64,000 nt of DNA from contig NZ_CYUD01000004.1 in the NCBI RefSeq assembly GCF_001458295.1, forward strand, positions 1-64,000, written 5' to 3'. The position numbers and the translations under genes are program-made. This document shows positions 1 through 64,000 of the stretch, piece after piece (position 1 is the stretch's first letter; each line of letters opens with the position of its first letter). The stretch is from Ruegeria denitrificans (GTDB lineage: Bacteria > Pseudomonadota > Alphaproteobacteria > Rhodobacterales > Rhodobacteraceae). The notes under the pieces were generated by a model, which saw only the letters and a program-made list of their open reading frames with translations, did no database searches and was not told the DNA's origin.

Positions 1-1
1 C

Positions 2-121
2 TGCACTTTGGCACATTCGATGCCGGTGGAGCAGGAGCCACCCACCTCATCCGCTTAGGGCCGCATTGTTCGTTCTTGATCAAAGTCAGAGTAAAAGTGG
101 GAAAACTTTAGCCAAAGTGCA
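2..121. repeat. Pair of 11-bp inverted repeats at left edge
   Basis: TGCACTTTGGC at 2-12 is repeated as its exact reverse complement at 111-121, bounding about 98 bp with no recognisable gene. It could be the ends of a small palindromic or mobile remnant, or chance. The stretch up to the nitroreductase stop codon at 215 holds nothing else I recognise. Confidence 0.35.
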
Positions 122-214
122 TGTCACTACACTGCGAAAATCCAGATTGATGCAGTGCAGCGTGTTGCCGGAACAGCTTAACCTTCAATTTCGGAAAATG
201 AACCTAGGCAGTAC

Positions 215-907
215 TTAATCAGCAACCGTCAGGATCTCGTCAAGTGGCTTTTTGATCTTCGCCACAGCAGGTACCTTTGCGTCCTTCGCGGCATGACCAA
301 CAGCCACGATCATGATGGGTTTTTCGCTATCCGGTCGATCAAACATCTTATTGAGGAACTTCATCGGATTTGGTGTATGCGTCAAAGTGACCAGGCCCGC
401 ATGATGTAGTGCGGCCAACAGGAAACCGCAGGCAATGCCCGTGCTTTCGGGTACGTAGTAGTTCTTGAAACGCGTTCCGTCCTCGAAATGGCCCCAGCGC
501 TGCGCAAAAACGACGATTAACCATGCGGCTTCCTCGAGATGCGGTTTGTTGTCGTTGGTGCCAATTGGTTCCAGCGCTTTCAGCCATTCGTCACCCGCGC
601 CACCATCATAGAACTGCCGCTCTTCCTCCTCGGCGGCTTCACGGATCTTCTTCTTGAAGGTGGGAGCCGAGATAGCGACAAAGTGCCAGGGTTGATGGTT
701 TGCTCCTGAGGGCGCTGTGCCCGCCGTGCGTATGCACTCTTCAATCACTTCGCGAGAAACCGGCTTGCTTGAATAGTCCCTAACCGTATGCCGCCGCTTC
801 ATCCGCTCATAGAATGCGCGGGCTTCTTCAAGGCTTTGAGCCGCCGAATAATCCAGGTGGTCAGGAAGATCGATGGGTTCGTATTTTACTTTATCGCGTG
901 AAAACAT
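215..907 (-). CDS. Nitroreductase family protein (flavin-dependent oxidoreductase)
   Basis: This 230-aa protein belongs to the FMN-dependent nitroreductase fold, with the RRHTVRDY segment near residue 38 and the TAPSGANHQPWHF segment near residues 62-75 that contact the flavin phosphate and dimer partner. The length and the Glu-rich lid after residue 90 resemble the iodotyrosine-deiodinase/BluB-like branch rather than the short NfsB branch; this is family-level inference. Such enzymes are soluble homodimers reducing quinones, nitro groups or halogenated aromatics with NAD(P)H. It stands alone, divergent from a broken IS6 transposase directly upstream, so part of its own promoter may derive from the element. 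The true substrate is unknown. Confidence 0.85.
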   Translation of the reverse strand: MFSRDKVKYEPIDLPDHLDYSAAQSLEEARAFYERMKRRHTVRDYSSKPVSREVIEECIRTAGTAPSGANHQPWHFVAISAPTFKKKIREAAEEEERQFYDGGAGDEWLKALEPIGTNDNKPHLEEAAWLIVVFAQRWGHFEDGTRFKNYYVPESTGIACGFLLAALHHAGLVTLTHTPNPMKFLNKMFDRPDSEKPIMIVAVGHAAKDAKVPAVAKIKKPLDEILTVAD

Positions 908-959
908 TGATGATCTCTTCTGGATATGCAGTTTGACTGTTTATGCATCTCGCCCGGGG

Positions 960-1464
960 TTTTGGAAACAGGGCCGAAAAGGCGACGTCTGTCACCTCGA
1001 TGAAGTTGTCGTGAGCATCTCTGGCCGCAAGTATTGGCTTTGGCGCGGCCGATAAACATGGCGTCGTGCTGGACGAAGTTCTCCAACCGAAACGGGACAA
1101 ACGGGCCCCAAAACGCCTGTTGCGCCACCTGATAAAACGTCTTGGTTTCATTCCCAAGTGGGTCATCACAGACAAGCTGCGCTCATATGGCGCCGCTAAT
1201 CGGGGGATCGCTCCAAGTCTAGAGCATCGGTCGCACAAGGTTCTCAATAACCGCGCTGAAAACAGCCATTTCCCATTCCGAAAACGGGAACGGTCGAAGC
1301 AAGGCCATCGGTCTCCAGGTGGTTTTAAGAGGTTCGCGGCAACCCATTCAGCCGTTCGGAATTGCTTTTGTGTCCCAGCACGTCGTTGCTCAGCCTTAAC
1401 AATTCGAAACCACCGGTTCGAGGCATTTGATGCCTGGAAGGCCGCAAACCAAGCTGCTTGAAAT
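960..1464 (+). pseudogene. IS6-family transposase remnant, 5'-truncated and frameshifted
   Basis: Two reading frames together match the catalytic part of an IS6-family DDE transposase. The first carries CHLDEVVV...GRKYWLWRG (to about 1049). A frameshift near 1047-1050 moves the homology to a second frame starting ADKHGVVLDEV and containing ITDKLRSYGAA and LNNRAENSH. The three catalytic acidic residues (D in HLDEV, D in ITDK, E in RAEN) are all still recognisable, but the N-terminal helix-turn-helix region is missing and no terminal inverted repeats were found. The element is therefore dead. It separates the nitroreductase from the nucleoside-transporter operon and marks an old insertion or rearrangement point. 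Confidence 0.8.
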
Positions 1465-1580
1465 CCGAGTATCAGTATTCCTTGGTGCGCCGCAATTTAA
1501 CGCGATAACACACGTTCAGATTTGCAGCGCGAAGTCTTTCATCTTGATCAATTCCGGTGAATATGCGCGAACGAATGCCG

Positions 1581-2522
1581 CTAACGTTCACCGCGCCGGT
1601 AGGGTGCCATCAACGCTGCAGGTATTTCGGCTCTGCGTGCGACGAGGACGAGCGCGACGATGGAAAGTACGTAAGGCGCCATCAGGAAGAGCTGGTAGGG
1701 TACGCCTTCAATCGCAGTCTGCAGCCGCAGCTGGTATGCATCGAAGAATGCGAACAATACCGCGCCAATCAGCGCCTTGCCGGGCCGCCAGCTGGCGAAG
1801 ACAACCAGCGCAATGCAAATCCAGCCACGCCCCTGAACCATACCCGGGAAAAAGCTGTTAAACGCCGTTGTCGTCAGGAAAGCCCCGCCCACCGCCATCA
1901 AAGCCGATCCGACAACAACTGCGCCGATGCGGATGCGGATGGGGTTCAGCCCCTGCGCCTCAACAGCATGCGGGTTTTCACCGGTCATACGAATGGCCAG
2001 CCCCAGCGGTGTACGGGCAAGAACATAAGCCATCGCAGCCACAGCAAAGAGCGCCAGATAAGTCGGCAGGGCCTGGGAAAACAGGATCGGACCGAGAACA
2101 GGTATATCGGAAAACCCCGGAACATTGAGCGGCTGGAAAGGCTCTATCGTTGGGGGCAAGTCACCCACTTCGACAAGTAGCCTGTAGAGGTAGTAGGCCA
2201 AAGCAGATGCAAACAGCGTAATACCAAGCCCCGATACATGTTGCGAAAGCCCAAGCGGAACCGTCAGCATGGCATGCAGCAAGCCCATCACGGCGCCGCA
2301 AAGGGCCGCAATCATCAGGCCCACGAGCAAAGGTGCACCCATGTAGACGGCAAGCCAACCGCTCATCGCGCCCATGGTCATAATCCCTTCGATTCCCAGA
2401 TTGAGCACGCCCGAACGTTCGCAGAGCAATGCGCCAAGGACTCCAAATATAAGTGGCGTAGCAATACGCAACACGGAAGCCCAGAGGCTGGTATTCAGCA
2501 GCAGTTCAATTGCATCACTCAT
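1581..2522 (-). CDS. ABC transporter permease, BMP/nucleoside type (second permease)
   Basis: A 313-aa, strongly hydrophobic protein with roughly nine to ten membrane segments and the LLCERSGVLNLGIEGIM segment near residues 38-54, a hallmark of the BPD_transp_2 permeases that pair with BMP-family binding proteins (NupQ/YufQ-like). It forms half of the inner-membrane channel for nucleosides or nucleobases. Its start codon overlaps the stop of the upstream permease by 4 bp, so the two are translationally coupled and presumably form a heterodimer. It is the last gene of the minus-strand operon that begins with the amidohydrolase at 8768. Confidence 0.9.
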   Translation of the reverse strand: MSDAIELLLNTSLWASVLRIATPLIFGVLGALLCERSGVLNLGIEGIMTMGAMSGWLAVYMGAPLLVGLMIAALCGAVMGLLHAMLTVPLGLSQHVSGLGITLFASALAYYLYRLLVEVGDLPPTIEPFQPLNVPGFSDIPVLGPILFSQALPTYLALFAVAAMAYVLARTPLGLAIRMTGENPHAVEAQGLNPIRIRIGAVVVGSALMAVGGAFLTTTAFNSFFPGMVQGRGWICIALVVFASWRPGKALIGAVLFAFFDAYQLRLQTAIEGVPYQLFLMAPYVLSIVALVLVARRAEIPAALMAPYRRGER

Positions 2523-3568
2523 CGACGCACCCGATAGGTTGTGAAAAGAAGGGCCACGATCATGGTAAGCAAACAGAGCGCTACAATCACATCAGCGATG
2601 AAACTGGGAACACCGGTCGCGCGGCTCATGGCGTCGGCCCCGACGAAGACTGTAGCAACGAAAACAGCGGCAGCAACGACCCCGGCCGGATGCAAAGCGG
2701 CGAGCATTGCGACAACGATGCCTGCATAACCAAAACCGGGGCTCATCGTGGTGGTGACCCCAGCTGTAACACCCATGACTTCGACAGACCCGGCGAGCCC
2801 CGCCAAGGCGCCCGAAAGCAGAGCTACGCCCATGATCGTTCGGGGCAGGGATATTCCGGCAAAAGCGGCGGCACTGGCATTTAGACCTGCGGCGCGCGTT
2901 TCAGCACCAAATACGGTGCGCGCCAGGATCAGCCAAACTGCACCTGCTGCTGCGATGGCAATAAGCAGCCCGATATGCAGACGCGTGCGCGGGATCAGAT
3001 CCGGCAGACGAAAATCCCCGTCTACGGGCACAGAAGAGGGCCACCCAAAGGCCAACGGATCACGCATCGGGCCTTCAATCATGAGGCCCACAAAAAGGAT
3101 TACGATGAAGTTGAGCAGAAGGGTCGTCACCACCTCATCCACCCCGAAACGCAGGCGTAAAAAGGCAGGCCCCGCCAAAAGAGCAGCGCCCGCAGCCATG
3201 CCTGCCAGCATCAAAAGTGGAATACCGATCCACCCCAGAACCCCGAGCGAATGGCCGATCCAAGCGGTGATCAGCGCGCCGACAAAGAACTGCCCTTCGC
3301 CGCCGATATTCCAAAGCCGCGCACGAAAGGCGACAGCCGCGGCAAGTCCGGTGAAGATAAGCGGCGTGGCACGGGTCAGCATCTCGGTGATCGAAAGGCG
3401 TGAGCCGAACGCTCCGGTCAGCATTTCACCATAAGCCATAAGCGGGTTTACCCCAGCAGCTGCGATAAGACCCGCAGCCAATAGCAATGCGGTAAAGATC
3501 GCCGCCAACGGCGCAATGACCACAAGGTGCAGCGGAACATGTGTGCGTCGTTCAAGCCTCACTATCAT
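2519..3568 (-). CDS. ABC transporter permease, BMP/nucleoside type (first permease)
   Basis: A hydrophobic permease of about 349 aa with the family signature RLWNIGGEGQFFVGAL near residues 90-105 (NupP/YufP-like). With the neighbouring permease and ATPase it forms a nucleoside/nucleobase-type importer. I chose the ATG at 3568; a GTG at 3583 and one at 3562 are also in frame, and a purine-rich GGAAGGAAG stretch lies just before the ATG, so the start is uncertain by a few codons. The 5' end overlaps the end of the ATPase gene, which indicates a compact operon. Confidence 0.88.
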   Translation of the reverse strand: MIVRLERRTHVPLHLVVIAPLAAIFTALLLAAGLIAAAGVNPLMAYGEMLTGAFGSRLSITEMLTRATPLIFTGLAAAVAFRARLWNIGGEGQFFVGALITAWIGHSLGVLGWIGIPLLMLAGMAAGAALLAGPAFLRLRFGVDEVVTTLLLNFIVILFVGLMIEGPMRDPLAFGWPSSVPVDGDFRLPDLIPRTRLHIGLLIAIAAAGAVWLILARTVFGAETRAAGLNASAAAFAGISLPRTIMGVALLSGALAGLAGSVEVMGVTAGVTTTMSPGFGYAGIVVAMLAALHPAGVVAAAVFVATVFVGADAMSRATGVPSFIADVIVALCLLTMIVALLFTTYRVRR

Positions 3569-5072
3569 CTTCCTTCCAGACACCCGCCATCATCAGGCCA
3601 AGGCGTTGCGGGTCAGCCTCGTCGGCGGATATGGGCTCCGACAAGCGCCCTTTAACGATGGCCTGTATACGGTCTGACAGGGCCACGGCTTCTTCCAATT
3701 CTTCTGAAATGAGCAATATCGCGGCACCTTCAGCCCGTGCCGCCAAGAGCTCGACATGAACCGCGGCAATTGCCCCCTCATCAAGGCCGCGCGTTGGCTG
3801 GTTGGCGAGGACAAAGCACGGCCCGTTGGTTAGGACCCGACCAAGGATCAGCTTTTGCATATTGCCGCCAGACAGCAACCGTGTTCGCGTGTCGGGACTG
3901 GCACCACGGATATCAAAACGTTTAATCAGCCCTGAAGTGTAATCGCGGGCGGCACGTTGCCGGACAAATCCTCGCCGCGAAAATTCCGGTGTGCGCAGCC
4001 GTTCGAGCACTGCATTTTCCCACAAGCTCAACTCGCCCACGACACCTTCTGCATGGCGGTCTTCAGGCACCCTGCCTGCTCCGGCGCGGATCATTCCACG
4101 CGGTCCCAGATGGCTGATTTCTTCGTCTAGGAGTGTCAACCGCCCGGCGCTTGGGTGGACCAACCCAGAAAGCAACCCGCCGAGCGAAGCCTGACCATTG
4201 CCTGAAACGCCAACGATACCAAGGATTTCACCAGTATGGACGGTGAATGACACGTCATCCAGACGCAACTCACCGTCCTCTTCCACGCGCACATTGTTTG
4301 CAATCAGAACTGGCGCGCCAATCTTATGGTCATGGCGTACGGGCCGTTCCACTTTGCGGCCAACCATCAGTTCCGCCAGCTCTCCGGGGTTGGTTTCAGA
4401 GGTTTTGCGTTCTGCAACCATCTTGCCGCCGCGTAGCACTGCCACACGGTCAGAGGCAGCCATGACCTCATGCAGTTTGTGGCTGATGAAGATAAGCGAA
4501 AGACCCTCCTTCGTCATGTCGCGCAGGGTCTCGAACAGGCGCATCGCCTCGGGCCGGGCCAGAACGGCGGTAGGTTCATCCAGGATCAATATTCGCGCGT
4601 CGCGGTAGAGCGCTTTAAGAATTTCAACACGCTGTCGTTCTCCCACGGAAAGCGACCGAACCTTGGCCTCGGGGTTCACGGGCAGGCCAAACCGCTCTGC
4701 GATCTGCAACAACTTTTCGCGCGCCTCACCACGAGCGGATCGCGCGCGCGTCAAGTGTTCGGAGCCAAGCATGACGTTTTCAAGAACGGTGAGGTTGCCC
4801 GCAAGCGTGAAGTGCTGGTGAACCATTCCCACTCCCACCTCGATCGCTGCGCGTGGAAGGCCCGGAGGCAGCTCTTCGCCGAACACCCTGACAGTACCTG
4901 CGTCGGCTGCGTAGTGGCCAAACAGGATATTCATCAGCGTCGTCTTGCCTGCGCCGTTTTCACCCAGAAGCGCAAGGATTTCCCCCTCCGCCAGTGTCAG
5001 GGTCACATCATCATTTGCGGTAAGCGTTCCAAAACGCTTGGTGATGCCGTGAAGCTCCAGAACCTTGGTCAT
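3552..5072 (-). CDS. ABC transporter ATP-binding protein, double NBD (nucleoside/sugar type)
   Basis: A 506-aa protein with two fused ATPase domains, as in RbsA/NupO. Domain 1 has Walker [10 protein letters not shown] (near 37), signature LSVGERQRV and Walker B ILILDEPT. In domain 2 (from about residue 255) the Walker A is degenerate (GVSGNGQAS, lacking the Lys) while the signature [10 protein letters not shown] is kept; an asymmetric second site is normal for this subfamily. It drives uptake through the two permeases encoded downstream. The start codon overlaps the amidase stop by 4 bp, so enzyme and transporter are co-translated. Confidence 0.93.
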
Positions 5073-6427
5073 GCGGGTAGGCCTGCGATTGGGGACGGAA
5101 AGGAAAGTGCGGGCGCGCGGGTCTCGATAAGTGCACCGAGTTTTAGCAGTGCGAAATCGGCGCCGGTGGGACCAATCAGTTGCACACCGAGAGGAAGGTC
5201 ATTTGCCATGCCAAAAGGCAGCGCCAGGGCTGGCAAGCCCGCGACATTGGCAAGCGCGGCGTTTGGTGCAAAAGCTTCCAGCCGCGCCATGTGTGCGTCA
5301 GGGGTTGAGCCAGACAGATCCAAAGTGCCGACAACGGGCGGAGCAGAGGAGAGGACCGGCATCAGGATGGCATCGGCGGATTTGAAAAGCTTGCGGGAGC
5401 GATTTGTCAGGCGTGCCAGCTGTCGCGAGGCCGCAAAAAGCGCGGTGGCAGGTGTCGCACGACCCTCAGTAGCCATGGCGGCTGCGAGCGGTGGAACCTG
5501 GTCGTCAGAGATCTTGAGTGCGGTCAGCCATTCAGCCAACGAAACAGCCAGTATGGTTCGGGCGATTTCATGAGCCTCAGCCCCAATCCGGTCGGGGGCA
5601 CGAACATCATGCACTTCACAGCCTGCGTCGCGCAGCGCGTCGGCAGCACCTTCTGCAGCTTTGCGCTGATCAGGTCCACAACGATCCGGCAATGCCACCG
5701 CGACACGGGGACGTTTTGGGAAGTGCACTGGGGCCATTGGCCGGACTACAGATTGAAGGGCGGTCTCCACGTCGCGAACCGAGCGCGCCAAGACCAGCTC
5801 AGATGCTATGCCCATCAGGTGATTGGCAAAATCAGGGCCTCCGGGCACCGCACCACGAGACGGCTTGAGCCCGGTCAAACCGCAACACGTAGCAGGTACT
5901 CTGATTGATCCGGCTGCATCCGTGGCATGAGCAATTGCAACGATACCGGCTGCAACCGCAGCCGCAGCGCCGCCAGATGAACCACCGGGTGTCAACGCGG
6001 GATTCCATGGATTTCGGGTCGCCGCCATGCCATCTGGTTCGCATGTCAGGGAAAGGCCGAATGCGGGTGTTGTAGTCAAGCCAAATGGGATCAATCCAGT
6101 TTGGCGCAAATCCTGTAACAGGCGATTGTCACTTTCGGGTTTACGCGCTTGTGCTCGGATTGCTGCGGATCCAGCCGCAGCAGGTAGCCCTTTTGCGAAA
6201 CCACCGAGGTCTTTCACCAAAAACGGAACCCCATGAAACGAACCGCGCTGTTCAGATGGCAATGCGTCTGCTGCCCTTGCCCCGGCGCGCGCCATTTCTT
6301 CGTCCAGAAATGCCACGGCCCCCAAATCCGCCTGCGCGTGGCAGGCAGAAAGGCTTGCCTCCATCACGTCGACGGCAGTGATCTGCCCTGTCGTAATGGC
6401 GGCCGCAAGAGCCGTGGCATCGGTCAC
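5069..6427 (-). CDS. Amidase signature family hydrolase
   Basis: This is an amidase-signature enzyme with the catalytic Lys in GVPFLVKDL and the Gly/Ser-rich motif [15 protein letters not shown] that supplies the cis-Ser and nucleophile Ser. The reading frame stays open to 6553, but those extra codons lie inside the binding-protein gene and look unlike the family. I prefer the GTG at 6427 (452 aa), 17 bp after the upstream stop, giving [11 protein letters not shown] as N-terminus. Inside a nucleobase/nucleoside-type import operon next to a cytosine-deaminase-like enzyme it probably opens or hydrolyses an amide made from the imported compound, for example a ureido or carbamoyl derivative. The exact substrate is not readable. 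Confidence 0.85.
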
Positions 6428-6443
6428 GTCAAAACCCGCGGGA

Positions 6444-7427
6444 TCAGGAGGGCTCGCTTTCGTCGATCGGAACGTCCCATTCGCCGGATTGGATCGCGGC
6501 CTGTTTAGCCTCCATCGCCGGGATGGCGTCAGCAGGCACTTCATCGGCGACATAGATCAGTTCATTGCCGCCATGAGCCATGAAGGAATATTCCGTGTAG
6601 TTGCGCCCCGTTGGATTGCCGGCTTGAACGTCCGCTACGATGGCCTCGATAGTAGGACCGTAATTCCAGATCGCGTTGGCAAAGACTGTACCAGGATAGC
6701 GAGGCGTATAGTCAATAAGCGAACCGATGGCCTTCACGCCCCGCGCTTGGGCGGCATCAGCAGTGCCAATGCGCTCACCAAACAGGACATCCGCGCCCGC
6801 GTCGATCTGGGCAATCGCAGCTTCTTGCGCGCGGGCCGGATCAAACCATGCTCCGATAAAGCCGTTGACGAAGGTGGCATCAGGGTTCACCTCGGTCACC
6901 CCCATTCGGAAGGCATTGATCAACAGGTTCACTTCAGGGATCGGATAACCGCCGACCGAACCAAAGACATTGCTTTCTGACATTTGGCCCGCAAGCATCC
7001 CGGCCAGATAGGCCGCCTCGTGATTGCGGGTGCCAAAGACACCGAAATTGTCACCCTCCGGCCCACCGGAAGAGCCCATGAGGAAAGCGGTATCCGGGTA
7101 ATCGCCCGCCACTTCGCGTGCTTCGCGTTCCACGGCGTAGGACTCGCCCCAAATGATTTGCGCACCACCTTCGGCATACTCGCGCATCGCGCGGGGATAG
7201 TCAGTCGGAGCTACACCTTCCGAGAACTCATACTCGATCAGACCAGCATCGGCGGCCTCCTGCATCGCGACGTGTATACGACTGTTCCACGCGTTTTCAA
7301 CCGGAGACATATGCACGCCAGCGACTCGGGTCGCAGATTGTGCGTTCACGCGACGGACATAAGCCGGCAGGGCCAGTGTGGCCGCAGCGCCGACCATCAG
7401 TTGACGGCGGGTTGTGGTGAGTTTCAT
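6444..7427 (-). CDS. BMP-family ABC transporter substrate-binding protein (Tat signal)
   Basis: A 327-aa periplasmic binding protein of the BMP/Med family, the partner of the ATPase and permeases encoded just downstream. Residues 1-30 form an export signal with a twin arginine ([12 protein letters not shown]) and cleavage expected near VNAQ, so Tat export is likely. Family features include the [19 protein letters not shown] and [18 protein letters not shown] segments. BMP proteins bind nucleosides, and some members bind other nucleobase-like ligands. A purine-rich AGAGGAT precedes the ATG. It lies 39 bp after the amidohydrolase and 17 bp before the amidase start, so all six genes appear to be one operon. 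Confidence 0.9.
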
Positions 7428-7466
7428 TGGTAGATCCTCTTCTGTTGGTGGCGATTGTTCTTGTTC

Positions 7467-8768
7467 TTAAGCTTCCTGAGTATTGGGCCTGGGCGCGTAT
7501 TCTGCGGGATCCAGGGTCGTGGGGCGGCCGGGCAACGAAAGCGCGGCCATTCGGGGTTCTGTACGGGCCAACACCTTCCCGTTTTTGATCACGGCAAGGC
7601 GGGTGGCTTTCATGCGAACAGCTTCAATGGGATCACGCGCCTGCAGCACAACCATATTGGCAGGGCCGCCCTCGCGGATTGTCGGGTCGGGCAGGCCCAT
7701 GGCTTTGGCGCCATTTTGGGTTACCGACGTGAATGCCCATTCCATCGCTTCTCGGGATGTCATCGGTACCGCGTGCACACCCATATGAGCCACTTCCAGC
7801 ATGTCGGCGGACCCGAGCGAATACCACGGGTCCATTGTGCAATCCTGCCCGAAGGCAACGTTTACACCGGCCGCGCGCAGCTCTGGCACACGAGTCAGGC
7901 CTCGGCGGCGCGGATAGGTGTCCGAACGCCCTTGCAGCGTGATATTGATCAGAGGGTTGGGTACCACGTTCATTCCGCTTTCTGCGATGAGTGGGATTAG
8001 CTTCGATGCATAGTAGTTGTCGTAAGAATGCATTGCAGTGACATGGCTTGCAGTTACACGGCCCCCAAGCCCAAGGCGCGTGGTCTCAAAGGCCATCGTT
8101 TCTACGTGGCGAGACATCGGATCGTCGCTTTCATCGCAGTGCAGGTCCAGCATCAGGCCGCGGTCCGCCGCAATCTCGGCCAGTCTCGTGACCGATCGAG
8201 CCCCTTCCGACATCGTGCGTTCAAAATGCGGGATCCCGCCCACGACATCGACACCCATATCAAGCGCCTGGATCAGGTTTTTCTCTGCGTTGTCTGATCG
8301 GTAAAGGCCATCTTGCGGGAATGCTACCAGTTGCAGGTCGATATAGGGGGCAACCTGTTTACGTACCTCCAAGAGCGCTTCAACACCCACCAACGGGGCG
8401 GATGAAACATCCACATGCGAACGGATAGCCAGCAGTCCCTGCGACACGGCAAGGTCGCAATAGCGCATGGCCCGTTCAATCACGGCTTCGGGTGTCAGCA
8501 GGGGCTTCAGTTCCCCCCAAAGCGCGATGCCCTCCAAAAGCGTGCCCGAGACATTCATGCGCGGCAACCCGAGGCTTAGGGTCGCGTCCATATGGAAGTG
8601 CGGGTCCGTAAAAGGAGGGGAAACCAAACGCCCAGTCGCCTGAATCTCTTCATGCGCCTCAGCCTTGATATCAGGCGCAATTTCCACAATGCGGTCTGCC
8701 TTGATCGCGATATCCACCGGCCCGCTGCCATCCGGCAGGCTGGCCTGTCTGATGATTATATCGAGCAT
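7467..8768 (-). CDS. Amidohydrolase, cytosine-deaminase-like
   Basis: A 433-aa TIM-barrel amidohydrolase similar to CodA-type cytosine deaminases. The metal motif appears as DPHFHMDATLSLG, followed by DLHCDESDDP, a SHVTAMHS histidine, and FGQDCTMDPWYSLG carrying the catalytic Asp late in the barrel. The frame is open to 8900, but the ATG at 8768 has a strong GGGGGAGGTGG ribosome-binding site and begins MLDIIIRQASL as usual for the family. As first gene of the operon with an amidase and BMP-type importer, it probably deaminates or opens an imported nitrogen heterocycle. Cytosine, creatinine, isoguanine and related rings remain possible. Confidence 0.85.
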   Translation of the reverse strand: MLDIIIRQASLPDGSGPVDIAIKADRIVEIAPDIKAEAHEEIQATGRLVSPPFTDPHFHMDATLSLGLPRMNVSGTLLEGIALWGELKPLLTPEAVIERAMRYCDLAVSQGLLAIRSHVDVSSAPLVGVEALLEVRKQVAPYIDLQLVAFPQDGLYRSDNAEKNLIQALDMGVDVVGGIPHFERTMSEGARSVTRLAEIAADRGLMLDLHCDESDDPMSRHVETMAFETTRLGLGGRVTASHVTAMHSYDNYYASKLIPLIAESGMNVVPNPLINITLQGRSDTYPRRRGLTRVPELRAAGVNVAFGQDCTMDPWYSLGSADMLEVAHMGVHAVPMTSREAMEWAFTSVTQNGAKAMGLPDPTIREGGPANMVVLQARDPIEAVRMKATRLAVIKNGKVLARTEPRMAALSLPGRPTTLDPAEYAPRPNTQEA

Positions 8769-9215
8769 CCACCTCCCCCCAAATTTGACCGCATGGTAAA
8801 AAGTATTCTGCAAGAATGCTAATAGTTTTTGCGGCTCTTCCGGATCCAGTGTTTCAGCTAGTCTCGGTGCGTGCCTATAACCAAGGCTTGTGTTGACCAT
8901 TCTTGGCAGCTGAAGCTGACATAACGATCAACTTTCGCTTTTGGGATTTTGCGTTGCAGAACTGCTAATTTTTGCAAAGGTCGGTTCACGCTGGGAATCT
9001 GTCCGTTTCAGCAGAATGCCGATCCGGACCCTTGATCCAGCGGATCCGCAGTTTTCTTGCAAGCCGAAAAATACTTCGTAACAGAATCAAAACACTGGGA
9101 ACCTCGATTTCGTAAACTTCGGCTTATAGTTTGCAAAACAACCAGCATAAGGATGGCGAAGATCAGTGCAGGCAAATTTCGTTGCATGTGAAACAAAGCG
9201 GTCTTATAGTTTCGT
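8769..9215. other. Intergenic region, divergent promoters
   Basis: These 447 bp separate the amidohydrolase (minus strand) from marR (plus strand). Apart from the MarR promoter and operator at its right end I recognise no gene. The motif cTTATAGTTT occurs twice, near 9122-9131 and 9203-9212, suggesting a second, weaker copy of the promoter region. Confidence 0.5.
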
Positions 9216-9222
9216 ATGCAAC
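9181..9222 (+). promoter_or_regulatory. marR promoter with two MarR operator half-sites
   Basis: A promoter TTGCAT (9182-9187) - 17 bp - TATAGT (9205-9210) is covered by two copies of a 14-bp palindrome of form GTTnCATnTGnAAC: GTTGCATGTGAAAC at 9181-9194 and GTTTCGTATGCAAC at 9209-9222 (one deviation). The two are near-inverted copies of each other. The first overlaps the -35 and the second overlaps the predicted transcription start and the ATG at 9216, the classic layout for MarR autorepression. Matching sites lie at 16880-16914. Confidence 0.6.
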
Positions 9223-9644
9223 TAGATTCCTTCTTTCCCTATCGTCTCGCCGTGGCGTCCGAAGCGTTCTCACGAAAACTCACGGAAGTATACCAGCGCG
9301 AATTCGGGCTATCACGGGAGGAATGGCGCCTGCTTTTTCTACTTGCCAATGCCAAAAGCCTGACCTCTCTAGAACTCTCGCAACGCACCACTCTGGACAA
9401 GGTTCAAGTCAGTCGGGCCGCGCAGAGGCTTGACGATAAAGGTTTGATAACCAGAGCAATTTCCGAAGAAGATCGCCGGATAAGGGTCTATCATTGTACG
9501 CCGGAAGGCCATCGGCGTTTCGAACAGTTGCTGCCACAAGTCGATGCTTGCGCGCAAGGGATGCTGAATTCCATGTCGGCTGAGGACCGCGCAGCGCTGG
9601 ACCAAGGCGTGACTGCTCTGCTTAAAGCCGCGTCGGTGACATAG
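9216..9644 (+). CDS. MarR-family transcriptional regulator
   Basis: A 142-aa winged-helix regulator: dimerisation helix at residues 5-25, recognition helix around LSQRTTLDKVQVSRAAQRL (residues 54-72) and the wing EEDRRIRVYHCTPEG. Its likely target is the convergent operon that starts at 16841 and ends just beyond it, because the same palindromic operator is found at both promoters. The ATG has no convincing Shine-Dalgarno sequence and lies 6 nt after the -10 TATAGT, so the mRNA may be leaderless. The ligand is presumably an aromatic acid or CoA thioester handled by the operon (inference). Confidence 0.88.
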   Translation: MQLDSFFPYRLAVASEAFSRKLTEVYQREFGLSREEWRLLFLLANAKSLTSLELSQRTTLDKVQVSRAAQRLDDKGLITRAISEEDRRIRVYHCTPEGHRRFEQLLPQVDACAQGMLNSMSAEDRAALDQGVTALLKAASVT

Positions 9645-9725
9645 GTACTAAGCCAATCTGCGCAACTCAAGCCATCTGGAGAGCTGGCTGCCGACCGGCG
9701 TAGAAATCCGTGTAATCGGTGACGC

Positions 9726-9743
9726 GGAAGGGCATTGCCTTCC
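9726..9743. terminator. Possible hairpin between convergent genes
   Basis: GGAAGG (9726-9731) and CCTTCC (9738-9743) form a perfect 6-bp stem with a 6-nt loop between the ends of marR and maiA. No T-tract follows on either strand, so a Rho-independent terminator is doubtful. Confidence 0.3.
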
Positions 9744-9799
9744 CGGTCGGGCTAACGCCGTCGACTTAGAATAGAATTAGGTCTGCCAGTGTATTTCTC

Positions 9800-10432
9800 T
9801 CAGGAGGCATCGGGCTGGCTTTCAGGTCGGGCGGCGTCGAAAGCGGGTAGGGTGAATGCGCGTTCTTCGATCTCAAGCAGACGGTCGAATGGAGTCATAT
9901 CGACACCCCAGCGATGTGCATTGTAAAGCTGTGCGACAAGGCAGATATCGGCAAGGTCCGGCTTGTCACCAAAACTGAAGGTGGTGTTAGTTGGCAAAAG
10001 CGCTTGGTAGGCATGGAAACCTTCGGTCATCCAATGCCGGAACCACTCGACCCCATCCTCAGCCGTAAGCCCGTACCGGGACTTCAGATGCGCAGTGATC
10101 CTAAGGTTGTTAACTGGATGAATGTCCATCGCGATGGTATGGGCCGCAGCCTGTACCCGCGCACGCTCGAACGGGTCCTCCGGCAGGAACGGAGGTTCGG
10201 GTATGGTGGCGTCGAGATAATTGATGATCGCAAGCGATTGAGTGAGTACACGACCGTCCTCAAGGATCAGCGTAGGGACGCCCTTCCCGGGGTTCAGCGC
10301 GACGTAGTCCGGCGCGCGCTGTTCTCCGGCAACAAGGTTGACCGGAACTGTTTCATAGGAAATACCCTTGAGATTCAGTGCGATCCGGACGCGAAAAGAG
10401 GTCGTCGAACGCCAATAGCCGTATAGTTTCAT
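9800..10432 (-). CDS. maiA: Maleylacetoacetate/maleylpyruvate isomerase (zeta-class GST)
   Basis: A 210-aa zeta-class glutathione transferase. The N-terminal thioredoxin-like domain carries the active-site segment GYWRSTTSFRVRIALNLKG (residues 5-23) and the glutathione-binding TQSLAIINYLD; the C-terminal helical domain has DIHPVNNLRI. It isomerises the cis product of hydroquinone-type ring cleavage (maleylacetoacetate or maleylpyruvate) to the trans isomer in the cytoplasm, using glutathione. As last gene of the operon with an FAD hydroxylase and VOC protein, it implies that the ring is opened between a hydroxyl and a side chain as in homogentisate or gentisate pathways. No cupin-type dioxygenase for those compounds is present here. 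Confidence 0.9.
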   Translation of the reverse strand: MKLYGYWRSTTSFRVRIALNLKGISYETVPVNLVAGEQRAPDYVALNPGKGVPTLILEDGRVLTQSLAIINYLDATIPEPPFLPEDPFERARVQAAAHTIAMDIHPVNNLRITAHLKSRYGLTAEDGVEWFRHWMTEGFHAYQALLPTNTTFSFGDKPDLADICLVAQLYNAHRWGVDMTPFDRLLEIEERAFTLPAFDAARPESQPDAS

Positions 10433-10517
10433 GACTTCCTAGTTTTGTGGTCAGCCGTCTTGGGTTTTTCCAAAGGTCGGTTCCCGCGCCAGAAAGTCTT
10501 CTGGCACGAGAAGCCTG

Positions 10518-11063
10518 TTAGGCAGACTTGTTGAGTTCTTTGGCATGCAGCCAATCGGCATGTTTCGGAGCTTTCTTGGTCTTCGACCACTCTTCCAACA
10601 TGAGCCACTTCACTTCGTCCATGCGCTCCAGCAGCGCTTCTTCTTCCGGGTCCGGGCAGGCCAGTTCGATACGATGGCCGGAAGGATCAAAGAAGTAGAT
10701 AGAGTGGAAAATCGAATGGTCGGTCACGCCGAGTACTTCGACGCCATTAGCTTCCAGATGGTCCTTGAACTGAAGCAGCGTTTCACGATCCTTCACCTTG
10801 AAGGCGATGTGCTGCACCCAGATTGGGGTATTGGGATCCCGGCCCATTTCCGGCTTCGTGGGCAGCTCGAAGAAGGCCAGAACATTCCCATTCCCGGCGT
10901 CCAAAAACAGATGCATGTAGGGGTCTGGTTCATGCGTCGATGGGACATGATCCTCGGCGATGGCCAGGATGAAGTCCATGTTCAGCATTTTTCCATACCA
11001 TTCGATCGTCTCTTTTGCGTCTTTGCAGCGGTAAGCGACGTGATGGATCTTCTCGATTTTCAT
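10518..11063 (-). CDS. VOC-superfamily protein, putative ring-cleavage dioxygenase
   Basis: A 181-aa protein with one vicinal-oxygen-chelate domain made of two beta-alpha-beta modules. Probable metal ligands are the His in KIHHVAY (near 7-8), the His in VQHIAF (near 85) and the Glu in HRIELAC (near 135), the 2-His-1-Glu pattern of extradiol dioxygenases and glyoxalases. A charged helical tail follows. An AGGAGA ribosome-binding site precedes the ATG. Placed between maiA and a TRAP transporter in an operon with an FAD hydroxylase, it is the best candidate for ring opening; a glyoxalase-type or isomerase role is not excluded. Confidence 0.75.
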   Translation of the reverse strand: MKIEKIHHVAYRCKDAKETIEWYGKMLNMDFILAIAEDHVPSTHEPDPYMHLFLDAGNGNVLAFFELPTKPEMGRDPNTPIWVQHIAFKVKDRETLLQFKDHLEANGVEVLGVTDHSIFHSIYFFDPSGHRIELACPDPEEEALLERMDEVKWLMLEEWSKTKKAPKHADWLHAKELNKSA

Positions 11064-11126
11064 CGACTTCTCCTTTCCGAGGTTGCAGTTTTTAAGGCCA
11101 AAGCGACGTACGGTCGCCCCAGCGGT

Positions 11127-12443
11127 TCACATCAATCCCACCAGCCAGAGTGACAGGGAGGGTATGAGGATGAGCAGGATCAGCCGCAGGATGTCTGCGA
11201 TCCAGAATGGCAGTACGCCGCGAAAGATCGTTCCAAGTGAGACATCTTGCAATACGCCCTTCAGTACGAAGACATTCATACCGACCGGCGGCGTGATCAG
11301 GCTGATTTCAGTAGCCACAACAACGACGATGGCGAACCAGATAAGGGCGTTTTCAGGATCGAGCAGGAGTTCATTGGCAAACTCAAGCTCGAACATTAGC
11401 GGGTAGAAGACCGGCACCGTCAGCAGGATCATCGACAGACTTTCAAGTACACAGCCAAGCACCATGTAAGTCAGCATTATGAACACGATGACCGCCCAGA
11501 CTGGCAATTCATTGTCGATAACAAAGCCTGATAGGGCATCCGGCAGTCCGGCGTAGTTTATAAAGTTGGTAAATAACTCGGCGCCGATAATCACAGCAAA
11601 GATCATGGCTGTAGCCCGGATCGAATCCAGCGTAGCTGCGAAAAAGCTGCGCAAGGTCATCGTCCTGAGGGCAATGGCGATCAGGATCGAAGCACCTGCA
11701 CCCATTCCGGCCGCCTCAGTTGGTGTAAAGAACCCACCGTAAATTCCAACCATGATGAAGAGAAAAAGGCCCAGCACACAGATGACGCCTACGACGTCAG
11801 CCCGGCTCATCGGTTCGGTGTTTTCCTCCTCCGGAGCCAGAGAAGGGTTCAACCGTACTGCAACCATGACCGCGCCAAGATAAAACAGCACACCAATGAT
11901 ACCTGGCACAATTCCCGCGATAAAAAGCTTGGCAATATTGGTTTCGGTCAACAGGCCGTAGATGATCAGGATCACCGACGGCGGGATCAAAATGCCCAGT
12001 GTCCCACCCGCGGCGATAGAGCCTGTCGCCAGCCGGTCATCATAGCCAAAACGACGCATTGAAGGCATGGCAACTTTTGACATCGTGGCAGCAGTGGCCA
12101 AGGACGAGCCACACACTGCGGAGAAACCGCCGCAAGAAAAAACCGAAGCCATGGCAAGTCCGCCGCGCAGTCTGCCAAAAAGCCGATCGGCACCGGCAAA
12201 CAGCCCATGTGCCACGCCTGAGCCTGCCAACACGTTGCCCATGAAGATGAACAGAGGGATGACCGAAAGGGAGTAAGACAAAGAAGTGTCAAAGGCCACT
12301 TGCCCTGTCATAGCCCAGGCAGGCTCCCAACCACGCATATAGGCAAACCCAAAGCCGCCTACAGCCGCCATTGCGAACGCGATAGGCACGCGCAGTAGTA
12401 TAAGTCCCAGCAGGATCGCAAAGCCGATCAGAGATTCAATCAT
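11127..12443 (-). CDS. dctM: TRAP transporter large permease, DctM family
   Basis: A 438-aa integral membrane protein with about twelve hydrophobic segments, the DctM subunit of a TRAP transporter. Typical features are the FIFMGNVLAGSGVAHGLF segment near residue 65 and the GGTLGILIPPSVILIIYGLLT segment near 145. It imports an organic anion using the sodium gradient with the DctQ and DctP proteins encoded directly upstream. Its ATG overlaps the dctQ stop by 4 bp. The co-encoded FAD hydroxylase and isomerase suggest the cargo is an aromatic acid. Confidence 0.93.
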   Translation of the reverse strand: MIESLIGFAILLGLILLRVPIAFAMAAVGGFGFAYMRGWEPAWAMTGQVAFDTSLSYSLSVIPLFIFMGNVLAGSGVAHGLFAGADRLFGRLRGGLAMASVFSCGGFSAVCGSSLATAATMSKVAMPSMRRFGYDDRLATGSIAAGGTLGILIPPSVILIIYGLLTETNIAKLFIAGIVPGIIGVLFYLGAVMVAVRLNPSLAPEEENTEPMSRADVVGVICVLGLFLFIMVGIYGGFFTPTEAAGMGAGASILIAIALRTMTLRSFFAATLDSIRATAMIFAVIIGAELFTNFINYAGLPDALSGFVIDNELPVWAVIVFIMLTYMVLGCVLESLSMILLTVPVFYPLMFELEFANELLLDPENALIWFAIVVVVATEISLITPPVGMNVFVLKGVLQDVSLGTIFRGVLPFWIADILRLILLILIPSLSLWLVGLM

Positions 12444-12988
12444 GGGGCGCCCTCTAGGTGATCTTGATCGGTGTCGTGTTCGATGGGCGGTTGTAGTCCA
12501 CGCAGGAATGCGATGAACGCCGAAACCATGCAGGAGACCCCAGCCAGATAGCCGAATGGCGCCAGTGGAATCTCCAGCGCGTTGGTCACCGCGCCGTCAT
12601 GGGCGGCTTTGGCCGCATGGGTGAAAAGCCGCCAAGAAAAGGTGGCTAACAGGGCCGCAGAGAAGAGGCCTGCAAACGCAGACAAAAGACGTTGCGTCTT
12701 GCGTCCAAGCGCCAGATTCAGCAGGTCGACCTCGACATGTTCGCGGCGCTCTGTCGTCAGTGGTAAGGCCAAGAAAACAAGCGCTGCCAGGAGTATTTCA
12801 GTGAGTTCAAAGGCACCGGAAAGCGGTGCGTTGAACAGGTAACGCCCAACTACATCCACACAGGTGATGAGGACGAGGCTGAACAGGATCAGTGCGGCCC
12901 CGACACCCAGAGATCTGTCGAGCAGCAGCCCGATGTCCAGCCCCTCATCAGGGGGCTGGTCGGGGAAACGATGGCGAAGCCGCTCCAT
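12440..12988 (-). CDS. dctQ: TRAP transporter small permease, DctQ family
   Basis: A 182-aa protein with four predicted membrane helices (around residues 30-55, 68-85, 105-125 and 150-170), as in DctQ subunits, including the VVGRYLFNAPLSGAFELTE segment. The N-terminus (about 25 aa) is charged and longer than usual. It stabilises the DctM subunit in the inner membrane. It starts 3 bp after the dctP stop codon and overlaps dctM, so the three TRAP genes are coupled. Confidence 0.9.
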   Translation of the reverse strand: MERLRHRFPDQPPDEGLDIGLLLDRSLGVGAALILFSLVLITCVDVVGRYLFNAPLSGAFELTEILLAALVFLALPLTTERREHVEVDLLNLALGRKTQRLLSAFAGLFSAALLATFSWRLFTHAAKAAHDGAVTNALEIPLAPFGYLAGVSCMVSAFIAFLRGLQPPIEHDTDQDHLEGAP

Positions 12989-12991
12989 GGA

Positions 12992-14026
12992 TCAGAAGTC
13001 CACGCCAGCTTGTTTGCGCATTTCTTCCAGAGCAGCAGTGCCGTCATAGCCGTCTGCCGAGATGGCTTCGGACCACGCTGTTTCGGCATCTGCTGCTTGG
13101 GACTTGATCGCATCAACGACTTCGGCTGGCGCTTCGTAGATTTCGATCCCGGCCTTTTCCGCCGCGGCACTGCCTTTCTCGTCTGCACCGACCCAAGCTT
13201 CGCCAACCAGTGCGGCAAAAGCTTCACCGGAAATCGCCTCTATGGCTGCCTGATCCTCTTCAGAGATCTCGTTCCATTTGTCTTCGTTCATGACCATGAA
13301 CCAAGTGGTGTTGTAGATACCACCGGGCACTTTCATTGTGTACTTGACGTCTTCGGTCAACTTAAACGCAGCAAGAGCATCGTAGGGGAACGTCACGCCG
13401 TCGATTACTCCGCGCGAGAGCTTTTCATACACCTCACCCGAAGACATGAAGAGCGTTGTGGAGCCGAGACCAGACATCAGGTCTGAGATGTAGCCACCAG
13501 GAACGCGAATCTTGAGACCCGAGAAATCGTCTGTCTTTTCGATCTTGCGGACATTGTTGTGCAACATGCCGGGGCCGTGCACAAAGAGCCCCAGAAGCTT
13601 GGTGCCCTCATGTTCTTTCTGCGCCTCCAGCGGGCCGGAATAGACATTCCAGAATGCTTTGGAACCAGCAACGGCATCGTCACCAATGAACGAGAACTGA
13701 CCGATCCGAGAGCGGGTGAAACGGTCATCTGTGGTAAAGGAATGCAAGCCATAGGTGATGTCAGCGATACCTTCGGCAGCCATGTCGTAATGTGCCGGGG
13801 GCGGGCCCATGGGTTTTGCAAGTACACGTACGGTGACGCGGCCATCGGTGACTTCTTCCACTTGCTTGGCCCAGGGTTTGATAGCCTCTACTACGATCGG
13901 GTGGCGCGGCGGCAGCCAGCTCGAAAGCGCCAGCTTGGTCTCTGCTACGGCAGTCGTTGCGATGGACATGGCCGCGGTTGCAATGCCGGCGAGCAGCAGG
14001 GCGTTGCCCTTCAGTTTGATATTCAT
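12992..14026 (-). CDS. dctP: TRAP transporter solute-binding protein, DctP family
   Basis: A 344-aa periplasmic protein with a Sec signal peptide (residues 1-28, ending AVAE). The start was set at the ATG at 14026, preceded by GGGAGGATACC; twelve further codons upstream are open but do not fit. DctP features include LSSWLPPRHP near the N-terminus and the IRVPGGYISDLMSGLGSTTLF region with the conserved Arg that binds the substrate carboxylate. This Arg implies a carboxylic acid ligand, consistent with an aromatic or aliphatic acid being brought to the FAD hydroxylase pathway. Confidence 0.92.
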   Translation of the reverse strand: MNIKLKGNALLLAGIATAAMSIATTAVAETKLALSSWLPPRHPIVVEAIKPWAKQVEEVTDGRVTVRVLAKPMGPPPAHYDMAAEGIADITYGLHSFTTDDRFTRSRIGQFSFIGDDAVAGSKAFWNVYSGPLEAQKEHEGTKLLGLFVHGPGMLHNNVRKIEKTDDFSGLKIRVPGGYISDLMSGLGSTTLFMSSGEVYEKLSRGVIDGVTFPYDALAAFKLTEDVKYTMKVPGGIYNTTWFMVMNEDKWNEISEEDQAAIEAISGEAFAALVGEAWVGADEKGSAAAEKAGIEIYEAPAEVVDAIKSQAADAETAWSEAISADGYDGTAALEEMRKQAGVDF

Positions 14027-14042
14027 GGTATCCTCCCTTGGA

Positions 14043-14234
14043 TTATGTGATGTCGGCGGCATTGAGCGCCTGGGTCAGGACGTCCCGGTCGCCGATGTGG
14101 TTGGCCAGGATCAGAATTAACCTTGCGTTGATTGTATCGCTCTCGGCCTTGGTCTTGCCGTCATGCGTTGCCAGCAGGTCGGCGTAGAAATCGTCGGTTC
14201 CGTCGATATTTGGTGTCAGGATCAGATCGCTCAT
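14043..14234 (-). CDS. DUF2783 domain-containing small protein
   Basis: A 63-aa acidic protein (TPNIDGTDDFYADLLATHDG at its start) matching the DUF2783 family, which has no assigned function to my knowledge and which I associate with FAD-dependent aromatic hydroxylase genes. Its ATG overlaps the hydroxylase stop by 4 bp, and it sits between the hydroxylase and the TRAP binding protein. Coupling at this ratio suggests a subunit or stability partner of the hydroxylase. No signal peptide or membrane segment is visible. Confidence 0.8.
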   Translation of the reverse strand: MSDLILTPNIDGTDDFYADLLATHDGKTKAESDTINARLILILANHIGDRDVLTQALNAADIT

Positions 14235-15865
14235 TGGCTTACTTCCTTCCCGATCGCACGGCGCAGGGCGGTGCGCATCAGGGTTTCGTTGTATTCCGCT
14301 CGGCGGGCAGCGACATGCTGATCCGGTCGGATCAGGTAGACTGCCGAACTGGCTTCGCCGAGATAGCGTTTCCTGAGTTGACCAGTCGGGTCGTCGCGGG
14401 TCGAAAGAGCCAGCCGGCGTGCCGTGATCCCATCCTCTTCCAGAACTTCAGGTGCTTCTGCATCGATTGTCAAAAGGATGAACTCATCACCCAGCTTTGA
14501 CAGCAAAAATTCATTGCCCAGCGGAGCATCGGGGCAGGGGGCGCCGGGCTGCGTCCTTTCAGGACCGCCTGCCAGCGCGTCAGCGGAATTGAGCCCCGAT
14601 CCACTGTACACGCATGGAACCGAGAGCCGACCCGAGTTGACCATCGGTCGTGCGAACTCATACGTTCCGCTCAGGCTGAGCACGGCATCACGAAATATCC
14701 GGCTGGTTTCTGATTTCGGCGTGATGAAATCGGTGGACCGTGTAGAATTCAGGATGTTTTCGTCCGCGCCATGAACCCGTTCGTTATCATAGGTGTCAAG
14801 CAGGCTCTCAGGCGCTTTGCCTTGAATAACCAACCCGAGTTTCCAGCCAAGATTGTCCACGTCCTGCATGCCGGAATTGGCACCACGCGCACCAAAGGGC
14901 GAGACTTGGTGCGCCGCATCACCAGCAAAAAACACCCGCCCCGAGCGGAAACTGTCCATCCGCTTGCACTGGAAGGTGTAGATAGAGGACCAGACCATTT
15001 CATAGTCCACATCCCCCAGCATTGCGTCCAATCGGCGACGGATATTCTCTTCTTTAAGTTCTTCTTTGCGGTCAACATCCCAGCCGATCTGGAAGTCGAT
15101 CCGCCAGACATCATCAGGTTGTTTGTGCAACAAAGCCGATGCACCTGAGCCATGGGTCGGTTCAAACCAGAACCAGCGCTCGGTAGGGAAATTCAGATCG
15201 CCTTTCAATTTGATATCGGCGATCAGGAAGCTGTCTTGAAAGACGCGACCGCTGAAATCGAGATCAAGCATCCCGCGCAACGGTGAGTTGGCGCCGTCGC
15301 ACCCGATAAGCCAGTCCGCTTCAAGCGTGTATGGCCCATCCGGTGTCATCACCTTCAGGGTGACGTGATCGTCGTGTACTTCGACGCTGTCCACACGGTT
15401 CTTGCCACGCAACTGGATCGGAGCACCCTTGTCCTGCAGCTCGCGCAGGCGATCGATCATGTATTGCTCGAAATAAGGCTGTTGTAGATTGATGAAGGCG
15501 GGGTATTTATGCCCGTCTTCCGGCAACAGGTTAAATTCGAATACCTTGTCATCGCGATGGAATACCTTACCGAGATTCCAGACTACGCCTTTTTCGAGCA
15601 TCGGTTCGCCGCAGCCATAGCGGTCGGCCACTTCCAGGCAGCGCTTTGCGAAACAAATCGCCCGACTGCCCATGCCGATCCCCTCATGATCATCAAGCAC
15701 AACTACCGGAACACCTTGGCGGCCGAGGTCCAGCGCTGTGGCTACTCCGATCGGCCCGCCGCCCATGACCACAACCGGATGACGCACCGGCGCGTCAATA
15801 TCCTGATCGGGCGATTTCTCGTATGGATAGCTCTTGTAAGCGAGCGTGTAACGGTCATCAAACAT
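14231..15865 (-). CDS. FAD-dependent aromatic monooxygenase (MhpA/PheA-like)
   Basis: A 544-aa flavoprotein hydroxylase of the p-hydroxybenzoate-hydroxylase group. The Rossmann motif VVVMGGGPIGVATALDLG lies at residues 31-48, the DG motif in DWLIGCDGANS near 185, and the GD motif in VFFAGDAAHQVSPFGARGAN near 305. The C-terminal about 110 residues resemble the thioredoxin-like domain of phenol hydroxylase and MhpA. It hydroxylates a phenolic acid in the cytoplasm with NAD(P)H and oxygen. It lies downstream of the MBL gene and is coupled to DUF2783. Substrates such as 3-hydroxyphenyl acids or hydroxybenzoates fit, but the sequence does not decide. Confidence 0.88.
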   Translation of the reverse strand: MFDDRYTLAYKSYPYEKSPDQDIDAPVRHPVVVMGGGPIGVATALDLGRQGVPVVVLDDHEGIGMGSRAICFAKRCLEVADRYGCGEPMLEKGVVWNLGKVFHRDDKVFEFNLLPEDGHKYPAFINLQQPYFEQYMIDRLRELQDKGAPIQLRGKNRVDSVEVHDDHVTLKVMTPDGPYTLEADWLIGCDGANSPLRGMLDLDFSGRVFQDSFLIADIKLKGDLNFPTERWFWFEPTHGSGASALLHKQPDDVWRIDFQIGWDVDRKEELKEENIRRRLDAMLGDVDYEMVWSSIYTFQCKRMDSFRSGRVFFAGDAAHQVSPFGARGANSGMQDVDNLGWKLGLVIQGKAPESLLDTYDNERVHGADENILNSTRSTDFITPKSETSRIFRDAVLSLSGTYEFARPMVNSGRLSVPCVYSGSGLNSADALAGGPERTQPGAPCPDAPLGNEFLLSKLGDEFILLTIDAEAPEVLEEDGITARRLALSTRDDPTGQLRKRYLGEASSAVYLIRPDQHVAARRAEYNETLMRTALRRAIGKEVSQ

Positions 15866-15890
15866 TGGAAAATCCCCTCCCTTCAGGCGT

Positions 15891-16841
15891 TCAGCCTTGC
15901 AGTTGTTCCCACATTTCTAGATCCCGCTGAGCCGTCCAGATACGTGGTGTGTCGATGCCGCGGGCTTCGTCATAGGCGCGCGCAACATTGAACGGCAGGC
16001 AGTGTTCGTAGATCGCGTAGTCAGCGAATTTCGGGTCGCACGCGTCACGTACAGCGTCCCAGGCATCTTTCAGGCTGCCGCCGCTAGCGGCGACACGAGC
16101 GGCCGGGCGATAGGTGCTTTCAACAAAATCCCGGGTGGACTCGATTGCTGCTTCAACCATGTCTTTACCGACCAGTGCATCACCGCGGCCGGGCGCTATA
16201 GCATCGACGTCAAATGCGGCGATATTGGCCAGAGTGCCACCCCAATCGTTGAAATGGCCGTCGCCGCAATAGCAGGCCGAGTGGTACTCGACGATGTCAC
16301 CGGTAAACATGACGTTCTGATCGGGGACGTGAATGACGATGTCACCGGCAGTATGGGCGCGACCAAGATGCATTAGATCGACGCGTCGACTTCCAAGGTA
16401 GACGCTCATGCGATCCTTGAAGGTCGTAGTGGGCCAGGTCAGTCCGGGAATGCTCTCATAGCCTTCGAACAGACGTGGAAAACGCTGAAACTCACTGTCC
16501 CAGTCTTCTTGGCCGCGTTCGACAACCTGCGCCCGGGTTGTTTCGGACATGAGAACCTGATCTGCGCCATATGCTGAAGCGCCTAGAACACGAACCGCGT
16601 GATAGTGAGTTAGCGCTAGATGTGTAATCGGTTTGTCGGTAACTTCTCTGACCTTCTCAATCACCTTGCCAGCCAGACGTGGCGTGGCCTGCGCCTCGAC
16701 AATCATGACGCTATCATCGCCGATGATCACGCCGGAATTGGGATCACCTTCAGCAGTAAATGCCCAAAGCCCTTCACCCACTTCGGTGAAGCTAATCGTC
16801 TTTTCAGCCAAATCTCCCTGAGATGCGAATGTCTTAGCCAT
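15891..16841 (-). CDS. Metallo-beta-lactamase-fold protein with degenerate metal motif
   Basis: A 316-aa MBL-fold protein starting at the ATG at 16841 (GGGAGAA upstream); a further 17 codons are open but overlap the operator. The strand-turn segment that should read HxHxDH is THYHAVRVLG: the first two His are present, the Asp and third His are Val and Arg. Later ligands are recognisable in GRAHTAGDIVIH and FTGDIVEY. Loss of the second metal site suggests a mononuclear centre or non-classical chemistry. As first gene of the operon it may hydrolyse a ring-cleavage product or thioester, replacing the fumarylacetoacetate-type hydrolase missing from this operon (inference). Confidence 0.8.
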   Translation of the reverse strand: MAKTFASQGDLAEKTISFTEVGEGLWAFTAEGDPNSGVIIGDDSVMIVEAQATPRLAGKVIEKVREVTDKPITHLALTHYHAVRVLGASAYGADQVLMSETTRAQVVERGQEDWDSEFQRFPRLFEGYESIPGLTWPTTTFKDRMSVYLGSRRVDLMHLGRAHTAGDIVIHVPDQNVMFTGDIVEYHSACYCGDGHFNDWGGTLANIAAFDVDAIAPGRGDALVGKDMVEAAIESTRDFVESTYRPAARVAASGGSLKDAWDAVRDACDPKFADYAIYEHCLPFNVARAYDEARGIDTPRIWTAQRDLEMWEQLQG

Positions 16842-17363
16842 TGTGTTCTCCCGAAGTATGTCGCTCGCGTGACTCGTTTGTTGCATTTGCAACGAATATC
16901 GTTACATATGAAACTAAAGTCAATGCCGTTTCGTTTGGAGTTGCGTGTTTGAACTATTGTTGCTGAGTGCATTCGAAGATTTTTTCGAAGTTTCCGGCGT
17001 AGAAAAATGTTGTCCATTCCCGCTGTTTTTGCGGCCAATTATGCCGACCGCCGTAAAGAACTAATGTTCCATTAAGCGACTGATAGGCCCAATGGGATGG
17101 TTCAAGGCTTAGCGCTAATGGCTTCCACGTTGTATAGGATCGAAATGGTCAACATGACCCGCAAGCGTCGATTCACGTCCGGTCTCTCTCAGTTTCCACA
17201 TTGCGCCGTGTAGGCGGGACAATTTGATTATTCCTGGATTCACAATCGTCGCGGCCAATTGCCCGAGACGGAATCTGCTGATGGCGATCCTGGTTGAGAA
17301 GCTTCTGAAACAGAAACGGCACCGGCGACGCTACATTTTTCGCCATGTGAGCCCGAGACCGCC
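16842..17363. other. Intergenic region with operators; remainder unassigned
   Basis: The left 75 bp hold the operon promoter and operator pair. The rest (16915-17363) contains no gene I can support. A perfect 10-bp palindrome TTAGCGCTAA lies at 17109-17118. Short open frames towards 17363 do not match any family I recognise. Confidence 0.5.
16880..16914 (-). promoter_or_regulatory. Predicted MarR operator pair upstream of the aromatic operon
   Basis: GTTGCATTTGCAAC (16880-16893) and GTTACATATGAAAC (16901-16914) both fit GTTnCATnTGnAAC and are centred 21 bp apart, two helical turns. They lie 39-73 bp upstream of the first gene's ATG. The same motif forms the operators at the marR promoter (9181-9222), so one MarR dimer type probably controls both transcripts. 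Confidence 0.6.
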
Positions 17364-18092
17364 TCAGTGAGTCACAAGTTTCCGCCCACCATCATCCAGT
17401 ACCCAGCATTTGGTGCCTTCAAACACGGCGGTGGTCAGGGCGTGGCCATAGCCTGCACCTGTATCCAGATTGATACGGTTTCCATGATGTTCAGGTGCGG
17501 CCACGTGGCTGTGGCCATGGACTACCAACCATGGATGTGGATCTTTATGGTTCAGGAATTCCTCACGAATCCATATCAGATCGTCGTGGTCTTGCTGAGC
17601 CAGTTTCAACCCGGGTCGAATACCTGCGTGCACGAACAGCAATGCGCCGTCCTGATGGAACGGATTTAGCCCGTTCAGAAAATCGATATGAGCCTGAGGG
17701 ACGGCCTCCTTGGCCTCGGCGTGAACTTGATAGATTCTGTCCACGTTGGTGGCTTTTACCCCATAGGACTGCAGCGTTTCGGTCCCGCCGATCCGAGGAT
17801 GAAGCCAGTGATACCCGACCAACAGGCGCGCATCATTGCGCGGATAGTCCTCCAGAAACATTGCGCACATCTGGTCATGATTGCCACGCAGAAAGACCCA
17901 GTTCTTACCGTCGGCGTTCCCTCGGACCAGCAGATCCAAAACCCCGCAACTTTGCGCACCCCGGTCCGTATAATCACCAAGAAACACGATCTTGGCGTCT
18001 GGTCCTCCATCCCGTTCGATCCGGTCCAGTGCGTCTTCAAGCATCCCCAGTTGGCCATGGATATCGCCGATTGCGTAAATCGGATCTGACAT
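17364..18092 (-). CDS. Metallophosphoesterase (PPP-type serine/threonine phosphatase-like)
   Basis: A 242-aa calcineurin-like phosphoesterase with the ordered metal motifs AIGDIHGQ (residues 7-14), FLGDYTDRG (36-44) and LRGNHDQM (near 69-76), then VHAGIRPG and VVHGHSH. This is the layout of bacterial PPP phosphatases such as lambda phosphatase/PrpA. It probably dephosphorylates proteins or a small phosphoester. It follows hpaI by 43 bp on the same strand and may be read through from the hpa operon, but nothing ties it to aromatic catabolism. An AAGGAAC ribosome-binding site precedes the ATG. Confidence 0.88.
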   Translation of the reverse strand: MSDPIYAIGDIHGQLGMLEDALDRIERDGGPDAKIVFLGDYTDRGAQSCGVLDLLVRGNADGKNWVFLRGNHDQMCAMFLEDYPRNDARLLVGYHWLHPRIGGTETLQSYGVKATNVDRIYQVHAEAKEAVPQAHIDFLNGLNPFHQDGALLFVHAGIRPGLKLAQQDHDDLIWIREEFLNHKDPHPWLVVHGHSHVAAPEHHGNRINLDTGAGYGHALTTAVFEGTKCWVLDDGGRKLVTH

Positions 18093-18135
18093 GAGTGTTC
18101 CTTGTAGTCGTCTTCAGACGGTAGTTGATTTGGGA

Positions 18136-19191
18136 TCAGTCCACCCAGTCAATGCTGAAGTCTTCGCGAAAAGCAAACCGTACCAGATGCGCTTCGATGA
18201 CTTCCTGCCAGCGGGTCAGATCACCGCGAGGGCCGGTTTGCGCCGTCAGCGAAAGGCTGGTTTCACCTGCGACCAAGGTCAGCCGGCTTCCGCCCGGAAA
18301 TTCCACGCTGCCGTGGGTGTCGTCGAAAGCCACCTGGGCCTTGTGGGACCAGTGTTTGCACAATTGCTGCAGGTACTTGCTGGCCGCTTCCGTTTTAGCA
18401 ACACCCGAAACGCTTTGGTCAGGTAGCAACGCCAAGGCTTCATCGGCGGCCCGGCGCACCGCCTGCGCGAACAAAGTAACGTCGATGTTTGTGGCCAGGA
18501 AGGTCGCCCCCAGATCCAGACATTTACGCTGCATGGCCGGATCAAGTGTCAGTATCCCGGCAAATTTGCCTGCCGCGACGACCCGAGTTATCGCGTCCAA
18601 AACGGCTTCTACCACTTCTGTATGACTAGCATCACCGATATGTCCCATGTCAGCGGCCAGATCGGAGGGACCGAGAAATACCCCATCAACGTCAGAGGCA
18701 AGAATATCGTCTAGTGCCTCTAACCCGGCGCGGTTTTCCACCTGAACGAGCAGGCAGATCTGTTTATCCGCCGTTTTCAGATAGTCCGGGATCGCCGCAA
18801 ATCGCGAGGCCCTTGCCAACGCCGATCCCACGCCCCGAACCCCGTAGGGCGGGTATCGCACAGCCCGCACCAAATCCCGCGCCTGATCTCCGCTTTCGAC
18901 CATCGGCACCAGAATATTCTGAACGCCGGCATCGAGGTATTGCTTGATCATCCAGGTTTCACCGATCGGCAAGCGTGCGACCGGTTGGCTGCCGCTTCCT
19001 TCGATGACCCGTACCTGTTCCAGGATTGAGCGAAGATCATTTGGGGCGTGTTCCCCGTCAACGAGCAGCCAGTCGAACTGGGACGTGGCCGCGATTTCAG
19101 CGGCATAGGTGTCGGCCATTCCAATCCAGCAGCCGACCTGCGGCTGACCAGCCTGCAGCGCGGCCTTGAATGCGTTTAGTGGCGCAGGCAT
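18136..19191 (-). CDS. hpaI: HpcH/HpaI aldolase fused to a C-terminal DUF2218 domain
   Basis: Residues 1-255 are a class II aldolase of the HpcH/HpaI family (VGCWIGMADTYAAEIAA, VDGEHAP, ILVPMVES, DVDGVFLGPSDLAADMG), splitting 2,4-dihydroxyhept-2-enedioate into pyruvate and succinic semialdehyde. Normal members end near 265 aa, but this protein continues to 351 aa. Residues about 260-351 match DUF2218 (ASKYLQQLCKHWSHK, later LVRFAFREDFSIDW), usually a separate small protein. The join is a continuous frame with no stop or obvious insertion. The gene follows hpaH by 11 bp and has a GGAGG ribosome-binding site. The role of the extra domain is unknown. Confidence 0.88.
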   Translation of the reverse strand: MPAPLNAFKAALQAGQPQVGCWIGMADTYAAEIAATSQFDWLLVDGEHAPNDLRSILEQVRVIEGSGSQPVARLPIGETWMIKQYLDAGVQNILVPMVESGDQARDLVRAVRYPPYGVRGVGSALARASRFAAIPDYLKTADKQICLLVQVENRAGLEALDDILASDVDGVFLGPSDLAADMGHIGDASHTEVVEAVLDAITRVVAAGKFAGILTLDPAMQRKCLDLGATFLATNIDVTLFAQAVRRAADEALALLPDQSVSGVAKTEAASKYLQQLCKHWSHKAQVAFDDTHGSVEFPGGSRLTLVAGETSLSLTAQTGPRGDLTRWQEVIEAHLVRFAFREDFSIDWVD

Positions 19192-19202
19192 CCCGGCCTC
19201 CT

Positions 19203-20003
19203 TTAGGCAAAGTTGATATCGACCGAGCCAAATGGTCCGAAATCAGCATGGATTTCGGTGCTCGGCGGGCATTCGACGGGTCGAATAAAGCTACCAGACA
19301 AGACCACCTGGCCTGGTTCTATGCTTTGGTCGTACTGCGCCATGCGACGAGCCAGCCAGACGACGCTTTCGACCGGGTCGTTCAGAACACCTGCGCCCAG
19401 ACCGGTTTCCTCGATCTCACCATTGCGGAAGGTCAGTGCCCCAACCCAACGCAAATCAAATGCATCTATCGCGTGACGCTCAGGGCCCAACACGATGCCC
19501 GCATTGGCGGCGTTGTCGCTTATTGTGTCATAGACGGTACGTGTTTGTCCGGTCGCGGGGTCGACACGCTGAATACGCGTGTCGAGGATTTCAATCGAAG
19601 GCGCGACGTAATCCGTGGCGGCAATGATGTCGTCACGGGTGACGTTCTCTCCGCCTACCGCAGATTTCATGACAAAAGCAATCTCAGCCTCGATCCGGGG
19701 CTGGATGAACCGGCCCGCAGGAACGGTTCCGCCGTGATCGAACTTCATATCATCGAACAAAATTCCGCTGTCGGGAATATCGATGTTCAGCGCATATTGC
19801 ATCGCTTTCGAGGTCAACCCGATTTTCCAGCCGATCACCTTGCGCCCTTTGGCCAATTTTTTTCGATAAATGGCGTTCTGCACCTCATAGGCGTCGCTCA
19901 TTCCCATTTCGGGATGGCGCAGTGTCAAAAGGCCAATCTGTTCGTGCGAGCATTCAGCCTGCAATAAGTCGGCTGCGGCACGGGCATGATCTTCGGGGGT
20001 CAT
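19203..20003 (-). CDS. hpaH: 2-oxo-hept-4-ene-1,7-dioate hydratase
   Basis: A 266-aa member of the HpaH/MhpD hydratase group in the fumarylacetoacetase-like superfamily. It shows SDAYEVQNAIYRKKLAKG, IGWKIGLTSKAMQ and the metal-ligand region FIQPRIEAEIAFVM. It adds water to the 2-oxo-hept-enedioate formed by HpaG, giving the substrate of HpaI. Its start overlaps the hpaG stop by 4 bp, and hpaI follows 11 bp later, so the three act as a translationally coupled unit in the cytoplasm. Confidence 0.92.
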   Translation of the reverse strand: MTPEDHARAAADLLQAECSHEQIGLLTLRHPEMGMSDAYEVQNAIYRKKLAKGRKVIGWKIGLTSKAMQYALNIDIPDSGILFDDMKFDHGGTVPAGRFIQPRIEAEIAFVMKSAVGGENVTRDDIIAATDYVAPSIEILDTRIQRVDPATGQTRTVYDTISDNAANAGIVLGPERHAIDAFDLRWVGALTFRNGEIEETGLGAGVLNDPVESVVWLARRMAQYDQSIEPGQVVLSGSFIRPVECPPSTEIHADFGPFGSVDINFA

Positions 20004-20854
20004 ACCTGTTCGTCCTCGACTGTGTTGCGCAGCGTGCCAATGCCCTCGACTGAGATTTCCACTACGTCACCCGGTTCCAGGTATTTCGGTGGATCAAACC
20101 GCGCGCCCGCACCCGTCGGGGTGCCGGTGACGATGATGTCTCCGGGCAGAAGCGTCATGAAGGTCGAAATATATTCGATCTCGCGCCTTATCGGGAACAT
20201 CATGCGATTCAGCGTATCGTCCTGGCGCAGCTCACCATTCACATGGGTCTGAATTCGGGCATCGTCCAACTGGGCCGCGTCGGTGAATGGCACTAGCCAC
20301 GGACCGATGGCACCGGAATTGTCCCAGTTCTTTCCCTGTGTGACGTTGAACTTGGCATGACGGACCCAGTCGCGGATTGTGCCTTCGTTACACAAGGTTA
20401 GGGCCGCAATGTGGTCATAGGCATCTTCCTGCGAAATTCGCCGACCGGATTTGCCAATCACGATAACGACTTCGCCCTCGTAATCCAGCGTTTGGTTTTC
20501 CGGAGGACGGATCAGCGGGCGATCGTGCCCGGTGAAACCGCTGGCAAAGCGCGGAAACAACGACATGTATTTCGGCTGTTCGCTGCCGTCTTTGTATTCC
20601 GCGTTGCGGTCGGGAAAGTTCACTCCGACGCAGAGGATGCGGCGGACATCCGGCATCACCATTTCGTAAGTGAATTCCTTGTGGGTCACTTCGCGGCCTG
20701 CTGCGGCCTCGGTCAGCTTTTCAAACGCGCCCGAGGCGATCACCTCGTAAAGGCTGGCCTGATCGGGAAAGGCGTCGTTCAGCGCAATTGCACCGTCATT
20801 GGTGATCGCGCCGAAAAAAGTTGCTCCGTTTGCGGTGAAAGTTGCAAAGCGCAT
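20000..20854 (-). CDS. hpaG: FAH-family decarboxylase/isomerase of the homoprotocatechuate pathway
   Basis: A 284-aa fumarylacetoacetate-hydrolase-fold protein. CVGVNFPDRNAEYK, the metal-binding LDYEGEVVIVIGK (acidic ligands) and IVTGTPTGAGARFDPPKYL are diagnostic. In this context it most likely decarboxylates and isomerises 5-oxopent-3-ene-1,2,5-tricarboxylate. E. coli HpaG has two fused domains of this fold, while this is a single-domain version that presumably forms homodimers; no second copy is present here. It could also act as a hydrolase on a maleyl/fumaryl product from the neighbouring MarR-controlled operon, which lacks its own FAH enzyme. Confidence 0.85.
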   Translation of the reverse strand: MRFATFTANGATFFGAITNDGAIALNDAFPDQASLYEVIASGAFEKLTEAAAGREVTHKEFTYEMVMPDVRRILCVGVNFPDRNAEYKDGSEQPKYMSLFPRFASGFTGHDRPLIRPPENQTLDYEGEVVIVIGKSGRRISQEDAYDHIAALTLCNEGTIRDWVRHAKFNVTQGKNWDNSGAIGPWLVPFTDAAQLDDARIQTHVNGELRQDDTLNRMMFPIRREIEYISTFMTLLPGDIIVTGTPTGAGARFDPPKYLEPGDVVEISVEGIGTLRNTVEDEQV

Positions 20855-22335
20855 CAGGCCTCCTCGGCGGCGTCAATGCCACCCATGCACAAGTATTTGA
20901 GTTCCATGAAGTCATCCAGCCCATGGCGCGACCCCTCGCGCCCCAGACCTGACATCTTAACGCCACCAAAGGGCGCTTCGGCAGTTGAGATCAGGCCGGT
21001 GTTGATCCCGACCATGCCATATTCCAATGCTTCGGACACGCGCCAGACACGGGCCATGTCGCGCGAATAGAAATAGGAAGCGAGGCCGAATTCGGTATCA
21101 TTGGCGGCTGCGACAACTTCGCTTTCCCTGTCGAATTTGAACAAAGGCGCGACTGGGCCGAAGGTTTCCTCGGTTGCTACCGCCATGCTTGCTGTCACGC
21201 CAGTCAGGATGGTCGGCTCGAAGAAAGTGCCGCCAAGGGCGTGCGGCTTGCCGCCCAGTGTGACTGTTGCACCCTTGGTGGTCGCGTCTTTGATATGCTC
21301 AGACACTTTCGCGACTGCGGCCTGATCGATTAGTGGGCCAAAGACGGTGCCTTCGTCAAACCCGTTTCCAGTCGGCAGTTTTGCGACCATAGCGGCCAGT
21401 TTTTCGGCGAACGCGTCGTAGACCCCAGTCTGGACATAGATGCGGTTGGCACAGACGCAGGTCTGGCCGTTGTTTCGAAACTTGGCGATCACCGCCCCTT
21501 CGACTGCCGCGTCCAAATCCGCGTCGTCAAACACGATGAACGGAGCGTTGCCGCCCAACTCCAAACCTAGCTTCTTGATCGTAGGTGCGCATTGCGCATA
21601 AAGCATCGCGCCGATTTCGGTGGACCCGGTAAAGGTCAGTTTCTGCACGATTTTGCTCGAGGTCATCTCACCTCCGATGGCGCGCGCTGATCCGGTGATG
21701 ACCGAGAACAATCCCGCGGGCAATCCGGCTCGCTCGGCCAGAACTGCCAGCGCGATAGCCGAGAACGGTGTCTGGCTGGCAGGTTTGAGCACCATGGAAC
21801 AGCCTGCCGCCAGTGCCGGTCCCGCCTTTCGCGTGATCATGGCATTGGGGAAATTCCACGGCGTGATCGCGGCAACAACCCCAATCGGCTGTTTGATTGT
21901 GATGATCCGCTTATCCGGCGCGTGGCCCGGGGTGACGTCGCCATAGGCGCGGCGGGCCTCTTCAGCGAACCATTCGATGAAGCTGGCACCATAAGCGATT
22001 TCACCCTTGGCCTCAGCCAGCGGCTTGCCCTGCTCGGCGGTCAGGATAGCGCCAAGATCATCCTGGTTTTCGATCATCAGGTCATACCAGCGGCGCAGAA
22101 TTTGGCTGCGGTCCTTCGCTGTGAGCTTGGCCCAGCCCTTCTGTGCACGGTGCGCTTCGGCGATTGCTTCGGCCGTTTCGGCCGCCCCAAGATTGGGGAC
22201 TCGTCCGATTAGATCACCAGTTGCCGGGTTGGTCACTTCCAGAGTGGTGGATATCTCAGTGGCACCGACCCATTTGGAGCCAACCCGCGCTGCTTCGATA
22301 AGCAACGTGGGGTCGTTGAGACGTAAGTCTGTCAT
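20854..22335 (-). CDS. gabD: Succinate-semialdehyde dehydrogenase
   Basis: A 493-aa aldehyde dehydrogenase of the GabD branch. The catalytic Glu lies in LELGGNAPFIVFDDADLD and the catalytic Cys in NNGQTCVCANRIYVQ; the cofactor-binding Asn is in TPWNFPNAMI. It oxidises the succinic semialdehyde released by HpaI to succinate, closing the hpa route into the TCA cycle. Having it inside the operon (1-bp overlap with hpaG, 24 bp after hpaD) supports homoprotocatechuate as the substrate of the cluster. NAD or NADP preference is not determined. Confidence 0.92.
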   Translation of the reverse strand: MTDLRLNDPTLLIEAARVGSKWVGATEISTTLEVTNPATGDLIGRVPNLGAAETAEAIAEAHRAQKGWAKLTAKDRSQILRRWYDLMIENQDDLGAILTAEQGKPLAEAKGEIAYGASFIEWFAEEARRAYGDVTPGHAPDKRIITIKQPIGVVAAITPWNFPNAMITRKAGPALAAGCSMVLKPASQTPFSAIALAVLAERAGLPAGLFSVITGSARAIGGEMTSSKIVQKLTFTGSTEIGAMLYAQCAPTIKKLGLELGGNAPFIVFDDADLDAAVEGAVIAKFRNNGQTCVCANRIYVQTGVYDAFAEKLAAMVAKLPTGNGFDEGTVFGPLIDQAAVAKVSEHIKDATTKGATVTLGGKPHALGGTFFEPTILTGVTASMAVATEETFGPVAPLFKFDRESEVVAAANDTEFGLASYFYSRDMARVWRVSEALEYGMVGINTGLISTAEAPFGGVKMSGLGREGSRHGLDDFMELKYLCMGGIDAAEEA

Positions 22336-22359
22336 TTGCAGGATTCCCGTGTCTCGGCC

Positions 22360-23202
22360 TCAGACCGAAAAGCTGATATTTGCCTGACCCGTTCCGGAAC
22401 TACCGAAATACGGGGTGTAGATGTCGATCTCGCCTTTGTAACTGCCCCATCCCAACGCACCGAACAGCAGCGCAGTGTCGTTCATCGCACACTCGCCCGT
22501 ACATTTCTTGGCGTAGTCGGGTAGAAGCTCCAGGAATTCTTCGAAACGGCCCTGCTCCCACAATTCGAGCACGCGCATATCCATCTGGCGGTTGAACTCG
22601 CCATTCACCGCGTTCAGACCCTCGACCGAGCGTTCATTCGGCGTGAAATCATGACTTAGAGACCCGGAGGCCAGAATAGAAACATTGCGGTCCGAGCGCC
22701 GGATGCCTTCTGCGATGGCTTCGCCCCAAACGCGGTTCTCGGCGATGGATGAGAACTGGTTGACCGCAACCGGCAGTATCCGGGCATTCACACCGTCATT
22801 GATGAAATGCATTGGCAAAAGGGTACCGTATTCCATGCCCATGTCGGGATGCGAATGACCCAATGCCCGTTCCCCACGTTCTCTCAGAACGTCGAGGATG
22901 GTTTCACCAAGATCGTGATCACCGCGATAGTCGAACTCCATATCCGCCAGCATGTGCGGCAGTTCATGGCTAATAAAACGGCCCTTGTGGTGCTCCTTTG
23001 TGTTCAGGTGAAAGCCCTGATTGGTGATCCAGTGCGTGTCGAAGATGATGAAGGTGTCGACCTCGCGGTCAATCGCGTCCTGACGCAGACGTGCGTAACC
23101 ATCTATCGCAGGTTGCCGGATACCTTTGTATTTCGGCATCGTGTGGGACATCCAGATGCTGGGCACATGTGTGATCTTAGCAGCCTGTACAATCTTTCCC
23201 AT
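22360..23202 (-). CDS. hpaD: 3,4-dihydroxyphenylacetate 2,3-dioxygenase (class III extradiol)
   Basis: A 280-aa LigB-type (class III) extradiol dioxygenase, clearly of the HpaD/HpcB family: AAKITHVPSIWMSHTMPKYK at residues 7-26, IIFDTHWITNQGFH with the metal-binding His, YRGDHDLGETI, and LASGSLSHDFTP with the catalytic His. It opens the ring of homoprotocatechuate next to the hydroxyls to give 5-carboxymethyl-2-hydroxymuconate semialdehyde, using Fe(II) and oxygen. It is preceded by a 164-bp gap after hpaE with direct repeats that may hold an internal promoter. Confidence 0.93.
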   Translation of the reverse strand: MGKIVQAAKITHVPSIWMSHTMPKYKGIRQPAIDGYARLRQDAIDREVDTFIIFDTHWITNQGFHLNTKEHHKGRFISHELPHMLADMEFDYRGDHDLGETILDVLRERGERALGHSHPDMGMEYGTLLPMHFINDGVNARILPVAVNQFSSIAENRVWGEAIAEGIRRSDRNVSILASGSLSHDFTPNERSVEGLNAVNGEFNRQMDMRVLELWEQGRFEEFLELLPDYAKKCTGECAMNDTALLFGALGWGSYKGEIDIYTPYFGSSGTGQANISFSV

Positions 23203-23259
23203 GACAGTTCCTCCTCACTTAAGGTGGCGTCTGACCGCTTTGTTAGGGAGAGCGGACGA

Positions 23260-23355
23260 CCAGACGTCGTTTGGTCCGACTCTCAAAGAGTTCATGGACC
23301 ATAGATGTGCGCGCGTATCTTGTCTTTTTACGAGCGGCACCTTGTCCAGACGTCG
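23260..23355. repeat. Two direct copies of CCAGACGTCG between hpaE and hpaD
   Basis: The 10-mer CCAGACGTCG occurs at 23260-23269 and at 23346-23355, each centred on the palindrome GACGTC. They are the most structured part of the only long gap in the hpa operon (23203-23366). They may be a regulator site or an internal promoter element; chance cannot be excluded. Confidence 0.35.
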
Positions 23356-23366
23356 CTCGAGAGGCG

Positions 23367-24875
23367 TTACTTTCCCAACTGCATAATCTTGTGCTGACCA
23401 GTGGCAAAGCCCACGTGTTTCTGCTCCATATAGAAGTCAAAGCTCCAATCACCGCCGTCGCGACCGATACCTGACGCCTTCACTCCGCCAAAAGGCGTGG
23501 GCAGGTGACGAACATTTTCCGAGTTCACCCAGATCATCCCAGCTTCCAACTTATCGGTAAAGCGCAGGGCGCGTGTAAGGTCGTTGGTCCAGACATAGCC
23601 GGTTAACCCATAGGGCGTGTCATTGGCGATTTGCAGCGCTTCTTCTTCGGTCGAGAAGGGAATGGAAGTTAGCACGGGGCCAAATATTTCCTCTCGCGCG
23701 ATGCGCATGTCGTTGTTGGCGTTGGTAAATAATGTCGGGCGTACGAAATACCCGTCATCACCAACCTTGACGCCACCAGCCGCGACAGTTGCACCATCCT
23801 CTTCGGCGATGTCGAAGTATGAGGTCACCTTGTTGTAATGCTCCTCGGTGACCAGCGGGCCGATCTCGGTCTCAGGGTCCAGGGGGTGCCCGACATTGAT
23901 GTTGTTCACACGCTCGACCAGTTTGGCCTCGAACTCTTCTTTGATAGTGTCCTGCACCAACAGCCGCGAGGACGAGGTGCAGCGTTCACCGTTGATCGAG
24001 TAGATCATGAAGATCACCGCATCCAGAGCCCGGTCCAGATCGGCGTCATCAAACACGATAACGGGGTTCTTGCCGCCTAGTTCCAGGTGCATCCGCTTGA
24101 GCGTATCGGCACCCTGCTTTGTGATGATGCTGCCTGTCCGGCTTTCTCCGACAAAAGCGATGGCTTTGATCAAGGGGTGCTCTGTCAGCGCCTTACCGGC
24201 ATCAGGGCCAAAACCGTTCACGGTATTCAGCACGCCCTTGGGCAGCCCTGCCTCTTCGGCAATTTCCACCAACAGGCGGGCGGACAAAGGTGAGTCTTCG
24301 GCTGGTTTGTGGACCACGGTGCAGCCCGCGGCCAGAGCTGGCGCGATTTTCCAAGTCGACAGCATGAAGGGCGTGTTCCACGGAGTGATCACACCAACCG
24401 GGCCGATAGGTACACGAGTGGTGATATTCATCAACGTCGGCGATTTCAGGTGTTGCCCGTCGCGAGCCTGCACGACTTGATCCGCAAAGTAGCGAAAATT
24501 CTCTGCACCGCGCAGCGCCGCCTTGGACATGAACCGTAATGTTTGGCCCGTATCCCAACATTCACACAGCGCAATTTCTTCTGCCCGGGCTTCGATCGCA
24601 TCGGCAACGTTTAGCAGGATCCGGCGGCGTTCGGTGGCGGGCATGTCGCGCCATTCAGTAAAGGCAGCATGGGCCGCTTCGACCGCCGCGTCGATATCGT
24701 CGGACGTACCGTGCGCAACGTTGCAGATTACTGATTTGTCCACCGGAGAGGTGGATTGGAAAACGCCAGCTGCGCCATCCCGGTCTTCGCCTGCGATACG
24801 GTTCTTGATGCCCGTTTCTTTGAACCGGGCCAGAAAGCCTGCCAGTTTCTCGATATTCGTATCCAGTACGCTCAT
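23367..24875 (-). CDS. hpaE: 5-carboxymethyl-2-hydroxymuconate semialdehyde dehydrogenase
   Basis: A 502-aa aldehyde dehydrogenase of the HpaE branch. The catalytic Glu is in HLELGGKNPVIVFDDADLD, the catalytic Cys in INGERCTSSSRLLVQ, and the N-terminal half has VGVITPWNTPFMLSTWKIAPAL. It oxidises the ring-cleavage aldehyde made by HpaD to 5-carboxymethyl-2-hydroxymuconate with NAD. It starts 3 bp after hpaF and precedes hpaD. The first 45 residues include a short extension with many charged residues, common in this branch. Confidence 0.94.
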   Translation of the reverse strand: MSVLDTNIEKLAGFLARFKETGIKNRIAGEDRDGAAGVFQSTSPVDKSVICNVAHGTSDDIDAAVEAAHAAFTEWRDMPATERRRILLNVADAIEARAEEIALCECWDTGQTLRFMSKAALRGAENFRYFADQVVQARDGQHLKSPTLMNITTRVPIGPVGVITPWNTPFMLSTWKIAPALAAGCTVVHKPAEDSPLSARLLVEIAEEAGLPKGVLNTVNGFGPDAGKALTEHPLIKAIAFVGESRTGSIITKQGADTLKRMHLELGGKNPVIVFDDADLDRALDAVIFMIYSINGERCTSSSRLLVQDTIKEEFEAKLVERVNNINVGHPLDPETEIGPLVTEEHYNKVTSYFDIAEEDGATVAAGGVKVGDDGYFVRPTLFTNANNDMRIAREEIFGPVLTSIPFSTEEEALQIANDTPYGLTGYVWTNDLTRALRFTDKLEAGMIWVNSENVRHLPTPFGGVKASGIGRDGGDWSFDFYMEQKHVGFATGQHKIMQLGK

Positions 24876-24878
24876 GCG

Positions 24879-25277
24879 TCAGGTCTCCTGCTTTGTCGCA
24901 GCCAAATGATTCCGGATTGTGCCGGTCTTGGGCGAAAGGTCTGGGTCGATGTCACGCATCTCTAGTGAAAGCGCGATAGAGTGTTTCGAGAAGGCCGGTT
25001 CCAGATACGCCTCAACCGCGTCAAAGATACGCTGTGTTGCGTCCTTCTTAACGTCGTCAGGACGGCCAGCGCGCAGGCGGATTGAGATGTCCACAAAGCC
25101 ATGCTTGGGATCTCCATCCGCAATGGCAAAATAGTCAACACGCGTGGCGCGGACGCGGATTCCCGGCATTGGAAAAGCCTCAATCCCCGCAGCGGTGTCT
25201 CGTATACATTCGCACAAGCCACCGATATCGATCCGATCGTCCAGATTGCCGGAGTATTCGACGTGGAAGTGTGGCAT
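24879..25277 (-). CDS. hpaF: 5-carboxymethyl-2-hydroxymuconate delta-isomerase
   Basis: A 132-aa protein of the CHMI family in the tautomerase superfamily, beginning PHFHVEYSGN after the initiator Met so that Pro is the catalytic N-terminal residue. I therefore chose the ATG at 25277 (GGAGAGGTC ribosome-binding site) over the in-frame codon at 25301, which would bury the proline. It tautomerises 5-carboxymethyl-2-hydroxymuconate as a trimer. It is the first gene of the hpa operon and is transcribed divergently from hpaR. Confidence 0.9.
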   Translation of the reverse strand: MPHFHVEYSGNLDDRIDIGGLCECIRDTAAGIEAFPMPGIRVRATRVDYFAIADGDPKHGFVDISIRLRAGRPDDVKKDATQRIFDAVEAYLEPAFSKHSIALSLEMRDIDPDLSPKTGTIRNHLAATKQET

Positions 25278-25291
25278 GACCTCTCCTTTAC

Positions 25292-25309
25292 TACTTAACA
25301 TGTTTAGTA
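25292..25309. promoter_or_regulatory. Predicted HpaR operator between hpaF and hpaR
   Basis: TACTTAACATGTTTAGTA is an 18-bp near-perfect palindrome (two symmetric mismatches) centred on CATG, lying 15-32 bp upstream of the hpaF start and 75 bp before hpaR. Its position in the divergent promoter region fits repression of both genes by the MarR-type HpaR. Confidence 0.55.
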
Positions 25310-25383
25310 AATTGTATCGCGATCGTCAAGAACTTGCTTTGTTAATCTTTGCAATTCGTGAAATGGCGTTCTAGAAGGCTGGA

Positions 25384-25824
25384 ATGAACCGACAAAGCCA
25401 TACAACGAGAACCTCTCGCGCTCTTCCGATCGCTCTGCTGCGCGCACGCGAAACCGTTATGGCCCCAATTCGGGATATGCTACAGGGCATACAGCTGACC
25501 GAGCAAAAGTGGCGTATCCTTCGTGTTCTGGACGAAATGGGCGAAGTGGAACAAAGCACTATTGCAAATGAGGCCTGCCTTTTGCTGCCCAGCCTGACAC
25601 GAATTCTACGCACGATGGAGACTGATGGGCAGATATCCCGCCGTCAGGGCAGCACGGATAAGCGCCGCACCATGGTGAAGATCACTGATGAGGGGCGTCA
25701 AATTCTTGAAGAGAACCTTGCGACCTCGCTGGCGATTCACAATACAATCGAGGCGCAAATGGGACAGGAAAAAATCGACAATCTGCTGGATCTACTTGAG
25801 GAATTGCAGGCCGTAAAGGTTTGA
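25384..25824 (+). CDS. hpaR: Homoprotocatechuate operon regulator, MarR family
   Basis: A 146-aa MarR-type repressor matching HpaR: the N-terminus SRALPIALLRARETVMAPIRDML and LTEQKWRILRVLDEMGEVEQSTIA, then the recognition helix CLLLPSLTRILRTME and the wing SRRQGSTDKRRTMVKITDEG. It should repress the divergent hpaFEDGHI operon until a pathway acid binds. A palindrome at 25292-25309 is the likely operator. It is distinct in sequence and operator from the MarR at 9216, so the two aromatic clusters are regulated separately. Confidence 0.9.
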   Translation: MNRQSHTTRTSRALPIALLRARETVMAPIRDMLQGIQLTEQKWRILRVLDEMGEVEQSTIANEACLLLPSLTRILRTMETDGQISRRQGSTDKRRTMVKITDEGRQILEENLATSLAIHNTIEAQMGQEKIDNLLDLLEELQAVKV

Positions 25825-25857
25825 CCCCGACCTTCAAAATCGGGGTCAGCGTGATCA

Positions 25858-27210
25858 CTACAGGCTCGCTAGTCCTGTATCCAGGGCGGACAGGATCTTG
25901 GCTACGTCATCAGACGTGATGACCAACGGCGGAGACAATATGATGTTGTTTCCAGATACACGGACCATAACGCCATCTTCATAAGTTGCTTTTTGAACCT
26001 GCAGCGGAAGATGTTTGGCAATTGGCGCCTTGGTCGCACGGTCCGAAACCAGCTCGAGCGCGCACATCAGGCCTTCACCCCCTCTCACGTCACCGACTAC
26101 GTTGTATTTGTCGGCCAGTTTTTTTAGACCGGCAAACAATTCATCCCCCCGTGCAGCTGCGTTTTTCCATACCTGTAGGCGGTTGATCTCGGCCAGCGTG
26201 GCCAAGGCTGCGGCCGCGCCAACCGGGTGTCCGGAATAGGTGTAGCCCTGATCGACAGAGGCTCTGCCGGTAGTGTCGCTTTCGAACACCTCCGCAACCG
26301 CGCCAGAGATCATAGCCGCACCGAAAGGGAAATAGCCGTTTGTGATGGCCTTGGCTGTTGTCATGATATCGGGTTGCACTCCCCAATGCCGCGCGCCACT
26401 TTCGCTGCCTGTACGCCCAAAGGCAGTAATGATCTCGTCGGAAATCAGCAGAATTCCGTGCTTCGAGCAGACCTCACGCACCATGGGCATAAAGCTCTTG
26501 TGCGGCGGGATCACTCCGCCCGCGCCCAAGATTGGCTCCATAATAAATGCGGCGACGGTGTTTGCACCCTGGAATGCGATTTCGGCCTCCAGCGCTTTTA
26601 CGCAAAGCTGCGCAAGACGCTCGGGGTCCGTCTCGTCGAACGGGTTGCGATAGGTCCAGGGCGCGGGCACGTGGAAACAGCCCGGCATCATTGGCTCATA
26701 AGCCGCGCGGAACTTTTGATTGCCATTGACCGAAGCAGCCGCGAAGTGGGTGCCGTGATAGCCCTGTTTCAAGCTGATGAACTTGGTACGGCCAGCCTCG
26801 CCTCGAACTTTGTGAAACTGACGTGCAAGTTTCAGCGCGATCTCAACCGAATCCGATCCACCCGAAGTAAAGAATGCACGGGTCAATCCGTCAGCTGCAA
26901 AGAACTGCGCCAGCTCATAAGACAATTCGATCGCCTTGTCGTTGCTGGTGCCGCGAAAGGTTGAATAATAGGGTAGCGCATTCAGCTGATCGGTGATGGC
27001 CTGCTTTACCGGATCACAGGAATAGCCCAGATTGACGTTCCATAAGCCACCCACTGCATCCAGCGCCTTGTGACCATCTACATCAATGATGCTGACCCCT
27101 TCACCTCCGGTCAGAATGGTCGGCGGGTTTTTCTGGCTGTCGGCCGGGTGCGCCATTGGTTGCCAGAAATGTCGGGCGTTGTTTTCCTTCAGAAAGTTGG
27201 AGTCTTTCAT
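25858..27210 (-). CDS. Class III PLP-dependent aminotransferase (omega-amino acid/amine type)
   Basis: A 450-aa class III aminotransferase. The PLP-binding region shows GSDSVEIALKLARQFH, ISLKQGYHGTHFAA, LLISDEIITAFGRTG (Asp) and TTAKAITNGYFPFGA with the Schiff-base Lys. The frame opens at 27249, but the ATG at 27210 (MKDSNFLKENN, GGAG upstream) fits better. The family moves amino groups from terminal amines (beta-alanine, taurine, diamines, aromatic amines) to pyruvate, leaving an aldehyde. It is 35 bp downstream of the IclR gene and divergent from a TTT importer and an aldehyde dehydrogenase that could oxidise that aldehyde. Confidence 0.88.
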   Translation of the reverse strand: MKDSNFLKENNARHFWQPMAHPADSQKNPPTILTGGEGVSIIDVDGHKALDAVGGLWNVNLGYSCDPVKQAITDQLNALPYYSTFRGTSNDKAIELSYELAQFFAADGLTRAFFTSGGSDSVEIALKLARQFHKVRGEAGRTKFISLKQGYHGTHFAAASVNGNQKFRAAYEPMMPGCFHVPAPWTYRNPFDETDPERLAQLCVKALEAEIAFQGANTVAAFIMEPILGAGGVIPPHKSFMPMVREVCSKHGILLISDEIITAFGRTGSESGARHWGVQPDIMTTAKAITNGYFPFGAAMISGAVAEVFESDTTGRASVDQGYTYSGHPVGAAAALATLAEINRLQVWKNAAARGDELFAGLKKLADKYNVVGDVRGGEGLMCALELVSDRATKAPIAKHLPLQVQKATYEDGVMVRVSGNNIILSPPLVITSDDVAKILSALDTGLASL

Positions 27211-27245
27211 GTAGTGTGTCTCCGGAGATTTAGTCCGCCCGTCAA

Positions 27246-28025
27246 TCATGGGTGGAATTCGGTTGGAAAAGTTTCGGGCATCTGGCCGCCAAAGTTTGCG
27301 GTCAGTTCTTTCGAAAGAGTGTGGAGTGAGGTCAAAATCAGCGGCTGCCGCGCGCTGGTTGCACGAATTTCGGGAACGGCAATCGCAATGGTTCCAATCG
27401 CGATCTGATCAATACCGAAGATAGGCGCCGCATATCCGAAGACACCATCTTCATAGCTGCCATTACTATTGGCCCAGCCCGCCTGACCGATTTGTGCAAC
27501 CCGGTCACGGATAATCTCTGGGTCCGTCATTGTTGCCTCGGTAAATCGGGTGAGTGTGTCGGATTCCAAGCGTTCCAGAAGGAAAGCGGGACCGAAGCTC
27601 AGCATGCATAATCCCGAAGCAGTCGCGTTGACCGGAATAATTTCGCTAGGGTCGAGACTTACGCGAACGCTGTGCTGCGTGGTTTCAACCACCAACGCGG
27701 TTTGTAGAGTGTCTTTCTCAAGCAGGGTAAGGTGCAGGCTCTCGCCAACCTCATGCATCGCGGCCTGCATTTTTTGGCGTGCACCATCAAGGCCGGGCTT
27801 GGCAATTTCGCGCAGGGCGGCCAACCGTAGAGCCGCTGGTCCGATGGCATATGATTTCGTCTGCGGATTCTGCTCGATTAGGCCGAACTCTTCCAGTGCT
27901 CGTAAGTGGCGGAGGGCGGTCGCCTTGTTCAAACCAGCCAGGCGCGCAATGTGACTCAGCCCGATTTCCGGCTGAGAGCTTGAAAAGTACTCTAGCATTT
28001 TCAAGGCATTAAGTGCGGTGCCCAT
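27246..28025 (-). CDS. IclR-family transcriptional regulator
   Basis: A 259-aa regulator with an N-terminal winged helix (ISHIARLAGLNKATALRHLRALEEFG at about residues 19-45, described here by its ends) and a C-terminal ligand-binding GAF-like domain (FGYAAPIFG, IAIAVP). IclR proteins control catabolic operons and bind small organic acids. It sits between the aminotransferase (same strand) and the divergent tctC operon, with a perfect inverted repeat at 28100-28116 as probable operator, so it likely controls both. Confidence 0.9.
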   Translation of the reverse strand: MGTALNALKMLEYFSSSQPEIGLSHIARLAGLNKATALRHLRALEEFGLIEQNPQTKSYAIGPAALRLAALREIAKPGLDGARQKMQAAMHEVGESLHLTLLEKDTLQTALVVETTQHSVRVSLDPSEIIPVNATASGLCMLSFGPAFLLERLESDTLTRFTEATMTDPEIIRDRVAQIGQAGWANSNGSYEDGVFGYAAPIFGIDQIAIGTIAIAVPEIRATSARQPLILTSLHTLSKELTANFGGQMPETFPTEFHP

Positions 28026-28099
28026 GTGTTTTGCCTCCTCCCGGTCAGGTTATACTTGACAGAAATAACTTAACAACGCAACATTAATATCGTTAACGA

Positions 28100-28116
28100 G
28101 GTTCATTTATTGAACC
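28100..28116. promoter_or_regulatory. Predicted IclR operator
   Basis: GGTTCA (28100-28105) - 5 bp - TGAACC (28111-28116) is a perfect inverted repeat in the 108-bp gap between iclR and tctC, ending 17 bp before the tctC ATG. A TTGACA box lies at 28056-28061. The location just ahead of tctC suggests repression or control of the island by the adjacent IclR protein. Confidence 0.5.
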
Positions 28117-28133
28117 ACTAACGGGAGGTGTCA

Positions 28134-29063
28134 ATGAGGAAATTTCTAGCAACCGCCGCATTTGTAGCGTCAGCAACCGCTGCACTGGCAGAGTATCCAG
28201 AGAAGCCGGTAACCTTCGTGGTTCCATGGCCTCCGGGCGATCTTGAGGACGTGCTGACGCGAATGATCGCGGACGAATTTCAAGCCATGTACGACGTCCC
28301 GGCCGCGGTCGTGAACAAGCCCGGCGGCGGCGGCGGTCCGTTCCCAGGTGCAGTCGAAGTCGCCACCGCCCCGGCGGACGGATACACCATCGGCTCTTTT
28401 GTCATAGGTGTACCGGTCATTGGACCGGAAATCGGTATCCCTGAACTGAACCCGAACCCGTTTGATCCGATCGGTATTTTTCTGACTTACCCATTTGTAA
28501 TCGCATCCAGCAAGGATGCGCCGTTCTCGAACTGGGAAGAACTGGCGGAACACGGCAAGGAAAACGATTTGGCGCTTGGTCATTTCGGCTCGGTCTTGCC
28601 GCCCACGCAGGTCACCTTTGCTGCTGCTGTAAGCAGCGGATTTGATTTTGCAAGTGAAGCAGCCTTTGACGCGTTGGATTGCAACACGCTGGCATCGGGT
28701 GACGTGGACGTCATCAACACCACGTTGCAACTTGTTCTACCTTGCCTGGACGACGTGAACATTCTGGCGAGCATTGGTGGCGAGCGGATTTCGCTGATCC
28801 CCGATACGCCGACGATCGTCGAGCTCAACCCGGATCTGCCGCTGGCATTGTGGAACGGTCTGTTCGTTCACAAAGATACTCCACCCGAGGCACGCGAAAA
28901 AATCACCGCAGCAGCACAAAAGGCGGTGCAGTCGGACAAGGCCAAGCAGCTTGCTGAGGAAACCGGTGCTTTGATCTACTGGCAGGACCCAGACGCATCC
29001 AATGCTCAGATTGAGCAAGACAAATCCTCTTTCGCTAAGATTGAAGAAATTCTGGGCGAGTAA
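28134..29063 (+). CDS. tctC: TTT-family solute-binding protein
   Basis: A 309-aa periplasmic binding protein of the tripartite tricarboxylate transporter (TctC/Bug) family. The signal peptide covers residues 1-20 (FLATAAFVASATAALA), and YPEKPVTFVVPWPPG is the typical opening. The ATG at 28134 is placed 5 nt after GGGAGG; a GTG at 28128 falls inside that ribosome-binding site and is rejected. Bug proteins bind carboxylic acids and related small ligands. It leads a plus-strand operon through to the sulfatase-like gene. Confidence 0.9.
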   Translation: MRKFLATAAFVASATAALAEYPEKPVTFVVPWPPGDLEDVLTRMIADEFQAMYDVPAAVVNKPGGGGGPFPGAVEVATAPADGYTIGSFVIGVPVIGPEIGIPELNPNPFDPIGIFLTYPFVIASSKDAPFSNWEELAEHGKENDLALGHFGSVLPPTQVTFAAAVSSGFDFASEAAFDALDCNTLASGDVDVINTTLQLVLPCLDDVNILASIGGERISLIPDTPTIVELNPDLPLALWNGLFVHKDTPPEAREKITAAAQKAVQSDKAKQLAEETGALIYWQDPDASNAQIEQDKSSFAKIEEILGE

Positions 29064-29119
29064 GGTCCAGATCGGGCGTGGGGTACAGCCTCACGCCTCT
29101 TTCAGGTTGGGAGGAAACG

Positions 29120-29656
29120 ATGATTGCAAAGACTTTACAGGACATGTTCAAAAGATATCGCCGACCCGGCGATGTCGTTTTCGCCGTACTGTTTCTGGCA
29201 TTCGCGGTGTTTCTGTTGTCCCAGCTGGGTGATCAGACCAAGGTCGTCAAACGAACCAAATGGTTCGCGCAGCCGGGTCTTTGGCCCACAATTGCAATCT
29301 GGTGCATGGTGGTGTTCGGGTTTCTGCATTGGCTTAGCTCGGCCTTGTCAGACCGGATCAGCGGCCGCTGGACCGAGGTCGGGTTCTGGGTTCGGTCGTT
29401 CGAATATGTTGCCTATTTCCTGATCTATGTGCTGGTGGTTCCGCAGTTGGGATATCTGCCCTCAACCATGTTGTTCGCAGTCTTCCTGACCCTTCGTGTA
29501 GGGTTTCGTGGTGCAAATGCTATCGGAATAGCTGCGTTTTTTGGCTTTGTGGTCACCATCGTTTTCCGTGGCTTTCTTCAGGTCAAAATCCCCGCCGGAG
29601 CGGTCTATGAATACCTTCCGGATTCCGTGCGCGCCTTTGCGCTGACCTATCTGTAA
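29120..29656 (+). CDS. tctB: TTT-family small permease subunit
   Basis: A 178-aa protein with four hydrophobic segments (residues about 22-42, 55-75, 95-125 and 135-155), matching TctB. The ATG at 29120 has a GAGGAAA ribosome-binding site; the frame is open from 29078 but that part overlaps untranslated leader. With TctA it forms the membrane part of the importer. Confidence 0.88.
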   Translation: MIAKTLQDMFKRYRRPGDVVFAVLFLAFAVFLLSQLGDQTKVVKRTKWFAQPGLWPTIAIWCMVVFGFLHWLSSALSDRISGRWTEVGFWVRSFEYVAYFLIYVLVVPQLGYLPSTMLFAVFLTLRVGFRGANAIGIAAFFGFVVTIVFRGFLQVKIPAGAVYEYLPDSVRAFALTYL

Positions 29657-29665
29657 GGGGCCACT

Positions 29666-31198
29666 ATGGAAACGCTTCTCTCCGGCATTTCTATCCTGCT
29701 GCAATGGCAGGTAATCGTCGCCCTGCTGATCGGTTCGATCGGCGGCGTCATCATCGGTGCATTGCCCGGCGTGGGTGCGGCGGTGGCCATCGCAATCCTG
29801 TTGCCTGCCACCTTTGCGTTCGAGCCTATCGTAGGACTAACCCTGTTATTGGGTATTTACGGCTCGTCTATGTATGGCGGAGCCATTCCCGCGATTCTGA
29901 TCAACACCCCCGGCACAGCGGTGAACGCGCTGACCACTTATGACGGATATCCCATGACCAAACGGGGGCAGGGCCACCGTGCGCTGTCTCTGGCGTATTC
30001 GGCCTCGTTCTTCGGGGGAGTGTTTGCGATTATCTGTCTGATGGTGTTGTCACCGGTTCTTGCCCTTGTTGCCCCACATTTCGGCAGCCGCGAGATTTTT
30101 CTGGCCGCGCTATTGGGCATCATTCTGGTTGTGCTGGCCCATCGGGGGCAGATTTTTGCCGCTGGTATGCTGGCGGCCTTCGGTATTTTTCTGAATTCGG
30201 TGGGGCTGGAGCCCGTGAAATACACCCGCCGGTTTACCTTTGATCAAAGTTGGCTGGCTTCGGGTATTGATCTCATTGTGGTCGTGCTGGGTCTGTTTGC
30301 GATTAGCCAGGCATTTCTGCTGCTATTGGAAAAGAACCACGCGCCAGGCGACACCCATGTAAGTGGCAATATTTTTGCCGGTCTCAAAGAACTCCTGGGC
30401 GTGAAACGCGTTGCTACCGTGTCCTCAAGTATCGGTGTTTTCATGGGCATGGTGCCGGGTACGGGCGAGTTTACATCGCAATTTTTGTCCTACACCTATG
30501 CTCAAAAAACGTCAAAAAACCCAGAAAAGTTTGGTGATGGCTCACCCGAGGGCCTTGTGGCGTCCGAGGCGGCGAACAACGCCGTTCCAGGCGCTGCGAT
30601 GATTCCTCTGCTGGCTCTGGGTATTCCTGGCGAGGCGCTGACGGCGATGATGCTTTCCGTGTTTTATGTCCACAACGTGATCCCCGGACCCCAGCTGTTC
30701 GAAAACCAGATGGATTTCGTATTGGCCCTGTATATGGCGCTGATCCTGCTTAACGTGATCGTTCTTGTGTTCTTGTTGTTTTCGACGAACCTGCTGCTGA
30801 AGATTATCCAGATCCCGACCCGGTTCCTTGGTGTCATGATCCTGATTTTGGCATTCGTGGGGGTCTATAGCCTGCGCAACTCGATCACAGATTGTGCCAT
30901 TGCTGCCGGGTTCGGGGTTTTTGGGCTGATCCTAAAACGGCTGGACCTGCCGATTGTTCCAATCATTTTGGGCATGGTTCTTGGCGGGATTATGGAAACC
31001 AAGTTGCGCAGCGCAATGGCACGGGTCAAAACGCCGCTCGACTTCATCGACCGGCCCATCGCGGCCATTCTGTTTGGCCTGATCGTTCTGATCCTGATCC
31101 TGCACTGCCGAACGCTGTATTTCGAATTCAAAAACAAACTGCGGCCGGAACCTACGATGCAACCCGTGGATTCCGATAATCCGAACCAGCAAGGATAA
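29666..31198 (+). CDS. tctA: TTT-family large permease subunit
   Basis: A 510-aa membrane protein with about eleven to twelve segments. The TctA signature GALPGVGAAVAIAILLPATF lies near residues 32-51, followed by GIYGSSMYGGAIPAILIN, and GMVPGTGEFTSQFLSY is the second repeat of the same motif. It carries the solute delivered by TctC, driven by an ion gradient. It lies 9 bp after tctB and 7 bp before the aldehyde dehydrogenase. Confidence 0.93.
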   Translation: METLLSGISILLQWQVIVALLIGSIGGVIIGALPGVGAAVAIAILLPATFAFEPIVGLTLLLGIYGSSMYGGAIPAILINTPGTAVNALTTYDGYPMTKRGQGHRALSLAYSASFFGGVFAIICLMVLSPVLALVAPHFGSREIFLAALLGIILVVLAHRGQIFAAGMLAAFGIFLNSVGLEPVKYTRRFTFDQSWLASGIDLIVVVLGLFAISQAFLLLLEKNHAPGDTHVSGNIFAGLKELLGVKRVATVSSSIGVFMGMVPGTGEFTSQFLSYTYAQKTSKNPEKFGDGSPEGLVASEAANNAVPGAAMIPLLALGIPGEALTAMMLSVFYVHNVIPGPQLFENQMDFVLALYMALILLNVIVLVFLLFSTNLLLKIIQIPTRFLGVMILILAFVGVYSLRNSITDCAIAAGFGVFGLILKRLDLPIVPIILGMVLGGIMETKLRSAMARVKTPLDFIDRPIAAILFGLIVLILILHCRTLYFEFKNKLRPEPTMQPVDSDNPNQQG

Positions 31199-31205
31199 GC
31201 GACCT

Positions 31206-32690
31206 ATGGATCAATTTGCCATCGACGCGCTACGTGGTCAGCCCGTACAGGCCCGGAGCCTTCTGATTGACGGGCGTCACGAGGCCGCAGCGGAAGGTGG
31301 GCAACTGGATGTCATTTCTCCAATTGACGGTCAGGTTCTAACTCAAATTGCCGAGGGCACGCCCGAAGATATGGAGCGGGCTATTGCGGCGGCCCGCACG
31401 GCGTTTGAAGACGGACGCTGGTCGCGGGCTGCACCTTCTGTACGCAAGAAGGTGTTGTTGAAACTGGCCGATCTGATTGAAAAACACGCTTTGGAACTGG
31501 CCGTTCTGGGCGTGCGGGACAACGGCACTGAGATCAATATGGCCATGAAGGCCGAGCCGATGTCGGCTGCGGGCACGTTCCGCTATTATGGCGAGGCCAT
31601 TGACAAGATCTATGGTCAGATTGCGCCCACAGCTGAAAATGTGCTGGGTCTTGTGCATCACGCGCCCGTCGGCGTTGTGGGGGCGATTGTGCCGTGGAAC
31701 ATGCCGATGATGATAGGTGCGTGGAAGATCGCGCCGGCGCTGGCTGCGGGTAACTCGGTGGTGTTGAAACCTGCGGAATCGGCCTCGCTATCACTGTTGC
31801 GATTGGCGGAATTGGCGCTTGAGGCAGGTGTGCCGGACGGTGTCCTAAATGTCGTCACAGGCAAAGGCAGCGTGGTTGGTGAAACACTGGCCCTGTCGAT
31901 GGATGTAGACATCATGGTTTTTACCGGCTCGGGTGCGACAGGGCGGCGGCTTCTGGAATATTCCGCGCGCTCGAATTTGAAACGCTGCTACTTGGAGCTT
32001 GGCGGAAAGTCCCCCAACATCGTGTTCAACGACGCCCCCGATCTCGAGCAGGCGGCCAAGGTCTCCGCCGCAGGTATTTTCCGAAATTCAGGTCAGATTT
32101 GCGTCGCGGGATCGCGCTTGCTGGTTCAGGAGGATATTCACGAAGATTTCGTCGCCGAGATCGTTAAACACGCGCAGGCCTTCCGCGTCGGCGATCCGCT
32201 GGATTTGAGCACTCAGATCGGGGCAGTGCACTCATTGCCGGAATTGGAAAGCAATCTGGAATTCGTCGCCCAAGCCGAAGCGGAAGGTGCTGAGCGCCGT
32301 GCCGGCGGTGACCGAATTCTGACGGAAACGGGCGGCTATTATATGGCACCCACTGTAATGAACGGGGTCAAACCGACCGACAATCTGTTCCGCAATGAGG
32401 TCTTTGGTCCGGTTCTGGCCGTGACATCGTTCAGAGACGAAGATGAGGCACTGCGCCTGGCAAATGACAGCGTTTATGGATTGGCCTCGGGCGTGTGGAC
32501 TGCAAACCTGAGCCGTGCGCATCGCATGGTGGCGGGCATCCGCTCTGGCGTCGTTCACGTCAATACCTATGGCGGCGCGGACGGCACAGTGCCTTTGGGC
32601 GGAGTAAAGCAGTCGGGCAACGGCCACGACAAGTCTTTGCACGCAATGGAAAAGTATCTCGATCTGAAAACAGCCTGGATTCAGCTGTAA
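31206..32690 (+). CDS. Aldehyde dehydrogenase family protein
   Basis: A 494-aa NAD(P)-dependent aldehyde dehydrogenase. The Glu is in YLELGGKSPNIVFNDAPDLE, the Cys in NSGQICVAGSRLLVQ, and the Asn in VPWNMPMMIGAWKIAPAL. It is distinct from the two dehydrogenases of the hpa cluster. Its position in the TctCBA operon, opposite an aminotransferase, suggests it oxidises the aldehyde left after transamination of the imported compound. The natural substrate is not visible from motifs. Confidence 0.9.
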   Translation: MDQFAIDALRGQPVQARSLLIDGRHEAAAEGGQLDVISPIDGQVLTQIAEGTPEDMERAIAAARTAFEDGRWSRAAPSVRKKVLLKLADLIEKHALELAVLGVRDNGTEINMAMKAEPMSAAGTFRYYGEAIDKIYGQIAPTAENVLGLVHHAPVGVVGAIVPWNMPMMIGAWKIAPALAAGNSVVLKPAESASLSLLRLAELALEAGVPDGVLNVVTGKGSVVGETLALSMDVDIMVFTGSGATGRRLLEYSARSNLKRCYLELGGKSPNIVFNDAPDLEQAAKVSAAGIFRNSGQICVAGSRLLVQEDIHEDFVAEIVKHAQAFRVGDPLDLSTQIGAVHSLPELESNLEFVAQAEAEGAERRAGGDRILTETGGYYMAPTVMNGVKPTDNLFRNEVFGPVLAVTSFRDEDEALRLANDSVYGLASGVWTANLSRAHRMVAGIRSGVVHVNTYGGADGTVPLGGVKQSGNGHDKSLHAMEKYLDLKTAWIQL

Positions 32691-32718
32691 GACGATAGCC
32701 TGCAAGGAGAAGATTACC

Positions 32719-33954
32719 ATGGGCGAAAAGACTATCTTGCTGATCGGCACCTATGACACCAAAGACCCCGAGATGCGCTACATCGAAGAATGCATCACTG
32801 CGCAGGGTGGCAACGTGCTGACCATGGACGTCTCGGTTCTTGGGGATCCAACCGCGCCCACAGACATTTCCAAACATGATGTGGCCGCGGCCGGTGGTAT
32901 GACCATAGATGAGGTGATCGCGCTCGGTGACGAAAACAAGGCTTTTCGCGTGATGTCGCAGGGCGCAGCAACGCTTGTGGCACAAGTCTACGCCGACGGC
33001 AAATTTGATGGGATGCTCGCGACTGGTGGCACGATGGGCACCGATCTGGCGCTGGATTGTGCACAAGCTTTGCCGATGGGCGTGCCGAAATATATCGTCT
33101 CCACCGTCAGTTTTTCACCGCTGATTCCGCCGCACCGTTTGGCGCCGGATATTCAGATGATCCTGTGGGCGGGCGGGCTTTATGGTATGAACTCGGTTTG
33201 CCGCTCATCGCTAAGTCAGGCCGCAGGCGCTGTTTTAGGCGCAGCCCGCGCAGTTCAACGCCCTCAGCGCGATCGCCCGATGATCGGAATGACTTCGTTG
33301 GGCTCATCCTGCCTGCGTTATATGAAAACTTTGAAACCTGCTTTGGAAGAACGGGGATACGAAGTGGCCGTGTTTCATTCAACGGGCATGGGCGGTATGG
33401 CATTTGAGAAGCTTGCGGGTGAGGGCGCGTTCTGTTGTGTAATGGATTTCTGCATGCAGGAATTTGCCAACATGCTCGCAGGTTCGCTGGTGTCCTCGGG
33501 GCAGGATCGGCTGACAAATGCCGGGCGCGCGGGCGTGCCGCAAATGGTGGCCCCAGGCGCGCTAGATCTTTTGGATTTTGCCGGTTGGCAGGACATTCCC
33601 GACCAATATGCCGACCGTCCGTTCCACGAACATAATCGCCTGATCAAAAGTGCGGTGTTCAATGCAAAAGAGCGGCGCGCCGCTATTCGGGAAATGGCTG
33701 GTCGTCTGAAACAGGCTGCCGGCCCAACCCATTTTTTCCTGCCCACCGGCGGAGTTGAGGAATGGGATCGTGAAGGTCAGGAAGCGCATGACCCGGAAGC
33801 GCTTGCCGAAATGGTTGACGAGGCCCGCAACGTGATGCCTGCGGTTGCATCAACTACTGAAATCGGCGCTCATATCAATGACGACGCCTTCTGCGATGCT
33901 GTACTCAAACAGTTCGATAAATGGATGAATGACGGGGTGGTTAAGGCGACATGA
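32719..33954 (+). CDS. UPF0261/Tm-1-like ATP-binding domain protein
   Basis: A 411-aa protein of the UPF0261 family, the bacterial relatives of the N-terminal part of the tomato Tm-1 resistance protein. Hallmarks are ILLIGTYDTKDPEM at the start, GTGGTMGTDLAL-like TGGTMGTDLALDCAQALPMGVPK (near 95-117), IGMTSLGSSCLRYM and FHSTGMGGMAFEKLAGEG. No enzymatic role is established to my knowledge. Bacterial members often neighbour a TIM-barrel partner, which is absent here. It overlaps the next gene by 4 bp and shares the operon with an aldehyde dehydrogenase and a sulfatase-like hydrolase. Confidence 0.88.
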   Translation: MGEKTILLIGTYDTKDPEMRYIEECITAQGGNVLTMDVSVLGDPTAPTDISKHDVAAAGGMTIDEVIALGDENKAFRVMSQGAATLVAQVYADGKFDGMLATGGTMGTDLALDCAQALPMGVPKYIVSTVSFSPLIPPHRLAPDIQMILWAGGLYGMNSVCRSSLSQAAGAVLGAARAVQRPQRDRPMIGMTSLGSSCLRYMKTLKPALEERGYEVAVFHSTGMGGMAFEKLAGEGAFCCVMDFCMQEFANMLAGSLVSSGQDRLTNAGRAGVPQMVAPGALDLLDFAGWQDIPDQYADRPFHEHNRLIKSAVFNAKERRAAIREMAGRLKQAAGPTHFFLPTGGVEEWDREGQEAHDPEALAEMVDEARNVMPAVASTTEIGAHINDDAFCDAVLKQFDKWMNDGVVKAT

Positions 33955-35606
33955 CTAGAAAAGCCAAGAACATCCTGTTTATCATGTTCGATCAGCTTCG
34001 GTACGACTACCTGAGCTGCACCGGACATCCGAGTTTGAACACGCCTCATCTGGATGCGCTTGCGGGCAAGGGAGTGCGGTTCTCCCATTGCTATGTTCAA
34101 TCGCCCATCTGCGGTGCCTCAAGAATGAGCTTTTACACAGGGCGTTACGTACACAGCCACGGCGCTGCCTGGAATAATTTCCCGCTCAAGGTTGGAGAGG
34201 TCACTCTGGGCGATCATCTGCGCGAACGTGGGATGGATAGTTGGTTGATCGGCAAGACGCATATGAGTGTGGATCAGGCAGGGATGGACCGTCTGGGCAT
34301 TTCGCGCGATGGCGTCATCGGAGCACGTGTCGCGGAATGTGGTTTTGATGTCTTCCTCCGTGATGACGGCTTATGGGGTGAGGGGCCGCAAGGCTTCTAT
34401 GACAAAAGACGTTCGCCCTATAACGAGTATCTGAAAGGGCAGGGGTATGAGGCTGAAAACCCCTGGCAGCAAAATGCCAATGCCGGGGTTGATGAAGATG
34501 GTGGTGTCGCTTCGGGTTGGTTTTTGCGGCACGCTGATAAGCCTGCAAACATAAAGGAAGAAGATAGCGAAACGCCGTGGCTGACGGGACAGGCGATTGA
34601 ATTTATCAAAACGCAGGATGCAAATTCCGCTGGGCCATGGATGTGCCACCTGTCCTATATCAAGCCGCACTGGCCTTACATTGTTCCAGCGCCGTATCAT
34701 GACATGTACACGGCAGAGAATGTTTTGCCGGTGGTCCGCTCGGATGGCGAATTACAGAATCCGCACCCTGTCTATGAACAATTCATGCAGAACGAAATCG
34801 GCCAAACCTTTAGCAAACCGGGCGTGCGTGAAAAGGTGATACCCGCCTATATGGGGCTGATCAAACAGGCTGATGATCAGATGGGTCGCCTGTTCAATTG
34901 GCTAGATGAAAATGGTCACATGGAAGATACGATGATCGTCGTGACCTCCGACCATGGGGACTACCTTGGTGATCATTGGATGGGTGAAAAGGATCTCTTC
35001 CATGATCCGTCAGTGCGCGTTCCACTGATCATCTATGATCCGTCACAAGAAGCAGACACAACACGTGGCACTGTTTGTAGCGCGCTGGTCGAAAGTATTG
35101 ATCTGGCGGCAACATTTGTTGATCTGGCAGGTGGCGATGTCCCGGATCACATTATCGAAGGCCGCTCGCTGTTGCCGTTCCTGCATGGCCAAAACCCCGA
35201 GGCATGGCGCGAGTATGTGGTTAGCGAATATGACTATTCCGCCACGCCCGAAGCCGCGGCTCTGGGCCTTGACCCCAAACAGGCACGCTTGTTCATGCTG
35301 GCGGATAAGGATTGGAAATTCATCTTTGCCGATGGTGGGTTTCGCCCGTTATTGTTCGACCTGAAAAACGACCCTAAAGAGTTGAATGATCTCGGTGCCG
35401 ACTTGGGCCATGCCGAGGTGATCAACATGTTCATGAAGCGCTTGTCAGAATGGGCGCGCCGTCCATCGCAACGTACAACGGTTTCAAATGACACGTTGCT
35501 GAAGAAGCGAGATGGGAGTGCGGCCGATGTCGGTATTTTTATCGGTGTTTATGATGAGCGTGAATTGCCCTACGACGTAATAGAGAAAACGATCAGGCGT
35601 CGGTGA
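33951..35606 (+). CDS. Sulfatase-family hydrolase, phosphonate-monoester-hydrolase-like
   Basis: A 551-aa alkaline-phosphatase-superfamily enzyme. ILFIMFDQLRYDYLSC supplies the first metal Asp, SPICGASRMSFYTGRY holds the C-x-A-x-R motif whose Cys is converted to formylglycine, and VTSDHGDYLGDHWMGEK supplies later metal ligands. The segment HLSYIKPHWPYIVPAPYHDMY is typical of phosphonate monoester hydrolases and promiscuous arylsulfatases. No signal peptide is visible, so it acts in the cytoplasm, unlike most sulfatases for external substrates. It would cleave a sulfate, phosphate or phosphonate ester after import by TctCBA. Confidence 0.87.
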   Translation: MTRKAKNILFIMFDQLRYDYLSCTGHPSLNTPHLDALAGKGVRFSHCYVQSPICGASRMSFYTGRYVHSHGAAWNNFPLKVGEVTLGDHLRERGMDSWLIGKTHMSVDQAGMDRLGISRDGVIGARVAECGFDVFLRDDGLWGEGPQGFYDKRRSPYNEYLKGQGYEAENPWQQNANAGVDEDGGVASGWFLRHADKPANIKEEDSETPWLTGQAIEFIKTQDANSAGPWMCHLSYIKPHWPYIVPAPYHDMYTAENVLPVVRSDGELQNPHPVYEQFMQNEIGQTFSKPGVREKVIPAYMGLIKQADDQMGRLFNWLDENGHMEDTMIVVTSDHGDYLGDHWMGEKDLFHDPSVRVPLIIYDPSQEADTTRGTVCSALVESIDLAATFVDLAGGDVPDHIIEGRSLLPFLHGQNPEAWREYVVSEYDYSATPEAAALGLDPKQARLFMLADKDWKFIFADGGFRPLLFDLKNDPKELNDLGADLGHAEVINMFMKRLSEWARRPSQRTTVSNDTLLKKRDGSAADVGIFIGVYDERELPYDVIEKTIRRR

Positions 35607-36354
35607 GACATGCTGGGGTTTTGTCCGCTGTCCCGACCTCCAAACTGATTGCGATTTTGCGGTTGCAGCTAAAATCCGGAATGCTGGCTGCGACCGCAGC
35701 ATTTGAAGACCGTGCGCAAGGTCGGCTCAGGGCCGCTAGCTAAACTTTGCAAAGTCGGCTTTCTGCGCATTGCTGTCATTGGGGCATCGCGCATCATCGG
35801 TCAAAGTGGGCCCACAGCAGACTTTCGAAAGTTCACCAAAAGGAACAGCTTGTTTCTCAAAAATCGGGAAGTCTGAGCAACAATGAGATTTGTGTCTCGC
35901 TACCTCGCATCAAACAATTTCTCTTGTCGCTACTTCGCGCCGCGTACATATCGTTTGTATGAATACCTGGCCCAAGCGAATCCCGTTTAATCTCCATAAA
36001 GAACTGAAGCCCTCCGGGTCGATGTCTGGCAAGCTGCGGTGCGTGCCTGGGCCAAGCTTCACGGGCTAAAACTCAAGATCCAATGGTGGCGACAACTTGA
36101 AATCGCCATCGCAGAATTGCAGGCGATGCGCTTCACAGCTAAACCGCAGGATCTTTGGGCCGCGATCAGGGAATGGCTAGCGCGCCACGATGTCCCGGCA
36201 CCGAAAAACTGCCGGAATGGCCTGAACTGGAATCGGTGACGAAATACTGAAAATCGTGGAACACTTGTCTTGTAACCCATTGAAAACATATGGGTCACCG
36301 GAGTGGATTCGTGGGGCACCCGGTCGTTAACTTTAAAAGGCATTTTGCGGTTTT
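35607..36354. other. Long intergenic stretch, degenerate sequence
   Basis: About 750 bp between the end of the catabolic half and the tRNA gene. A perfect palindrome GCTGCG-AC-CGCAGC lies at 35687-35700. An open frame from about 36006 to 36239 (see separate entry) looks like a remnant. The rest is low in coding signal. It marks the boundary between accessory and housekeeping DNA. Confidence 0.5.
36006..36239 (+). pseudogene. Unrecognised ORF fragment, possible transposase or regulator remnant
   Basis: An open frame reading EALRVDVWQAAVRAWAKLHG and later KPQDLWAAIREWLARHDVPAP is rich in Trp, Ala and Arg as in real proteins of this genome. It has no ribosome-binding site, begins after a stop codon and is short. 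It sits next to a tRNA gene, a common integration spot, so a decayed mobile-element gene is plausible. I could not name a family. Confidence 0.3.
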
Positions 36355-36431
36355 TGGTAGGCCCGGCAGGACTTGAACCCGCAACCAAAGCGTTATGAGC
36401 GCTCTGCTCTAACCAATTGAGCTACAGGCCC
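36355..36431 (-). tRNA. tRNA-Ile2 (CAT anticodon, lysidine type) or elongator tRNA-Met
   Basis: A 77-nt tRNA with 3' CCA encoded, T-loop GGTTCAAGT, D-loop TAGCTCAATTGG and anticodon CAT (36395-36397 on the complementary strand). Pairs C4-G69 and C5-G68 in the acceptor stem are the determinants used by TilS to make lysidine, so I favour the isoleucine tRNA reading AUA over elongator methionine. The first pair G1-T72 is a wobble. Confidence 0.9.
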
Positions 36432-36538
36432 GCCTGAGCGCTTTGAGTATCACGGTGAACGGCCGCGTCAAGCCTGACCGTTGCAACATGCCCAACAATC
36501 GACTAACCCGCGCGGGAACCATTCATAAGGGGCTGGCC

Positions 36539-37588
36539 ATGACGACGGGCAAGAACGGAATCACCTATGCCGATGCAGGCGTTGATATTGATGCGGGGAA
36601 CGCTCTGATCGACCGGATCAAGCCTGCGGCCAAGCGCACCAACCGCTCTGGCGTAATGAGCGGTCTGGGCGGGTTTGGCGCCTTGTTCGATCTGAAAGGC
36701 GCCGGATATCAGGATCCGATTCTGGTTGGCGCGACAGATGGTGTAGGTACCAAGCTGCGAATTGCCATTGATACCGGCGTGGTTGACGGCGTGGGCATCG
36801 ACCTGGTGGCGATGTGCGTCAACGACCTGATCTGTCAGGGGGCCGAGCCTCTATTCTTCCTCGATTATTTCGCCACCGGCAAGCTGGACACCGACACCGC
36901 CGCACGGATCATCGAAGGCATTGCCGAGGGCTGTGTGCAGTCCGGTTGCGCCCTGATCGGGGGCGAGACGGCCGAGATGCCGGGTATGTACCCCGATGGT
37001 GATTTTGATCTGGCCGGGTTCTCGGTCGGCGCGATGGAGCGTGGGGCGCATCTGCCTGCGGGCGTACAGCAGGGCGATGTATTGCTGGGGTTGGCCTCGA
37101 ACGGGGTGCATTCCAACGGCTATTCGCTGGTGCGCAAACTGGTTGAGATCTCGGGTCTGGGCTGGGAAGCGGCGTCGCCCTTTAGTGACGGGTCGCTGGG
37201 TGAGGCACTACTGACGCCAACGCGGCTGTATATAAAACCCGCGCTGCAGGCGATCCGGGCAGGGGGGGGCGTACATGCCCTGGCCCACATCACCGGTGGC
37301 GGCTTGACCGAAAACCTGCCACGCGTGCTGCCCGAAGGGCTGGGTGCCGAGATCGACTTGAACGCCTGGGACCTGCCGCCCGTCTTCCGCTGGATGGCGG
37401 AAACCGGCGGGATCGTCGAGGCCGAGATGCTGAAGACCTTCAATTGCGGCATCGGCATGGTTGTCGTCTGTGCCGAAGACAGCGCCGATGAACTGGCCGC
37501 ACTGCTGGCCGGGGCTGGAGAAACAGTTGCTCGCATCGGCACCGTGACCTACACGCCCGGCATGGCCTATTCGGGCAAACTGTTGTGA
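36539..37588 (+). CDS. purM: Phosphoribosylformylglycinamidine cyclo-ligase
   Basis: A 349-aa AIR synthase. [14 protein letters not shown] opens the protein, GATDGVGTK (near residue 66) binds ATP, and [13 protein letters not shown] and [15 protein letters not shown] are family signatures. It makes aminoimidazole ribotide in purine biosynthesis. The start was set at the ATG at 36539, after AAGGGG; the frame extends 32 codons upstream but these lie next to the tRNA and do not fit. Its stop overlaps purN by 4 bp, the usual pairing in alphaproteobacteria. Confidence 0.96.
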
Positions 37589-38181
37589 GTCACAAGCGCG
37601 TCGCCATCCTGATTTCGGGGGGTGGGTCCAACATGCTGTCGCTGGTCGACAGCATGGTCGGCGATCACCCGGCACGCCCATGTCTGGTTCTGTCGAATGA
37701 CGTCGAGGCGGGAGGGCTGAAAAAGGCCGCAGACCGCGGCATCCCGACGGCCGCGGTGGATCATCGTCCGTTCAAAGGTGACCGCGCCGCGTTTGAGGAG
37801 GAACTGCTGAAACCGCTAGAAGAGGCGCAACCGGATATCGTCTGCCTCGCGGGGTTCATGCGCGTTCTGACCGGTGATTTCGTTTCACGGTTTCAGGGTC
37901 GGATGCTGAATATCCACCCTTCATTGCTGCCGAAATACAAAGGCCTCAACACCCATGCCCGCGCGATCGAGGCCGGGGATGCCGAACATGGATGTTCGGT
38001 TCACGAGGTTACGGCAGCGCTGGATGACGGCCCGATCCTGGGGCAGGCGCGAGTGAACATTGATACCGGCGATACACCCGACGCCTTGGCTGCCCGTGTG
38101 CTGGTTTGGGAGCACAAACTTTATCCTGTAGTGTTGCGCCGTTACGCCAGTGGCGACCGGACTCCGGTGTTGCTGCCCTGA
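37585..38181 (+). CDS. purN: Phosphoribosylglycinamide formyltransferase
   Basis: A 198-aa GAR transformylase. [11 protein letters not shown] is the nucleotide-binding loop, [18 protein letters not shown] carries the catalytic Asn and His, and [10 protein letters not shown] the catalytic Asp. It uses 10-formyl-tetrahydrofolate. Translation starts at GTG 37585, overlapping the purM stop (GTGA), so it is coupled to purM. Confidence 0.96.
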
Positions 38182-38292
38182 ACGCCCCAGGGTGATTTAC
38201 ACGCGTGTTAAATTCGGCCTATGGTCTGCACTACGGCTAGGTACGGAAGAGACGATAAGCCGAAGAAAACAAGAGCAAGAACAGCACCGCGC

Positions 38293-39450
38293 ATGAAAAC
38301 CCTGACAAAGACGCAAGAGCTGGCCGATTTCTGCAAGGCCGCGGCGGAATATGACTATGTCACCGTAGATACCGAGTTTCTGCGCGAACGGACCTATTAT
38401 TCAAAGCTTTGCCTGATACAGTTGGCCGTTCCGTCTGATGACGAAGACAGCGCGGTTCTGGTCGATCCGCTGGCAGATGGATTGTCTCTGGACCCGCTTT
38501 ATGAGCTGTTCGGTAACGACGATGTGGTCAAGGTTTTTCATGCCGCGCGTCAGGATCTTGAGATTTTCTGGGTCGAGGCTGGCGTCTTCCCAAATCCGCT
38601 TTTTGATACGCAGGTTGCGGCGATGGTCTGCGGCTTTGGCGAACAGGTGGGGTATGAAACGCTGGTGCGCAAGATCTGCAAGCAGGGGGTCGACAAGACC
38701 TCGCGCTTTACCGATTGGTCCCGCCGCCCGCTGTCTGAGGCGCAAAAGACCTATGCGCTGGCGGATGTCACCCATCTGCGCCAAATCTATGAATACCTCG
38801 CAGCGCAACTGCAAAAAACGCAGCGCAGTCATTGGGTGGCCGAGGAGTTGCGCACGCTGACCCAGCCCGCGACCTATGACATTCGACCCCAAGACGCCTG
38901 GAAACGTGTGAAAACCCGGACGAATTCGGCCAAGTTTCTGGCGGTGGTGCGGGAATTGGCGCAGTTTCGCGAGGCTTATGCGCAGGAAAACAACGTTCCG
39001 CGTAGTCGGGTTTTCAAGGATGATGCGCTGATCGAGCTGGCTTCAACCAAGCCCAAATCGCCCTCGGATCTGGGCGGCTCGCGCTTGTTGCTGCGCGAGG
39101 CCCGCAAGGGCGCGATTGCCGATGGTATTCTAAGCGCCGTCAAAAAAGGGGTGAATTGCCCTGCAGATCAGCTGCCGCAAGTCGACAACAGCCGGGACAA
39201 ACTGAAGGTGAACCCGGCACTGGCGGATTTGCTGCGGGTGCTGCTGAAATCGAAAACCGAAAGCTCGGGCGTGGCGGCCAAGCTGATTGCCACCAGCTCG
39301 GAACTGGATCAGATCGCAGCGGGTGAGCGGGAACTGCCTGCGATGTCAGGTTGGCGGTTCGAGGTGTTCGGCGAAGACGCCTTGAAACTTTGCGAAGGTA
39401 AGATCGCGCTGGCGGCCAAAGGCCAGAACGTCAAGGTCGTGTCGCTGTAG
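38293..39450 (+). CDS. rnd: Ribonuclease D
   Basis: A 385-aa 3'-5' exoribonuclease. The DEDDy motifs are VDTEFLRERTY (residues 24-34), VFHAARQDLEIFW, and YALADVTHL; an HRDC domain follows (LAQFREAYAQENNVPRSRV, near 220). It trims tRNA precursors and other stable RNAs. The ATG at 38293 gives the standard family N-terminus MKTLTKTQELADFCK; the frame is open from 38221 but the added Arg/Lys-rich codons are untypical. Confidence 0.93.
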   Translation: MKTLTKTQELADFCKAAAEYDYVTVDTEFLRERTYYSKLCLIQLAVPSDDEDSAVLVDPLADGLSLDPLYELFGNDDVVKVFHAARQDLEIFWVEAGVFPNPLFDTQVAAMVCGFGEQVGYETLVRKICKQGVDKTSRFTDWSRRPLSEAQKTYALADVTHLRQIYEYLAAQLQKTQRSHWVAEELRTLTQPATYDIRPQDAWKRVKTRTNSAKFLAVVRELAQFREAYAQENNVPRSRVFKDDALIELASTKPKSPSDLGGSRLLLREARKGAIADGILSAVKKGVNCPADQLPQVDNSRDKLKVNPALADLLRVLLKSKTESSGVAAKLIATSSELDQIAAGERELPAMSGWRFEVFGEDALKLCEGKIALAAKGQNVKVVSL

Positions 39451-39456
39451 CACCCA

Positions 39457-39984
39457 CTAACGGCGCCGCGATTCCAATGCGTTCTGCTGCCCCACAACCC
39501 GCACCAGACGGGTATTTTGCAGGTCATCCTGGCTGATATTGATGGCGTCGGACACCTTGCGGGACCGTTCGGTGCCGGTATTGGTGGCCCGCGCGGGATA
39601 ATTTACCCGGAAAGTAAACTCTAAAACACTGTTTTCTTGATTCTCTTCGCTGTCCACGCGGACCAGTCGGGCATTATACGCGCCTTGGCGGATTGCAGTT
39701 CCCGACGCGTAAACGATCGCACCTGTCGGTGTCGGGTCGATCCGCAGTTCGTCAATCTTGGCGATTGGAACGCTGGTATCTTCGGGAGCAGACCTTGAGA
39801 ACAGGCCGCCGCCTTCCTGGGTGTCGGGCACCAGAGCATTGGCATCATTGACCACTGATTCCGTCGGAGCGGCTGGCGTGCTGGAACCAAACCAGTTGGA
39901 CGGGTTCACCCGTGACTCGCGCCAGCTGTTGCAAGCTGACAGGGTCAGGGTGGCAACCAAGATAACAGTAAAAGATTTTTGCAT
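39457..39984 (-). CDS. Putative lipoprotein of unknown function
   Basis: A 175-aa protein with a lipoprotein signal (VILVATLTLSAC, Cys at residue 18). The mature part has a Pro/Ser/Asp-rich linker (about residues 25-70) and a beta-rich C-terminal half with SGTAIRQGAYNARLVRV. It is conserved-looking and I associate such proteins with the rnd-sufE neighbourhood in this family of bacteria, but I cannot assign a function. It is convergent with rnd, with 6 bp between them. Confidence 0.8.
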   Translation of the reverse strand: MQKSFTVILVATLTLSACNSWRESRVNPSNWFGSSTPAAPTESVVNDANALVPDTQEGGGLFSRSAPEDTSVPIAKIDELRIDPTPTGAIVYASGTAIRQGAYNARLVRVDSEENQENSVLEFTFRVNYPARATNTGTERSRKVSDAINISQDDLQNTRLVRVVGQQNALESRRR

Positions 39985-40086
39985 GGTTCCAACGTTCAGA
40001 GCAGTAAGTCCTGCAATGGGTTATCGCAATTTCTGCTGCTTGAAAAGCCACGCAGGGGGGTGGACAGGCATAGATCAGAGGCATAG

Positions 40087-40100
40087 TTCACAATTGTGAA
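40087..40100. promoter_or_regulatory. Perfect 14-bp palindrome upstream of sufE
   Basis: TTCACAATTGTGAA is perfectly palindromic and ends 23 bp before the sufE ATG, in the divergent gap between the lipoprotein gene and sufE. The position fits a repressor operator; the regulator is unknown. Confidence 0.4.
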
Positions 40101-40123
40101 TGCAATGAAAGGACCGCCGCGAC

Positions 40124-40534
40124 ATGGCAACGCCTGCCTTTGAAGAGATCGTCGAGGATTTCGAGTTTCTGGAGGACTGGGAAGACCGGTATCGCCACGT
40201 CATCGACCAGGGCAAAGCGATGGAGCCGCTGGACGACGCGCTGAAAGTGCCGGCCACCAAAGTCCACGGCTGTGCAAGTCAGGTCTGGCTGCACCCGATC
40301 ATCGAGAACCGGGTGTTCCGGTTCGACGGTGACAGCGATGCGTTGATCGTGCGCGGCCTGATTGCGGTACTGCGATCCCTGTATAATGGGTTACCCGTCA
40401 GCGAAGTTCCCAAGGTGGATGCAGGTGGTGAGCTGGCTCGACTGGGTCTGAACGATCACCTGTCCGCACAACGGTCGAACGGATTGCGGGCGATGATTGA
40501 ACGTATCCGCGAAGTGGCGCAGGAAAACGCCTGA
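40124..40534 (+). CDS. sufE: SufE family sulfur-acceptor protein
   Basis: A 136-aa SufE protein. FEFLEDWEDRYRHVIDQGK opens the fold and the persulfide-accepting Cys is in KVHGCASQVWLHP near residue 50. It accepts sulfur from the cysteine desulfurase SufS and passes it on for Fe-S cluster assembly. No other suf gene is nearby. It is convergent with the DUF1638 gene, with 6 bp between stops. Confidence 0.93.
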   Translation: MATPAFEEIVEDFEFLEDWEDRYRHVIDQGKAMEPLDDALKVPATKVHGCASQVWLHPIIENRVFRFDGDSDALIVRGLIAVLRSLYNGLPVSEVPKVDAGGELARLGLNDHLSAQRSNGLRAMIERIREVAQENA

Positions 40535-40540
40535 TTTAAT

Positions 40541-41206
40541 TCAGTCTTTTGGTTTGCGGGTTGCCCAGTCTCTCAGAGTGGTTTCCAGATCGCCGTAGCC
40601 GGTTAAGCGGCGTTCAAAATCTAAACCCATCCGCTCGGCGCATTCACGGGCGCGGGCTGTCAGGTCCGGGTCGTCGATCTGTGCCTGATAGACAAGCTTG
40701 GTGTAGTTGCCGAAATACATGCTAAGCAGCTCGGGGTGTCGGTCCAGCCCCAGGGGTTTCCACACAAAGGCATCGAACTGCCTGGCCAGAAAATCAGTCA
40801 GATAAAAGGCAGTGGTTTCCTCGTCGCCATGGGCATCAAAGGCCTGATTTCCTTCGAAGAAGGAATAGCAATGCGGGCCTTTCACCATCTCGATGCCGAG
40901 TTCCTCGCAAGCTTGTTGCAGCAAGCCGCCAGTACCGCAATCGGCATAGACAACAAATATCTGGTCATAGTCGTCGCGATGTTTGGCGACAGCTTCCCGC
41001 ACCGCGGGAATGATCTTGTCAGGCTGGATATGAAAAATTGCGGGCAGGCAGGTCAGTACCATGTGATCCCAGCCATTGCGCTGCTTCAGGTCTAGAATCT
41101 CGCGCGCAAGCGCACCGCAGGCCAACAACAGGATGCGTCCCTGTTCATCGGATACATAACCCTTGGTCGTCAGGCTGGCGTCGTCTGGCAATTTATCCTG
41201 CTGCAT
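40541..41206 (-). CDS. DUF1638 domain-containing protein
   Basis: A 221-aa protein matching DUF1638: ILLLACGALAREILDL, CLPAIFHIQPDKI, VVYADCGTGGLLQQ and GPHCYSFFEGNQAF with conserved Cys and His residues that could bind a metal or cofactor. The family is commonly found beside corrinoid methyl-transfer proteins, as here, and may serve in that system. It is separated from the upstream corrinoid gene by a terminator, so it may be transcribed separately or by read-through. Confidence 0.85.
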   Translation of the reverse strand: MQQDKLPDDASLTTKGYVSDEQGRILLLACGALAREILDLKQRNGWDHMVLTCLPAIFHIQPDKIIPAVREAVAKHRDDYDQIFVVYADCGTGGLLQQACEELGIEMVKGPHCYSFFEGNQAFDAHGDEETTAFYLTDFLARQFDAFVWKPLGLDRHPELLSMYFGNYTKLVYQAQIDDPDLTARARECAERMGLDFERRLTGYGDLETTLRDWATRKPKD

Positions 41207-41243
41207 TGGGTGCCCCTCGGAATCTATGCGACAGTCGGTGTAA

Positions 41244-41272
41244 CAAAAGGCCGCCCGAAACCCGGACGGCCC
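41244..41272 (-). terminator. Rho-independent terminator after the corrinoid protein gene
   Basis: On the minus strand GGCCGTCCG and CGGGCGGCC form a GC-rich hairpin followed by TTTTGTT. It begins about 20 bp after the corrinoid protein stop and precedes the DUF1638 gene, so it should limit transcription of the latter. Confidence 0.7.
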
Positions 41273-41293
41273 CAGAACAAGCTGTGCGTCCGG

Positions 41294-41992
41294 TTAACCG
41301 GCCAGTTGGTTGTGCTTGCGCGAGACGAAATCCTTGGCGGTTTCAACCGCGACGGCCGCGTCACGGCAATAAGCGTCTGCGCCGATGGCTTTGCCGAATT
41401 CCTCGTTCAGCGGCGCGCCGCCGACCAGAACGATATACTCTTCGCGTAGGCCCTGTTCGATCAACGTGTCGATCACAACCTTCATATAAGGCATTGTGGT
41501 GGTCAACAGGGCGGACATACCCAGAATGTCGGGCTTTTCGGCCTCCAGTGTTTCCAGATAGTTCTCAACCGGGTTGTTGATGCCGATATCGACCACTTCG
41601 AAGCCGGCGCCTTCCATCATCATCGACACGAGGTTTTTACCGATGTCGTGAATGTCGCCTTTGACGGTGCCGATTACCATTTTACCCACGCGCGGCGCAC
41701 CGGTTTCGGCTAGCAGCGGCTTGAGGATGAACATACCGCCCTTCATCGCGTTTGCCGCCAGCAGAACCTCGGGCACGAACAGGATACCGTCGCGGAAGTC
41801 GTGGCCAACGATGGTCATGCCACCGACCAGAGCCTTGGTCAGGATGTCGTAAGGCGTCCATCCGCGCTCCAGCAGGATGTTCACACCTTCTTCGATCTCT
41901 TCCTTCAGGCCGTCATAAAGATCGTCGAACATTTGCTCGACAAGTTCGTCGTCATTCAGTTCGGACAGGACGATGTCTTCTTCTTCAGACAT
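41294..41992 (-). CDS. Stand-alone corrinoid (B12-binding) protein
   Basis: A 232-aa protein with a helical cap domain (residues 1-95, ending VPEVLLAANAMKGG) and a B12-binding Rossmann domain with the lower-ligand motif DIHDIGKN (near 115), the SALLTT segment and VLVGGAPL. It resembles the MtbC/MtmC corrinoid carriers and the cobalamin module of MetH. In Phaeobacter and relatives, methionine synthase is split into separate methyltransferase and B12 proteins, and this gene is a good match for the B12 part; a role in methylamine demethylation is the alternative. The ATG at 41992 follows AGGGA; the frame is open to 42055. Confidence 0.9.
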   Translation of the reverse strand: MSEEEDIVLSELNDDELVEQMFDDLYDGLKEEIEEGVNILLERGWTPYDILTKALVGGMTIVGHDFRDGILFVPEVLLAANAMKGGMFILKPLLAETGAPRVGKMVIGTVKGDIHDIGKNLVSMMMEGAGFEVVDIGINNPVENYLETLEAEKPDILGMSALLTTTMPYMKVVIDTLIEQGLREEYIVLVGGAPLNEEFGKAIGADAYCRDAAVAVETAKDFVSRKHNQLAG

Positions 41993-42282
41993 GGGGCGTT
42001 TCCCTGAGCTGTGCGGGCCATCGGCCCGTGGTGGCATTTTTCCCGTTTTGGCCAAAACGTCGCAGTTTGACTGTGACGATTGCGACCTCAGTGGTTTCGG
42101 GACCGACCTATACGGTAATTTTTCGCGTCACTCGACAGAATTATCTGCATGATGATCCTGTATCTCGCTCATTTTGGTCGCGAATGGCCACGTCGCTGAA
42201 ATCTATTCGGAACCGATTGGTACGCTTGCGGGATTTTTGGATAGGCGGTATACCGACAGGAAGGAACATAACGAGAACAAAT

Positions 42283-43347
42283 ATGGCTGTATCGCATATC
42301 CGAGGCCGTGGAGTCTCCACCAACACCGCCGGACGGTTCGAGCATTTCGATACTGTTCCTTGCGACGACGGCTGGGATACCGAGGAAGACCTGCCGCCGT
42401 TGAGAACCGATATTCGGGATGAGGTCGCGCGCAGCCTGATCACTTACAACCGTTCGCCTGATTTGCCCTTTGATCGCTCGATAAACCCGTATCGCGGATG
42501 CGAGCATGGCTGTGTTTACTGCTTTGCTCGCCCGACTCACGCCTATTTAGGGCTGTCCCCAGGTCTGGATTTTGAAACTCGTTTGATTGCGCGACCAAAT
42601 GCGGCGGAGATTCTGCGTAAAGAACTGGCGTCCAAGAGCTACAGGGTGGCCCCGATTGCCTTGGGAACAAACACAGATCCATATCAGCCGGTTGAGAAAA
42701 CCCGTTCCATTACAAGGGAGTGTCTTTCGGTCCTTCAGGAATTCAACCATCCGATTGGCATCGTGACCAAAGGTGCTCTGGTCGAGCGGGATTTGGATAT
42801 TCTGACCCCCATGGCGGAAAAGGGTTTGGTGCGGGTTGGGATTTCACTCACCACTTTGGATGCCAATCTATCGCGCCGAATGGAGCCGCGCGCACCTTCT
42901 CCCCAGCGGCGACTGGCTGTCATTCGACGCCTGAGCAAAGCGGGCATTCCCGTACGGGTGATGACGTCTCCTGTCATACCGGGATTGACGGATCATGAGT
43001 TGGAACATTTGCTTGAAGCGGGCAGGGAGGCCGGTGCTGATGCCGCAAGCTGGATCATGTTGCGCCTGCCGCGCGAAGTTTCTGAACTCTGGCAAGAGTG
43101 GTTGGGCGATCATGAACCAGCACGCGCTGAAAAGATCATGTCCAAGCTGCGCGAAATGCACGGGGGCAGGGACTATGACCCGCGCTGGGGTCATCGCATG
43201 CGGGGCGAGGGCGAATATGCCGGTCTGATTGCCAAACGTTTCAAGCTGGCGGTCAAACGGTTAGGCTTAGCGACGAAAACGCACCCGCTGTGCTGCGATC
43301 AGTTCGCGCGACCGACTCAGATCGGCGATCAACTAAGCCTTCTATGA
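42283..43347 (+). CDS. PA0069-family radical SAM protein
   Basis: A 354-aa radical SAM protein. NPYRGCEHGCVYCFARPTHA (near residues 69-88) carries the three cluster Cys residues in a CxxxCxxC spacing, and IALGTNTDPYQPVEK and GIVTKGALVERD are typical of the PA0069 group, related to DNA spore photolyase-like proteins. Function is unknown. An open frame continues far upstream (to 41752) across the divergent corrinoid gene, but MAVSHIRGRG at 42283 is the family N-terminus. It is followed by a strong terminator. Confidence 0.88.
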   Translation: MAVSHIRGRGVSTNTAGRFEHFDTVPCDDGWDTEEDLPPLRTDIRDEVARSLITYNRSPDLPFDRSINPYRGCEHGCVYCFARPTHAYLGLSPGLDFETRLIARPNAAEILRKELASKSYRVAPIALGTNTDPYQPVEKTRSITRECLSVLQEFNHPIGIVTKGALVERDLDILTPMAEKGLVRVGISLTTLDANLSRRMEPRAPSPQRRLAVIRRLSKAGIPVRVMTSPVIPGLTDHELEHLLEAGREAGADAASWIMLRLPREVSELWQEWLGDHEPARAEKIMSKLREMHGGRDYDPRWGHRMRGEGEYAGLIAKRFKLAVKRLGLATKTHPLCCDQFARPTQIGDQLSLL

Positions 43348-43378
43348 AAAAAGCCCCGGAGTCTGATCCGGGGCTTTT
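43347..43378. terminator. Bidirectional terminator between radical SAM gene and gltA
   Basis: AAGCCCCGGA (43351-43360), a 6-nt loop and TCCGGGGCTT (43367-43376) form a perfect 10-bp stem flanked by an A-run on the left and Ts on the right, so it can serve both convergent genes. Confidence 0.85.
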
Positions 43379-43395
43379 GCGTTCAATGTCAGCAA

Positions 43396-44691
43396 TCAGC
43401 GGTTTTCGATATCCACGTAATCGCGCATGGTCTCGCCCAGATACAACTGGCGCGGACGGCCGATCTTGTTCTGAGGATCGGCGATCATCTCTTTCCACTG
43501 GCTGACCCAACCAACGGTGCGCGACAGGGCGAAAATCGGTGTGAACATCGAGGTTGGGAAGCCCATCGCCTCAAGAATGATGCCCGAATAGAAGTCGACA
43601 TTCGGGAACAGTTTCTTTTCAGCGAAGTATGGATCTTCCAGCGCTTCCTTCTCTAGCTCTTTTGCGACCTGCAGTTTTGGATTGTCTTCAATACCCAGAA
43701 GATCCAGCACTTCGTCAGCCGATTGCTTCATCACCTTGGCGCGTGGGTCAAAGTTCTTGTAGACGCGGTGGCCAAAACCCATCAGGCGGAACGGATCGTC
43801 CTTGTCCTTGGCGCGGGCAATGTATTCAGGGATGCGATCCACCGAACCGATCTCTTCCAGCATCTCCAGACATGCCTGGTTTGCACCACCGTGGGCCGGG
43901 CCCCAGAGGCAGGCGATACCAGCCGCGATACAGGCGAACGGGTTTGCGCCCGATGACGACGCCAGACGCACGGTCGAGGTCGACGCGTTCTGTTCATGAT
44001 CCGCGTGCAGGGTAAAGATACGGTCCATCGCACGACTAAGGATCGGATTGACCTCATATTCCTCGGCGGGAACGCTGAAGCACATGCGCAGGAAGTTCGA
44101 GGCATAGTCCAGATCGTTGCGCGGATATACGAAGGGCTGACCGGTGTGATACTTATAGGCCCAGGCCGCGATGGTGGGCATCTTCGCGATCAGGCGGTGC
44201 GATGCGATCTCACGCTGGCGAGGATCTGAGATATCAGTCGAGTCGTGGTAGAAAGCCGACATCGCGCCAACGACGCCGACCATGATCGCCATTGGATGCG
44301 CGTCGCGACGGAAGCCGCGATAAAAATACTGCATCTGCTCGTGCATCATGGTGTGGCGGGTGATCGTGGTTTCGAACTTCTCCAGATCTTTTGCGACCGG
44401 CAGCTCTCCGTACAGCAGCAGGTAACAGACTTCGAGGAAGTGCGATTTTTCGGCCAGCTGATCAATCGGATAGCCGCGGTGCAGCAGTTCGCCCTTATCA
44501 CCGTCGATATAGGTGATGGTGCTGTCGCAGCTGGCTGTCGACGTAAAGCCCGGATCATAAGTAAACACACCCGCATCGCTGTACAGTTTGCGAATGTCGA
44601 TCACATCAGGACCTACAGTTGGCGAGTAAACCGGCAACTCGTAATTTTCGCCATGTACGGAAAGAGTGGCTGTTTTTTGGCTGTCGGTCAT
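43396..44691 (-). CDS. gltA: Citrate synthase
   Basis: A 431-aa type II citrate synthase. The catalytic residues are in [18 protein letters not shown] (His), [17 protein letters not shown] (His) and the late Asp in [10 protein letters not shown], and [17 protein letters not shown] is a family signature. It condenses acetyl-CoA with oxaloacetate. The start at ATG 44691 has AAGGGA upstream; 23 additional codons are open but unlikely. It also receives the acetyl-CoA generated from the catabolic clusters. Confidence 0.97.
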
Positions 44692-44811
44692 TGTTGTCCC
44701 TTCTTCGTTCATGAGCACGCCGAGAGAACGGCTTGCGCGCGGTCTGCGGTCACGCACCAAAGTGTTGACCGGGTCGTAGCGGAGCAGCGTTACCTGAAAA
44801 TTAAGTCAGGA

Positions 44812-46212
44812 CTATTTCGCTGCGTCGGAGAGCCGCGCCAGGGTCTCTTCGCGCCCCAGCACAAGCATCATGTCAAACACCGAAGGAGTCACTGCTCGAC
44901 CTGCCAGAGCCGCCCGCAAGGGCCCGGCCAGCTTGCCGAACTTGATATCCTTTGCCTCTGCAAAGGCGTTGAGGGCTTCCTCCAGTTCGTTCCGCAACCA
45001 GCTAGCATTTTGCACATGCGGCGTCAATTCTCTTAGTATACCGTCGGATACATTTTGCAGCGCCTTTGCCGCTTTCTCATCTGGTTCGATCGGGCGGGAA
45101 ATTAGCGCAAAATGAGCTTTTTCAAGCAATTCCGGGAATGTTCGCGCGCGATCCTTCAGGCAATACATCGCACGTTCCAGATCACTGGATTGTGTCTGGC
45201 TGAGAGTGGGAAGGCCAGCTGCTGCCAGATACGCTTCGATTTCACGCCGCAACGCAGCGTCATCCGAAACCGCAATGTGCTGTCCGCAGAGATTCTCCAA
45301 TTTTTTCAAATCAAAGCGGGCCGGGCTTTTGCCGATTCCGTCCAGATCAAACCACTCTTTGGCTTGATCGTCGGTAAAGAACTCGTCATCGCCGTGGCTC
45401 CAACCCAGACGCGCCAGATAATTGCGCATACCGGCGGCTGGATAGCCCATCGCCTGATATTCCTGCGCGCCCAACGCACCGTGACGTTTCGACAGTTTCT
45501 TACCGTCCGGCCCGTGAATCAGCGGTATGTGCGCCCAAACCGGAACGTCCCAGCCCATTGCTTCGTAAATCATCATCTGGCGCGCGGCATTGTTCAGGTG
45601 ATCATCGCCCCGGATCACATGGGTCACGCCCATATCGTGATCATCCACCACAACAGCCAGCATATAGACCGGCGTGCCGTCCGAGCGCAGTAGGATCATG
45701 TCGTCCAGCTGGTCGTTGCGGATCGTCACATCGCCCTGCACCTGATCGCGGATCACGGTGGCTCCGTCCTGCGGCGCTTTGATGCGAACTACAAACGGTT
45801 CGTCTGTGTGCGATGCCGGGTCGGCGTCACGCCAGGGGCTGCGGAACAGGGTGGATTTGCCTTCGGCTCGGGCTTGTTCGCGAAAGGCTGCGATCTCTTC
45901 CTGCGTCGAAAAACACTTATAAGCTTTGCCCTCGGCCAGCAGTTGATGCGCGACCTCGGCATGACGCGCGGCACCTTCGAACTGGCTGATCACATCACCA
46001 TCATGATCAAGCCCGAGCCACTTCATCCCTTGCAGAATGGCCGCTGTCGCTTCGGGCGTTGAACGCTCACGATCCGTGTCCTCAATCCGCAGCAGGAATT
46101 TACCGCCACGTCCACGGGCAAAAAGCCAGTTGAACAGCGCAGTGCGGGCTCCGCCAATGTGCAAAAAACCGGTGGGCGAGGGGGCGAAACGGGTGACGAC
46201 CTGATCGGACAT
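44812..46212 (-). CDS. gltX: Glutamyl-tRNA synthetase
   Basis: A 466-aa class I synthetase. The HIGH motif appears as [19 protein letters not shown] (residues 10-28) and the KMSKS motif as [11 protein letters not shown]. It charges tRNA-Glu. [15 protein letters not shown] at ATG 46212 is the usual N-terminus; the frame is open another 170 codons upstream but that stretch overlaps the divergent comEC promoter and reads like non-coding sequence. Confidence 0.96.
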
Positions 46213-46290
46213 TGTGTGGATTAACCTTTTGGTAACCGTGTCTGGCATAGCTTGGCGTCTGTCTAACGAGCCCGAAGGACGGGGGCAACC

Positions 46291-48342
46291 ATGCGTGTTC
46301 TGGCACGGGTCGACGCTGCTTTGCTGAACCAGACAGGGTATCTGTTTCAGTGGTCTCCGATTTGTCTGGCGGTTGGCATCGGCCTGTATTTCAGCCTTCG
46401 GTTTGAACCGGAATGGCACGTCTATGCTTGTCTTCTGTTGGGTGTTGCGGTGCTGGTCTGGATTGGTCGCGCGCGGCGTACCGGTTGGGCGGCGTTGGCA
46501 ATGGGGGGTGCGCTGATTGCAGCCGGCTTCATGCTGGCTGGAGCGCGGGCCCACTCGGTCGCAGAGCCGGTCCTGTCCTGGCGGTATTACGGCCCGATCG
46601 AGGGGCGGGTCGTAGCCATGGATCGCTCTGCGTCGGACGCGTTGCGGGTCACGCTGGATCGGGTGCGTGTAGGGGATGTGCCCGTGAACCGCAGACCGCA
46701 GCGCGTCCGGCTTTCGCTGCATGGCGGGCCGGCCTCATTGGCGCCGGGCCAAAGGATCATGACCACAGGGCACCTGTCCCCACCGCAAGGGCCAGTCGAG
46801 CCCGGTGGTTTTGATTTCCGCCGCCATGCCTGGTTTCAGGGATTGGGTGCAGTTGGCTATACCAGGGTGCCGGTAATGACCATTGCGCCAGCCACTGACG
46901 CAACCGAAGGGGTTCGGATTACGGCCTTGCGAATGGCCATCTCAGAAAGGGTTCGCGCGATCCTGCCCGGCGAGGTCGGAGGGTTTGCAGCCGCCGTCAC
47001 GACCGGAGACCGCAGTGGCATGGGACAAGAGACACTAAATTCCCTGCGCGCCTCGAACCTGGCGCATCTGCTAGCAATTTCTGGCCTTCACATGGGGTTG
47101 CTGACTGGGTTCGTCTTTCTGGTGTTCCGGCTATGCCTGTCTGCCATTCCCGAAGTTGCATTGAGATTGCCGGTGCGAAAGATGGCGGCAAGTTTTGCGC
47201 TGGTCGCAGCGGTAATTTACCTGATGTTGTCTGGTGGAAACGTTGCCACAGAACGGGCGTTTGTCATGGTCAGCGTCATGCTGGGGGCGATCCTGATCGA
47301 CCGCCGCGCAATTTCTTTACGCGCCGTGGCCGTTGCCGCGTTGATCGTGTTGATATTGCGGCCCGAATCTCTGTTGAGCCCCGGATTTCAGATGTCGTTT
47401 GCTGCAACGACCGCGCTTGTGGCGGTGTTCGGACAGCTGCGGGGCTATGGGCCTATGCCAGGGTCGAAATGGACGAAGCCTGTAGCCGGGTTGTTATTGT
47501 CGTCTGCCATTGCCGGACTTGCGACTGCTCCGATCGGTGCCGCGCATTTCAACACGATGTCGCACTATGGATTGTTGGCCAATATGCTCTCTGTTCCGGT
47601 GATGGGTACAATTGTAGTACCCGCTGCCTTTGTCGCGGCGCTCTTGGCCCCCTTCGGGCTAGAGAGCGTGGCGTTGAATGTCATGGGTCTGGGGCTGAAG
47701 TGGATCCTTACTGTTTCCCAACATGTGTCGACCCTTGATGGAGCGCAGGGTTATGTTGTCAGCCCTCCGCACTACGTGTTGCCCATGATTGCTTTGGGGG
47801 CCTTATGGCTGGCGCTATGGCAAGGGCGCGCGAAATGGATTGGGATTATTCCGGTTGTAACGGCTTTTCTAACGTGGGAACAGGCGCATAGGCCCGAAGT
47901 TCTGATTGCGGATTCAGGTGGATTGGTGGGCGTCATGTCGGAAAATGGCCGTGCGTTGAGCAAAGAAAAGGGCAGCGGGTTCATCGCAACGGTATGGTTG
48001 GAAAATGACGGCGACGGGGTGGATCAGATGAAGGCGGCCAGCCGTTGGCCCGATGGCGCGGATATGGTTAAACGTTACACTTGGCAGGGCAAGGAATTGA
48101 TCCACATCACCGGAAAGCGCGCGGCCCAGGGGTTCGACGAATGCCAAGGCCACCAGATCGTAGTGTCTGCCGTTGATCTGAACCTGAGTGGGGATTGCGG
48201 TCTTTTCGATCCGAACAGGCTGAAAGAGACCGGAAGCCTCGCGATATCAAATGATCGGATTACAACCAGCCAAGAGACGATTGGCCAACGCTTATGGTCC
48301 CCGGCAATCACCGAGAACCGCAATTTCAAAAGGGATCAGTAG
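46291..48342 (+). CDS. comEC: ComEC/Rec2-family competence membrane protein
   Basis: A 683-aa polytopic membrane protein. An N-terminal DUF4131 region (about 25-190) precedes the Competence domain with [20 protein letters not shown] (near 250) and several hydrophobic segments to about 520. The final part (about 530-683) corresponds to the MBL-like domain but shows no HxHxDH motif, so it is degenerate. ComEC forms the channel for DNA uptake across the inner membrane. It ends 7 bp inside the convergent lexA gene. Confidence 0.88.
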
Positions 48343-49034
48343 CTGCGGATCAACCCAACCAAGCGTCCCTGCACCTTGACCTTGTCTTCGGGCAGCACGC
48401 GGGTTTCGTAGGCGGGGTTTGCAGCTTCAAGCGCGATAGCGTTGCCGCGGCGGAAAAACCGTTTCAACGTGGCTTCCTGATCTTCGACCAGTGCCACAAC
48501 GATATCGCCATTATCGGCCACTTTGGTTTCGCGGATCACCACAACGTCGCCGTCATTGATACCGGCGTCGATCATCGAATCGCCGCGTACCTCAAGCGCA
48601 TAATGCTCACCTTTGCCCGAAACCATACTGCCTGGCACGGCAACGCGGTGCGATACATGGCTGATCGCCTCAATCGGAACACCAGCTGCGATGCGACCCA
48701 TAACGGGCAACTCCAAGGCATCCACAGTGACCGGTTCGAAGTTTGCCGGGCGCGGGCCTTCGGGTCTGTCACCCTCAATCACACGGGGTTTGAAGGCAGC
48801 TGTTGGTTCACCACCAAGACTTTCGGGTAGTTTCACGATTTCTATCGCACGCGCGCGGTGGGCGAGGCGACGGATAAAGCCGCGTTCCTCCAGCGCCGTG
48901 ATCAGGCGATGAATGCCGGATTTCGATCTTAAATCCAACGCGGCCTTCATTTCGTCGAAACTGGGCGGAACACCGTCTGCTTGAACGCGTTTGTGGATGA
49001 ATTCCAACAAATCCAACTGTTTCTTGGTCAGCAT
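48336..49034 (-). CDS. lexA: LexA repressor
   Basis: A 232-aa SOS repressor. The N-terminal winged helix ([17 protein letters not shown], then [20 protein letters not shown]) binds DNA. The Ala-Gly self-cleavage site is in [11 protein letters not shown], the catalytic Ser in [15 protein letters not shown] and the Lys in [12 protein letters not shown]. RecA-stimulated self-cleavage induces DNA repair genes. It lies 78 bp after moeA and has its own SOS box there, so it can be autoregulated apart from the upstream biosynthetic genes. Confidence 0.96.
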
Positions 49035-49067
49035 TGCTCACACCTCGTCGGTTATGCGTTTTCTTTT

Positions 49068-49082
49068 GTTCTACGCATGTTC
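49068..49082 (-). promoter_or_regulatory. LexA (SOS) box of the alphaproteobacterial type
   Basis: GTTCTACGCATGTTC is a direct GTTC-N7-GTTC repeat (GAAC-N7-GAAC on the other strand), the consensus established for alphaproteobacterial LexA. It lies 34-48 bp upstream of the lexA ATG, in the moeA-lexA gap, and so should mediate autoregulation. Confidence 0.8.
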
Positions 49083-49112
49083 ACGTTTTGTGTCAACGGA
49101 TTTGAGCGCGGC

Positions 49113-50285
49113 CTAAATCGGCAGGTACTGAACCTGATCCCCTGCGGGGCGTGCCGGATCATGTGGCTCGCGGACCAATAGCGCGTTGGCCTTTGCCAGA
49201 ACGCTAAGAAGCGAGCTATCCTGATCGGAACAGGCACGAAGGCCATCGTCACTGAGGACAGCCCGCATGTAATGTTCACGTGGACCGTTTTTGCCGATCG
49301 GTTCGGCAAGCTTGGCGCGCTGGAATGGGTTCAAAGCTTGTTCGATGCCCATCATGCGGCGCAGCATGGGGATCAGAAAGAGATAGCCGCAAACCATTGC
49401 ACTCACAGGATTTCCCGGTAGCCCAACCATTGCTGTGTCACCCAACCGACCCGCCATCAGAGGTTTCCCGGGGCGCATGCGGATTTTGTAGAACGACCGC
49501 TCCATCCCCAAATTCTGTGAGACGTCGGCGACCAGGTCGTATTCCCCGACCGAGGCCCCTCCGATTGTCACGACCAGATCCGCACCGTCAGCCAGCCCAA
49601 ACGCCGTTCCAAGCGATGAGACGGTATCGCGTGCAATGGGCAGAACGCGAACATGCGCGCCTGCGTTCTCTAACATCGCTTTCAGACCAAACGTATTCGA
49701 GGCGATGATCTGATCCGGGCCGGGCGTCTCGCCCGGCATCACCAGTTCATCCCCGGTCGAGATCAGTGCGACCACGGGTTTACGTCTGACTGGCACCACC
49801 GCGATGTTCATTGCCGCGAGCAGCGCGACGTCTTCAGGGCGCAGAATACGTGGAGCTGTAATTTTGGTGCCTACGGTAAAATCGATACCAGCAGGGCGGA
49901 TGTTCGTTTTAGATCCGGGGTCGTCTGTGATTGTTAGCAGATCGCCACGTCGATCCGTATCCTCTTGAATAACAACGAAATCCGCCCCGTCAGGAACCGG
50001 TGCACCCGTAAAGATGCGAACGGCTTGGCCGGGTCCAACGGTGCCTTCAAATCGACGCCCGGCTGCGGATTCGCCGACAACCTTGAACATAGCGTGCTGT
50101 TCGACCTCGGCCGATTTCAGGGCATAACCATCCATGGAAGATGCAGCAAAAGGGGGCTGATCGCGTGTGGCGCTGACATTCTGTGCCAACACGCGCCCTG
50201 CAGCTTCGGCAAGAGGAACCGTTTCGGCGTTGAGTGGAGAAACGAGATCAAACAGCAGCGCCCGAGCGTCTTCGACAGTAATCAT
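49113..50285 (-). CDS. moeA: Molybdopterin molybdenumtransferase
   Basis: A 390-aa MoeA protein. [17 protein letters not shown] (near 40-56), [14 protein letters not shown] (the MogA-like domain, near 185) and [18 protein letters not shown] are family motifs. It inserts molybdate into adenylated molybdopterin. Its start overlaps the moaC stop by 4 bp, so the two molybdenum-cofactor genes are coupled. Confidence 0.96.
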
Positions 50286-50755
50286 GTCGCTTCGTAACGC
50301 CCTGATTTACCGCCATCTTTCAGCAGAACACGGATGCCGCCGATCTCCATCGCCTTATCAACCGCCTTGGTCATGTCATAGACAGTCAATGCGGCAGTAG
50401 AGACGGCGGTCAACGCTTCCATTTCAACCCCAGTCTGACCCGAGGTCTTAACGGTTGCCTCGATCTGCACGCCGGGCAATTCAGTGTCCAGCGTCAATTC
50501 GACTGCAACTTTTGTTACCGGCAGAGGATGGCAGAGCGGGATCAGGTCGGGCGTCTTCTTTGCACCCATGATACCGGCTAGTCGCGCAATGCCCAGAACG
50601 TCGCCCTTATTGGCGCGACCTTCTGAAATTAAATCAAAGGTTTCCTGTGCCATCTTGATGTGGCCCGCGGCAACAGCCACACGGTCCGTAACAGCCTTGT
50701 CCGAGACATCGACCATATGGGCCTGGCCCTGCGCATCAAAATGGGTCAGCGGCAT
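50282..50755 (-). CDS. moaC: Cyclic pyranopterin monophosphate synthase
   Basis: A 157-aa MoaC protein. The catalytic segment [12 protein letters not shown] and [20 protein letters not shown] are characteristic. With MoaA it makes the first molybdopterin intermediate. The start ATG overlaps the trpC stop codon (TAATG), giving tight coupling to the trp genes. Confidence 0.96.
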
Positions 50756-51567
50756 TACATCACTCCGGGTATCAGCGGGTTTGCCAGCAATTGCCGGGTC
50801 GCGGCAGATACATCGTCCTGACGCATCAGGCTTTCCCCAATCAGGAAACACCGTGCGCCATAACGAGCGATATCGGCCAAATCTTCCGGTGTGCTTAGAC
50901 CGCTTTCACAGACGATAGTTCGACCACCCGGAACCAGTTTGGACAGGCGGCGTGTTGTATCAAGGGTAGTCTCGAAGGTCTTGAGATTACGGTTATTTAT
51001 CCCAATCAATGAGCTTTTCAGCTGGGTCGCACGTTCCAGTTCGACCTCGTCGTGCACTTCGATCAGAACATCCATGCCCCAGTCAAAAGCCGTCTGCTCC
51101 AATTCTGCCGCCTGACCATCTTCGACCGAGGCCATGATGATCAAAATACAATCGGCCCCCAATGCGCGCGCCTCGACCACCTGATAGGGATCGTACATGA
51201 AATCTTTGCGCAGGGCTGGCAGTGAGGTCGCAGCGCGAGCTGCGGTCAGATACTCCTTAGCCCCCTGAAAACTGGGCGTGTCGGTCAATACGGACAGGCA
51301 AGTCGCGCCGCCGTCTTCGTAGGCTTTCGCCAACGCGGACGGGTCGAAGTCCGATCGGATCAAACCCTTGGACGGGCTGGCCTTTTTGACTTCGGCGATC
51401 AGGCCGTAACCGCGACGTGTCGCTTTCTGCAAGCTATTGGCAAAGCCGCGCACCTCGGGTGCGAACCGTGCCTCACTTTCCAGTGTTTCCAAGGACTTCT
51501 CAGCCTTGTCCGCAGCTACTTCTTCCAGTTTATAGGCTTTGATCCTGTCTAGTACCGTCTCGGTCAT
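50755..51567 (-). CDS. trpC: Indole-3-glycerol phosphate synthase
   Basis: A 270-aa TIM-barrel enzyme. [17 protein letters not shown] holds the catalytic Lys, [12 protein letters not shown] and [12 protein letters not shown] follow, and [12 protein letters not shown] closes the barrel. It forms the indole precursor in tryptophan synthesis. The gene overlaps trpD by 4 bp and moaC by 1 bp. Confidence 0.97.
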
Positions 51568-52583
51568 GCGGCCTCCTGAGTCATGCGGGCCAGTGCGGCA
51601 ATTTTTTCTTTAGCTTTTCCGCTGTCGATGCTTTCGACAGCTTTTTCAACACCATCCCGGAGGTCGCTTGCAGCGTCGGAAACAACCAGAGCGGCGGCCG
51701 AATTTAAAAGTACCGCGTCGCGATAGGCCGAAGGGCGCCCGTCCAGCAGCGCGCGGAAGGCGACGGCGTTTTCTTCGGGCGTACCGCCTAGGATATCCTC
51801 GAAAGGATGCACCGGCAGACTTGCGTCTTCGGGGTGGAGTTCGATCTCTTTGACGGTGCCATTCTCAAGCGCAGCAACCCAGCTGATGCCTGTGATGGTC
51901 AACTCATCGGTGCCGTCCGAGCCGTGAACTAGCCAAGCGCGGTCAGATCCAAGCAGACCCAGCGTCTCTGCCATGGGCCGGATCAAGTCGCGGCTGAAAG
52001 CCCCTGTTAGTTGGCGTTTGACACCCGCAGGGTTCGTCAATGGTCCAAGAATGTTGAAGATCGTCCGGGTCCCAAGCTCTTGCCGCGAGGGCATGACATG
52101 GGCAATGGCAGGATGGTGCATCGGGGCCATCATGAATCCGATACCAACCTCTTTCAAAGCGTTTTCAACAGTTTCGGCGCCGACCATGACATTGATTCCC
52201 AGCTGTCCCAAAGCATCCGCCGCCCCAGATTTCGAGCTGAGATTGCGGTTGCCGTGCTTGGCAACCGTCACACCGGCACCTGCAACAACAAAAGCTGTGG
52301 CGGTCGAGATATTCAGCGTGCCTTTACCGTCCCCACCGGTTCCGACGATGTCCATCGCACCGGCAGGCGCGCTGACAGCGTTGCACTTGGCGCGCATCAC
52401 GGCGGCGGCGGCGGCATATTCCTCGATCGTTTCGCCGCGGGTACGCATGGCCATCAGCAACCCGCCAATCTGGCTGGGTGTGGCTTCGCCGTCAAACAGG
52501 ATACCAAAGGCCTGTTCGGCCTCGGTGCGAGTCAGAGGCCGGTCGGCGGCGGCTCCGATCAGCGGTTTCAGAGCGTCGCTCAT
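51564..52583 (-). CDS. trpD: Anthranilate phosphoribosyltransferase
   Basis: A 339-aa enzyme with the PRPP motif [18 protein letters not shown] (near 78-95) and [20 protein letters not shown] (near 110). It transfers phosphoribose to anthranilate. It lies between trpG and trpC with 4-bp overlaps on both sides. Confidence 0.97.
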
Positions 52584-53161
52584 GCAGGAACTTTCATCTC
52601 AGACAAGAAATTCTTGAGCAGGGCGTGACCATGCTCGGACGCGATGGATTCCGGGTGGAACTGAACGCCGTGAATCGGCAGCTCTTTGTGCTGCAAGCCC
52701 ATGATGGTGCCATCTTCCAGCTCTGCCGTGACCTCAAGACAGTCGGGCAGGGTATTCGGATCGACCACCAACGAGTGGTAACGGGTCGCCTCGAATGGCG
52801 TGGGAAGTCCGGCAAACACTCCTTTGCCGGTGTGGTGCATCATGCCCATTTTACCATGTACGATTTCATGGCACCGGATCACATCGCCGCCAAAGGCTTG
52901 CCCAATGGTCTGATGACCAAGGCAGACCCCCATCAGCGGTGTTTTCGTTTCGGCAGCAGCCTCGGTCAGGGCCAGGCAAATTCCGGCCTGATCCGGATCA
53001 CAGGGGCCGGGGCTAAGCAGGATGCCGGACGGGTTCATAGCCATGGCTTCCTGAACGTCTAAGGCATCATTCCGCCGAATAACCATCTCGGCGCCAAGTT
53101 CGCCTAAATAATGTACCAGGTTGTAGGTAAACGAATCGTAGTTGTCGATCAGCAGCAGCAT
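52580..53161 (-). CDS. trpG: Anthranilate synthase component II (glutamine amidotransferase)
   Basis: A 193-aa class I amidotransferase. The nucleophile Cys is in [17 protein letters not shown] (near 80), and the His-Glu pair in [14 protein letters not shown]. It supplies ammonia to TrpE. The ATG at 53161 gives the usual start [16 protein letters not shown]; the frame continues upstream over the divergent gene but does not fit. TrpE itself is encoded 1.7 kb away, beyond a plus-strand gene. Confidence 0.96.
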
Positions 53162-53356
53162 TTGGGCACTTGTCTCGGATTGGGCATTTCGGGGTGGCGA
53201 TGCAGCCCCGAGCCACGGTATAATGTCGGGACATACATGCTCAGGCTTGTGCGGCAGCGTCAAGGGGACATCCCGTTCTTGGCGCCGCGACAAGCAAATG
53301 CCGCAGCAGACGGCGAACATGTGATCGAAGCAGGGCCAAGACGAGAGGCATTTGGT

Positions 53357-54805
53357 ATGGGCGGATTTGTCGGTGGAATGATCGTGGGAACGATCACTGT
53401 TCTAGTATTAGGGGCAATGTTGTCACTGAACATGCCTCTGGCCAGCCAACCGAATGTAGCGGTTTCCGCACCGCAACCATCAGCGGCTGAAGTCCCGGAC
53501 ACTGTTGCAGACGCTACCGATGCTGGTGGTGATTCCGATGTGCTGGAGTTGCCGCCTACCACACCCGAAGCCGTTGATGATCAAAGCGACACGTTGTCGG
53601 AGCTTTTGGACGTTGAGATTGAGCCTGAGGCGCAGCCTGAGGTGACTGAGAATGCGCCACAAGCCGATGCCCCGAGCGTTGCCCAATCTGTACCGGTGGC
53701 CGTGACGACAGAGGCACCGATTGCACCGCAGACCCTACCGGTACCGCAGGGGAGCCCAAACTCTGAAGCTACGCCTCAGGTGTCGTTGGAGGTGCCTGAA
53801 CCACAGCCCCAGCCGTCCATCGACCCGAATCCCGAAGTTGCCGAAGCCCAACCGACTCCGGAACCCAAGGTTGACGATATTCAAGTACAACCCGAAATCT
53901 CAGCAGTGTCGGACCCTGAAGAGGAAAACCCATTCACCGACAGTCCGATTGCTGTAGAAGGCGATGAGGATACAGCGCCGCGCAATTTGCCCCGGATCGC
54001 TTCTGTTCCCCAAATTGGTGGGACTGACACAGCGGTTTCAGGTCCGTTGGTCGGCAAACGGGTGGTGCCCTTGACGGAGCGTGATGATGTTATTGAGGTC
54101 AGCACGACTGGCCCGGAAATAGCTGCCCCGGGAATGCCGATCGAAGCCTATGCTGCCAAATTTGAAAATCCCGAATCCAAGCCATTGATGTCGATCATCC
54201 TAATCGACGACGAAGGAGCCTATGGTGCCGAAGCCCTGCGCGACTTTCCTTATCCGCTGAGTTTTGCCGTCAGCCCGTCTGATCCGGAGGCTGTCGAAAA
54301 AATGGCACGTCACCGCGAGGCTGGGTTCGAGGTTCTGGCAATGGCGGATCTGCATGAAGCCGCCAGCGCGCAGGACGCAGAGGTATCGCTGGCCGTGTGG
54401 CTCGACACGCTGCCAGAAACAGTTGGTATTCTCGAGGGTGTGGATTCGGGGATTCAGGGCAACCGCAAATTGGCTGATCAAGTGGCTGCGATTGCTGCCG
54501 ACACTGGTCGTGGTCTGATCACGCAAGACAACGGTTTGAATACGGTGCAAAAGCTGGCTGCGCGCAATGGCGTGCCATCCGGCGTGATTTTCCGCGATAT
54601 CGACGGAGCGCGCCAGGATCCCCAGATCATGCGCCGTTTTCTGGACCAGGCCGCGTTTCGCGCCGGGCAGGAGGGTACGGTCGTGATGCTTGGTCGTCTG
54701 CGTCCCGACACGATCTCGGCTTTGTTGTTGTGGGGGCTTGAGGATCGCGGCAGCCGTGTAGCAATGGCGCCAATCTCGGCCGTGATGATGAAAGAAGTTC
54801 AGTAA
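53357..54805 (+). CDS. Divergent polysaccharide deacetylase family protein
   Basis: A 482-aa protein with one N-terminal membrane anchor (residues 1-25, [19 protein letters not shown]), a long Pro/Glu/Gln-rich acidic linker (about 40-250) and a C-terminal domain starting [16 protein letters not shown] that matches the divergent polysaccharide deacetylase (YibQ/DUF610) fold. The linker is much longer than in E. coli YibQ. It probably acts in the periplasm on cell-envelope polysaccharide. The ATG at 53357 follows GAGAGG; the open frame upstream (to 53111) crosses trpG and is discarded. A terminator follows. Confidence 0.85.
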
Positions 54806-54820
54806 GATCTGAACAGTTGA

Positions 54821-54851
54821 AACGGTTGGCCTTTTAAGCCAACCGTTTTTT
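54821..54851 (+). terminator. Terminator after the polysaccharide deacetylase gene
   Basis: AACGGTTGGC (54821-54830), a 7-nt loop and GCCAACCGTT (54838-54847) followed by Ts form a strong hairpin just after the gene's stop. It also lies at the 3' end of the convergent trpE gene and may serve both. Confidence 0.88.
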
Positions 54852-56361
54852 ATGCGTTACCCGAACCTGTGAAACGGGATGCGTCCGCAGCCGCGCGGCG
54901 AATGGCATTTGACTTATGGACGGTCTCCATAAATTCCGCCTCGGGGTTGCTGTCATAAACAACGCCGCCGCCTGCCTGAATATAAAGTTTGTTATCCTTC
55001 ACGATGGCCGTGCGCAGGGCGATACACATATCCATGTCACCTCCGGCGCTGAAATATCCGACTCCGCCGCCATAAACTCCGCGCTTTTCAGGCTCCAACT
55101 CGTCGATGATCTCCATCGCGCGCACTTTTGGCGCGCCCGAGACGGTGCCCGCAGGCATCCCCGCAAAGAAAGCGTCCAGCGCGTCTTTGTCTTCGGCCAG
55201 TTCTCCGACCACGTTCGAGACAATATGCATCACGTGGCTGTAACGTTCGATGATGAACTCTTCGGTCGGACGCACGGTGCCGATCTTGGCCACGCGACCC
55301 GTATCGTTGCGGCCTAGATCCAGCAGCATCAGATGTTCGGCCAGCTCTTTTTTGTCCGCCAGCAAATCGATCTCGTTGGCCTTGTCCTCTTCGGGGGTTG
55401 CGCCACGTGGGCGGGTACCAGCGATGGGGCGGATCGTCACCTCGTCGCCGAAGACGCGGACCAGAATTTCTGGGCTGGCACCGATGACCTGAAATCCGCC
55501 AAAGTTGAAGTAGAACATGAACGGCGATGGGTTGGTGCGCCGCAATGACCGATACAGCGTAAAGGGCGGCAGCGGAAAGTCTTGCGTCCAACGCTGCGCA
55601 GGAACGACCTGAAAGATGTCACCTGCGCGGATATATTCCTTAGCCTTTTCAACCGCTTCCATATATCCGGATTTGGTGAAGTTCGACACAGGCGAGGCAA
55701 CCTCGGACGCATCGCCCAGATCGCGGGTTTCGGCGGGCATGGCGCGTTCCAGGTCGCGCACTGCGTCCATGACGCGTTCTGCGGCTTGTGCATAGGCGGC
55801 TTTGGCGGATTGCCCCTCGGCCACCCAGGCAGGCGAGACGACCGTGACCTCGCCCTTCACGCCGTCCAGAACGGCGATGACCGAAGGGCGCAGCATAATC
55901 GCATCCGGCAAGCCCAGCGGATCGGGGTTCACGTTAGGCAGATATTCAACCAGCCGCACCATGTCATAGCCCAGATACCCGAACAGACCCGCCGCTGCCT
56001 GTGGCAGATCGTCGGGCAGCGCAATCCGGCTTTCGGCCAGCAGCGCACGCAGGTTATTCATCGGATTGCCGTCTTGCGGCGAAAACGCATCGGCATCGAA
56101 ACGGGCTGAGCGGTTCAGTTCTGATGTCTCACCGCGGCAGCGCCAGATCAAATCCGGTTTCATTCCAATAATCGAATAGCGGCCGCGCACCTCGCCACCG
56201 GTCACGGACTCCAGCATGAAGGCGTCTTTCTGCGCGCCCGTCAGCTTGAGCATCAGGGACACAGGCGTATCCAGATCGGCCGCCAAACGGGTGTAAACGA
56301 CCTGATTTTCGCCAGCCTCATAAGCGCGGGCGAAGCTGTCAAACTCGGGGGTCAGGGCCAT
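54850..56361 (-). CDS. trpE: Anthranilate synthase component I
   Basis: A 503-aa chorismate-binding enzyme. GDIFQVVPAQRW (near 245), FYFNFGGFQVIGASPEILVR, TIRPIAGTRPRGATPEEDKAN and AGTVSGAPKVRAMEIIDELE mark the family. With TrpG it converts chorismate and glutamine to anthranilate. The gene starts 12 bp after ppiD on the same strand. No leader peptide or attenuator is visible in that short gap, so regulation by a classic trp leader is unlikely here. Confidence 0.96.
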   Translation of the reverse strand: MALTPEFDSFARAYEAGENQVVYTRLAADLDTPVSLMLKLTGAQKDAFMLESVTGGEVRGRYSIIGMKPDLIWRCRGETSELNRSARFDADAFSPQDGNPMNNLRALLAESRIALPDDLPQAAAGLFGYLGYDMVRLVEYLPNVNPDPLGLPDAIMLRPSVIAVLDGVKGEVTVVSPAWVAEGQSAKAAYAQAAERVMDAVRDLERAMPAETRDLGDASEVASPVSNFTKSGYMEAVEKAKEYIRAGDIFQVVPAQRWTQDFPLPPFTLYRSLRRTNPSPFMFYFNFGGFQVIGASPEILVRVFGDEVTIRPIAGTRPRGATPEEDKANEIDLLADKKELAEHLMLLDLGRNDTGRVAKIGTVRPTEEFIIERYSHVMHIVSNVVGELAEDKDALDAFFAGMPAGTVSGAPKVRAMEIIDELEPEKRGVYGGGVGYFSAGGDMDMCIALRTAIVKDNKLYIQAGGGVVYDSNPEAEFMETVHKSNAIRRAAADASRFTGSGNA

Positions 56362-56373
56362 ATTCGGTCTCTT

Positions 56374-58215
56374 TTAATAGCTCGACTGCACGGCATTCAG
56401 CGCGCGTTGGTCAATCACAGGACGGGCGCGGGTCTGCGCGTCGCGCACATAGGCGTCAAAGATGTTCTGGGCCAGCGCCTGATTCAGTTGTGCCTCGAGC
56501 GCGGTCTGTACCTGACGCAGTTCATCTGTCTCCGCAGGCGGTAGCAGTTCTTCGAGGCGCACAACAAAAGCAGTACCGTCGCCGGGAACAACACGCAGTT
56601 CACCAGTCTCCATCTCGAACACCTGACCCATGAAATCCGCTGGCACATCCTCAAGGAAAGCGGTGCGGGTCAGGGCATTTTCCACCCGGAACTGCAGACC
56701 GGTGGCGGTGAAATCGCCGTCAGTCGTCAGTTGCTCCAGAACGGAATTTGCATATTCAGCCAACGCTTTGCTGGTTTCCACCTGCGTCCAAGCGGCAGCC
56801 ACACGATCATGCGCGCTTTCCAAGGGCTCGGGCCGTTGAGGCAGCAGTTCGTTCAGGCGCAGCGCAAAGATCGAACCGTCTTCGAGGAACGCAACCTCGG
56901 GGAAGTCCCCTTCGTTCACGGCTTCGGCAGCGGTGCGGAACCCGTCATAAGCGGCAACGCCATCATCGCTTTGGCGGGTCCAGTCGATCTGGCCCAGTTC
57001 CATCTCGGTCTCGCCGGTCAGTTCTTCCAGCGTCGCACCACCGGCAAGCAGATCGTCAATGTCTTCGGCCTGCGCTTCGATTTGACGGCGCGCGCGGTCA
57101 GCGGCCAGTTCCTCACGCAGGGCTGGGGCGGCATCTTCGAAGGGTGTGTTGTTTTCGGCCAGAGATCCGTTGATACGGAACAGCGCCGGACCGAAGGTCG
57201 AGGGCAGCGGGCCAACGACCGTATCCAGATCGGCGGCAAAAACGGCATCTGCGGCTTCGCCCAGATCTTCGCGGGTGACATCGCCAAGGTCGATATCGCT
57301 CAGCTCTAGTTGACGATCCCGCACGAGGTTTTCGAACGTGGTGCCACCGACCTCAAGCTGCGCTATTGCATGCTGCGCATCTTCTTCGTTCGGATAGGTC
57401 AGGCGTTCGACCAAGCGACGCTCGGGTTGATAGAACTCCGAGGCACGCTGATCGTAGAGGCGACGTACCGCATCCTCGTCAATCTCGACACTGTCCAACA
57501 GCATGTCGGGCGACAGGATCGCGTAGGTCAGTTGCTTGGTACGGGGCAGGGTAAACTGATCCTGGTTCTCATCATAATAGGTCTGAATCTGTTCATCTGT
57601 AGGTGCGGGAACGGGCGCGGTTAGGGCGTCAGGCCCAACCGTCGCAACGGTGAAACTGCGGCGTGCGCCAACATAGTCCGTCAGCACCTGAGTCAGAAGA
57701 GAAGGCATTTCAACCCCGCTGATCACCGCGTTTTGCACGATGGTGCGTGAAGATTCCTTGCGCAGGTCCGATTCGAATTCGGAATCCGTCATGCCAGCCT
57801 GTTCCAGCTGAAACTGATAGGCTTCGCGGTCAAACGTGCCATTAACACCCTGAAAGGCCGGAACCGCGACGATTTCTTCCTGCAGATTCTCATCCCCGAT
57901 CGAAATGCCCAACTCACCGACTTCGTTGTCAAGCGCGGCCAAAGCGGTCAGGCGCGACAGGGCTAATTGGTCCAGTCCGAACTCATGCGCCTGCGACATT
58001 TGCAGAGGTTGACCGGTCTGGCTTTCGACCGCGCGGATTTCACGCTGTAGTTCGCGAACGTATTGGTTGATCGAAACCTCTTCGTTCCCGACCTGCGCGA
58101 CCGTGCGCACGGTACCGCTTAGGCTGGTCGCGCCAAAGCCTGCAAGGCCCAGCATCAATAGGCCCATGAGAATCCAGACAAAGGTCTTCGATAGGTTTTT
58201 CATGCCTGCGGCCAT
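56374..58215 (-). CDS. ppiD: Periplasmic peptidyl-prolyl isomerase/chaperone, PpiD type
   Basis: A 613-aa protein with a single N-terminal membrane anchor (residues about 8-30, TFVWILMGLLMLGLAG), a SurA-like chaperone region (VGNEEVSINQYVRELQREIR) and parvulin-like segments in the middle. It probably helps fold outer-membrane proteins in the periplasm. The parvulin region is weakly conserved, as usual for PpiD. The ATG at 58215 has AAAGAGG upstream; the frame opens at 58293. It is upstream of trpE in what appears to be one transcript. Confidence 0.9.
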   Translation of the reverse strand: MAAGMKNLSKTFVWILMGLLMLGLAGFGATSLSGTVRTVAQVGNEEVSINQYVRELQREIRAVESQTGQPLQMSQAHEFGLDQLALSRLTALAALDNEVGELGISIGDENLQEEIVAVPAFQGVNGTFDREAYQFQLEQAGMTDSEFESDLRKESSRTIVQNAVISGVEMPSLLTQVLTDYVGARRSFTVATVGPDALTAPVPAPTDEQIQTYYDENQDQFTLPRTKQLTYAILSPDMLLDSVEIDEDAVRRLYDQRASEFYQPERRLVERLTYPNEEDAQHAIAQLEVGGTTFENLVRDRQLELSDIDLGDVTREDLGEAADAVFAADLDTVVGPLPSTFGPALFRINGSLAENNTPFEDAAPALREELAADRARRQIEAQAEDIDDLLAGGATLEELTGETEMELGQIDWTRQSDDGVAAYDGFRTAAEAVNEGDFPEVAFLEDGSIFALRLNELLPQRPEPLESAHDRVAAAWTQVETSKALAEYANSVLEQLTTDGDFTATGLQFRVENALTRTAFLEDVPADFMGQVFEMETGELRVVPGDGTAFVVRLEELLPPAETDELRQVQTALEAQLNQALAQNIFDAYVRDAQTRARPVIDQRALNAVQSSY

Positions 58216-58295
58216 GGTGCCCTCTTTATCTTGTGGCAAGGAACTGCCCTGTCGGTTGCGGCCCTGAATACGACGCGCACCGCCGGGGGGCAAGC

Positions 58296-59471
58296 TCAGA
58301 AGGACAGGGCCCGCAACCGTTCGAACAATTGCGCGATTCCTGAGCGGTCGAGATTGGCGAAAGCAATGCGCATCTGGCGTTTTCCGGCGGGATCATCCTG
58401 TGGCACAAACATGGTTCCAGGCAGCAGAAGAACACCGGCCTCGGGCACCAAACGGCGGGCCAACTCGTCCGAGGAAATATCGAACGGATGTTCGAAATAG
58501 GCAAAATAAGCCCCCAGCCCCAGCAAGCGCCAGCCCTTGTCAGTCAGGCGCGGTAGTTGCTCTTGGATCGCGGCGCGTCGGTCGAGGATTTCGTCGCGCT
58601 CTCCGGCAACCCACTGCGACAGATTCTTCATTCCCCAAAGGGCTGCGAACTGGCCGATCTGACCGGGGCAGATCGCCACTGTATCGAGGAATTTTTCCAA
58701 TTCGGCCAGCAGGTCAGCGCTGGTTGCAATCGCGCCAACGCGATGACCGGTCAGGCGATAGGCTTTGGAAAAGGAATAGAGGTGAACCAGCGTCTCATCC
58801 CATCCGGATTGCGCGAATAGATCATGGGGCGGGCCGCTACGGCTGTCAAAATCGCGATAGGTCTCATCGACCAATAGGCGCAGTCCTTTTTCGCGGGCCA
58901 GATCATAGAATGCACGGACCAGACCAGCCGGGTATTCCACACCGCCCGGGTTGTTTGGAGTCACCAGAGCGATAGCGCGGGTCTTGTCGGAGATCAACGC
59001 GCGGGCGGCGTCTGGATCAGGCAGCAGATCATCTCCGGTTTTCAGGTCAACGGCATGCACTCCTGCCATATCCAACCACATTTTATGATTGAAATACCAT
59101 GGGGTTGGCAGGATGACCTCATCCCCTTCATCGGTGATGGCCGAGATCGTGGCGGCAAACGCCTGATTACAGCCTGAGGTGATTGCGACCTGATCTGGTG
59201 CGATCTCGGCAGCATAGTGCTGACCAATTTGCACCGCCAGTTCGGTGCGCAAATCGGGATTGCCCAGAACCGGCCCATATACGTGCGCCCGGTCCTCGGT
59301 CACCGCAAATTCGGCCATGGCCTGACGCAAGACCAAAGGGGGCGGATCGACGGGCGCGGCCTGACTGACATTGATCAGAGGCCGGTTTTCAGGAAACATC
59401 ACGCCTTCCAGCCAGCGTCGCGCCTCCATCACCGGAGGGGCGAAGGTGGCGGCGGTGCGTGTCCGGGTCAT
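58296..59471 (-). CDS. Class I/II PLP-dependent aminotransferase
   Basis: A 391-aa fold-type I aminotransferase. VAITSGCNQAFAATISA (near 95), VTPNNPGGVEYPAG, LLVDETYRDF and YSFSKAYRLTGHRVGAIA with the PLP Lys define it. The substrate cannot be told from these motifs; its neighbourhood with ppiD, gpt and fabI is housekeeping. It starts 27 bp after gpt on the same strand. Confidence 0.9.
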   Translation of the reverse strand: MTRTRTAATFAPPVMEARRWLEGVMFPENRPLINVSQAAPVDPPPLVLRQAMAEFAVTEDRAHVYGPVLGNPDLRTELAVQIGQHYAAEIAPDQVAITSGCNQAFAATISAITDEGDEVILPTPWYFNHKMWLDMAGVHAVDLKTGDDLLPDPDAARALISDKTRAIALVTPNNPGGVEYPAGLVRAFYDLAREKGLRLLVDETYRDFDSRSGPPHDLFAQSGWDETLVHLYSFSKAYRLTGHRVGAIATSADLLAELEKFLDTVAICPGQIGQFAALWGMKNLSQWVAGERDEILDRRAAIQEQLPRLTDKGWRLLGLGAYFAYFEHPFDISSDELARRLVPEAGVLLLPGTMFVPQDDPAGKRQMRIAFANLDRSGIAQLFERLRALSF

Positions 59472-59498
59472 GCGCGGTCCTAGATGTTCAGAAAAAGA

Positions 59499-60008
59499 TC
59501 AGTCGGTGCCGCGATATGGCTCGACATATTGGAGGGCCATATCCCACGGGAAGAAGATCCACGTATCCTGGCTAACTTCGGTGATAAACGTATCCACCAT
59601 GGGGCGACCCTTGGGCTTGGCATATACAGTTGCGAAATGAGCCTTGGGATACATCGCCCGCACCAATTCCAGTGTTTTGCCGCTGTCGACCAGATCGTCG
59701 ATGATCAGAATGCCGGTGCCATCGCCCATCAGTTCCGTATCGGGGGCTTTCAGCACCTCTGCCTCGCCCTGATCCTGGTGATGGTAGGACCGCACGCTGA
59801 TTGTGTCGACGGTGCGGATGTCCAGCTCGCGGCTGACGATCATCGCGGGGGCCATGCCGCCACGGGTGATCGCAACCACAGCGCGCCAGGCACCGTCATT
59901 CGGGCCCTGACCATCCAGACGCCACGCTAAGGCGCGCGAGTCGCGGTGAATCTGGTCCCAACTGATGTGAAAACCTTTTTCGTGGGGCAGGCGGTCCTTG
60001 GCGCTCAT
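59499..60008 (-). CDS. gpt: Xanthine-guanine phosphoribosyltransferase
   Basis: A 169-aa type I phosphoribosyltransferase. The PRPP motif [17 protein letters not shown] is at residues about 98-114 and [18 protein letters not shown] precedes it. It salvages guanine and xanthine. It begins 5 bp after fabI. Its link to the purine-like transport operon at the left of the window is only thematic. Confidence 0.94.
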
Positions 60009-60013
60009 TGCAT

Positions 60014-60820
60014 TTAACCCTTTTCAACGTCCGGGGCGTCGACGGCTTTCATGCCGACGATGTGATACCCCGAATCTACGTGCAGATTCTCACCCGTGAC
60101 GCCGCTGCTGAGGTCAGACAGCAGATACAGCGCTGATTTACCGACATCGTCGATCGTCACATTGCGACGCAGGGGCGAGTTATACTCGTTCCACTTCATG
60201 ATATAGCGGAAGTCGCCAATACCGCTGGCGGCCAGCGTCTTGATCGGACCGGCAGAGATCGAGTTCACGCGGATACCGTCCTTGCCGAGATCCTCGGCCA
60301 GATATTTGACCGATGCTTCCAGCGCAGCCTTCGCAACACCCATGACGTTATAGTGCGGCATCACCTGTTCGGCACCGTAATAAGTCAGCGTGATTGCGCT
60401 GCCGCCTTCGGACATCATCTTTTCCGCGCGCTGCATAACGGCGGTGAAAGAATAAACCGACACATCCATGGTCAGCTTGAAATTTGCCCGGCTGGTGTCG
60501 ACGTACCGACCGCGCAGTTCGTTCTTGTCGGAAAAGCCAATCGCGTGAACGACGAAATCCAGCTTGCCCCACTTCTGTTCCAGTTCCGAGAACAAGGCAT
60601 CAATTGATTCCTCGTTACCGACATCGCAGGGCAGGACAATTTCACTGCCCAATTGCGCCGCCAATGGGTCGACTCGCTTTTTTAGGGCATCGCCCTGATA
60701 GGAAAAGGCCAGTTCGGCCCCGGCGTCGGACAAGGCGCGGGCGATTCCCCATGCGATTGATTTGTCATTGGCCAGTCCCATGATGAGGCCGCGTTTGCCG
60801 GCCATCAACTGATTTGACAT
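60014..60820 (-). CDS. fabI: Enoyl-ACP reductase
   Basis: A 268-aa SDR-type enoyl reductase. [17 protein letters not shown] (residues 10-26) binds [19 protein letters not shown] follows, and the Tyr-x6-Lys pair is in [15 protein letters not shown]. It completes each fatty-acid elongation cycle. It is divergent from pdxH with 136 bp between start codons. Confidence 0.96.
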
Positions 60821-60956
60821 GCTTTGGTTCTCCGCCTGTCGTCGCGATTTGTTGAGTTGGTTTATGCCATTGGATGCGCTGCATCAAGGCCGCGAACTCT
60901 TGCCCGCAGCGGGTTCTCGCCCTAGGGTGGTTAATTATAGTTTCCGGGGGATGGAA

Positions 60957-61562
60957 ATGACCGAGCGTGACGGCCTCTTCGCCGGCACCGATCCGTTTAA
61001 AATTGCGGGGCGGTGGCTGGGCGAGGCCAAAGACAGCGAACCGAATGATCCCAATGCAATAGCGTTGGCAACTGTCGATTCTGATGGCATGCCCAACGTG
61101 CGCATGGTGCTGTTGAAGGAAATCGAATCCGACGCCTTCGTGTTTTACACCAACTACGAAAGTGCCAAGGCGGTCGAGCTAGATTCGGCGGGCAAGGCAG
61201 CTTTTGTGATGCATTGGAAATCTTTGCGGCGGCAAATCCGTGTTCGTGGTACAATAACCCGCGAAAGCGGACCGCAAGCTGATGAATATTATGCGTCCCG
61301 CTCGTTAAAAAGCCGTCTTGGGGCTTGGGCTTCGAAACAGTCTCAACCCCTTAGCAGCCGATCTGCTTTGATGGCAGAAGTTGCAAAGGTGACCGCGAAA
61401 CTGGGGACAAACCCTCCGCGACCACCGTTCTGGGGCGGGTACAGGCTGGTGCCGACCGAGATCGAGTTTTGGGCCGATGGTGCATTCCGGTTGCACGACA
61501 GGTTCCAGTGGCGCCGGGATCACGAAGACTCGGCATGGGATGTACAAAGGTTGAATCCATGA
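60957..61562 (+). CDS. pdxH: Pyridoxamine 5'-phosphate oxidase
   Basis: A 201-aa FMN enzyme. [18 protein letters not shown] (near 41-58), [25 protein letters not shown] and [15 protein letters not shown] are typical. It makes pyridoxal phosphate, cofactor of three aminotransferases in this window. The ATG at 60957 is best placed after CCGGGGGA; an ATG at 60951 overlaps that ribosome-binding site. Confidence 0.95.
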
Positions 61563-61683
61563 CGTTCGCGTATCGTGAAATGCAACACGAAGGAAACACA
61601 GGATTTTTTCAGCTTGAATTTACGGGCCAATCCCATACACATCGGACCCTTAACGAACCATTAATTTTCGCGATGGGAAAACC

Positions 61684-62211
61684 GTGCCAGAAGATCTGAA
61701 CAACATGTACCGCGTCCGTGGACACGTGAAATGGTTCGACCCCGCCAAGGGGTACGGTTTCGTTGTGTCTGACGAAGGCGGTCCGGATATTCTGTTACAT
61801 GTGAATGTGTTGCGTAATTTCGGTCAAAGCTCGGTCGCCGATGGCGCCGGGATCGAAATTATGACGCATCGCACCGATCGGGGTGTTCAGGCGGTCGAGG
61901 TGATCAGCGTGGATCCACCTGAACGGGCCGACTCGATGCTGCTGGCAGATTTTGCAGAGCTTGATCCGGTTGTGATCGCCGAAGCTCCGCTGGAGGCGGC
62001 GCGGGTAAAGTGGTTCGACAAGGGCAAGGGCTTTGGTTTTGCCAATGTTTTTGGCCGGGGCGAGGACGTGTTCCTGCATATCGAAGTTCTGCGTCGATCA
62101 GGTCTGGCCGATCTGCAACCAGGTGAGGCGCTGGCGATGCGTGTCATCAGTGGTAAACGCGGGCGCATGGCAGCTCAGGTTATGGCCTGGGAAGCGGCAC
62201 TGGACGAATAA
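61684..62211 (+). CDS. Cold-shock protein with two cold-shock domains
   Basis: A 175-aa protein with two OB-fold cold-shock domains: domain 1 (residues about 10-70) has VKWFDPAKGYGFVVSDEG and DILLHVNVL, domain 2 (about 105-170) has VKWFDKGKGFGFANVFGRG and DVFLHIEVL, each with the RNP1 and RNP2 motifs for single-stranded nucleic acid. Doubled CSD proteins are common in alphaproteobacteria. Starts are possible at GTG 61684 (GGGAAAACC upstream) or ATG 61705. It lies 6 bp before the DUF192 gene. Confidence 0.92.
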   Translation: MPEDLNNMYRVRGHVKWFDPAKGYGFVVSDEGGPDILLHVNVLRNFGQSSVADGAGIEIMTHRTDRGVQAVEVISVDPPERADSMLLADFAELDPVVIAEAPLEAARVKWFDKGKGFGFANVFGRGEDVFLHIEVLRRSGLADLQPGEALAMRVISGKRGRMAAQVMAWEAALDE

Positions 62212-62217
62212 TTTCCA

Positions 62218-62685
62218 ATGATCAGATTGTTAGCGGTTCTTGCAAGTGTAACAATGCTGTGGGCCGGTGACGTGCTGGCCGCGTGCCAGATGGACCGAGT
62301 CGGGCTGCGGAACGACAAGACACAGATCAGTTTTAACGTCGAACTTGCAATCAGCCCGCAAGACAGGGCGCGCGGATTGATGTTTCGCGAGTCACTGCCA
62401 CAGCGGTCCGGAATGCTGTTCGTGTTCGACCCGCCGCAACCAGTTGCCTTCTGGATGAAAAACACACTGATTCCCCTGGATATCATTTTTGTGGACCGCA
62501 CTGGTACTGTCGTGAGTGTGCATGAGAACGCAATTCCCGGAGATGAATCGGTGATCGAAGGCGGGGACTCGGTCTTTGCAGTACTGGAAATCAACGCCGG
62601 ATTGGCGGCCCGTTACCTGATCACACCGGGAACACAGATGCAGCACGAAATTTTTTCGCAAGGTCCTGCAATTTGGGCCTGTTAG
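62218..62685 (+). CDS. DUF192 domain secreted protein
   Basis: A 155-aa protein with a Sec signal (residues 1-22, ending VLAAC) and a DUF192 domain: ISPQDRARGLMFRESLPQRSGMLFVF and FWMKNTLIPLDIIFVDRTG. The family is a small periplasmic beta-barrel of unknown role. It probably shares a transcript with the cold-shock gene. Its role cannot be deduced further. Confidence 0.9.
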   Translation: MIRLLAVLASVTMLWAGDVLAACQMDRVGLRNDKTQISFNVELAISPQDRARGLMFRESLPQRSGMLFVFDPPQPVAFWMKNTLIPLDIIFVDRTGTVVSVHENAIPGDESVIEGGDSVFAVLEINAGLAARYLITPGTQMQHEIFSQGPAIWAC

Positions 62686-62728
62686 GGCTTTTCAAATCAG
62701 AACGGCGACGTTAGGAAGGCGCACGGTC

Positions 62729-62805
62729 CGGGGCGTGGCGCAGTCTGGTAGCGCACCTGTTTTGGGTACAGGGGGTCGTAGGTTCGAATCCTGCCGCCCC
62801 GACCA
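62729..62805 (+). tRNA. tRNA-Pro (TGG anticodon)
   Basis: A 77-nt cloverleaf with acceptor CGGGGCG/CGCCCCG, discriminator A, encoded CCA, D-arm GGCGCAGTCTGGTAGCGC, anticodon stem CCTGT/ACAGG with anticodon TGG (62763-62765), and T-arm ending GGTTCGAAT. It reads CCA and CCG proline codons. Confidence 0.97.
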
Positions 62806-62815
62806 CTTCTTTCAC

Positions 62816-63250
62816 TTATGTTGGTGAACCACCCATTTGCTGGAACAGCGCGCCTAGCGCCTGATCCAGTGTCTTGCTTTCTACGGGAACTTTCACATCA
62901 GGGCCGTTTTTTCGCGGTACATTAAAAAACAATTCGGCATCCACGCGATACCCGGACGTGGTCTTTGTCGATGTCATACGCATGACGCTTTTCGGCAGAT
63001 CCTGTGGATAGCCGTCGTAATTTAGAATCAGGAACGCTGTCGTATCCGGAGGCAGAAACTCCTGGCACTCGAAAATCCGATTCGCCGTTTTCTCAAAGTT
63101 TTCGCCTGGCCCTGCGCACTGTGTCTCGAACGTGTCGAACAGTCGTTCGGGGTAGGTTTCGAACTGCGCGCTTCGGGTAGGCAGGGGCACATCTTGTGGT
63201 GTGCAGGCCACGATCAGGGCCAATAATGGCAGAAATCGAAACGCCGTCAT
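62816..63250 (-). CDS. Small lipoprotein of unknown function
   Basis: A 144-aa protein with a lipoprotein signal (FLPLLALIVAC, Cys near residue 16) and a mature part of mixed strands with two Cys (FETQCAGPG and IFECQEFLP) that may form a disulfide. The ATG at 63250 is preceded by AAAGGTG; eleven further codons upstream are open. No family recognised. It is convergent with tRNA-Pro. Confidence 0.75.
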   Translation of the reverse strand: MTAFRFLPLLALIVACTPQDVPLPTRSAQFETYPERLFDTFETQCAGPGENFEKTANRIFECQEFLPPDTTAFLILNYDGYPQDLPKSVMRMTSTKTTSGYRVDAELFFNVPRKNGPDVKVPVESKTLDQALGALFQQMGGSPT

Positions 63251-63781
63251 CACCTTTGACCCTCTCGATTTTCCATTTTGCACGTGAAGCCTCCTGTCTG
63301 GTCCCGCAATCTGCGGTGATCTGATTCTTGGTCAACCTAGCCATCTTACTGCGGGATTATCAAATGCCGGTAACTCTGCTGAGAAAAACAGTTAATTCAG
63401 ATGAGCGAATTTCAACACCAGTGACATGATCCGTGGATGAAACTGTGGAGGAATCGGACTCTGCCACCCAGAGGGCGCTCAGATCGGTTCGGTCAACAGA
63501 AAAGATTTCAAAAATGACTGAAAATGCCGTTGACGATCTATGGGCGAATACGCCAAGTTGTATGGGCCGAAAGACATGCCACTAAATCTGGTAGCATAAC
63601 CAGAATAAGGCATAGGGCGAGGGTCGGAAAGCACATCCATTAAACGTGCAACCGTTTAGGCGGTTTCGCGCTGTAAACAGCAGCGCCCGGTCATTTGCGT
63701 CCAATTTTCAGGCATGGCGTTCGGATCGTTGAACAGCATCTGACGCAAACGGACAAGTTGATTGAATCTAGGGCTGCGGAC
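63251..63781. other. Long leader region upstream of nrdJ with several dyads
   Basis: This 531-bp gap carries no gene I can support but holds a number of inverted repeats: CTCTG-CCACC-CAGAG (63459-63473), CCACTAAATCTGGTAG (63579-63594, a partial match to NrdR boxes), TAAACG-N6-CGTTTA (63641-63658) and GCGCTG-N7-CAGCGC (63668-63686). The last three cluster within 110 bp, ending about 95 bp before nrdJ. Confidence 0.5.
63579..63594 (+). promoter_or_regulatory. Candidate NrdR box upstream of nrdJ
   Basis: CCACTAAATCTGGTAG matches about 10-11 of 16 positions of the NrdR box consensus (acaCwAtATaTwGtgt), with the core CACTAnATnTnGT. It lies about 190 bp before the ribonucleotide reductase start. 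A second box at regular spacing, as usual for NrdR, was not found. Confidence 0.3.
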
Positions 63782-64000
63782 ATGAAGATTGACAGGAAAT
63801 TCACCAAATCGGGGCAAGACGCATACGCAGATCTGGACTTTGTCTCTGCGACATCTGAGATCCGGAACCCGGATGGCACCATCGTTTTCCGTCTGGACGA
63901 AATCGAAGTCCCCGCAAAGTGGAGCCAGGTTGCCAGCGACGTCATCGCGCAGAAATACTTTCGTAAGGCCGGTATCCCGTCCGCTCTGAAAAAGGTGAAG
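63782..64000 (+). CDS. nrdJ: Vitamin B12-dependent ribonucleotide reductase, N-terminal part
   Basis: The first 73 codons of a class II (adenosylcobalamin) ribonucleotide reductase; the rest lies beyond the window. The opening (FTKSGQDAYADLDF, ATSEIRNPDGTIVFRLDEIEV, WSQVASDVIAQKYFRKAGIP) matches this family in alphaproteobacteria. It makes deoxynucleotides without oxygen dependence and requires B12, as does the corrinoid protein at 41294-41992. Confidence 0.9.
   Translation, partial: MKIDRKFTKSGQDAYADLDFVSATSEIRNPDGTIVFRLDEIEVPAKWSQVASDVIAQKYFRKAGIPSALKKVK

Follow-up and report, generated by a model that had tools for sequence, protein, structure and literature searches.

HPPD makes homogentisate, and HmgA, an enzyme of the cupin fold, cleaves it to maleylacetoacetate. 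The VOC fold is known from the PcpA/LinE hydroquinone 1,2-dioxygenases and from MhqO, chains of 310-335 aa that are built of two module pairs (four modules). A smaller VOC protein has been deposited as PDB 9u42 under the title 'Crystal Structure of Homogentisate 1,2-Dioxygenase from Acinetobacter in Complex with Zn ion' (2025); its function is the claim of this title, and the bound metal is Zn, not Fe. Genes of the 9u42 type in Acinetobacter adjoin maiA and fahA, and in A. baumannii the gene order is fahA-maiA-VOC-IclR-hppD. Among the literature matches listed, in which subscription journals are thinly covered, none dealt with 9u42 or with a homogentisate dioxygenase of the VOC type.

In pigmented A. 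baumannii the tyrosine pathway has been read as broken and the gene concerned called probably inactive, according to the available part of the source (PMC7646211). For strain DETAB-R21, the accessible sections of another report describe an 'hmgA' that is interrupted by a transposon and a plasmid copy that abolishes the pigment (PMC9431530). The nine-base target-site word given in these sections has a single match in the five-gene tyrosine cluster, within the VOC gene, in four of four strains. As proof that this 'hmgA' is the VOC gene the word was rejected, because in 44% of order-1 simulations a word as AT-rich as this one appears by chance at some place in the cluster; it serves as a pointer only. 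Gene names in this literature are mixed, since the 'hmgA' coordinates in PMC11945678 match maiA in length and in the overlap with fahA.

MhaAB, the 3-hydroxyphenylacetate 6-hydroxylase of Pseudomonas putida U and P. xenovorans LB400, consists of a flavoprotein of about 560 aa and a 60-aa partner and has homogentisate genes as neighbours; in LB400 it adjoins hmgABC with a cupin HmgA, and the part of the source at hand mentions no MBL, TRAP or VOC gene with it (PMC3053370). Here, we compare these systems with an operon in a 64-kb window (the whole stretch of DNA analysed) of Ruegeria denitrificans, in which an MhaAB-like pair occurs together with a VOC gene, and which a sequence-only reading had put forward as a candidate for an undescribed aromatic pathway.

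Organization of the Operon

Open reading frame and profile scans of the window confirmed the gene content reported earlier (MBL, FAD hydroxylase, DUF2783, TRAP, VOC, and MaiA), with all eight genes at the positions then given and on the minus strand (Table 1). The spacings, from the MBL gene to maiA, are 25, -4, 16, 3, -4, 63, and 85 bases, so that neighbouring genes are either closely spaced or overlap by 4 bases. Each of the eight frames is open, and a ribosome site precedes most starts. The convergent MarR-family gene is likely to encode the regulator of the operon.

Table 1. Genes of the operon and the adjacent regulator, in window coordinates
Feature	Position	Strand	Evidence
MBL-fold protein, 316 aa; second-metal-site residues replaced	15891..16841	-	PF00753; nearest PDB 8d2z, E 5e-110
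FAD aromatic hydroxylase, 544 aa, MhaA-like (putative large part of 3-hydroxyphenylacetate 6-hydroxylase)	14231..15865	-	PF01494; NCBIfam PRK08132, 740 bits; C15 paralogue 64% identical
DUF2783 protein, 63 aa, putative MhaB-like small partner	14043..14234	-	PF10932, 89.8 bits (cut-off 25); size and position as MhaB (available part of PMC3053370)
TRAP substrate-binding protein DctP; start with ribosome site at 14026, ORF reaches 14062	12992..14026	-	PF03480
TRAP small permease DctQ	12440..12988	-	PF04290
TRAP large permease DctM	11127..12443	-	PF06808, TIGR00786
Putative VOC-fold homogentisate 1,2-dioxygenase, 181 aa; predicted Fe ligands H8, H85, E133; catalytic H116, Y123	10518..11063	-	72% identity to PDB 9u42; conserved residues; genome context
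Maleylacetoacetate isomerase MaiA	9800..10432	-	TIGR01262, 267.6 bits (cut-off 171)
MarR-family regulator, convergent with operon	9216..9644	+	PF12802; 98% identical neighbour retained in Ruegeria sp. Alg231-54

As the sequence-only reading had noted, the operon lacks a fumarylacetoacetase gene: tblastn with the genome's own proteins (E <= 1e-3) found no copy of HmgA or fumarylacetoacetase in the window, and the genome's fumarylacetoacetase is encoded on another contig, C15. A homoprotocatechuate (hpa) cluster starts at 18136 in the window, and a separate FAH-fold protein at 20000-20854 is HpaG-like, with a score under its cut-off.

The DUF2783 gene lies directly downstream of the hydroxylase gene, as in the MhaAB arrangement. 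By analogy with the family and from its neighbours, the pair is probably of the MhaAB type and would form homogentisate from 3-hydroxyphenylacetate.

A Single-Domain VOC Protein With Extradiol Residues

The nearest solved structure of the VOC protein is 9u42, with 72% identity over 167 columns and a match that runs nearly end to end (phmmer E 7e-84, residues 3-178); both are single-domain VOC proteins of about 181 aa. Alignment to XylE, whose residue roles we take as a guide to ligands and catalytic residues, gives the 2-His-1-Glu pattern together with the His and Tyr that serve catalysis in type I extradiol dioxygenases, and H8, H85, E133, H116, and Y123 are kept in 176/176 rows, which were chosen by BLAST alone and hold some species twice. 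By eye, no equivalent of H199, which we take to be the third His of XylE, was found in the VOC protein. PcpA/LinE and MhqO have the VOC fold in common with it (4huz, Z 10.0; 3oaj, E 1.8e-8), but they have four modules whereas it has one pair; PcpA presumably also resembles it in a His-His at the first strand and in cleavage beside a hydroquinone OH. At E <= 1e-3 the protein matched glyoxalase/dioxygenase families only, not the cupin family HgmA_C (PF04209), and Pfam and NCBIfam scans assigned it to no specific family. In Foldseek its predicted model superimposed poorly on 9u42 (TM 0.46, rmsd 16.9) despite the sequence identity, perhaps because the crystal chain has its modules arranged differently, and 9u42 was not among the best 50 VIA rows for the model.

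The fold matches of the model include glyoxalases, with methylmalonyl-CoA epimerase first, and the MBL, VOC, and glutathione-dependent MaiA proteins are grouped in one operon. These observations would suit an accessory, glyoxalase-like or detoxifying VOC enzyme that acts on quinone or glutathione adducts and is paired with the MBL protein (as glyoxalase I/II) and MaiA, while HmgA performs all ring cleavage. However, the extradiol His and Tyr are retained, the metal Glu of the first glyoxalase module is not at its position (by eye), and the title of 9u42 names a homogentisate 1,2-dioxygenase. The distribution of the genes, given below, argues against this possibility as well, and we regard it as improbable. 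Rather, the VOC protein, unrelated to the cupin HmgA, most likely opens the ring. The earlier proposal of a VOC-fold enzyme that opens a para-hydroxylated (hydroquinone-type) ring is thus favoured by the residues, the 9u42 relative, and the homogentisate gene neighbours, and an absence of dioxygenase activity, which that reading had named as evidence against itself, looks unlikely.

Distribution of the VOC Protein and HmgA

In a phylum sample of 398 genomes, with a VOC homologue threshold of E <= 1e-30, fumarylacetoacetase occurs without HmgA in 12 genomes, and all 12 have a VOC homologue, compared to 11/56 of those with both enzymes (Fisher 2e-7). Counting strong VOC matches only, the figures are 8/12 and 9/56 (9e-4); in four of the 12 the VOC protein is just 42-46% identical and its gene does not adjoin fah. 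HPPD is encoded within about 4 kb of VOC in 18 of 40 fetched loci (17 genomes), and 16 of these 17 genomes lack HmgA, one having an HmgA match. In many cases the hydrolase partner next to VOC is a fumarylacetoacetase, either with TIGR01266 above cut-off or of the PF18288-type short form. Across a VOC tree there are at least 11 changes of the HPPD setting, six of which are forced by well-supported branches. A. baumannii has HPPD, MaiA, FAH, and VOC, and HgmA_C was found in none of its three chromosome-size records; its VOC gene lies beside those for HPPD and IclR, whereas the one in the window shares its operon with MhaAB-like and TRAP genes, and its genome encodes HmgA as well. Both the HPPD-VOC clusters in HmgA-less genomes and the A. 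baumannii gene set are at odds with a merely accessory role. Members of the VOC class probably occur widely in Pseudomonadota, and MAGs of Acidobacteriota and Myxococcota contain them as well.

In the family sample of 248, 44 genomes encode a VOC orthologue with 72% identity or more, a count that leaves out four weaker-match genomes of the 48 found. HmgA coexists in 39 of the 44, a point in favour of the glyoxalase-like role, so VOC is mostly not the sole route in this clade. Five family genomes have the MBL protein and, after checks, no HmgA; the four of them with the hydroxylase in the cluster all show the order fah-MBL-FAD-DUF2783-VOC, and because HPPD is above cut-off in three of these four, homogentisate should be made there. 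The pathway genes sought are absent near VOC in 11/40 family loci and 11/80 named loci, some of which are cut by contig ends; five of the 11 family loci adjoin an ABC transporter operon. HgmA_C was found in 13/35 named genomes in which hmgA is missing from the VOC locus.

The Second Module and the MBL Protein

The absence of a cupin dioxygenase, stressed in the sequence-only reading, holds for the operon but not for the genome, in which the module recurs on C15 in the order MarR(r)-hmgA-fahA-MBL-FAD-DUF2783-maiA. HmgA (PF04209) belongs to a different family from the VOC protein, and yet the two share pathway neighbours and, presumably, the reaction. C15 thus holds hmgA, fahA, and maiA, and in R. 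arenilitoris, where the operon reads MBL-FAD-DUF2783-TRAP-VOC-maiA-fahA, a fahA follows maiA that is missing here; both facts would fit a decaying, functionless partial duplicate of the C15 module. There is little probability in this, as the frames are open and mostly preceded by ribosome sites, the active-site residues are conserved, and Ruegeria sp. Alg231-54 retains this operon, likewise without fah, with proteins 92-100% identical (VOC 99%, TRAP 98-100%). Furthermore, MaiA (44%) and the hydroxylase (64% identical) differ strongly from their C15 counterparts, and the operon is therefore not a recent copy. The presence of the operon in Alg231-54 and of VOC orthologues in 44 family genomes points to more than chance.

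Zinc MBL hydrolases have the consensus motifs HxHxDH and PGHG. The MBL protein does not have this dinuclear zinc hydrolase motif (HxHxDH and the later metal His): it reads HYHAVR in 93/93 rows chosen by BLAST alone, and Arg replaces the later metal His in all 93 (PGRG or GGRG). It is encoded in 154 of the 248 family genomes, 43 with VOC and 111 without, so that MBL and VOC, the latter in 44, form no fixed pair, contrary to a glyoxalase I/II partnership. The suggestion that it acts as the final hydrolase was rejected in view of these altered motifs, its presence in the 111 genomes without VOC, and the fumarylacetoacetase genes on C15 and inside the R. arenilitoris operon.

Predicted Pathway and Implications

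In the proposed route, the TRAP transporter would import an aromatic acid, most likely 3-hydroxyphenylacetate, which the MhaAB-like pair would hydroxylate at C6 to homogentisate. The VOC protein, as a putative Fe(II) enzyme of the type I extradiol kind with H8/H85/E133, would cleave the C1-C2 bond of homogentisate, the HmgA reaction, to give maleylacetoacetate, MaiA would convert this to fumarylacetoacetate, and the C15 fumarylacetoacetase would release fumarate and acetoacetate. VOC would then be a non-homologous stand-in for HmgA and, in this genome, a second isozyme beside it. We are rather confident in reading the operon as a homogentisate module that includes an importer of its own, with ring opening by the VOC protein predicted. 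Since homogentisate genes surround VOC in many relatives, the idea that it belongs to a new pathway was abandoned: the route, fed by an MhaAB-type hydroxylase, already bears a name, and the operon is best read as the genome's second one for aromatic acid breakdown through homogentisate. The zeta-class isomerases of the gentisate and homogentisate routes are related, and a parallel chemistry in which 3-hydroxybenzoate is hydroxylated to gentisate, VOC cleaves gentisate, and MaiA is a maleylpyruvate isomerase is nevertheless very improbable, given the frequent fumarylacetoacetase and HPPD neighbours of VOC and a MaiA score above the maleylacetoacetate isomerase cut-off.

More broadly, homogentisate-cleaving enzymes probably fall into two unrelated classes, one being the cupin HmgA and the other a VOC protein, small and of a single domain, that is widespread in Pseudomonadota, takes the place of HmgA in several families, and is accompanied by either HPPD or MhaAB. 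Some Ruegeria would then have both enzymes, one per module, and the MBL protein would mark a step, accessory to the MhaAB route, that is as yet undescribed. Where a genome encodes HPPD, MaiA, and fumarylacetoacetase but lacks HmgA, its tyrosine pathway can be read as broken, and naming the VOC class would fill these pathway maps and supply a rule for annotation pipelines. It would also make it possible to test cleanly how a VOC enzyme of 181 residues does the work of a cupin, and the predicted use of 3-hydroxyphenylacetate would be added to the capabilities of marine Ruegeria.

Organization of the operon

The gene set read from the sequence alone as a candidate aromatic pathway (MBL-fold protein, FAD hydroxylase, DUF2783 protein, TRAP transporter, VOC-fold protein and MaiA) was confirmed, with all genes on one strand. 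Intergenic distances from MBL to maiA are 25, -4, 16, 3, -4, 63, and 85 bases, the DUF2783 and FAD hydroxylase genes overlapping by 4 bases, and a ribosome-binding sequence is found at most gene starts. The TRAP transporter is likely to import an aromatic acid, and the MarR protein probably regulates the operon. In the neighboring homoprotocatechuate (hpa) cluster, HpaD, HpaE, and HpaH score over their cut-offs, while HpaI, an HpaF-like protein, and an HpaG-like FAH-fold protein score under theirs; inspection of the cluster genes by eye revealed no hpaB or hpaC hydroxylase gene.

Operon and surrounding features in the window
Feature	Position	Strand	Remarks
MBL, FAD aromatic hydroxylase, DUF2783, dctP, dctQ, dctM, VOC (181 aa), maiA	16841 to 9800	-	Operon, in gene order
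MBL	15891-16841	-	First gene of operon
MarR gene	9216-9644	+	Convergent with operon
hpa meta-cleavage cluster	18136 to about 25824	-	Upstream of operon

The VOC protein as candidate homogentisate dioxygenase

Among solved structures, the nearest chain to the window VOC is 9u42, a Zn-containing entry released 2025-07-23 under the title Homogentisate 1,2-Dioxygenase from Acinetobacter. The predicted model (mean pLDDT 84) contains a single pair of VOC modules and matches methylmalonyl-CoA epimerase (Z 12.7), HPPD (12.2), BphC (10.8), catechol 2,3-dioxygenase (10.4), and 2,6-dichlorohydroquinone dioxygenase (4huz; 10.0). Residues H8, H51, H85, H116, Y123, R131, and E133 are kept in all 176 BLAST-picked VOC rows, in which some species are counted twice, and H7 in 175 of them. 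In an alignment with XylE, VOC H85, H116, Y123, and E133 pair with XylE H214, H246, Y255, and E265. Homogentisate is the probable substrate.

VOC in genomes lacking HmgA

Among 248 genomes of the family, VOC is present in 44 (four weaker matches out of 48 being dropped), MBL in 154, and the cupin dioxygenase HmgA in 167. Six genomes initially combined MBL with absence of HmgA; one (G102) carries a piece of HmgA at a contig edge, and the fah-MBL locus of another (G111) holds neither hydroxylase nor VOC. The other four (G060, G110, G169, G206) all show fah-MBL-FAD-DUF2783-VOC, their genomes have no HgmA_C, and in three HPPD is over its cut-off. With G102 moved, VOC occurs in 4/5 HmgA-less MBL genomes vs 39/149 with HmgA (Fisher 0.022; 0.006 leaving out G111, 0.052 with G102 unmoved). 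In G064, VOC occurs near a contig end, and the genome lacks both MBL and HmgA.

In the phylum sample (398 genomes), fumarylacetoacetase was found in 68, HgmA_C in 114 (109 without five partial matches of 21-30 bits), and VOC in 51 at E <= 1e-30, 41 of them strong. VOC is present in all 12 genomes with fumarylacetoacetase and no HmgA vs 11/56 with HmgA (Fisher 2e-7), and strong VOC in 8/12 vs 9/56 (Fisher 9e-4), values that assume independent genomes, which these are not. The eight strong cases are spread over six families (f1, f6, f37, f40, f43, f83). VOC and fah share a cluster in five of the 12 (G169, G320, G455, G485, G578); none of the four distantly related VOCs (42-46%) adjoins fah, and their function may differ.

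At 18 of the 40 phylum loci fetched, from 17 genomes, VOC has an HPPD homologue within about 4 kb, with 42-66% identity to the A. baumannii protein and often accompanied by fumarylacetoacetase. HgmA_C is matched in one of these 17 genomes, by a divergent sequence. The arrangement also occurs in named species such as Ideonella dechloratans, Crenobacter oryzisoli, Noviherbaspirillum galbum, and Piscinibacter defluvii. Across 35 named genomes, many of them MAGs of unstated completeness, HgmA_C was not found in 22, including Crenobacter and Noviherbaspirillum, and was found in 13, including Piscinibacter and Rhodoferax ferrireducens. On the VOC tree (120 rows; 128 loci tried, nine dropping out without the row-picking motif), the HPPD label changes at least 11 times, six forced by supported branches, with three loci having HPPD on the opposite strand (L204, L209, L237) labelled 'other'. 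The VOC gene seems to switch between two contexts that share homogentisate as their product.

Hydroxylase and MBL-fold protein

In size and gene order, the window FAD and DUF2783 proteins match MhaA (566 aa) and MhaB (60 aa) of P. putida U and LB400 (PMC3053370). The operon would act on 3-hydroxyphenylacetate, its hydroxylase presumably yielding homogentisate. The MBL gene adjoins MhaAB-like genes in many genomes. In the window MBL and all 92 BLAST-picked homologues, HYHAVR stands where HxHxDH is expected and Arg replaces the later metal His, which suggests the loss of one metal site. The DUF2783 position next to the FAD monooxygenase of Acinetobacter sp. NCu2D-2 is taken by a 61-aa gene (L121 3857-4042) with no Pfam family match at E <= 1e-3.

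A second module and the operon in relatives

Another contig of the R. denitrificans genome carries hmgA, fahA, MBL, FAD hydroxylase, DUF2783, and maiA with their own MarR gene and without VOC; hmgA and fahA, missing from the operon in the sequence-only reading, therefore exist elsewhere in the genome. Identity to the window proteins is 82% for MBL, 64% for FAD hydroxylase, 72% for DUF2783, and about 45% for MaiA. Genome-wide, HgmA_C and fumarylacetoacetase are each matched once and HPPD twice, once over and once under the cut-off. The small gene closing this module (L008 8561-9091), also near maiA in several relatives, seems by eye to be DOPA 4,5-dioxygenase-like.

The operon recurs in Ruegeria sp. 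Alg231-54, likewise without fahA. In Ruegeria arenilitoris (MBL-FAD-DUF2783-dctPQM-VOC-maiA-fahA-MarR(r)) the operon forms a full route with VOC and without hmgA, which is located elsewhere in the genome, and R. pomeroyi SZCCDBG043 has MarR(r)-hmgA-fahA-MBL-FAD-DUF2783-VOC-maiA. The 40 family VOC loci examined, from 40 of the 48 genomes with a VOC match, include hmgA in 20, fahA in 24, hydroxylase in 29, MBL in 26, maiA in 21, and none of these in 11. The named loci, the best 80 of 584 relatives and hence biased to close kin of the window, include hmgA in 28, fahA in 45, short fahA in 13, hydroxylase in 52, MBL in 47, maiA in 35, HPPD in 17, and none of the genes sought in 11. In five family genomes (L045, L051, L062, L063, L069) a close VOC orthologue (84-89%) follows an oligopeptide-type ABC transporter operon rather than homogentisate genes. 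On a conjugative IncFII plasmid of Enterobacter (L126 8056-11863), VOC, an MFS transporter, a short-type fumarylacetoacetase, and maiA are flanked by transposase genes.

Acinetobacter baumannii

The A. baumannii order is fahA-maiA-VOC-IclR-hppD, and HgmA_C is absent at E <= 1 from three chromosome-size records. In a biofilm expression table, VOC is listed as 'glyoxalase' A1S_3416; the first of the values given is 60 for fumarylacetoacetase, 24 for MaiA, 24 for VOC, and 79 for HPPD, and the second is only 1.02 for VOC (PMC3758355). Another paper describes hmgA as missing and judges the gene lying between hmgC and hmgR, a 'type I ring-cleaving dioxygenase', probably inactive (PMC7646211); in a third, interruption of 'hmgA' led to pyomelanin, which a plasmid copy stopped (PMC9431530). 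Among A. baumannii pyomelanin papers the name 'hmgA' appears to cover different genes, and the reference coordinates of 'hmgA' in one such paper (PMC11945678) match maiA in length and overlap.
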